A program made the translations under genes and the position numbers. A stretch of 33,780 nt of DNA. Origin: Nevskia sp. (GTDB lineage Bacteria > Pseudomonadota > Gammaproteobacteria > Nevskiales > Nevskiaceae). The stretch spans positions 1-33,780 of the forward strand of contig JAUXYM010000016.1 in NCBI GenBank assembly GCA_030694365.1, in the 5' to 3' direction. Below, piece after piece: positions 1 through 33,780 of the stretch (position 1 is the stretch's first letter; each line of letters opens with the position of its first letter). Below the pieces are notes generated by a model. The model was not told the origin of the DNA. It did not search any database and saw only the letters and a program-made list of their open reading frames with translations.

Positions 1-80
1 GCCTGTACCTGCTGTCCGGCGCGGTCGGCAACTTGATGGCGCTCGGCATCAACCGCAGCCTGGAAATGCGCGACGACTGA
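1..80 (+). CDS. C-terminal end of an unidentified protein (partial)
   Basis: An open frame runs from the window edge to a TGA at 78-80 and encodes 25 residues ending in NRSLEMRDD. The visible part is hydrophobic, then charged (LYLLSGAVGNLMALGI, followed by the polar tail), which would suit the last membrane segment and tail of a membrane protein. Too little is present to name a family. It converges on the minus-strand membrane protein that ends at 147. Confidence 0.45.
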   Translation, partial: LYLLSGAVGNLMALGINRSLEMRDD

Positions 81-146
81 ACCCGGCGGCCGCCTCATCC
101 AGAAGGAAAGCAGCGCGCCGATGGTGTCGAACCAGCGGCCATGGCC

Positions 147-653
147 CTAGCCGAGCGTCAAAGCCAGGACCAGCACGCAGGGCGGGATCCACAGCGCCCT
201 GCGCGCCGCCGGCATCAGCGCCGCGAACAGCAGCAACAGCACGCAGGCGGCCGTGCGCACCGGGCCGAGCAGCCAGTCCAGCGGCGTATACACCTGCGCC
301 AGATACAGGCGCTGCGCCGGGTAGACGCGCATCGGCAATTCCTCGCCGACGTTGTAGAACCGACCGCCTGAAATCTTCGTGGTCTTGAAGCGGTGCGAGG
401 CCATGCGCGGATCGACGACAGCTCGGCCAAGGAAGCAGTTGGCGCGATGGCGGCTCACGCAACTGTCCTGAGCCACCGTCACCACGCCGACCACCGGCTC
501 TCCAGCCTGCAGCAGCCAGACGCGCATGCCGAGCTGGAACGCTAGGACGGCCAGCGGAATCAGGCTGGCCCAGAGCAGGATCACGCGATGCGCCGGCCGG
601 CCGCTGCGCGTCAGCGGCATGACCAAGGGGCCGGGTTTCCGGTACAGGCTCAT
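147..653 (-). CDS. Small membrane protein, DUF3592-like layout
   Basis: The gene encodes 168 residues. A hydrophobic segment near residues 23-45 is followed by an extracytoplasmic-looking stretch of about 80 residues with two cysteines (DSCVSRHRANCF). One or two hydrophobic segments lie near residues 125-168. This order (membrane segment, small soluble domain beginning with a V-x-V strand, membrane segment) resembles DUF3592 proteins, but no motif proves it. The ATG overlaps the stop of the upstream OmpA-type lipoprotein gene as ATGA, so the two are probably translationally coupled and belong to the sigma factor/kinase operon. It could assist insertion or anchoring of the lipoprotein; that is inference. 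Confidence 0.6.
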   Translation of the reverse strand: MSLYRKPGPLVMPLTRSGRPAHRVILLWASLIPLAVLAFQLGMRVWLLQAGEPVVGVVTVAQDSCVSRHRANCFLGRAVVDPRMASHRFKTTKISGGRFYNVGEELPMRVYPAQRLYLAQVYTPLDWLLGPVRTAACVLLLLFAALMPAARRALWIPPCVLVLALTLG

Positions 654-3600
654 GGCAGCACCAGTTCGACGCGGCGATTCTGCGCGCGGCCTTCCAGCGT
701 GGTGTTGCCGGCCTGCGGTCGCGTGGTGCCGTAGCCCTGCGCGCCGAGGCGCGGCGCAAGGCCCGCATCGAGTCCGATCAAGGCCGCTCGTACCGCCCGC
801 GCGCGCGCCAGCGACAGCGCCTGGTTGGCTGCTGCATTGCCGAGGTTGTCGGTGTGCCCTTCCTTGCCGGGCGAGAACTGCGTCACCGCGCCGTCGTCTA
901 CGCCGAATGCGCGGTAGCGGTCAGCGGCGTCGCTGGTCTGCACCAGCGGCGTGTTGATGAAGCGGCCGTTGACCGATACCACCCTGGCCCAGCCGAGCGC
1001 GGCCTCGTCGCCCAGCATCGCGAAGGCGACTTCAGGCTGCAGCGAGCCGTTGCCCGGAATGCCGGCAGTGGTGCCGGCCGTCCACTGGCTGCCGTCGTAA
1101 CGGAACACCGCTACCGACTGGCGATTGCCGCCGGCAACGATCGGCTGACCGCTGGCCGTGAAGCGCAGCAAGGGGTCGTACTCCGCAGCCTGGCCCGCCG
1201 GTGCCGGCAAACGGCCCTGATCGGGACCGACGGCCTGCCAGGTGCCCGCTGCCGGCTTGCGGCCCCGGTTGCGCAACGTAGCGCAGCACGCGCGCCGCCT
1301 CGGCAGTCGAGCGCTGGCTGCTGGCGACATAGGCCTGGCCGTCCGGTGCCAGTTGCAGGTCGGACTGCTCGCCTTCGAAGGCATCGGCGGCGGTCAGCGG
1401 CGCGGCTATCCGGCCCAGGCGTTGCCGTCGTAACGACTGACTTCGAGCTGGAAATCCGATTGCGCGCTGCGCAGCGCCACCAGCGGGCGATCGTCGCCAT
1501 CGACGCGGATCAGCACGCGAGCCGTCGTGCAGGAGGCTCGGCCAGGGTTCTGGCTGAGCACGCCGTCGTTCGGGCCGACCGTCTGCCAGGCGCTGCCCGA
1601 ATAGCGTTGCACCACGGTACGGATCCCGGCGCTGCCGAGCGCTTCGGTGTAGGCCAGCAGCGGCCGGTTGCCGCTGTCGAAAGCAAGACTGGCCGCGTTG
1701 GCAGCGCTGAAACCGCAGTTGCGCGGCACGATGCCGGCGAGTTCGGCGGCCGCTTCGAGCCACTCGCTGCCGCTCCAGCGACGCAGGGCCAGCGCCTGCC
1801 GCGCGCTGCCGCCTTCGCTGTAGCCGCGCGACAGCAGCAGCACCGGCTGGCCGTCGCGGTCGGCGACCAGATCCAGCAGGCGGTAGCCGTCCAGCACCGC
1901 GCCCTGCGGCAGCCAGTGGCTGAGTTCGGCAGACAGGTTGAGCGGCCAGGCCAGGCCATTGATGCTGGCGGCTTCCAGCAGGTAATTGCCGACACTGGCC
2001 GGCAGCGAGTGCTGCAGGAAGCTGAAGCTGCTGCCATTGCCATCGGCCGGGAAGTTGAAGACCTCGCTGCCGTCGGGCGCGCGCAAACGATAGTGCACGC
2101 CGTTTTCGCGCAGGCCGAAGTGCAAGCTGCGCGCCGCTTCGACATTGAAACTGCTGCGCAATACCGTCAGCTCCGGCTGGCCGCGGAACAGGTCCAGCGG
2201 CAGCGGCAGCGGCAGCGGCAGCGTTTCGGCCTGATCGCTGCCGAGCAGTTCGATACGCAGGCGCGCCGTCGCCGACGTGTTGCCGGTCGGCAGCAGTTCC
2301 ACGCGGTGCTCGCCGTTCGCGGCCAGCAGCACGGTCAAACCGGATTGCAGGCTGCCGCCGGCCACCGGCAACAGGCCCCGGAACACGCGGATTTCGCCCT
2401 GCACCGGAGCGCCGCTGCCGGTCGGCGTCACCGTGACGCGCAGCCAGCGGAAGCCCTGCCCATCAAGACGGAAGCTCTGGGTTTCACCGGCTTCGAAGCG
2501 ACGTTCGGCCTCGAACGGCAGGGTGATCGCCTCGCCATCACCGCCGCCGGTTTCCAGCGGCCGCATCTTCACCACCACTTCGCTCGCGGTACTGTCAGCG
2601 GCGAGCGTGGCGCTACCGGTGAAACTACCGTTCAGGGCGGTGACGGTGAAGCGGATCGGCGCATTGGCCGGCAGCGGCAGGAGGTCGCCACCGACCGGCA
2701 CCGCACCGGTGGCCGAGAAGCCGGGCAGCGGTGGTGCTGGCGGTTCCGCCTGGCTGCCGAAGCGAGCCGGCGCGCGGGCCGGCGCGCCTCGCGCTGCGCT
2801 TCCGGCTGCGCCCTGCGGTGGGATGCCGCGATCCATCTCGGCCAGCCAGTTGCAGAGCACGGCGGTGGCGAAATGATCACGCGCACCCGGCACGCCGATG
2901 TCGTCGTAGACACAGCGGCCGCGAACACCGGGGCTGCGCAGCACGAACGGAATGTCGGCATTCCACGGCGAGAAGTGCGACACGGTGGCGCGCAGGGCCA
3001 GACCCGTGGGCGCAGCGGCGGCGGCCACCACCTCGCCCTCGCCTTCCTGCACCCAGAGCCCGGAGGTTTCGCTCAGCGACCATAGCGGCATGCGCTCGCC
3101 GACTGCGATCACAGCGCCGCCCAGCCGCTGCGTGGCGTACAGCGGCAGCAGGATTTCCGCCGGCTTGCCGGGCGCCAGCTGCAGGCGCTGGCCGCCCTGG
3201 CTGAGCACGAAATCGGTAGTGCCGTAGCTGACGATCGGCTGGACGACGGCATTGGCATCGATCCCGGCGAACTGGCCGGGGAAGCCGCCGGCATTGGGCC
3301 GGGTGATGTCGATCGGCGTCATCGTGATGTCGACGGCACCAGTGACCGGGACACCGTCGGCAGTGATCAGGGCGGCGGGCGGCAACTGGATGCGCACGCC
3401 GTCGCGGCCGCTGAGCACGCCGCCGGCCGCGGCATCGGCATCGGCATCGGCATCGGCCAGCGTCTGCGCCGGCTCGCTGGCGCGCATCGCCACGACGAAG
3501 CTGGTGTCGTCACCGCTGCCTTCGGGGAAGTTCAGGGTCTGTACCTGGTCGACATAGCCGCTGCGGCTGAAGCGCAGGGTTTGCGGCTCGCCGATGGCCG

Positions 3601-4063
3601 CGTCAGCGCGCACGCTGACCTCGGCCAGCGCGCTGCCATCGAGTGCGGTGACCCGGCCGCTGACGGACTGCGTCCGTGCCGGCACCGGTGCCGCCGCGAC
3701 GGTGATCATCTGCTGGGTGCTGCCGCTGGCGCCCGCGGCATCGGTCGCGGTCAGCGTCACCGGGTAGCTGCCGGCGCTGTCAAACACGTGCGCCAGGCGG
3801 CCGCCACCACCGCGCAGGCCATCGCCGAAATCCCAGTGCAGGCTGATCGCATCGCCGTCCGGATCGCTGGATGCGCTGCCGTCGAAAGCCAGCGGCTGGC
3901 CGGCGACCACGGCGCCGGGCGCTGCAAACTGCGCGACCGGCGCACGGTTGCCGGCCGGCGGTGGAACTGGTGGCGGCGGTGCGCTGGTTCCCGGCGCATC
4001 GCCATCGCAGCCGGCCAGCAAGGCGAGGACAACGGCGATCGGCAGAATGCTGGCAAGGGTCAT
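650..4063 (-). CDS. Large lipoprotein: PKD domain, propeller-like repeats, C-terminal OmpA domain (two compensating frameshifts)
   Basis: The start is ATG 4063, which begins a lipoprotein signal with lipobox LLAGC. A Pro-rich linker and a PKD domain follow (PVAQF, then WDFGDG, then the SYPVTLTATD strand). Next is a carboxypeptidase-regulatory-like fold beginning VSGRVTALDG. The C-terminal half has repeated motifs of the type RYDGxxW (RWSGSEW, RYSGSAW, RYDGNAW, RYDGSQW), as in beta-propeller proteins. The last ~75 residues (SPGKEGHTDNLGN..., ending AQNRRVELVLP) are an OmpA-type peptidoglycan-binding domain. Expected length is about 1137 residues. Between about 1264 and 1413 the real reading frame is displaced by one base and then restored, each shift lying in a run of G/C; a TAG at 1406-1408 results. 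Sequencing error or true mutation cannot be told apart here. Predicted location is the outer membrane facing the periplasm. Third gene of the ECF/kinase operon. Confidence 0.75.
2195..2223. repeat. In-frame hexanucleotide repeat (CAGCGG)4
   Basis: Four perfect CAGCGG units and a partial fifth lie inside the lipoprotein gene and encode a Leu-Pro run (LPLPLPLPL). Unit length is a multiple of three, so copy changes would keep the frame. Confidence 0.8.
3431..3454. repeat. In-frame hexanucleotide repeat (GGCATC)4
   Basis: Four perfect GGCATC units in the lipoprotein gene encode an Asp-Ala run (DADADADA), between the regulatory-like domain and the next domain. It probably acts as a flexible linker whose length could vary by slippage. 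Confidence 0.8.
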
Positions 4064-4223
4064 GGTGGGGGCTTCCGGAGGTGATGGCTCACCCCTGCAA
4101 ACGGAAGCACGCGCCCCAACCGGACATCCCCCGGATATCCCCCCGACAGCGACCAGACATCTACGGGATATCGGCGCTGGAATCCGCCGACGCCTGCGGT
4201 GCCTCACCGCAACGGACGTGCGC

Positions 4224-7025
<2,802 letters not shown>

Positions 7026-7045
7026 CAATGGGCTTTCAGCGGACC

Positions 7046-7175
7046 CCAGAACGTTTTCAAGTCGAGTGAACCCATAAATTCCCGTCATGCCCGCGAAGGC
7101 GGGCATCCAGTTTTGAGGTGTGCGCACTGCTGGAAACAGAGAACTGGATTCCCGCCTGCGCGGGAATGACAAGTG
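7046..7175. repeat. REPIN-like inverted palindrome pair, copy 1
   Basis: Two palindromic arms in inverted orientation (7084-7112 GTCATGCCCGCG..., and 7142-7170 ending GGGAATGAC) are separated by ~29 bp. The left flank (ACGTTTTCAAGTCGAGTGAA, then CATAAATT) matches, in reverse complement, the outer flank of copies 2 and 5, so the mobile unit is larger than the palindromes. It lies between the sigma factor and kinase genes. Confidence 0.85.
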
Positions 7176-7251
7176 TTTGCAGGCCTCGGTCTATCAGGCA
7201 AACGTAATCGGCGCGCCGAAGCGGACATCGCCGACGTTGTGGTCTTGATGC

Positions 7252-7806
7252 TCAGCGCAACATCGCCGCCAGCAGCAGACGGGCCTTTTCCCAGTCGCGG
7301 CGCACGGTGCGTTCGGTCAGGCCCAGCGCTTCGCCGATTTCGACTTCGGTGAGCCCGCCGAAATAGCGCATCTCGACCACCTGGGCCAGACGCGGCTCGA
7401 CCTCGGCCAGTGTCTCCAGCGCTTCATGCACTTGCAGCGCTTCATCGTTATTGTCGACTGCGACGCCGTCACCGATCGCGGTGTTCAAGGTCAGCGCCTG
7501 CTCGCCGCTGCCGCGGCGTTCGGCGTTGCGCTCGCGCAGTTCGTCGACGATCACCGTGCGCATCACCTGTGAGGCATAGGCGAAGAACTTGCGCCGGGTT
7601 TCGACCTGCAGGGTCTGCTGGCCCGACAGGCGCAGCCAGCTTTCATGGACCAGAGCCGTGGTATCGAGCAGCGTCAGCGGCGCGGAAGCCGCGAGCCGGG
7701 AACGCGCCAGCTTGCGAAGTTCGTCGAACGCTGCGCGGAACAGCGCGGCGCTGTCGACGCCGACATCGCGATCGCTGCTTTCAATCAGTTGGGTGATGTC
7801 GCTCAC
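7252..7806 (-). CDS. ECF sigma factor, TIGR02999 / ECF43-like
   Basis: The most likely start is GTG 7806 (VSDITQLIES), giving 184 residues, the usual size for the TIGR02999 group whose members begin MSDITQLL. An ATG 78 bp upstream adds a sequence with no family character. Region 2 is visible as LDTTALVHESWLRL and RRKFFAYASQVMRTVIVDELRER. Region 4 is VEMRYFGGLTEVEIGEALGL followed by TERTVRRDWEKARLLL, a helix-turn-helix for -35 recognition. No anti-sigma gene is adjacent; a Ser/Thr kinase follows instead, as in the ECF43 group, where the sigma factor is switched on by threonine phosphorylation. It probably transcribes its own operon, including the downstream lipoprotein. Confidence 0.88.
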   Translation of the reverse strand: MSDITQLIESSDRDVGVDSAALFRAAFDELRKLARSRLAASAPLTLLDTTALVHESWLRLSGQQTLQVETRRKFFAYASQVMRTVIVDELRERNAERRGSGEQALTLNTAIGDGVAVDNNDEALQVHEALETLAEVEPRLAQVVEMRYFGGLTEVEIGEALGLTERTVRRDWEKARLLLAAMLR

Positions 7807-7886
7807 CGCACCGCTTGCCGGCCTGGACTGGATGCCTGCAAGCGGACCATATTTCGACCGCCCGGACGATGATGCAGGTCGCATTT

Positions 7887-7905
7887 GAGCCGCTGCGTGC
7901 GGCTC
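7887..7905 (-). terminator. Hairpin after the rubredoxin gene
   Basis: A perfect 7-bp stem GAGCCGC/GCGGCTC with a 5-base loop lies 10 bp past the rubredoxin stop. No T run follows, so it may be a weak terminator or an mRNA 3' stabiliser. Confidence 0.4.
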
Positions 7906-7914
7906 GGCCCCGGC

Positions 7915-8091
7915 TCAACTGTCGATCAGGTCGTAGTCATCTTTGGCTGCGCCGCATTCCGGGCACATCCAGTCGTCCGGAATGTCCTCGAAACGGGTAC
8001 CGGCTGCGATGCCGGAATCGGCGTCGCCCAGCGCTTCGTCGTAGACATGGCTGCAGTAACGGCAACGGTAGCGGCGGTTGTGGGTGTTCAT
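7915..8091 (-). CDS. Rubredoxin
   Basis: The gene encodes 58 residues, the typical rubredoxin length (about 54). Two CxxC iron-binding knuckles are present, YRCRYCSHVYDEALGD near the N terminus and WMCPECGAAKDDY near the C terminus. Conserved aromatic and acidic residues lie between them (FEDIPDDW). It carries one Fe(Cys)4 centre and transfers single electrons in the cytoplasm. It starts 13 bp after the stop of a membrane fatty acid desaturase gene, so it is probably that enzyme's direct electron donor, as rubredoxins are for the diiron AlkB hydroxylases. The reductase partner is not in the window. Confidence 0.93.
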   Translation of the reverse strand: MNTHNRRYRCRYCSHVYDEALGDADSGIAAGTRFEDIPDDWMCPECGAAKDDYDLIDS

Positions 8092-8104
8092 CGGCGTTCT
8101 CGAT

Positions 8105-9002
8105 TCAGGCCGTGGGTGCCCGGTAGATCGTCGGCCGGATCGCGAAGCCGTGCTGCACGGCGAGATCGCGCTGGCGCAGCGCCGGTTCCAGCAGCTGCCA
8201 GACGCGGACGTTGTTGTAGAACGGCGTGGTCGGATACAGGTGGTGGATCAGGTGAAAGTTCTGGTATTGCAGCGCCGGCGTCATGAAGCCTTCATGGCCG
8301 AGGCGGATCGCCGTGGCCCTGGTCAGATTCTCGTCCTGGCGTACGTCGTGCGGCACATGCGGCAGCCAGAAGAAGCTGAAGCCGAGGGTCAGGAAGATCA
8401 TCCGCGACGGCACCAACCAGAGCATCACCAGATGCCAGAAATAGCCGTTGGCGATCAACGCGCCAAAAACCACGATAGTGCCTGCGGTCAGCCACAGCGA
8501 ACGGCGCAGGTAAGGCTTCGAGACCTTGTCTCCATAGCGAATGGAGTGGATGAGATAAAGCAGATCGATCCCGATCCAGCGGAACGGCAGACTCCAGGTC
8601 GGGCCGTGCAGGATCTGGTCCGGATCGCGCGGGCCGCCGGTGAAACGGTGATACAGGATGTGGCCCCAGCGGAACAGCTTCAGATCGACGTAGGGCGCGC
8701 CGAGCCAGACGGTGGTCTGGCCGATGAAGTCGTTGAGTCTGGCGTTGGTCGAGATCGCACGATGAATGGAGTCGTGGACGATCGAGAACGCGAAGTAGCC
8801 GATGACGCTATTGATGACCATGCCCCACCACAGCGGGATGATGCCAATACCCGCCAGCACGTAGCTGGACAGGTAGACGCCGACCACCGCCACCCAGATC
8901 GCGACCGTAGGCCAGGCGATGCCGGACACCCGGGTCAGACGGTTGAATTCGACTTTCTGCTCAGGGCTCAGGCCGGTCAGTGATACGGGGGGCAGTGCTC
9001 AT
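8105..9002 (-). CDS. Membrane fatty acid desaturase (N-terminal frameshift in a C6 run)
   Basis: This is a type 1 membrane diiron fatty acid desaturase with the three histidine boxes: HDSIH, HILYH and HLIHH (in NFHLIHHLYP). At least four hydrophobic segments are present. It introduces a double bond into an acyl chain using O2 and electrons from a carrier. The body is open up to LSPEQKVEFNRLTR..., but the ATG at 9002 is out of frame by one base. Removing one C from the six-C run (8987-8992 on the plus strand) gives the N terminus MSTAPVSLTG and a protein of 298 residues. A GTG at 8929 is the only in-frame standard start and would drop this conserved-looking segment. The gene lies between a TetR gene and rubredoxin in one operon. 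Substrate and double-bond position are unknown. Confidence 0.85.
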
Positions 9003-9038
9003 CGGAAGCTCGCGTGCAAACGTGAAGGAAGTCAGGAC

Positions 9039-9749
9039 TCAGCCGCGCGGACCGGTACGGCGGCGACGTGGGCTGATCAGTGCATCGACCGGCGCAAAGC
9101 GCTGCAGCTGGTCGATGACGGCGCGCGCCGACTTCGCGCTGGTCATCGGCACTGCCGCCTCGCTACCGATGATCCGGGCGATCAGCGGCTCGATCAGATC
9201 TTCGAGCCGGCAGCCGTGCACCAACTGCCCGGCGACATGCAGGCTCATCAGCCCGTGCAGCGACAGCCAGAACAGATGGGTCAGCGCCCGGGCATCACCC
9301 CGCAACAGGCCATCGTCGATGCCGGCCTGAATGACCTCCACCGCGTGGTCGAACAGGCTGTGGCGTGCGGCGAGCAGTTCGGGATAAAGATCGGGTGACG
9401 GCTGATGCATCGAGAAGATCAGCTGATAGTCGGCCGGGTGCTGCTGCACGAAGGAAGCATAGCCTTCGGCCACCGAGCGAATGCGTTGGATCAGCGGCGC
9501 GGCGGTCTGCTCGCGCGTACGGACATGTGCCTCGAAGCGCTGCGTGCAGACCACGCGCAGCGCCACCAGCAGCGCTTCCTTGGAATCGAAGTAGCGGTAC
9601 GGCAGCGTGTGGCTGATGCCGGCCGCTACCGCGAGACGGCGGAAGGAGATGGCATCGAGCCCCTCGGCGCGGTAGATGTCCAGCGCCAGCGCCAGCAGAC
9701 GCTGGCGCATCGCAAGGATGGTTTCGGGACTGAGTTGGGCGCGGGCCAT
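9039..9749 (-). CDS. TetR-family regulator of the desaturase operon
   Basis: The protein has 236 residues from ATG 9749 (MARAQLSPETIL). The N-terminal helix-turn-helix is clear: ALDIYRAEGLDAISFRRLAV followed by AAGISHTLPYRYFDSKEALL. The C-terminal ligand domain is helical and of the usual length. It is transcribed towards the desaturase and rubredoxin genes with a 36-bp gap, so it is the first gene of their operon. A 27-bp palindrome covers its promoter and predicts autoregulation. By analogy with DesT, the TetR regulator of desaturase genes in Pseudomonas, the ligand may be an acyl-CoA; that is inference. The start at 9749 is preferred over longer in-frame options because they would place the operator inside the coding region. 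Confidence 0.88.
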   Translation of the reverse strand: MARAQLSPETILAMRQRLLALALDIYRAEGLDAISFRRLAVAAGISHTLPYRYFDSKEALLVALRVVCTQRFEAHVRTREQTAAPLIQRIRSVAEGYASFVQQHPADYQLIFSMHQPSPDLYPELLAARHSLFDHAVEVIQAGIDDGLLRGDARALTHLFWLSLHGLMSLHVAGQLVHGCRLEDLIEPLIARIIGSEAAVPMTSAKSARAVIDQLQRFAPVDALISPRRRRTGPRG

Positions 9750-9755
9750 GGATTG

Positions 9756-9784
9756 ATTTGACACTGTAAAATTTACAGCGTCAA
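9756..9784 (-). promoter_or_regulatory. Promoter with TetR operator; predicted leaderless transcript
   Basis: Palindrome 9758-9784: arms TTGACRCTGTAAA (13 bp, one mismatch) around a central A. Reading the minus strand, TTGACG (9784-9779) and TCAAAT (9761-9756) are 17 bp apart and fit -35 and -10 boxes. The operator spans the spacer and both boxes. The start point expected six to seven bases past the -10 box is the A of the ATG at 9749. No Shine-Dalgarno sequence lies between, so the mRNA would be leaderless. Confidence 0.7.
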
Positions 9785-9913
9785 TTTTTATCGGGCGGCG
9801 TCCCATAACCAAAGGCGGGCAACCACCTGCCCTCGGCTCGTGGCATACCGGGATGGGAGCGGCTGGCCGCAGCGCCCAAGCCAAACACCCCCTCCCAGGG
9901 CTACCGCCGGTCG

Positions 9914-12241
9914 TCAGCGTTTCTTCAGGGCATCGGCCAGCGCATTGCCCAGCGAACCCAACTGCGGCGCTGTTGGCTTCTGAACGCCACGCTGCGGCTG
10001 CGTGCTGCGCCGGTCCGGCGCTCGCTCGGCACCCCGGGCACCGGACACCGGTGCTGCCGAGCCATCGTCCTTCTTCATCGACAGCGCGATGCGGCCACGC
10101 TTGACGTCGACATCGACGACGCGAACCTTGACGATCTGGCCGGCCTTGACCACCTCGTGCGGGTCCTTGACGAAGCGATCGGACAGCTGCGAGACATGCA
10201 CCAGCCCGTCCTGATGAACGCCGATGTCGACGAAGGCACCGAAGGCCGCGACATTGGTCACCGTGCCTTCGAGGATCATCCCCGGCTTCAGGTCGACGAC
10301 CTCAAAGATGCCGTCGGCAAAGGTCGCGGTCTTGAACTCGGGGCGCGGATCGCGGCCCGGTTTTTCGAGTTCGCTGATGATGTCGCGCACCGTCGGCAGA
10401 CCGAAGTGCTCGCTGATGAACTGCTTCGGGTCGACCTTCTTCAAGGTGGCAGCGTCACCCATCACCTCGCTCAGATCGCGGCCGCAGGCGCTGACGATCT
10501 GCCGCGCCACTTCGTAGGCTTCGGGATGCACGGACGAGGCATCGAGCGGCTCCTCGCCGTCACGGATGCGCAGGAAGCCGGCGCACTGTTCGAAGGTCTT
10601 CGGCCCGAGGCGTGACACGCTCAGCAGCGCCTTGCGCGACTTGAAGGCACCGTGGCTGTCGCGATGGAAAACGATGCCTTCGGCCATCGAACGGCTCAGG
10701 CCGGAGACTCGCGCCAGCAGCGGCGCGGACGCCGTGTTCAGATCGACTCCGACCGCGTTCACCGCATCCTCGACCACCGCATCGAGCTGCTTGGCGAGGC
10801 GAAACTGATCGACATCGTGCTGGTACTGGCCGACGCCGATCGACTTCGGATCGATCTTGACCAGCTCGGCCAGCGGGTCTTGCAGACGGCGAGCGATCGA
10901 CACCGCACCGCGCAGCGTCACATCGAGATTCGGGAATTCGTTGGCCGCCAGTTCGGACGCCGAGTAGACCGAGGCACCGGCCTCGCTGACTACCACTTTC
11001 AGCGGCCTTGGTTCAGCCAGCAGCGGCAGCAGTTCGGTGACCAGCTTTTCGGTCTCGCGGCTGCCGGTGCCATTGCCGATGGCGATCAGTTCAACACTGT
11101 GCAGCTTGCACAGCCTCGCGATCTCGGCCTGCGCGCCGCGGGTGTCGTTGCGCGGCTGGAATGGATAGACCGTCGCGGTATCGAGCAGCTTGCCGGTGGC
11201 ATCGACCACCGCGATCTTGCAGCCGGTGCGGATGCCCGGATCGAGGCCGAGCGTGGTCTTGGCACCGGCCGGTGCGGCCAGCAGCAGCGCTTTTAGATTG
11301 CGCGCGAACACGTCGATCGCTTCGGCTTCGGCGCGAGTGCGCAGCTCGGTCATCAGATCGACCGACAGGCTCATCGACAGCTTCACTCGCCAGGTCCAGC
11401 GCGCCACTGACATCAGCCAGACGTCCGCGTCACCGCCGTCAGCACGGATGTCTTTCGAGGCCGCGATCATCTTTTCAATCGGCTTGTAGGGAGACACGTC
11501 ATCGGCATCGACTTCGATATCGATGCTCAGGAATTCCTCGTTGCGGCCACGCATCATCGCCAACGCCCGGTGGCCGGCAACCTTGGCCAGGGGCTCGTGG
11601 TGATCGAAGTAATCGCTGAACTTGGCACCGGCTTCGGCCTTGCCTTCGATCAGCTTGGCGCGCAGATCGCCGCGCTCGCGCAGGTAGGTACGAAGCTGAC
11701 CGAGGAGTGCTGCATCTTCGGCGAAGCGCTCGGTGAGGATGTCGCGGGCACCGTCGAGGGCGATCTTCACGTCGGTGACTTCGCCCTGCACGAACGGCAG
11801 CGCAACAACACTCGGCACCACGCTGCGATCGCTGAGGATCAGCTCGGCCAGCGGCTCCAGACCGCGCTCGCGGGCGATCTCGCCGCGGGTACGGCGCTTC
11901 ACCTTGTACGGCAGGTACAGATCCTCGACCTCGGCCTTGGTGGTCGCGGCATTGATCTTCGCTTCCAGGTCGTCATTGAGCTTGCCCTGGCTGCGGATCG
12001 AATCGAGCACCGCCGCGCGGCGATCTTCGAGTTCGCGCAGATAGCCGAGCCGCTCTTCGAGCTTGCGCAACTGGGTGTCGTCGAGCCCGCCGGTGACTTC
12101 CTTGCGATAGCGCGAAATGAACGGCACGGTCGCGCCTTCATCGAGCAGATCGACCGCCGCCGACACCTGGCGCGGCTGGGCGCCGATCTCGATGGCGATG
12201 AGGTTGAGGATGTCGCGGTGAACGCGGTCGGCAGCAGTCAT
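9914..12241 (-). CDS. tex: Transcription accessory protein Tex
   Basis: The protein has 775 residues from ATG 12241 ([12 protein letters not shown]), the normal Tex length. An N-terminal helical Tex domain ([13 protein letters not shown]...) is followed by the YqgF/RuvX-like domain ([20 protein letters not shown]). Helix-hairpin-helix motifs ([34 protein letters not shown]) come next, then a C-terminal S1 RNA-binding domain ([20 protein letters not shown] to GRIALSMK). Tex is a nucleic-acid-binding cytoplasmic protein that associates with transcription and RNA processing. A low-complexity tail after the S1 domain ends in KKR. The frame stays open upstream of 12241, but that region overlaps the divergent DUF2804 gene and shows no Tex-like sequence. 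Confidence 0.96.
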
Positions 12242-12292
12242 GTGGGGCGGAAGCAGAACGGGAAACGGGGCCGGACGATAGCGCCTGCGCGG

Positions 12293-12334
12293 CCAAAAAA
12301 CCAAAATCGACCAAGATTGGCCAAGGATTGACAA
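12293..12334. promoter_or_regulatory. Phased CCAA motifs between tex and the DUF2804 gene
   Basis: CCAA tetramers start at 12293, 12301, 12311 and 12321, with ACAA at 12331. That is close to one helical turn apart, in an A-rich island inside G+C-rich DNA. This divergent intergenic region must hold both promoters. A TTGACA box occurs at its right end, but no good -10 element follows at the usual distance. Regulatory role is a guess. Confidence 0.3.
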
Positions 12335-12406
12335 GGGCTCGCCGATGTCGGCCGCAACCCGGCCGGCAACGCACAATGAGCGCCCGTAGCCCTGCGCGTC
12401 TGCCTG

Positions 12407-13411
12407 ATGAACCCGCCGATTGCCCTCAATGCCCCGATGCCCGCGCTGCTCCCCGCCCCACCGGCGCTCGATGCCGGCGCTGGCCGACCCGCCGCATCCG
12501 GCCGCTATCGCGGCACCATCGCCGACCTGTCGACCGCCGCCTGGGATGGCGACCTCGGGCTGCTGTCGCGACGCCGCTTGCAACGCAAGGGCTGGATGTA
12601 TTTCTCGGCGGTCACGGCGCGCTACAGCGTCGGTTACGCGATCGTCGATGCCGGCCTGGTCGCCACCGCTTTCGTCTACGTCTATGACCGCGAGCAGCGG
12701 CGGCTGATTGAGGAGAAGGCGACCTTGCCGCTCGGCTTCGCCGCGAACTTCGCGCCGGACTGGCGGCAGCCCTGGCAGCTGGCGCAGCGCGGCAAGCGCT
12801 GGCAGATCACGCCGAATGCCGACGGTTGGCAGGTCCGCTTCGACAGCCCGCAGATGAGCGTGGCGATGGATGTGGCGCGTGGCGGCGAAGGCCTGAGCGC
12901 GATCAGCTCCGCGCCGGGCCGGCCGTTCCATCACACCTGGAAGCTGTGCGCGCTGCCGGTGGCGCTGCGTCTCGGCATCGATGACAAGACGATCGATGTG
13001 GCCGCCAGCGGCGCGCTTGATTTCACCCTCGGCTATCCGCCGCGCAGCTCGCTGTGGAACTGGGCCAGCCTCGATGGCCTGACCGCCGATGGCCGCAAGC
13101 TCGGCGTCAATGTCGTCGCCCATTTCATGAACGGGCTGGAGAACGCGCTGTGGCTCGGCGATGAGCTGATTCCGCTAGCCCAGGCGAGCTTCGACTACGA
13201 CCCGGCGCAGCTGATGGCACCGTGGCGGATCCGCACCGAGGACGGCATGGTCGACGTGAGGTTCACGCCGGACGGCCAGCGCGCCGAGCATCTGAACGCG
13301 CTGTGGCTGCGCAGCCGTTTCGTCCAGCCGTTCGGGCGCTTCGAAGGGCGCGTCGGGCAGGCCCGGGTATCGGGCTACGGCGTGGTCGAGGAACATGCAG
13401 CGCTGTGGTGA
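12407..13411 (+). CDS. DUF2804 family protein
   Basis: The gene encodes 334 residues. It matches what I know of the DUF2804 family: an N-terminal [10 protein letters not shown]-type strand, the motif [28 protein letters not shown], and the later [31 protein letters not shown]-terminal GRFEGRVG...[13 protein letters not shown] completes it. The fold is mostly beta-strand and no catalytic motif is known to me. No signal peptide is seen, so it is probably cytoplasmic. Genes of this family are often found in lipid-metabolising actinobacteria and gammaproteobacteria; its reaction is not established. Divergent from tex and followed after 178 bp by an outer-membrane protein gene. Confidence 0.85.
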
Positions 13412-13589
13412 GCCTGCAGTCAGCCAGCTATCGCTAGTTTCGTTCAGGAAGCGCTCAGCTTCGAACGGCCAATCTTGCGGCGCTCGATGACGCAGCAGCC
13501 ACCGGAACCCTGAGCGGAACCTGGCGGCGTGCCGCGACCCGGCAGGCAACGGCCCAATCCGGGCCATCACAGGACCACGCGCAGCGACC

Positions 13590-14306
13590 ATGACCATGTC
13601 CAAGAACCTGAACAAAGTGTTGATCTCGATGGCAGTCGTCATCGCCCCGTTGTCGACCTACGCGGACGGCCGCGGACATGGCCGCAACAACAACGACGAT
13701 GGCTACGGCAACCCGACGGTCGACGTCTCCGCCTTCGCCGGCGCCAACTTCCAGACCATCGACGACGGCTTCGACAGCACCAAGCCTGAAGGCTACGACC
13801 TCGGCGTGCGCGGCAAGGTCTTCTTCGGCCATGGCCTGTTCCTCGGCGGCGAATACACCTACGCCAATGCCGACGACCAGTTCGCCGGCTCCACCGTGAA
13901 ATACAAGCTCGACGAATTCCGCCTCGGCGGCGGCCTGCTGATGCCGATCGCGCCGGAATTCAAGCTGGGCGGCTACGCCCACTACGTCAACCAGCAAGTC
14001 GACACCACCTACGAAGGCTTTACGACCAACGGCAAAGCCACTGGCTACGACGTCGGCGGCCTCATCGAATTCAATCCGTCACGCCGCGCCCAGATCTACG
14101 GCCGTCTCGGCTACATCAGCCTGGAGCCGGAGAACAACAACGACGACAGCGCCCGTGCCGACGGCGTCGACATGCTCGTGGGCCTGAGCTACAAGATCAC
14201 CCGCGAAACCAGCCTGTTCGGCGAATACCGCTACACCAACCTGCAGGACGACTTCAGCGAGTCCGACTACAGCTCGGTACGCGGCGGCGTCCGCTTTCAG
14301 TTCTGA
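13590..14306 (+). CDS. Outer-membrane beta-barrel protein
   Basis: The gene encodes 238 residues, starting at MTMSKN or six bases later at MSKN. A signal peptide ends near STYA, with cleavage before DGRGHG. The mature protein begins with a short Asn/Asp-rich tail (GRNNNDDGYGN) and continues as alternating amphipathic strands (VDVSAFAGANF, YDLGVRGKVFF, LFLGGEYTY, FRLGGGLLM, FKLGGYAHYV, IYGRLGYISLE, SLFGEYRYTN). It ends with the strand VRGGVRFQF, whose last Phe is the usual BAM recognition signal. About eight strands fit an OmpW/OmpA-barrel-sized pore or structural protein. Function is not identifiable from sequence. The 178 bp before it hold no clear promoter or gene. Confidence 0.85.
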   Translation: MTMSKNLNKVLISMAVVIAPLSTYADGRGHGRNNNDDGYGNPTVDVSAFAGANFQTIDDGFDSTKPEGYDLGVRGKVFFGHGLFLGGEYTYANADDQFAGSTVKYKLDEFRLGGGLLMPIAPEFKLGGYAHYVNQQVDTTYEGFTTNGKATGYDVGGLIEFNPSRRAQIYGRLGYISLEPENNNDDSARADGVDMLVGLSYKITRETSLFGEYRYTNLQDDFSESDYSSVRGGVRFQF

Positions 14307-14320
14307 TCACCGTCAGGCCG

Positions 14321-14465
14321 TTTCCCTTTGAATCCGTACAGAACACTCGTCATTCCCGCACAGGCGGAAATCCAGTTCTGACGCGGCGCATGAGGCCGAA
14401 ACTGGAGGCCCGCCTGCGCGGGCATGACGGAATTTATGTGTTCGTTTGACTTGAAAACGCTCTAG
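14321..14465. repeat. REPIN-like element, copy 2
   Basis: About 145 bp, from TTTCCCTTTGAATCCGTACA to GACTTGAAAACGCTCTAG. The two inverted arms (GTCATTCCCGCACAGGCGG... and ...CCTGCGCGGGCATGACGG) lie inside. Both outer flanks match copy 5 (27751-27898), which sets the element borders better than the palindromes alone. Confidence 0.85.
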
Positions 14466-14506
14466 CAGCATGGCGGGGCCGCCGTTGGCGCGTCCCGCCT
14501 TGCTGC
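14465..14506. terminator. Long stem-loop between convergent genes
   Basis: Arms GCAGCATGGCGGG (14465-14477) and CCCGCCTTGCTGC (14494-14506) pair over 13 bp with one mismatch around a 16-base loop. It lies between the outer-membrane protein gene (+) and the antitoxin gene (-). No T run, so termination is only suggested. Confidence 0.35.
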
Positions 14507-14560
14507 GTCTTCGGCGCGCCTGCCTAGGCCGTCGTCATCAGCGACTCAGGCCACGTAGCG

Positions 14561-14866
14561 CTAGGCCTGAAAGACTTCACGAATCACCTCTGGCCGCTTA
14601 GCCGCAATGGCCAGCAACGACTGGGCAGCACCCGAGGGCTTGCGTCGACCTTGCTCCCACTCCTGGAGCGTACGAGGCGAGACGCCAAGCACCTGAGCAA
14701 ACTGCGATTGGGACGGACCCGACTTGGCCCGGGCCCGGGTGACCTCCGAAAGGGTGATCTCGTGCACGCGCCCCTTCTCTTCTGACTTCATTTCCAGCAC
14801 GGACGCCAGCAACTCGGCACCAAGATCTCGCTTGGCATCCCGAGCCTTCAACTTCTTTTCAGTCAT
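14561..14866 (-). CDS. NadS/HigA-type antitoxin, helix-turn-helix
   Basis: The protein has 101 residues from ATG 14866 (MTEKKLKARDAKRDLGAELL). The C-terminal HTH_3 domain is clear: VTRARAKSGPSQSQFAQVLG followed by VSPRTLQEWEQGRRKPSGAAQ, then LLAIAAKRPEVI. Proteins of this form are antitoxins of RelE/HigB-family toxins and repress their own operon. The ATG overlaps the end of the toxin frame (CATGACTGA), so the normal order toxin then antitoxin is kept, but the toxin is broken. It is A+T-richer than its neighbours, suggesting transfer. It now stands as an orphan antitoxin and regulator. Confidence 0.85.
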   Translation of the reverse strand: MTEKKLKARDAKRDLGAELLASVLEMKSEEKGRVHEITLSEVTRARAKSGPSQSQFAQVLGVSPRTLQEWEQGRRKPSGAAQSLLAIAAKRPEVIREVFQA

Positions 14867-14976
14867 GGGCGTGGAGGGCCTCCTTGATCTTGAGCAGTAC
14901 CTGAGGCGCGATGTTGTCCTGCACGCCTTTCGCATAAATGACCAGCAGTTATTGATCCGGCCTTCAAATAGTTGAA
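14859..14976 (-). pseudogene. Remnant of a RelE/HigB-type toxin
   Basis: The last 29 codons before TGA 14859-14861 read LLVIYAKGVQDNIAPQVLLK followed by IKEALHAHD. This is the conserved C-terminal strand and helix of RelE-superfamily toxins. Just upstream an in-frame TAA occurs at 14949-14951. In another frame the preceding DNA reads FNYLKAGSI, which fits the strand normally found before LLVIYAK, so one or two bases seem lost at the join. Further upstream (to about 15047) only short degenerate matches and stops occur, and the N-terminal two-thirds is not recognisable. It cannot make an active toxin as it stands. Confidence 0.6.
14949..14976. repeat. 28-bp repeat shared with the right window edge, copy A
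   Basis: Begins TTATTGAT and ends CAAATAGTTGAA. It matches 33753-33780 at 25 of 28 positions. It lies exactly at the break in the toxin frame. Confidence 0.7.
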
Positions 14977-15050
14977 CTCACGCTACATATCTGACGGGCC
15001 GATGCTGGAAGTACTTTCGGACGCGAGCAGGGGATTTATGGAGTAATAGA

Positions 15051-15506
15051 TCAAATCAACGCCAGCACCATGTCACACCGATCGATATCCGGCGCAAAGC
15101 CGCCGGGCACGATCAGCTTGGTGACGAAGCCGAAGCGCTGATAGAAGCCGGCCGCGTGCTGGCTGGTGCTCAGGCGTACTTCGCGCACGGAGCCTTCGCT
15201 GCGGATCGCCTGCAGGCGGGCATCGAGCAGCAGCCTTCCCAGCCCGGCGCGATGCTGCTGGCGGTGGACCATGGCCCAGCAGAGGTCGGCGGCATCACCG
15301 GCGGTGTTCAGCGCATAGCCGGCGCAGCCCTGGACCTTGCCATCAACGTCCACGGCGACGAAGTAGCGGCCCGGGTGCTGATCGAGAAAGGCTTCGAAGT
15401 CGGCCCGCTCGGAGGCATCGAAGTAGTCCGGCACATTGCTGTCGAAGGCCGCGAGGCAGGCCGCGCGGTCTTCGGGGCGATAGGGACGGGTCGTGGCTAC
15501 GGTCAT
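15051..15506 (-). CDS. GNAT family N-acetyltransferase
   Basis: The protein has 151 residues from ATG 15506 (MTVATTRPYRPEDRAACLAA). GNAT features: an N-terminal strand-helix with RPEDRAA, strand FVAVDVDGKVQGCAGYAL, and the acetyl-CoA pyrophosphate loop QQHRAGLGRLLLDA (Q/RxxGxG/A). The C-terminal pattern is LSTSQHAAGFYQRFGFV. It transfers an acetyl group to an unknown amine. It begins 26 bp after the stop of the acyl-CoA synthetase gene and is probably cotranscribed with it. Its 3' end abuts the broken toxin region. Confidence 0.88.
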   Translation of the reverse strand: MTVATTRPYRPEDRAACLAAFDSNVPDYFDASERADFEAFLDQHPGRYFVAVDVDGKVQGCAGYALNTAGDAADLCWAMVHRQQHRAGLGRLLLDARLQAIRSEGSVREVRLSTSQHAAGFYQRFGFVTKLIVPGGFAPDIDRCDMVLALI

Positions 15507-15532
15507 GGCGATGGCTGGACGTTTGGGATGAC

Positions 15533-17239
15533 TCAGGCCGCATCGTGCCAGACAACGCCGCTGCGGCGGCGCGCCCATTCTTCGAAGAACGGCGTGTAAG
15601 CGTCCTCGACGGCATTGCGCTTGATCTTCAACGTCGGCGTGATGAAGCCGTTCTCGACTGTCCAGGAGCCCGGCACGACGACGATATGGGTCAGGTGCTC
15701 ATGCGGGTCGGCTTGCTCGTTGGCGGCGCGCATCGTTGCCGTCAGGCTGCTGCTCAGCGCCTCGCGCAGTTCCGGCTTGGCGAAGGCTGCCGTGGCCTCG
15801 GGGCTGAGGATCGCAATCGCGAATGGCTGCGGGAAACCAGAGCCGGTGACGCAGACCGCTTCGATGCTGCTGTTCGCCGATAGCCGACTTTCGATCGGTG
15901 CCGGCGCCACATACTTGCCCTTGCCAGTCTTGAACAGTTCCTTGACCCGGCCGGTGATTCGCAGGCGGTTCTGGGCGTCAATCTCGCCGCGATCGCCGGT
16001 GTGCAGCCAGCCGTCTTCGGTCAGTGCTTCGCGGGTTTTTTCCGGCTCCTTGAAGTAACCGATCATGTTGCAGAGCGAGCGAACCAGGATTTCGCCGCTG
16101 TCGGCAATCCGGTGATCGACGCCGTCATACGGCGCGCCGACATAGCCGGGCTTGCCCTCGCCCGGCTTGCTGCCGTGCGAAACGCCGAAGTTCTCGGACA
16201 TGCCATAGCCTTCGAGCAATTCCAGGCCGAGCTTGCCGTACCACTCGATCAGGCTGGCCGGCATCGGCGCGGCACCGCCGCCGGCAAAGCGCACAGTGTC
16301 GAAGCCGAGCTGGGTGAGGATCTTCTTCTTGACCATGCGGCCGAGAAACGGAATGCGGAACAGGCGATCGAGCTTCTCCTTCGGCGCCTTGGCAAATACA
16401 CCCTGCTGGAACTTCACCCACAGGCGCGGCACCGAGACGAACAAGGTTGGCCGGGCGCGCTGCAGATCCTTCAGAAAAGTTTCCTGGGTCTCGGCGAAGA
16501 AGATCTGCATGCCGCAGCGGATCGACACCGATTCCACCGTCCAGCGTTCGGCGATGTGCGACAGCGGCAGGTAGGACAGCACGCGGTCGGCAGCGGTCGG
16601 CTTGATCCGCCGTTCCAGTGCGATCGGCGCGCGGGCCACGGTCGCGAAGCTGTGCATCACGCCTTTCGGCATGCCGGTGGTGCCGGAGGTGTAGATGATG
16701 GTCGCCAGTTCGTCGGGATCGCGGCGGGTCTCGCCGGTCATCGGCGGATTGCTGGCGATGATGTCTTCCCAGGGCCGGTGATCGTCCTCAGGTGACAGCG
16801 TGCAGCCAAAGCGCAGCACCTTGTCGGGAATGCCTAGCCGCATCACTGCATAGTCATCGAGCTTGCCGACGAAGATCGCCCGCGCCTCGCTGTGTTCGAG
16901 GATCTGCCGCACGCTGTTCGCGGTCAGCGTCGGGTACAGCGGCACCGAGACATAGCCGGCCATCCAGATCGCGATGTCGGCCATGATCCAGTGCGCGCAG
17001 TTCTTCGACAGGATCGCCACCTTGGCGTCCCTGTCCCAACCCTGGACACGGCCCTGCGCCTGCAGCCATTCGGCGATCCGGCGCGATTCGTTGACCGCTT
17101 GGCTCCAGGTCCAGGTCCGCACCTGGCCTCGCCCCATCGGCTGGGTCAGCCAGGGCTGATCGGCTAGTTCTTTCTCCCAGCGATAGACGCGGGTCAGCGG
17201 CATGCTGTCGGGGGCAACGGGGCTAAGGCTCTGCGCCAT
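15533..17239 (-). CDS. AMP-forming acyl-CoA synthetase
   Basis: The protein has 568 residues from ATG 17239 (MAQSLSPVAPDSMP), preceded by AAAGGACTTCCAGAG. ANL superfamily motifs: P-loop YTSGTTGMPKG (~183-193), LSYLPLSHIAERW, LLEGYGMSE, GWLHTGDRGEID and ITGRVKELFKTGKGKYVAP with the hinge and catalytic Lys region. It activates a carboxylic acid to acyl-CoA through acyl-AMP. The size and LFKTGKGKYVAP place it with long-chain/bulky acid synthetases. Being next to a dehydrogenase and the terpene cluster, it is a candidate for activating citronellic or related acids (AtuH-like role). Substrate is inferred, not seen. Divergent from the acyl-CoA dehydrogenase gene at 17347. Confidence 0.9.
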   Translation of the reverse strand: MAQSLSPVAPDSMPLTRVYRWEKELADQPWLTQPMGRGQVRTWTWSQAVNESRRIAEWLQAQGRVQGWDRDAKVAILSKNCAHWIMADIAIWMAGYVSVPLYPTLTANSVRQILEHSEARAIFVGKLDDYAVMRLGIPDKVLRFGCTLSPEDDHRPWEDIIASNPPMTGETRRDPDELATIIYTSGTTGMPKGVMHSFATVARAPIALERRIKPTAADRVLSYLPLSHIAERWTVESVSIRCGMQIFFAETQETFLKDLQRARPTLFVSVPRLWVKFQQGVFAKAPKEKLDRLFRIPFLGRMVKKKILTQLGFDTVRFAGGGAAPMPASLIEWYGKLGLELLEGYGMSENFGVSHGSKPGEGKPGYVGAPYDGVDHRIADSGEILVRSLCNMIGYFKEPEKTREALTEDGWLHTGDRGEIDAQNRLRITGRVKELFKTGKGKYVAPAPIESRLSANSSIEAVCVTGSGFPQPFAIAILSPEATAAFAKPELREALSSSLTATMRAANEQADPHEHLTHIVVVPGSWTVENGFITPTLKIKRNAVEDAYTPFFEEWARRRSGVVWHDAA

Positions 17240-17274
17240 CTCTGGAAGTCCTTTGTGCTGCTTCGGTAATCGTC

Positions 17275-17302
17275 GTTGTTGTAACGAACATTGTTGTAGC
17301 AA
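17275..17302. promoter_or_regulatory. Imperfect direct repeats in a divergent promoter region
   Basis: GTTGTTGTAACGA (17275-17287) and ATTGTTGTAGCAA (17290-17302) are 15 bp apart, between the divergent synthetase and dehydrogenase genes. Spacing and position suit a regulator binding two sites on adjacent turns. No factor identified. Confidence 0.4.
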
Positions 17303-17346
17303 GATGGTACGCCAGCCCCTACAGTGCGTGTAGCTCGCACCGAATC

Positions 17347-18522
17347 ATGATGATTACCGTGACCCTCGCGTCAAGCCCCAGCATCGCCTCTCCGTTCTAC
17401 ACCGATGAACACGAAGCCTTCCGGACCCAGGTCCGTCGCTTCGTCGAGCGCGAGTGCGTGCCGAACATCGATACCTGGGAAGCGGCCGGCGAACTGCCGC
17501 GCACGCTGCACGAGAAGGCGGCGGCGGTCGGCCTGCTCGGCATCGGCTTCCCGGAGGCCTACGGCGGCATCGCGGTGCCGGACCTGTTCTATCTGGTCAT
17601 CGCCGTCGAGGAGCTGGCGCGAACCGGCAGCGGCGGCCTGATCGCCAGCCTGCTGTCGCACGGCATCGCAACCCCGCCGCTGACCCACATGGGCTCGCAC
17701 GAGCAGAAGGAAAAATTCATGCGCCCGGTGCTCGCCGGCCAGAAGGTCGCGGCACTCGCGATCACCGAGCCGGGCGGCGGTTCGGACGTCGCCAACCTGC
17801 GGACCAAGGCGGTGCGCGATGGCGATCATTACGTCGTCAACGGCAGCAAGACCTTCATCACCTCCGGCATGCGCGCGGACTATCTGACCGTGGCCGTGCG
17901 CACCGGTGGCGACGGCATGGGCGGCGTCTCGCTGCTGGTGATCGAGGCCGGCACGCCGGGCTTCTCGCGCACGCCGCTGGCGAAGATGGGCTGGTGGTGC
18001 TCGGACACCGCCACCTTGTACTTCGAGGATTGCCGGGTGCCGGTCGCCAACCGCATCGGCCCGGAGAACGCCGGCTTCATGGCGATCATGATGAACTTCA
18101 ACAACGAGCGGATCATGATCGCCGCGCAGGCCTGGGCGTCGGCGCAAGTCGCCTATGAAGACGCACTGGAATGGGCCCGCGAACGCCAGACCTTCGGCAA
18201 GCCGCTGCTGAGCCGGCAGGTGATCCGCCACAAGCTGCTCGACATGAAGATGCGCATCGACGCCGTGAAGGCGCAGCTCGACCTCCTGTGCTGGCGCATC
18301 GCCCAGAAGCAGTTGCCGGTCGCCGATGTCTGCCTGCTGAAGAACCTTTCCACTTCCACGCTCGAAAATGTCGCTGGCGAAGCAGTGCAGATCCTCGGTG
18401 GTGCCGGCTATCTCAGAGGCGCGCGAGTCGAGCGCATCTTCCGCGAGACCAAGGTGCTGTCGATCGGTGGCGGCGCTTCAGAAGTGATGAAGGATCTCGC
18501 GGCGAAGCAGCTAGGCTGGTGA
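17347..18522 (+). CDS. Acyl-CoA dehydrogenase
   Basis: A 391-residue FAD-dependent acyl-CoA dehydrogenase, normal length. The start is ATG 17347 or the next codon, 17350. FAD/substrate motifs are ALAITEPGGGSDVANLRTKA, NGSKTFITSGMRAD and WARERQTFGKPL. The C terminus has VQILGGAGYLRGARVERIFR followed by ETKVLSIGGGASEVM. The catalytic base of medium-chain enzymes (Glu in YEG) is replaced by Gly in SIGGGASE. A Glu is present in NNERIMIA, the helix-G position used by isovaleryl-CoA dehydrogenase and the long-chain enzymes. It introduces an alpha,beta double bond and reduces ETF, whose genes lie at 28.8-30.6 kb. It is separate from the AtuD-like dehydrogenase and may handle a later or branched intermediate. 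Confidence 0.92.
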   Translation: MMITVTLASSPSIASPFYTDEHEAFRTQVRRFVERECVPNIDTWEAAGELPRTLHEKAAAVGLLGIGFPEAYGGIAVPDLFYLVIAVEELARTGSGGLIASLLSHGIATPPLTHMGSHEQKEKFMRPVLAGQKVAALAITEPGGGSDVANLRTKAVRDGDHYVVNGSKTFITSGMRADYLTVAVRTGGDGMGGVSLLVIEAGTPGFSRTPLAKMGWWCSDTATLYFEDCRVPVANRIGPENAGFMAIMMNFNNERIMIAAQAWASAQVAYEDALEWARERQTFGKPLLSRQVIRHKLLDMKMRIDAVKAQLDLLCWRIAQKQLPVADVCLLKNLSTSTLENVAGEAVQILGGAGYLRGARVERIFRETKVLSIGGGASEVMKDLAAKQLGW

Positions 18523-18611
18523 TTGGCGCCTGAGCTTTTCTTTCAACCGCCCACAAATATTTACCCACAGATGATGGGCCTCGATACGGCCGCGGACTTC
18601 GAAGCCGAGAT

Positions 18612-18639
18612 CGCGACTCAGCCGCGCGGCTGAGTCGCG
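18612..18639. terminator. 28-bp perfect palindrome between convergent genes
   Basis: Each half is CGCGACTCAGCCGC, and the second is the exact reverse complement of the first with no loop spacer. It lies between the stops of the acyl-CoA dehydrogenase gene (+) and atuF (-). Probable two-way transcription end signal, although no T run flanks it. Confidence 0.45.
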
Positions 18640-18646
18640 CCTTCGA

Positions 18647-20641
18647 TCAAGCTGCCGGGGTCATCTTCACCAGCAGTTGCCGCGCTTTCACCTGATCGCC
18701 CGGTGCCACGCTGACCGCTTCGACGCTGCCCGCGATTGGCGCAGCAAGCTGGAATTCCATCTTCATCGCTTCGAGCACGGCCAAGGTCTGGCCTTTCGCG
18801 ACGGTCTCGCCCGGCTTCACGAACACCGCGACGATCTTGCCGTCGCTGTGCGCAAGGATGCGGCCATCCGAACCTGCGGCCGAAGTTTCCGCCGGCGCGT
18901 AGGTGCGATCGACGAAGGCTTCAGTCACGCCTTCGGCCATCAGCCACAGCGAGTCGCCGGTGCCGCGTGCATAACGTGCGCTGCCCTGCACGCCATCGGC
19001 TTCATAGCGGAACGCGCCGGGCTGCACCGCCGATGCCGTCAATTCGATGCGGGCACCGGCGACTTCGGCATGGAAGCGCCGGCTACCATCGGCCAGCACT
19101 TCGATGTCCTGATCGACGCTGCCCCAGCGCAGACGGAAATCGATCGGCGCTTCACGCGAGGAATGCCAGCCGAGCATCTCGTCGCTCAAGCCATGTTCGG
19201 CGGCAAGCTGCTGCGCATCGTCGAGGTACAGCGCAACTGCTGCGAGCAACCAGACTCTCGCTGAAGGCTGTGCAGCGGCGATCCGTTCCTGCGGGAAGTG
19301 CTGGCCGACGAAGGCCGTGCTGAACGCACCCGAGGCGAAGGTTTCGGTGGCCAGAATCTCGGCGAGGTAGTCCTTGTTCGAGCGCACGCCGAGCAGCGCG
19401 GTATCGCGTACCAGCTTCAGCAAGCGGCTGCGCGCGGTTTCGCGGTCCTCGCCCCAGGCGATCAGCTTGGCCTGCATCGAATCGTAGTGAGGCGAGATCG
19501 CACGGCCGGTTTCCAGATAGCTGTCGACACGCAGGCCATCGCCGGCCGGCGCGTCCCAGAGCAGCACCGGGCCGGTCTGCGGCAGATAGTTCTGGCGCGG
19601 GTCTTCCGAGCACAGGCGCACTTCGATCGCGTGGCCGCGAGCTCTTGCCAGAATCTCGTCCTGCGTCAGCTGCAGCGCTTCGCCCTGCGCAACCTTCAAC
19701 TGCCAGGCGACAAGATCGACGCCGTAGACCAGTTCGGTCACCGGATGCTCGACCTGCAAGCGCGTGTTCATTTCCAGGAAATAGAACTCGCCACTGGCCG
19801 CCAGCAAGAATTCCACGGTGCCGGCACCGACGTAGTTCACCGCCTTGGCAGCAGCGACGGCAGCCGCACCCATGCGCGCACGCAAGCTCGCATCGACGGC
19901 CGGGCTCGGCGCTTCCTCGACCACCTTCTGATTGCGGCGCTGGATCGAGCAATCGCGTTCGCCGAGATGGACGACAGAACCAAAGCGATCGCCGAACACC
20001 TGGATCTCGACGTGACGCGCATCGATCACCGCTTTCTCGATCAACAGCTGGCCGCTGCCGAAAGCGTTCGAAGCTTCAGAGCGTGCCGAGGCGATCGCTT
20101 CACCCAACTGCGCTTCGTCGTGCACCAGACGCATGCCGCGTCCGCCACCACCGGCTGCGGCCTTGACCATCACCGGCAGGCCAGCCTTCTTCGATTCGGC
20201 GATCAGCGTCGCATCGGTCTGATCGTCGCCTTGATAGCCGGGCACGCAGGGCACGCCGGCCGCGAGCATGCGGATCTTCGAGGCGCTCTTGTTGCCCATC
20301 GCATCGATCGACGCCGGATCGGGGCCGATGAAGATCAGGCCGGCGTCCTGCACGGCGCGCGCGAAGTCGGCGCGCTCGGACAGGAAGCCGTAGCCCGGAT
20401 GGATCGCTTCGGCGCCGCTGGTCTTCGCCGCAGCGATGATCTGCTCGATGACCAGGTAGCTATCCTTCGCCGGCGCCGGGCCGATGCGCACCGCTTCATC
20501 GGCGACGCGGACATGCAGCGCGCCGGCATCGGCATCGCTGTAGACGGCGACCGTGCGATAGCCCTGCGCCTTGGCGCCACGCAGCACGCGGACGGCGATC
20601 TCGCCGCGATTGGCGACCAGCACTTTGGTGAAACGCTTCAT
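18647..20641 (-). CDS. atuF: Geranyl-CoA carboxylase, biotin-containing alpha subunit
   Basis: The protein has 664 residues from ATG 20641 (MKRFTKVLVANRGEIA); a start 9 bp upstream (MPT) is possible. The biotin carboxylase domain (~1-450) shows AIHPGYGFLSE, the Gly-rich ATP loop AAAGGGGRGM, RDCSIQRRNQKVVEEAPSP and EMNTRLQVEHPVTE. A linker (BT) domain follows. The C-terminal biotinyl domain holds EAMKM with biotin on Lys ~627. It carboxylates biotin with ATP and bicarbonate for transfer by the beta subunit. Alpha subunits for 3-methylcrotonyl-CoA (LiuD) look alike. The assignment to AtuF comes from the neighbouring AtuD/AtuE and the GCC-type beta subunit. Last gene of the minus-strand atu operon. 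Confidence 0.88.
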   Translation of the reverse strand: MKRFTKVLVANRGEIAVRVLRGAKAQGYRTVAVYSDADAGALHVRVADEAVRIGPAPAKDSYLVIEQIIAAAKTSGAEAIHPGYGFLSERADFARAVQDAGLIFIGPDPASIDAMGNKSASKIRMLAAGVPCVPGYQGDDQTDATLIAESKKAGLPVMVKAAAGGGGRGMRLVHDEAQLGEAIASARSEASNAFGSGQLLIEKAVIDARHVEIQVFGDRFGSVVHLGERDCSIQRRNQKVVEEAPSPAVDASLRARMGAAAVAAAKAVNYVGAGTVEFLLAASGEFYFLEMNTRLQVEHPVTELVYGVDLVAWQLKVAQGEALQLTQDEILARARGHAIEVRLCSEDPRQNYLPQTGPVLLWDAPAGDGLRVDSYLETGRAISPHYDSMQAKLIAWGEDRETARSRLLKLVRDTALLGVRSNKDYLAEILATETFASGAFSTAFVGQHFPQERIAAAQPSARVWLLAAVALYLDDAQQLAAEHGLSDEMLGWHSSREAPIDFRLRWGSVDQDIEVLADGSRRFHAEVAGARIELTASAVQPGAFRYEADGVQGSARYARGTGDSLWLMAEGVTEAFVDRTYAPAETSAAGSDGRILAHSDGKIVAVFVKPGETVAKGQTLAVLEAMKMEFQLAAPIAGSVEAVSVAPGDQVKARQLLVKMTPAA

Positions 20642-20652
20642 GGTAGGCATGT

Positions 20653-21246
20653 TCAAGCAGGCATTCCTTGGGGAGCGAAAGCCGCGAGCCAGTCGGCACG
20701 GCGGCTTTCGAAGTACGCGAGCGGGCCGCTGCTCACGAGGTTCGGATGGGGAAACTGGCGGTCGGCCAGACGCGTCAAGCCAATGTTGCCCAGCACGCGT
20801 TGCGAAACCCCATGATCGAGATCGGTGATCGCGCTGATCACCTCGAGGTTCTTCCGCGTGTAGCCATAGAGCATCAGCGCCAGCGCCATTTCGGTGGCGT
20901 AACCCTGGCCCCAATGCACTTGGGCGATGCGATAGCCGACCTGGATCAGCGGCTCGCCGTGGATGTGGTTCAGGCAGTGCATGCCGATGATTTCGCTGGA
21001 CACGCGCAGGGACGTCACCCAGATGCCGAAGCCCGGATGCTGACCGTAGTAAGCCGTGATCCGCTGCTCATACATGGCCTGTGATTGCTCGGCAGTCAGC
21101 ACGCCACCGAGATAGCGCATCACCGCCGGGTCCGCATTCATCGCGATCAGCGATGGCAGATCGGCCTGCGTGTAGCGCCGCAGCACCAGCCGCGCCGTGC
21201 TCAGGCCATCGCCGGCATCGGCGGGCATTGCCGTTGTCAGACTCAT
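20653..21246 (-). CDS. RimJ/RimL-type GNAT acetyltransferase
   Basis: The protein has 197 residues from ATG 21246 (MSLTTAMPADAGDG). Typical RimJ/L-like motifs: STARLVLRRYTQADLPSLIA, the central QVGYRIAQVHWGQGYATEMA with the acetyl-CoA loop, and LDHGVSQRVLGNIGLTR (the N-x-x-S-x-x-V-x-x-N-x-G pattern). Its start overlaps the atuE stop as ATGA and its stop is 11 bp before the atuF start, so it is fully inside the atu operon. Such enzymes acetylate protein N termini or small amines. A role in terpene catabolism is not known; co-translation suggests it is kept with the pathway. Confidence 0.85.
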   Translation of the reverse strand: MSLTTAMPADAGDGLSTARLVLRRYTQADLPSLIAMNADPAVMRYLGGVLTAEQSQAMYEQRITAYYGQHPGFGIWVTSLRVSSEIIGMHCLNHIHGEPLIQVGYRIAQVHWGQGYATEMALALMLYGYTRKNLEVISAITDLDHGVSQRVLGNIGLTRLADRQFPHPNLVSSGPLAYFESRRADWLAAFAPQGMPA

Positions 21247-22070
21247 GCCGGATCGGCCCATTTCGGCTTGCGCTTCTGCACGAAAGCCGCCACGCCTTCC
21301 GGCGCTTCGCTGCCGCGCACTGCCGTCGCGAACTTCTGCGCGGCGTCGTCGAGTACTTCGGCCATGTCCTTGCGGCCGACGTTGAGGATGATTGCCTTGG
21401 TCATCGCATTCGCTTCAGGCCCGCAGTTCATCACCTGCTGCAGCACGGCTGCGAGCTTGGCCTGCAGTTCGTCCTCGTCGACAAAGCCTTCGTGGACCAG
21501 GCCGAGACGCAGCGCTTCCGCGCCATCGAACTGCGCACCGGTAAGGCACTGGCGGCGCGCTGCGGTGATGCCGATGCGTTCCGCCACGAACGGCGCGATC
21601 TGCGCCGGTGGCAGGCCGCGGGCGGTTTCCGGCAGGCCGAACTTGGCATCGGCTTTCGCCAAGGCGACGTCTGATACGCAGGCCAGTCCGAAGCCGCCGC
21701 CAAGCACCGCACCTTCGCAGATCGCGATCACCACCTGCGGCGCACGGCCGGCCTTGTGCATCACTTCGCCGAACGCCCGCGAATGCGCGGCGACCAGATC
21801 GGCTTCGCCCGGCGCCGGTGCTTGCAGGCCTCCGGCGATCATTTCCTTGAGATCGCCGCCGGCGCAGAAATGGCCGCCCGCGCCGCGCAGCACGATCGCC
21901 CGCACCTCGCGATCGTCATGCACGGCATCGAACACGGTGCCGATCGCCGCAACCATGTCGCGGGTCATCGCATTGCGCACTTCCGGCCGTTTCAGCGTGG
22001 CGTAGACGACGCCGCGCTCGAAGCGGGTCGGAAAATGGGGGTGTTGCCGAAGGTCTGCCAAGTCCATCAC
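21243..22070 (-). CDS. atuE: Isohexenylglutaconyl-CoA hydratase (enoyl-CoA hydratase family)
   Basis: The protein has 275 residues, starting at one of two consecutive ATGs (22070 or 22067). Crotonase-fold motifs: GHFCAGGDLKEM (first oxyanion-hole segment), EGAVLGGGFGLACVSDVALA (second) and FGLPETARGLPPAQIAPFV. The last differs from the P-G-A-G-G-T-Q of ordinary hydratases and is typical of AtuE/LiuC-like branches. In the acyclic terpene pathway AtuE adds water to isohexenylglutaconyl-CoA, the carboxylase product. LiuC (methylglutaconyl-CoA hydratase) is the alternative. Context with a geranyl-CoA carboxylase beta subunit favours AtuE. Confidence 0.82.
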   Translation of the reverse strand: MMDLADLRQHPHFPTRFERGVVYATLKRPEVRNAMTRDMVAAIGTVFDAVHDDREVRAIVLRGAGGHFCAGGDLKEMIAGGLQAPAPGEADLVAAHSRAFGEVMHKAGRAPQVVIAICEGAVLGGGFGLACVSDVALAKADAKFGLPETARGLPPAQIAPFVAERIGITAARRQCLTGAQFDGAEALRLGLVHEGFVDEDELQAKLAAVLQQVMNCGPEANAMTKAIILNVGRKDMAEVLDDAAQKFATAVRGSEAPEGVAAFVQKRKPKWADPA

Positions 22071-22078
22071 TCACTCTT

Positions 22079-22460
22079 ACTCGTCATTCCCGCGAACGCG
22101 GGAATCCATCTCTCAAACTGCGATGCCGTCGAATAGATCATTCCAGTCCGGGTTTTCAACTTCGATCAATTCAATCTTCCAGGATCTGTTCCATTTCTTG
22201 ATCTGCTTCTCGCGTGTAATCGCCGATATTGCAGTGTTGTGCTGTTCGAACCACACAAGTTCATGGACTCTGTATTTTTTCGTGAACCCTTCAACGAGAT
22301 CATGCTTGTGTTCCCAAATGCGTCTTACCAGATCGGACGTAACGCCGACGTAAAGCGTCCCGTTCTTCTGGCTGGCAAGCATGTAAACGAAGAACTGCCT
22401 TTCCTTCATGCTTCGTCAACACCCTGACCGTGGATTCCCGCATTCGCGGGAATGACGAGG
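22079..22460. repeat. Split REPIN-like element, copy 3, enclosing a GIY-YIG gene
   Basis: Left arm 22083-22110 (GTCATTCCCGCGAACGCGGG...) and right arm 22431-22456 (TGGATTCCCGCATTCGCGGG...) are the same inverted pair as in the other copies. Here they are 320 bp apart instead of about 30-40, and a complete gene fills the space. It breaks the otherwise continuous atu operon between atuD and atuE. Confidence 0.8.
22113..22409 (-). CDS. Single-domain GIY-YIG nuclease (YhbQ/UPF0213-like)
   Basis: The gene encodes 98 residues. The GIY-YIG core appears as FVYMLASQKNGTLYVGVTSD (VYM...YVG variant), then the catalytic Arg region LVRRIWEHK. HELVWFEQHNTAISAITREK with the metal-binding Glu in REKQIKKW completes the fold. 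Members of this family cut DNA with one Mg2+ ion; stand-alone forms are poorly understood. The G+C content is clearly lower than in adjacent genes, suggesting a separate origin. It lies between the two inverted arms of a dispersed palindromic element, same orientation as the atu operon. A role in moving or maintaining these palindromes, like RAYT transposases for REPs, is a hypothesis. Confidence 0.9.
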   Translation of the reverse strand: MKERQFFVYMLASQKNGTLYVGVTSDLVRRIWEHKHDLVEGFTKKYRVHELVWFEQHNTAISAITREKQIKKWNRSWKIELIEVENPDWNDLFDGIAV

Positions 22461-22503
22461 TAGTTGGACTTCATCTTTCATCGATGCCCCGAAGAACGAC
22501 GAG

Positions 22504-23700
<1,197 letters not shown>

Positions 23701-23724
23701 GGTGCTCTCCAATTTGTTCGGATC

Positions 23725-23812
23725 GTCATCCCCGCGCAGGCGGGGATCCAGTTCTCGGTTGCCAGCGACGCGCAAAGGTCAAAACTGGATTCCCGCCTTC
23801 GCGGGAATGACG
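23725..23812. repeat. REPIN-like element, copy 4
   Basis: Inverted arms GTCATCCCCGCGCAGGCGGG... (23725-23755) and GGATTCCCGCCTTCGCGGG... (23785-23812) are about 30 bp apart, between atuC and atuD. It lacks the long outer flanks of copies 2 and 5. Confidence 0.85.
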
Positions 23813-23827
23813 GGATTCGGGCGCGGT

Positions 23828-25453
23828 CTAGAACCGGGCAACACCAAAGCTGTTTGGCGTAACCGTTCGCCCACGCGCCTCGCGGCAGATCGACAAAGTC
23901 ATGCCGAGCACCTTGCGGGTATCGCGCGGGTCGATCAGGCCGTCATCGAACAAGCGGGCGCTGGCAGCAAACGCGGTGGACTGCGCATCGAACTGCTTGA
24001 CGATGCTCGATTCGATGGCGGCGAGTTGCGCTTCTTCCGCGTCACCGATCGTCTTGCCTTCCTTGATCCACTTGTCGCGAGTGACGATGCCCATCACTTT
24101 CGCAGCCTGCTCGCCACCCATCACCGAGGTGCGCGAGTTCGGCCAGGCGAAGATGAACTCCGGGCCGAAGCCGCGGCCGCACATGCCGTAGTTGCCGGCA
24201 CCGAAGCTGCCGCCCATGACGATGGTGATCTGCGGCACGGTGGCGTTGGCAACGGCCTGAATCATCTTCGAGCCGTGCTTGACGATGCCGCCCTGCTCGC
24301 TCTCGGTGCCGACCATGTAGCCGGTGGTGTTCATCAGATAGACCAGCGGGATGTCCGACTGGCAGCACATCTGGATGAACTGGCCGGCCTTGGTCGCGCC
24401 ACGCACGGTGATCGGCCCGTTGTTGCTGATGATGCCGACCTGGTGGCCGTGGATCACCGCGCGGCCGCAGATGGTCTGCTGGTCGTACTCGTTCTTGAAC
24501 TCCAGGAACTCCGAGCCATCGACCAGACGCGCGATCACTTCGCGGCAGTCATAGGGCTTGCGGTAGTCGGCAGGCACCACGCCGCAGAGTTCGTCGATGT
24601 CGTACAGCGGCGCGCGAACTTCACGCAAGCTTGCGGCTGGCTTGTTCCGGTTCCAGTCGAGATTGCGGACGATGTCCCGCGCGATGCGGATGCCGTCGGC
24701 GTCGTTCTCGGCCAGGAATTCGCCGGTGCCGGCCACCTGGGTGTGCATCTCGGCACCGCCCAGGTCTTCGTCGATCGCGATCTCGCCGGTCGCGGCCTTG
24801 AGCAGCGGCGGGCCGGCAAGGAACACCTTGGCGTTCTTGCGGATCATCACCACGTAGTCGGACAGGCCCGGCATGTAGGCGCCGCCGGCGGTGCTCGAAC
24901 CGTGGACGATGGTCACCTGCGGGATGCCGGCCGCGGACAGCCGGGCCTGGTTCGCGAAGGTGCCGCCGCCGGGGATGAACAGCTCGGCCTGGTACATCAG
25001 GTTGGCACCGCCGGACTCGATCATCGAGACCACCGGCAGCTTCTGGGCTAGCGCGATCTGCTGCAGGCGCAAGGTCTTCTGCACGCCGAACGGCGTCATC
25101 GTGCCACCCTTGATCGCCGAGTTAGAGGCGATGACCATGCAGCGGCTGCCTGCCACGTAACCGATGCCGGTGATCATGTTGCCGCCGGCCAGCGAGCCGT
25201 CCTTGTCGTCGTGCATCTTGTAGCCGCACAACGTCGACAGTTCGAGCCACGGCGAGCCGCGATCGAGCATCAGGTGCACTCTTTCGCGCGGCAGCAACTG
25301 CTTGCGCTGGTGATAGCGGGCGCGCTTGGTTTCTTCCTCGGCGCGGCCCCGATCCTCGATGGCACGGAATTCGGCGATCTTCGCCAGCAGGTCCTCGCGG
25401 TGCTGCTTGAACGCAGCGCTGTGGGTATCGACCTTCGATTCGATGACGGGCAT
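23828..25453 (-). CDS. atuC: Geranyl-CoA carboxylase, carboxyltransferase (beta) subunit
   Basis: The protein has 541 residues from ATG 25453 (MPVIESKVDTHSAAF), matching AtuC in length and N terminus. Carboxyltransferase motifs: ESGGANL, HGSSTAGGAYMPGLSDYVV, NNGPITVRGATKAGQFIQ, NTTGYMVG and GGSFGAGNYGMCGRGFGPEF. The loop at residues 160-170 reads IPGGGTFANQA. In methylcrotonyl-CoA carboxylases this stretch is longer and contains a bulky Phe (HFGRIF); in geranyl-CoA carboxylases it is short with Gly, opening the pocket for the longer chain. That supports GCC over MCC. It transfers CO2 from biotin on AtuF to the gamma-methyl carbon of cis-geranyl-CoA. First gene of the operon, divergent from the TetR gene. 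Confidence 0.92.
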   Translation of the reverse strand: MPVIESKVDTHSAAFKQHREDLLAKIAEFRAIEDRGRAEEETKRARYHQRKQLLPRERVHLMLDRGSPWLELSTLCGYKMHDDKDGSLAGGNMITGIGYVAGSRCMVIASNSAIKGGTMTPFGVQKTLRLQQIALAQKLPVVSMIESGGANLMYQAELFIPGGGTFANQARLSAAGIPQVTIVHGSSTAGGAYMPGLSDYVVMIRKNAKVFLAGPPLLKAATGEIAIDEDLGGAEMHTQVAGTGEFLAENDADGIRIARDIVRNLDWNRNKPAASLREVRAPLYDIDELCGVVPADYRKPYDCREVIARLVDGSEFLEFKNEYDQQTICGRAVIHGHQVGIISNNGPITVRGATKAGQFIQMCCQSDIPLVYLMNTTGYMVGTESEQGGIVKHGSKMIQAVANATVPQITIVMGGSFGAGNYGMCGRGFGPEFIFAWPNSRTSVMGGEQAAKVMGIVTRDKWIKEGKTIGDAEEAQLAAIESSIVKQFDAQSTAFAASARLFDDGLIDPRDTRKVLGMTLSICREARGRTVTPNSFGVARF

Positions 25454-25487
25454 GGGCGGTTTCCGGTGGGCAGCGAGGAATCTAGCA

Positions 25488-25515
25488 CAAGGAATGAAGT
25501 AATATTCATTTCTTG
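25488..25515. promoter_or_regulatory. Palindromic operator between atuC and the TetR gene
   Basis: Arms CAAGGAATGAA and TTCATTTCTTG pair over 11 bp with one mismatch around GTAATA. It lies 34 bp upstream of atuC and 28 bp upstream of the divergent TetR gene, in a strongly A+T-rich stretch. On the minus strand TGCTAGATT nearby resembles an extended -10 box. It is the expected binding site of the AtuR-like repressor for both directions. Confidence 0.7.
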
Positions 25516-25543
25516 AATTACCGGTCATTGCTGCAACACTTCC

Positions 25544-26170
25544 ATGGTCTATCGCCGCTCCCCGCTGATGGAAGAACGGCTCGCGCACAACCGCGAGCGG
25601 ATCCTCGAAGCCACCCGCAGCCTAGTCGCGAGAGGCGGCTTGCGCGAGGCGCAGATCAGCGCCGTGGCCAATGTCGCCGGCATCTCCACCGGCATGATCT
25701 ACCGCTATTTCACGGCCAAGACTGATCTGTTCGTCGAAGTGCTGGCGGCAGCGGTGAGCCACGAAATCGAGATTCTCGAGGCGATCGGCAGTGGCCCGGG
25801 CACGGCGCGTGATCGCCTGTTCGCGGCCGTCGAATCGTTCACGCGGCGCGCACTGAATGGACCCAACCTCGCTTATGCCTTCATCGCCGAACCGGCCGAT
25901 CCGGAAGTCGACATCGCCCGCATCCGCGAACGCAAGCGCTTCGCCGACGTGATCCGCGCGATCCTTGCCGATGGCGTGGCCGGCGGCGAATTCCCGGCCC
26001 AGAATCTCGATGCCAGTGCGGCCTGCATCGTCGGCGCCTATACCGAAGCACTGGTCGGGCCGATCGGCCCGGCGCGCGAAGTGGTCGGCGATCGCGAAGC
26101 ACTGATCGCGTCGATCTGCGAATTCTGCGTGCGTGCCGTTGGTGGCGCGGCGAGCAAGCCCGGCGCATGA
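25544..26170 (+). CDS. TetR-family repressor of the terpene cluster (AtuR-like)
   Basis: The protein has 208 residues from ATG 25544. N-terminal helix-turn-helix: NRERILEATRSLVARGGLRE, AQISAVANVAGISTGMIYRY, FTAKTDLF. The C-terminal part is an Ala-rich ligand and dimer domain. The gene is divergent from atuC with a palindrome between them, the same arrangement as atuR in Pseudomonas, which represses the atu genes until a terpene metabolite is present. It probably also controls itself and the DUF3943 gene, whose frame begins at its stop codon. Ligand is inferred to be an acyl-CoA intermediate. Confidence 0.85.
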   Translation: MVYRRSPLMEERLAHNRERILEATRSLVARGGLREAQISAVANVAGISTGMIYRYFTAKTDLFVEVLAAAVSHEIEILEAIGSGPGTARDRLFAAVESFTRRALNGPNLAYAFIAEPADPEVDIARIRERKRFADVIRAILADGVAGGEFPAQNLDASAACIVGAYTEALVGPIGPAREVVGDREALIASICEFCVRAVGGAASKPGA

Positions 26171-26211
26171 AGCGTCCCGATCATCCAACATCAACAACCG
26201 AGGCTCGCCCG

Positions 26212-27747
26212 ATGGCACGTCGAACCCGTCACTCCCTGGCGATTCGCCTCCTCGCTGGCCTCGCGGCCTGCGTCAGCCTGCCGTGTATCGGCGAAATTCT
26301 GGCTGACGATCCGGCGCTGACCACGCCGGCCCAGCAGAAAGCGCCGAATGCGTTTGCCGAGGGCTCGCCGAAGCCAGTGCTGAACTGGGGCAAGGGCGAC
26401 GGCAAGAGCTACTGGCTGACCGCGTTCGACATCATCACCTTCGACGTGCTGCTGAATCGGGTCGATCGTTATCTGATCGACAAGGACGATTACAACGTCA
26501 CCCTGGACAGCTTCCGACGCAACCTCGGCGGCAAGTGGGTGGTCGACAACGATCCGTTCGCGATCAACCAGTTCGGGCATCCGTATCAGGGCTCGATGTA
26601 TCACGGCTTCGCACGTTCGGCCGGCCTGAGCTACTGGGAATCATCGGCCGCGACCCTGCTCGGCAGCCTGTTCTGGGAAGTCAGCGGCGAAACCACGCCG
26701 CCATCGATCAACGATCAGTTCACCACCGGCATCGGCGGCAGCTTCCTCGGCGAGCCGCTGTTCCGCCTGTCCAGCCTGCTGCTGGAAAGCGGCACCGGCC
26801 GCCCCGGCCTGCTGCGCGAACTGGCCGCAGCCCTGATCTCGCCCTCGACCGGCTTCAATCGCGCCGCCTACGGCTCGCGCTTCGACGGCGTGTTCCGCAG
26901 CCGCGCGCCGGCCGTCTATACCCGGGTACAACTCGGCGTGAACGTCCATGCCGATGTCAGCTCGAACATCGACGCCAATCGCGTGATCGGCGAGCCGGCG
27001 ATCCCGCAGAGCTACAAGAACGGCGAAGGCACGGCCGATTTCACCGTCGCCTACGGCCTGCCCGGCAAGCCCGACTACCGCTATGACCGGCCGTTCGACT
27101 ACTTCCATCTCGAATTCACCGCCTCGACCAAGAATGTGATCGAGAACCTGATCACCCGTGGCCTGCTGATCGGCGAACCGTACTCGGTGGGCAACAATGT
27201 TCGCGGCGTCTGGGGCCTGTACGGCAGTTACGACTACATCTCGCCGCAGATCTTCCGGGTGTCGACGACCTCGGGCGGCATCGGCACCACCAACCAGGTG
27301 TGGCTGTCGGACAAGGTCGCACTGCAGAGCACGGCGCTGGCCAGCCTTGGTTACGGCTCGGCCGGTGCGATCCGCGGCGCCGGAGAGCGCGACTATCACA
27401 ACGGCATTGCCCCCCAAGGCCTGCTGACTTCGCGGCTGATCCTCGGCGATCGTGTTTCCTTCGAAGCGACCCTGCGCGACTACTACGTCGGCGGCCTGGC
27501 CTCGCGGGAAACCTCGGGCAGTGAAAACATCGCCCGCGCCGAAGTCGCGATGACCGCGCGGATCTACAACCTGCACGGCCTGACCCTGAAGTACACGCAC
27601 TCGCGCCGCGACGCGCGCTATGACGACACTGGCAATACCCGCCAGAGCGTCGGCGTGTTCAGCCTCGCCTACAGCTATCTCGGCCAGACCCGCTTCGGCG
27701 CCGTCGACTGGCGACCGCAACTCGGCGAGCAGGCTCCGGCTCCCTAA
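26212..27747 (+). CDS. DUF3943 protein, exported, outer-membrane-type
   Basis: The protein has 511 residues from ATG 26212 (MARRTRHSLAIRLL), preceded by CCGAGG. An in-frame ATG at 26167 overlaps the regulator's stop as ATGA, but it would put 15 polar residues before the signal peptide. The signal peptide ends near residue 29. The DUF3943 signature is visible: WVVDNDPFAINQFGHPYQGS, MYHGFARSAGLSYWESSAAT and SINDQFTTGIGG. The C-terminal ~300 residues are alternating amphipathic strands ending with FSLAYSYLGQTRFG, compatible with a beta-barrel. The role is unknown. Placed directly after the terpene regulator, it may help uptake of the hydrophobic substrate. Confidence 0.8.
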   Translation: MARRTRHSLAIRLLAGLAACVSLPCIGEILADDPALTTPAQQKAPNAFAEGSPKPVLNWGKGDGKSYWLTAFDIITFDVLLNRVDRYLIDKDDYNVTLDSFRRNLGGKWVVDNDPFAINQFGHPYQGSMYHGFARSAGLSYWESSAATLLGSLFWEVSGETTPPSINDQFTTGIGGSFLGEPLFRLSSLLLESGTGRPGLLRELAAALISPSTGFNRAAYGSRFDGVFRSRAPAVYTRVQLGVNVHADVSSNIDANRVIGEPAIPQSYKNGEGTADFTVAYGLPGKPDYRYDRPFDYFHLEFTASTKNVIENLITRGLLIGEPYSVGNNVRGVWGLYGSYDYISPQIFRVSTTSGGIGTTNQVWLSDKVALQSTALASLGYGSAGAIRGAGERDYHNGIAPQGLLTSRLILGDRVSFEATLRDYYVGGLASRETSGSENIARAEVAMTARIYNLHGLTLKYTHSRRDARYDDTGNTRQSVGVFSLAYSYLGQTRFGAVDWRPQLGEQAPAP

Positions 27748-27750
27748 AGC

Positions 27751-27898
27751 ATTTTTCCTTCAAATCCTTACAAAGCACTCGTCATTCCCGCGCAGGTGGG
27801 AATCCAGTTCTGATGCGGTGCGCTACGGCCCAAACTGGATGCCCGCCTGCGCGGGCATGACGGAACTTTTGTGTTTATTCAACTTGAAAATGCTCTAG
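27751..27898. repeat. REPIN-like element, copy 5
   Basis: 148 bp, the closest relative of copy 2, from ATTTTTCCTTCAAATCCTTA to TTCAACTTGAAAATGCTCTA. The inner arms start at 27783 and end near 27863. Its right edge supplies the TAG that ends the SDR frame (27895-27897). Confidence 0.85.
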
Positions 27899-28759
27899 TC
27901 CAGCGCTTTCGGGCGTGAGGCGCGGCGGAAGCCCTGGAACGGCGTTGATGCCGTGTGGGCCGGCACCGGCAGCATCTTCTGACAGAGGCTGGCACCGCCA
28001 TCGATCTTCAGATAGGCACCGGTGATGAACGCCGAGGCCGGCGACAGCAGGAAGACGATCGCAGCGGACACTTCGGCCTCCTCGCCCATCCGCTTCAGCG
28101 GTGCCAGGCCGGACATCATCGGAATGGTTTAGCTGCGGAATTTCTCGTCGTAGTGATCCATGCCGCTGGACCGCACGAAGCCCGGTGCCACGGCATTCAC
28201 CCGCACGCCTGAAGAAGCCCATTCGACGGCAGCGGTCTCGGTGAGATTCATCATGCCGGCGCGCGCAGCACCCGCGTGGCCCATCAGCGGCATGCCGCCC
28301 CAGACGTCGGCGATCATGTTGACGATCACCCCACCCGTGCTGCTGCATGTGCTGCACGTAGACCTCGCGGCTCATCAGGAAGCCGCTGGTGAGATTGTTG
28401 GCGACCACCACATCCCAGCCGTTCTTGCCGATCTGCGCCAGCGGCATCGGGTACTGGCCACCGGCGTTGTTGACCAGTCCGTCGATTGCGCCGTGTTCGG
28501 CGAGCATGCGGGCGACTGCCGCCTTCACCGCGTCCTCGTCGCGAATGTCGAAGCTGTACGACACCGCCTCGCCACCGTCCTCGTGTATCTCGGCGCATAC
28601 CGCATCGAGCTTCTCCTGCTTGCGGCCGGCAAGGATCAGCTTGGCACCAAGCGCCGCCAGTTCATGCGCCGTGCAACGGCCGATGCCGGAGCCACCGCCG
28701 GTGATGACGATGGTCTGGCCTTTGAACAGGTCCTTCGCGAACACGGACTGGTAAGACAT
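27895..28759 (-). pseudogene. Short-chain dehydrogenase of the PECR/AtuG type, broken
   Basis: The intact protein would have about 287 residues from ATG 28759 (MSYQSVFAKDLFKGQ), with site GGGAAGAG. The cofactor motif TGGGSGIG and GLVNNAGG are present. After VQHMQQHG the frame shifts by one base near 28329-28336, a C-rich run on the plus strand. The continuing frame reads GVIVNMIADVWGGMPLMGHA, GAARAGMMNLTETAAVEWAS, SGVRVNAVAPG. A TAA at 28129-28131 then sits where CAA would be one change away, followed in the same frame by IPMMSGLAPLKRMG. The HAGAARAG segment matches trans-2-enoyl-CoA reductase (PECR) rather than the classical YxxxK. Citronellol/citronellal dehydrogenase AtuG is the pathway counterpart. 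Two lesions make loss of function likely. Confidence 0.75.
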
Positions 28760-28783
28760 GGCTCTTCCCTGTGACGGAAAAGA

Positions 28784-28807
28784 CGAAGGCCGGTTTCCCG
28801 GCCTTCG
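28784..28807 (-). terminator. Rho-independent terminator after etfA
   Basis: The stem CGAAGGCCGG/CCGGCCTTCG is a perfect 10 bp with a 4-base loop. On the minus strand it reads with a GAAA tetraloop and is followed by TCTTTTCC. It lies 28 bp past the etfA stop and before the SDR start, so it ends the etfBA transcript. Confidence 0.85.
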
Positions 28808-28835
28808 TGGGTTCAGCTTGCGATGTTGCCGCGAA

Positions 28836-29780
28836 TCAGACCTTCGATTCGAGTTCCGGCACCAGCGTGAACAGATCGCCGACCAGACCGTAGTCCGCCA
28901 CTTCGAAGATCGGCGCTTCCGGATCCTTGTTGATGGCGACGATGGTGCGCGCATCCTTGATGCCGGCGAGATGCTGGATAGCGCCCGAGATGCCGATCGC
29001 CAAGTACAGCTCCGGCGCGATGATCTTGCCGGTCTGACCAACCTGCATGTCGTTCGGCACGTAACCCGAGTCGACAGCAGCGCGCGAGGCGCCGACGCCG
29101 GCCTTCAGCTTGTCGGCCAGCGAGTAGATGATCGAGAAGTTCTCGCTCGATGCCAGCGCACGGCCGCCGGAGACGACGCGGGTGGCGCTCTGCAGTTCCG
29201 GACGCTCGCTCTTCTGCGCGGCCAGCGACACGAAGCGGGTGTGGGTCGGCAAGCTCACGTCGAGGCTCTGCTTTTCGATCGGCGCAGCAGCGGCGGCATC
29301 GCCGGCGGCCTGGAACGAGGCCAGACGGATGGTCGCGACGACGCAAGGCGAGGCCGGGGCTTCGACAGTCAGGATCGCGTTGCCGGCGTAGATCGGGCGA
29401 TCGAAGCTGGTGGCACCGTGTACGGCCATGATGTCCGACACCTGCTGCACGCCGAGCTTGGCGGCAACCCGCGGCAACAAGTCCTTGCCGAAGGTGGTGC
29501 CGGCGGCGAACACGTGGCTGTAACCGGTCAGCGCGAGGGCGACGATCTGCGGCGCGATGATCACGGCGAGGCCGTGGTCGTTCTCGGCGCGGTCGATCTG
29601 GATGACCTTGGTGACGCCGTCAATGGCGGCGGCCTGGGCGGCAGCAGCGCTGCCATCGGCTGCGAAGACGACGACATGAATTTCGCCACCAATAATGGCC
29701 TTAGCCGCGCTGACGACCTTGGCGATACCGCTGTTCAGCTTGCCTTCGGCCTGCTGGCCGATGATCAGAATCTTGCTCAT
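28836..29780 (-). CDS. etfA: Electron transfer flavoprotein, alpha subunit
   Basis: The protein has 314 residues from ATG 29780, preceded by the strong ribosome site TTAGGAGTTAGTC. The C-terminal FAD-binding domain shows [40 protein letters not shown], and [20 protein letters not shown]. The N-terminal domain is the usual EtfA Rossmann-like fold. With EtfB it accepts electrons from acyl-CoA dehydrogenases, two of which are in this window, and passes them to ETF-ubiquinone oxidoreductase (31.4-33.1 kb). It is cotranscribed with etfB (26-bp gap). Confidence 0.97.
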
Positions 29781-29806
29781 GACTAACTCCTAAGGTTGAA
29801 GACGGT

Positions 29807-30553
29807 TCAGATCAGGCCCTTGGCCTTCAGCGCGGCGACCAGTTCGTCGACCGTCTTCACCATCACGCCCTTCGAGCGCTTCGGCGGATTGGTGACCTTG
29901 ACGCGCTTGAGGCTGGCGGCGGCGGTGATGCCGAGATCGGCGAGGCTGACCGTTTCGATCGGCTTCTTCTTCGCCTTCATGATGTCCGGCAGCTTCAGAT
30001 ATCGCGGCTCGTTGAGGCGAAGATCGGTGGTGATGATCGCCGGCAGATCGACTTCCAGCGTTTCCAGGCCGGCGTCGACTTCACGGGTGACCGTGGCCTT
30101 GCCGCCGTCGATCTCGACTTTCGATGCGAACGTCGCCTGCGGCAGATCGAGCAGCGCGGCAACCATCTGGCCGGTCTGGGCGGCGTCGTCATCGATCGCC
30201 TGCTTGCCGAGAAAGAAGATTTCCGCGCCTTCCTTCTTGAACACGGCGGCGAGCGCGCTGGCTGCGGTCAGCGACTGGATTTCCTCGTCCACCTTCACGT
30301 GCACGGCGCGGTCGGCGCCGAAAGCCAGCGCGGTGCGCAGGGTTTCTTCGCACTTCGCGCCACCAACGGTGACGGCGATGATTTCCGTGACCTTGCCTTT
30401 CTCTTTCAGACGAACCGCTTCTTCCATCGCGATTTCGTCAAACGGATTGACGCTGTGCTTGACGCCGTCCGTGACCACGCCCGAGCCGTCCGGCTTGACC
30501 TGGATGCGAACGTTGTAGTCGATCACTCTTTTGACGCTGACCAGTGCTTTCAT
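29807..30553 (-). CDS. etfB: Electron transfer flavoprotein, beta subunit
   Basis: The protein has 248 residues from ATG 30553 ([17 protein letters not shown]). EtfB features: [40 protein letters not shown], and the AMP-binding [20 protein letters not shown]. Also seen is the family signature [19 protein letters not shown], followed by [16 protein letters not shown]. The protein binds AMP and forms the heterodimer with EtfA in the cytoplasm. A ribosome site AGAGAGAAAAG precedes it. The carbonic anhydrase gene ends 60 bp upstream. Confidence 0.97.
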
Positions 30554-30613
30554 CTTTTCTCTCTAACGGGCAACGGGGAGGTAATAAAAGTTACGAAGGA
30601 TTGGCAGTGCGGC

Positions 30614-31261
30614 TCAGGCAGTCAGCCCGGGGACGCCATGTTGCCGAAGACGTGCGAATTCTGCGGCGCTGCCGGCGCTGAAGCCGGTCTCGCGAGCGAG
30701 GCCATTGTTGAGCCGATAAACCCAGGCATGGACACGCACGTCCTGGCCGCGTTCCCAGGCATCGCGAACGATCGTCGTTTCGCAGACGTGGGTCGCTTGT
30801 TCGACCGCGTTCAGTTCGCAGAGCAGGTCGGCGCGGCGTTCATCATCGGGCTCGGCAGTCAGCCGCGAGCGATGCCGGTGGGCGATGTCGCGGACATGCT
30901 GCAGCCAGTTGTCGGCGAGGCCGACACGGGTGCCATCCAGTGCCGCACGGACGCCACCGCAGCCGTAATGGCCAACGATCAGCACATGCTTCACTTCGAG
31001 CACGTCGACCGCGTACTGCAGCACCGACAGGCAGTTGAGGTCGGTCGGCACCACGACGTTGGCGATGTTGCGATGAACGAACACGCCGCCCGGATCGAGG
31101 CCGATGATTTCGTTGGCCGGCACCCGGCTGTCGGCGCAGCCGATCCACAGGTACTGCGGCACCTGCTGCTTGGCGAGTGCCGCGAAGAAGCCGGGGCGGG
31201 TGCGATCGATCTCAGCCGCCCAGCGGCGGTTGTTGTCGAGCAGATGCTGGATATCGGACAT
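30614..31261 (-). CDS. Beta-class carbonic anhydrase
   Basis: The protein has 215 residues, the usual size for the Can/CynT branch. Zinc ligands are Cys42, His98 and Cys101 (WIGCADSR, GHYGCGG). The Asp44-Arg46 dyad of beta enzymes is present, and EIIGLDPGGVFVHRNIANVV is typical. It converts CO2 and bicarbonate in the cytoplasm. It lies between the etf genes and the ETF-QO gene, 8-30 kb from any other CO2-related gene except the biotin carboxylase subunits of the terpene cluster, which consume bicarbonate. A supply role for geranyl-CoA carboxylase is plausible but inferred. Confidence 0.95.
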   Translation of the reverse strand: MSDIQHLLDNNRRWAAEIDRTRPGFFAALAKQQVPQYLWIGCADSRVPANEIIGLDPGGVFVHRNIANVVVPTDLNCLSVLQYAVDVLEVKHVLIVGHYGCGGVRAALDGTRVGLADNWLQHVRDIAHRHRSRLTAEPDDERRADLLCELNAVEQATHVCETTIVRDAWERGQDVRVHAWVYRLNNGLARETGFSAGSAAEFARLRQHGVPGLTA

Positions 31262-31271
31262 CGAAAGCGCC

Positions 31272-31438
31272 TAGTCCACCGAACCGGTGAGTTCGCCCCC
31301 TGAAGGGCGTGCAAATTGGGATGCGATGCAAGGAAGAAAGCACAGCAATAGTTGTTCTATTGCGAGCATTTCTGACGCCGCAGCGCGCCCAAGGCGTGCG
31401 TCCAGCAGGGGGTGGAATCTCATGGGTTCGGTGGACTA
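31272..31438. repeat. 167-bp hairpin-forming element (MITE-like)
   Basis: The terminal inverted repeats TAGTCCACCGAACC-N2-TGAG (31272-31291 and complement of 31419-31438) match at 18 of 20 positions, and pairing continues imperfectly inside (TTCGCCCCCTG... with TTCCACCCCCTG...). The centre is a second hairpin, CAATAG-TTGTT-CTATTG (about 31346-31362), with AGAAA/TTTCT outside it. The whole unit could fold into one long stem. It occupies the entire gap between the ETF-QO stop and the carbonic anhydrase start. Confidence 0.75.
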
Positions 31439-31439
31439 C

Positions 31440-33098
31440 TTACATCGCCGCGTAGTTGGGGCCGCCCGAACCTTCCGGGGCGATCCAGGTGATGTTCTGC
31501 GCCGGGTCCTTGATGTCGCAAGTCTTGCAGTGCACGCAATTCTGGGCGTTGATCTGGAAGCGCCTGGCATCACCCTCGCCGATCACTTCGTAGACGCCGG
31601 CCGGGCAGTAGCGCTGCGCCGGTTCGTCGTACATCGGCAGGTTCTGGCTGATCGGAATCGAAGCGTCTGCGAGCTTCAGATGCACCGGCTGCTCTTCCTC
31701 GTGGTTGGTCGAGGACAGGAACACCGAGGACAGCTTGTCGAAGCTGATCTTGCCGTCCGGCTTCGGGTAATCGATCTTGGTGCTTTCCGACGCCAGCTTC
31801 AGCGTCGTGTGATCCGGCGTGGTGTCGTGCAGGGTCAGCGGAATCTTGCCGCCGAAGATGTTCTGATCGACCCAGTTGAAAGCGCCGCCGAACAGGATGC
31901 CGAACTTGTGCAGCGCCGGGCCGAAGTTGCGGCTGCAGTACAGCTCTTCATGCAGCCAGCTGGCCTTGAACGCGGCCGGGTAGCCGTCCAGCGCATCGCC
32001 GCCTTCGGTGCCACCAAGCAGTGCGGTGGCCGCAGCTTCGGCGGCGAGCATGCCGCACTTCATCGCCGTGTGGCTGCCCTTGATCTTCGAGAAATTCATC
32101 GTGCCGAGATCGCAGCCGACCAGCACGCCGCCCGGGAACGCCATCTTCGGCAGCGAGTTGTAGCCGCCCTTGGCGATGGCGCGCGCGCCATACGAAAGAC
32201 GCTCACCGCCGGCCAAATGCTGGGCAATCACCGGGTGCTGCTTGAAGCGCTGGAACTCGTCGAACGGCGACAGATACGGGTTCGAGTAGGACAGATCGAC
32301 GATCAAACCCACCGCGATCAGATTGTCTTCGAGGTGGTACAGGAACGAGCCGCCAGTCGATTCCGAGCCGAGGCCCAGCGGCCAGCCAGCGCCGTGGACG
32401 ACCAGACCAGGCTGATGCTTGGCGCTGTCGATCTTCCAGAGTTCCTTGAGGCCGATGCCGTAGTGCTGCGGATCGGCGTCCTTGTCGAGCGCGAAATCCT
32501 TGAGCAGACGCTTGCCGATATGGCCGCGGCAGCCTTCGGCAAAGAAGGTGTACTTGGCGCGCAGTTCCGGGCCCGGCGCGAAATCGGCAGTCTGCTTGCC
32601 ATGACGATCAACGCCCTTGTCGCCGATGGTGATGCCGCGAACGATGCCGTCTTCAATGATCACGTCCTGAGCGGCGAACTCCGGAATGATGTCGACGCCC
32701 AAGCCTTCAGCCTGGGTCGCCAGCCAGCGCACCAGGTTGCCGAGGGAAATGATGTAGTTCCCTTCGTTGTGCATGGTCTTCGGCACGAAGAAGCCCGGCA
32801 GCTTGACCGACGCCGATTCGCTGGTGAACAGATAGATGTCGTCGCGCTTGACCGGCGTTTCCAGCGGCGCGCCGAGTTCCTTCCAGTTCGGAAACAGTTC
32901 GTTCAGCGCACGCGGCTCGAACACCGCGCCGGACAGGATGTGAGCGCCCACTTCCGAGCCTTTCTCGACCACGCAGACGGAAATCTCGCCACCGGCTTCG
33001 GCGGCTTTCTGCTTCAGGCGGCAGGCAGCGGCAAGACCGGCAGGGCCGGCACCGACGATGACAACGTCGTACTCCATCACATCGCGTTCAACAGTCAT
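31440..33098 (-). CDS. Electron transfer flavoprotein-ubiquinone oxidoreductase
   Basis: The protein has 552 residues from ATG 33098 (MTVERDVMEYDVVIVGAGPA), near the family length. The N-terminal FAD motif is VVIVGAGPAGLAAACRL. The membrane/ubiquinone region lies mid-protein (GGVLVGCDLGTMNFSKIKGS). The C-terminal 4Fe-4S cluster is bound by Cys in RYCPAGVYE and by CVHCKTC, ending WIAPEGSGGPNYAAM. It takes electrons from reduced ETF into the quinone pool at the inner membrane. Together with etfBA and the two dehydrogenases it makes the oxidative branch of the cluster self-contained. The 195 bp upstream hold a TACAAT box but no convincing -35 element. Confidence 0.97.
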   Translation of the reverse strand: MTVERDVMEYDVVIVGAGPAGLAAACRLKQKAAEAGGEISVCVVEKGSEVGAHILSGAVFEPRALNELFPNWKELGAPLETPVKRDDIYLFTSESASVKLPGFFVPKTMHNEGNYIISLGNLVRWLATQAEGLGVDIIPEFAAQDVIIEDGIVRGITIGDKGVDRHGKQTADFAPGPELRAKYTFFAEGCRGHIGKRLLKDFALDKDADPQHYGIGLKELWKIDSAKHQPGLVVHGAGWPLGLGSESTGGSFLYHLEDNLIAVGLIVDLSYSNPYLSPFDEFQRFKQHPVIAQHLAGGERLSYGARAIAKGGYNSLPKMAFPGGVLVGCDLGTMNFSKIKGSHTAMKCGMLAAEAAATALLGGTEGGDALDGYPAAFKASWLHEELYCSRNFGPALHKFGILFGGAFNWVDQNIFGGKIPLTLHDTTPDHTTLKLASESTKIDYPKPDGKISFDKLSSVFLSSTNHEEEQPVHLKLADASIPISQNLPMYDEPAQRYCPAGVYEVIGEGDARRFQINAQNCVHCKTCDIKDPAQNITWIAPEGSGGPNYAAM

Positions 33099-33293
33099 GT
33101 TTGGCTCGAAAAACCGTGGCTGGATGAAATTAGGTCGGCAATTGTACCGTGCATGCCGCGCCGCAACATACAAATCGGCCAGAGAGGGGTATGCAATCAC
33201 GCTATCTGGTTGACAAACTGTGCATCTCGACCCGGCCCCTGCTTCCTTCCGGCTTGGCAGCACAGCGCCAGGCCGTTGCCAGATCCTTGAAAC

Positions 33294-33753
33294 TCAGGCT
33301 GATTCCTGCAACAAGGCTACGGGCACCGAGACCGGGAATTCGAGCAGCATCTGGGCAAAGCATTTGCCCTGCGGATCGCTGCGCAGGCTCGCCGCGCCGC
33401 CACTGCCCAGCGCGTGATGAAGCAGGAAATTCAGGCTGGATGTGCCCGGCAGATTCAACATTTTGTAGGCCGCCTCAATAACGCCACCGGCATTGGCGAC
33501 GACCTTGACGCCCTGCCGCTTGATCTCCGGCATCAGCGGCACCATCACGTGCTCGACGAAATCGGTCACGTAACCGTCGTTGGCATCCTTCATCCGCTTG
33601 GCGGCGAGGATCGACATGGTGATCTCGGCGAGGTAGTCGAAAACCAGGTAATCGAGCGTACCTTTGCTGAGCAATTGCGCTGCTGCAGTGTTCGTGTCAC
33701 CCCAGAACGCGGAGGCGCAGCCGATACGGATTTTCCGGTTATTGAGTCGGCAT
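33294..33753 (-). pseudogene. atuA: AtuA remnant: N and C termini joined, middle deleted
   Basis: About 152 codons remain of a family of roughly 590. The first part reads [20 protein letters not shown], then [20 protein letters not shown], to [10 protein letters not shown], the N-terminal AtuA signature. It passes directly into [20 protein letters not shown] and [19 protein letters not shown], which is the C-terminal end of AtuA. Some 430-450 residues are missing in frame at about 33475-33490. The ATG at 33753 (MPTQ) is followed by TAA unless one base is removed near 33740, giving [15 protein letters not shown] short repeat-like sequence lies at both the join and the start. AtuA is needed for growth on citronellol in Pseudomonas but its reaction is unsettled. 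As read here it cannot be functional. Confidence 0.75.
33469..33486 (+). repeat. GGCCG-N2-TCAATAA motif at the AtuA deletion join
   Basis: GGCCGCCTCAATAACGCC, inverted relative to the related copies at 33739-33751 and 33753-33766 and the one at 14949-14962. It covers the codons where the AtuA halves meet. Confidence 0.5.
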
Positions 33754-33780
33754 TATTGATTCGGCCACCAAATAGTTGAA
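33739..33780 (-). repeat. Repeat at the window edge (28-bp copy B plus a second partial unit)
   Basis: Copy B (33753-33780) matches 14949-14976 at 25 of 28 positions and ends on the last base of the window. Next to it, 33739-33751 repeats the GCCG-N2-TCAATAA core in the same orientation. They overlap the presumed start of atuA. Confidence 0.6.

What the first reader, a model, noticed from the sequence alone, without database searches (positions are those of the whole stretch)
22079..22460. GIY-YIG nuclease gene carried between the inverted arms of a REPIN-like element
Four other copies of the inverted CATTCCCGC...GCGGGAATG pair in this window have about 30-40 bp between arms. This one has 320 bp and a complete, lower-G+C GIY-YIG gene. 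REPINs are usually moved by RAYT tyrosine transposases, none of which is here. A single-domain GIY-YIG enzyme that cuts at such palindromes could be the mobilising or copying factor of this repeat family, a possible REP/nuclease system not described for this group as far as I know. Sequence facts are the arms and gene; the function is inference.
Basis: partly seen in the sequence, partly recalled or inferred. Interest (0 to 1): 0.72.

Follow-up and report, generated by a model that had tools for sequence, protein, structure and literature searches.

The report
Dedicated nuclease of bacterial CGTC repeats
A small gene for a DNA-cutting enzyme sits between two copies of a palindromic repeat that is scattered through many bacterial genomes, and the enzyme's presumed DNA-reading residues change in step with the repeat, which suggests it is the missing enzyme that handles, and probably spreads, these repeats.

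Summary
The 98-aa GIY-YIG gene lies between inverted arms that match CGTC-tagged REPs, a repeat superfamily said in 2013 to lack a dedicated transposase. The pairing is general: inverted repeats (score >=15) flank 169 of 241 homologues against 13 of 624 other ORFs in the same loci. Arm and enzyme co-vary: of 784 arm-base x residue combinations, stem base 6 with residues 74 and 72 rank first and second, and these two columns also lead of 98 in a phylogenetic pair test (mostly weak branches). W73->G goes with another arm family (both arms at 11 of 12 such loci, 0 of 231 others). At the window's site 5 genomes of the genus (own included) have gene plus arms, 8 have neither. Y1 transposase loci lack these arms (0 of 30). 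Against: 13 of 15 arm-rich genomes chosen for lacking the gene still show no homologue in a laxer search. Recognition of the arms is strongly supported; cleavage and mobilisation are inferred. Ten searches of an open-access library listed no report linking GIY-YIG enzymes to REPs.

The parts
22113..22409 (-). GIY-YIG nuclease gene, 98 aa, stop included
   Evidence: ORF; PF01541 59.8 bits; conserved positions in 243 aligned homologues E67 243, Y20 241, G22 240, R30 240, N86 241; dN/dS 0.086 against the G010 copy
22082..22108 (+). arm next to the gene's 3' end: CGTC tag, 8-bp stem ATTCCCGC/GCGGGAAT, loop GAAC, tail CCA
   Evidence: (22080-22112 folds as DNA hairpin, -8 kcal/mol, z -3.2)
22431..22457 (-). 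arm next to the gene's 5' end: same structure, loop GAAT
   Evidence: (22427-22459 minus strand, -10.7 kcal/mol, z -5.0)
22188..22196 (-). codons of residues 74, 73, 72 (N74, W73, K72): putative arm-reading residues
   Evidence: in the model at the end of helix 60-72 and the turn before helix 75-85
7084..7170 (.). REPIN-like inverted arm pair without gene (35 nt between arms)
14349..14428 (.). REPIN-like inverted arm pair without gene (28 nt between arms)
23725..23811 (.). REPIN-like inverted arm pair without gene (35 nt between arms)
27781..27861 (.). REPIN-like inverted arm pair without gene (29 nt between arms)
   Evidence: (27777-27863 folds as one DNA strand at -36 kcal/mol, z -7.7)
21243..22070 (-). 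enoyl-CoA hydratase gene bordering the site (empty-site marker)
   Evidence: PF00378
22504..23709 (-). acyl-CoA dehydrogenase gene bordering the site (empty-site marker)
   Evidence: PF00441/PF02771

Best explanation
The element (arm - GIY-YIG gene - inverted arm, about 376 bp here) is the autonomous unit of a CGTC-REP system. The enzyme reads the arm hairpin, in particular stem base pair 6, through residues 72-74, and probably nicks or cuts the extruded hairpin near the CGTC foot. Short elements with two inverted arms and no gene are its non-autonomous, REPIN-like relatives, probably copied in trans. SHOWN by computation: the arm-gene-arm architecture, its recurrence in many lineages, the correlation of arm base with residues 72/74, joint presence or absence of gene and arms at one site, conserved catalytic residues, purifying selection. 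INFERRED: binding, cleavage of a folded or branched substrate (the nearest solved folds include Slx1), and the copying step, which would need host replication or repair because no strand-joining enzyme is seen.
For: Flanking inverted repeats score >=15 at 169 of 241 homologues vs 13 of 624 other ORFs of >=100 aa in the same loci; against random windows 55 of 79 vs 2 of 400 at >=16 and 96 of 145 vs 2 of 725 at >=15. Typed hairpins on both sides 59 of 98 vs 3 of 980 windows. Covariation over 184 loci with a typed arm: corrected mutual information z 8.5 (arm base 6 x residue 74) and 7.7 (x residue 72), next best of 784 is 4.1. In 98 loci with standard 20-nt arms: C arms K72 60 of 66, N74 54 of 66; G arms E/Q72 15 of 16, K74 11 of 16; T arms K74 9 of 9; A arms A/S72 7 of 7, K74 6 of 7. 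Independent pairs on the best tree made without residues 70-76: 18; residue 72 changes with the arm in 14.5 and against it in 0.5, residue 74 in 13.7 and 0; best two of 98 columns. Residue 73 G: both arms of the GTCATTGCGAG kind at 11 of 12 loci, 0 of 231 others. Empty sites: 5 with gene and arms, 8 with neither. Genus: 12 of 12 gene-bearing genomes have arms of the two kinds counted, 4 of 6 gene-less have none. Phylum sample: >=10 standard arms in 35 of 102 gene-bearing vs 20 of 296 other genomes (relatedness not corrected).
Against: No biochemistry and no observed new insertion. 13 of 15 arm-rich genomes chosen for lacking the gene show no homologue at E <= 0.001, among them less fragmented ones (G143 20 contigs, G378 50 contigs). 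67 of 102 gene-bearing genomes have fewer than 10 arms of the standard pattern and 38 have none (other arm families were not counted). In the genus most elements stay at shared sites (5, 5 and 2 loci at three sites, 3 loci alone), so movement is rare. On supported branches only 6 independent pairs remain (most often 5 same, 0 opposite, 1 unchanged; median sign test 0.06). The looser hairpin rule behind one search finds an arm on one side of 180 of 1215 control windows, so some single arms in the set are chance. Equality of base 6 in the two arms of an element (64 of 64) is hardly more than at bases 7 and 8 (62 and 60 of 64). No joining enzyme is encoded.
Confidence: 0.72

Rival explanations
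1. Homing-type parasite: the GIY-YIG gene invades pre-existing REP pairs made by some other process, cutting gene-less pairs and being copied into them by repair; the repeats do not depend on it.
For: GIY-YIG is a known homing nuclease fold; weak matches to homing endonuclease profiles; repeats occur without the gene; in G002 all 24 adjacent arm pairs, 23 without and 1 with the gene, have the same tag-out orientation.
Against: At the window's site the 8 empty relatives have no arms, so no gene-less REP pair is seen there; an enzyme cutting 200 or more genomic sites as plain duplex should be lethal, so it too would need a folded substrate (inference); standard arms are commoner in gene-bearing genomes.
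Confidence: 0.17
2. Housekeeping: the enzyme clears or resolves hairpins or cruciforms made by the repeats and is kept for host benefit; the repeats spread by other means.
For: Slx1 is among the closest solved folds; low dN/dS in close pairs and shared sites in the genus; arm-rich genomes without the gene exist.
Against: Does not explain why the gene itself is so often framed by two inverted arms, or why different arm types go with different enzyme types.
Confidence: 0.08
3. Passenger or chance: a small gene that happens to lie in repeat-rich intergenic DNA.
For: The repeat is common in this genome (225 arms).
Against: 13 of 624 other ORFs in the same loci show flanking inverted repeats vs 169 of 241; covariation with particular residues.
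Confidence: 0.01
4. The repeats are moved by a Y1 (RAYT) transposase encoded elsewhere in the genome.
For: A Y1 protein is encoded in the window's genome and in 30 of 41 genomes searched, own included.
Against: 0 of 30 fetched Y1 loci carry these arms within the fetched stretch of up to about 1.5 kb on each side. G003 has no Y1 match but 57 and 52 arms of the two kinds; G012 and G013 have Y1 matches but none of these arms. Di Nocera et al. 2013 report the same lack of association for CGTC REPs.
Confidence: 0.02

Closest known systems
RAYT / REPtron and REPIN systems (Nunvar 2010 PMC2817692; Bertels and Rainey 2011 PMC3116915; passages seen)
   Same: Gene flanked by two inverted REPs; inverted REP pairs without gene are common; repeat type and enzyme type go together.
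   Different: RAYTs are Y1 tyrosine transposases with GT(A/G)G-headed REPs; here a GIY-YIG nuclease of unrelated fold and CGTC-tagged REPs.
CGTC REPs (Di Nocera, De Gregorio and Rocco 2013, PMC3733652), including Neisseria dRS3 and Rickettsia RPE-4/RPE-6
   Same: Tag CGTC/TGTC, stem of 8-9 bp starting with AT, loop 4-5 nt, CCA tail, dimers.
   Different: Described as lacking a dedicated transposase; 'GIY' occurs 0 times in the text. Some arms found here (e.g. GTCATTCTAGGG... in L256, L260, L265) have much longer loops than the section read gives; the figure with the consensus sequences is not held.
GIY-YIG homing endonucleases (TIGR01453; I-TevI recalled as the type)
   Same: Same catalytic domain; nuclease encoded by an element.
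   Different: 20.9 bits against a cut-off of 56.05; single domain of 98 aa; by inference it recognises a short hairpin repeated throughout the genome.
UPF0213 proteins (PDB 1zg2) and Slx1
   Same: Closest solved structures: 1zg2 by sequence (E 1.1e-6) and fold (E 1e-3); Slx1 chains E 4e-3 to 6e-2.
   Different: 1zg2 is titled hypothetical; Slx1 works with a partner, Slx4, on branched DNA (entry titles; the rest recalled) and is not known to me to be framed by repeats.

Membership tests
CGTC REP superfamily (arms) | CGTC (or TGTC) tag at one end | tested here: met
   both arms of the window element
CGTC REP superfamily (arms) | 8-9 bp stem beginning AT, loop 4-5 nt, CCA tail | tested here: met
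   8-bp stem, 4-nt loop, CCA
CGTC REP superfamily (arms) | high copy number, mostly inverted dimers | tested here: met
   225 arms in the genome; in G002 48 of 57 arms form 24 inverted pairs in one orientation. Whether this orientation is the paper's 'HH' was not settled
CGTC REP superfamily (arms) | extragenic position | not tested
   only the site between the two marker genes was looked at
RAYT / REPtron | Y1 HUH-tyrosine transposase | tested here: not met
   the protein is GIY-YIG; 0 of 30 Y1 loci have the arms
RAYT / REPtron | GTAG/GTGG-headed REPs | tested here: not met
   tag is CGTC
RAYT / REPtron | gene between two inverted REPs, repeat type tied to enzyme type | tested here: met
RAYT / REPtron | enzyme cleaves single-stranded REP at the tag | not testable with these tools
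   needs biochemistry
GIY-YIG superfamily | Pfam PF01541 above gathering score, conserved catalytic residues | tested here: met
GIY-YIG homing endonuclease (TIGR01453) | score over curated cut-off | tested here: not met
   20.9 vs 56.05 bits
Known anti-phage defence protein | match to a PADLOC model | tested here: not met
   0 families at E <= 0.1
Insertion sequence | encodes a transposase that breaks and joins strands | tested here: inconclusive
   only a nuclease domain was found; joining would need the host (inference)

The most novel reading that the evidence does not exclude
A widespread class of minimal bacterial mobile elements (about 376 bp here: one single-domain GIY-YIG nuclease between two hairpins) drives the CGTC REP superfamily, moving itself and short arm pairs by hairpin cleavage plus host replication or repair, with a readable protein-DNA code in residues 72-74 for the stem base it recognises.
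Probability: 0.5. Interest if true: 0.93.

Novelty: new variant of a known kind. Interest (0 to 1): 0.87.

Why it matters
CGTC REPs, which include the dRS3 repeats of Neisseria, were found in five phyla by the 2013 survey that defined them, and that survey left open what moves them. A dedicated nuclease with a co-varying recognition code makes the question directly testable with one small protein and short oligonucleotides. If true it adds a second, unrelated enzyme class to REP biology and a compact nuclease whose hairpin preference might be set by two or three residues.

Tried and rejected
RAYT in trans as the mover: not favoured. Chance or passenger: rejected. Phage origin: no match in 50,697 phage records; plasmids 34 of 72,556 records, 29 of the 30 listed longer than 300 kb. 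Known defence gene: no PADLOC match. Strict dependence of the repeats on the gene: rejected. Whether other GIY-YIG families behave alike: only noted (L022, L025). Of the folds, the L002 stretch was useless (my coordinates did not contain the arm) and the L177 arm was not more stable than shuffles (z 0.79). The pdb_via library was absent.

Limits. The tree of 98 short proteins is poorly resolved: the 18 independent pairs rest mostly on unsupported branches, 6 on supported ones; the 7 changes at residue 73 are on a quick tree. The genome-contig scan kept the best 80 of 566 confirmed matches and said there were more. In one search not all matches were listed; 145 loci (L136-L280) were read, and at least two listed places at contig ends were left out. 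In one search, 16 of 18 genomes (own included) had an acyl-CoA dehydrogenase match at 1e-100; in 3 of the 16 the hydratase was not found next to it and they are outside the 5-to-8 count. In one search, 241 of 243 homologues could be scored. In one search, 12 of 243 loci were dropped (stop, X or under 80 aa); the folded alignment A2 holds the window and 88 loci. The 5-to-5 comparison of arm shares leaves out G000 and G001, which have both enzyme types. Papers: listings only, except the passages and sections named; some searches listed 15-20 of 25-117 papers; the term 'palindromic' does not match 'palindromes'. Preprints and most subscription papers are not in the library.

Full report
OBSERVATION. 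The window holds five inverted pairs of a hairpin repeat. In four the arms are 28-35 nt apart; in the fifth, 322 nt lie between them and hold a complete 98-aa GIY-YIG gene on the minus strand of unusually low G+C (0.465 vs 0.652; 0 of 670 sampled windows as low). The genome holds 225 arm matches (reversed-pattern control 0), so the repeat is real and abundant.

WHAT THE ARMS ARE. Each arm of the element is CGTC + 8-bp stem ATTCCCGC/GCGGGAAT + 4-nt loop + CCA. These are features given for CGTC REPs by Di Nocera et al. 2013 (PMC3733652; I saw the abstract, sections 6 and 16 and found passages). [quoted passage not shown] 'GIY' does not occur in its text.

IN THE GENOME AND GENUS. The window's genome has three homologues, all between inverted arms, one of them with a different stem, TACCGGC/GCCGGTA. 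18 of 41 genomes searched (own included) have a match; the 15 loci of the genus all have arms on both sides (in L015 one arm is split by a nested repeat). Outside the genus: L016 (56% identity) has a related arm pair on one side; L019 lies between other inverted repeats; L020 has one arm of the GTCATTGCGAG kind; the distant matches L022 and L025 have inverted repeats of other sequence, L021 and L023 showed none. Arm counts at <=2 mismatches for the two stem kinds: all 12 gene-bearing genomes of the genus have arms (7 to 211); of 6 without the gene, 4 have none and 2 (G007, G009) have 72 and 73. In 5 genomes with only C-type enzymes the share of TACCGGC arms is 0-0.48, in 5 with only G-type enzymes 0.31-0.86 (exact p 0.016).

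EMPTY SITES. With the two neighbouring genes as markers, 16 of 18 genomes of the genus (own included) could be placed. Five have the gene and both arms (spacer 387-503 nt), eight have neither gene nor arms (23-172 nt), three have no hydratase found next door. Gene and arms are present or absent together here; which state is older was not tested. Flank comparison of the 15 genus loci shows three shared sites, of 5, 5 and 2 loci, and 3 loci alone, so most copies are inherited, not freshly moved.

GENERALITY. A scan of the species-genome collection kept 80 loci, by their record titles from many phyla (many are metagenome bins). Inverted repeats scoring >=16 flank 55 of 79 of these vs 2 of 400 random windows. 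With a typed hairpin (GTC-stem-loop-stem-C[CT]A) both sides are positive at 59 of 98, one side at 26, none at 13; among 980 windows both sides 3, one side 33. In a sample of the window's phylum 102 of 398 genomes have the family at E <= 1e-15; of 145 loci read, 96 have flanking inverted repeats >=15 vs 2 of 725 windows. Against other ORFs of the same loci: 169 of 241 vs 13 of 624. A looser typed rule gave both sides 123 of 243, one side 61, none 59; among 1215 windows both sides 6, one side 180. By a strict tag-and-tail rule with shorter range the nearest arms are both tag-outward at 81, both tag-inward at 17, same-facing at 20, on one side only at 48 and absent at 77 of 243. So not every homologue has recognisable arms.

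A RECOGNITION CODE. Over 184 loci with a typed arm (looser rule), mutual information between 8 arm positions and 98 residues, background corrected, singles out stem base 6 with residue 74 (z 8.5) and residue 72 (z 7.7); the next pair has 4.1. In 98 loci with standard 20-nt arms: C arms K72 60/66, N74 54/66; G arms E72 13/16, Q72 2/16, K74 11/16; T arms K74 9/9; A arms A or S72 7/7, K74 6/7. The phylum set alone (34 of the 98) agrees for C, T and A arms but holds only two G arms, with E or Q72 and Q or H74. On a tree made without residues 70-76 there are 18 independent pairs: residue 72 changes with the arm in 14.5 and against it in 0.5, residue 74 in 13.7 and 0; these are the best two of 98 columns. 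Most branches are weak; on supported ones 6 pairs remain, most often 5 with, 0 against, 1 unchanged. Sister loci L027 and L029 (support 100/95) show the switch directly: C arms with KKWNR, T arms with KAWKR. W73 to G (fewest changes 7 on a quick tree) goes with arms of the GTCATTGCGAG family: both arms at 11 of 12 such loci, 0 of 231 others. Within an element, base 6 is the same in both standard arms in 64 of 64 cases; this is weak support, as bases 7 and 8 agree in 62 and 60, while base 3 agrees in 49.

THE ENZYME. Catalytic positions are conserved (E67 in 243 of 243). dN/dS is 0.086, 0.15 and 0.17 for three close genus pairs (L001-L007, L001-L008, L003-L017); over 1242 pairs with moderate synonymous change the median is 0.47 and none exceeds 1. 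The model has mean pLDDT 93.9; residues 72-74 lie at the end of one helix and the turn before the next. Nearest solved folds: UPF0213 1zg2 and Slx1, then UvrC N-domain with weak scores; none has an E-value well below 0.001.

RIVALS AND COUNTER-EVIDENCE. Y1 transposases occur in 30 of 41 genomes, but none of 30 fetched loci has these arms nearby. In the phylum sample >=10 standard arms occur in 35 of 102 gene-bearing and 20 of 296 other genomes (p 1e-10, relatedness not corrected). Fifteen arm-rich genomes chosen because the gene was missing or only distantly matched were searched again at E 0.001: 13 have nothing, 2 (G023, G368) only distant matches. Several are fragmented, but not all, so arms persist without the enzyme, as Di Nocera et al. 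note for REPtrons missing from some GTAG species. A homing-type parasite of REP pairs is the strongest rival; the empty sites without arms speak against it at this one site only.

NOVELTY. Ten full-text searches (listings, several capped) showed no paper that by title or abstract links GIY-YIG enzymes to REPs. Term searches inside Nunvar 2010, Bertels 2011, Nunvar 2013 and a 2024 MITE review gave none either; the only paper holding both 'GIY-YIG' and 'RAYT' as whole words lists them as separate genes. In what it does the system resembles RAYT/REPIN; it is not a member, since enzyme class and tag both fail. I therefore call it a new variant of a known kind, with a categorically new class of minimal mobile element as the bold reading.

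Noticed in passing
window 7048-7178, 14310-14465, 27742-27898: Three of the gene-less arm pairs share longer similar sequence outside the arms, forming composite repeats of about 130-156 bp (D4, D5, I10, I19).
   Followed up: no
L022 1390-1413/1849-1872 and L025 1428-1467/1806-1845: Distant GIY-YIG genes (30-37% identity) of another genus also lie between inverted repeats of quite different sequence, so the habit may extend beyond this family.
   Followed up: no
L003 1489-1833, L017, L018: The nuclease reading frame runs into its 3' arm, which supplies the last residues (..KTGFPPARE).
   Followed up: no
L009 and L010 (same site in G001 and G003): Neighbouring proteins are 94% and 87% identical, yet one element is G type with CCGGC arms and the other C type with CCCGC arms: arm and enzyme type differ together at one site.
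   Followed up: partly
G007, G009, G030, G143, G378 and others: Genomes rich in CGTC arms without a detectable family member.
   Followed up: partly
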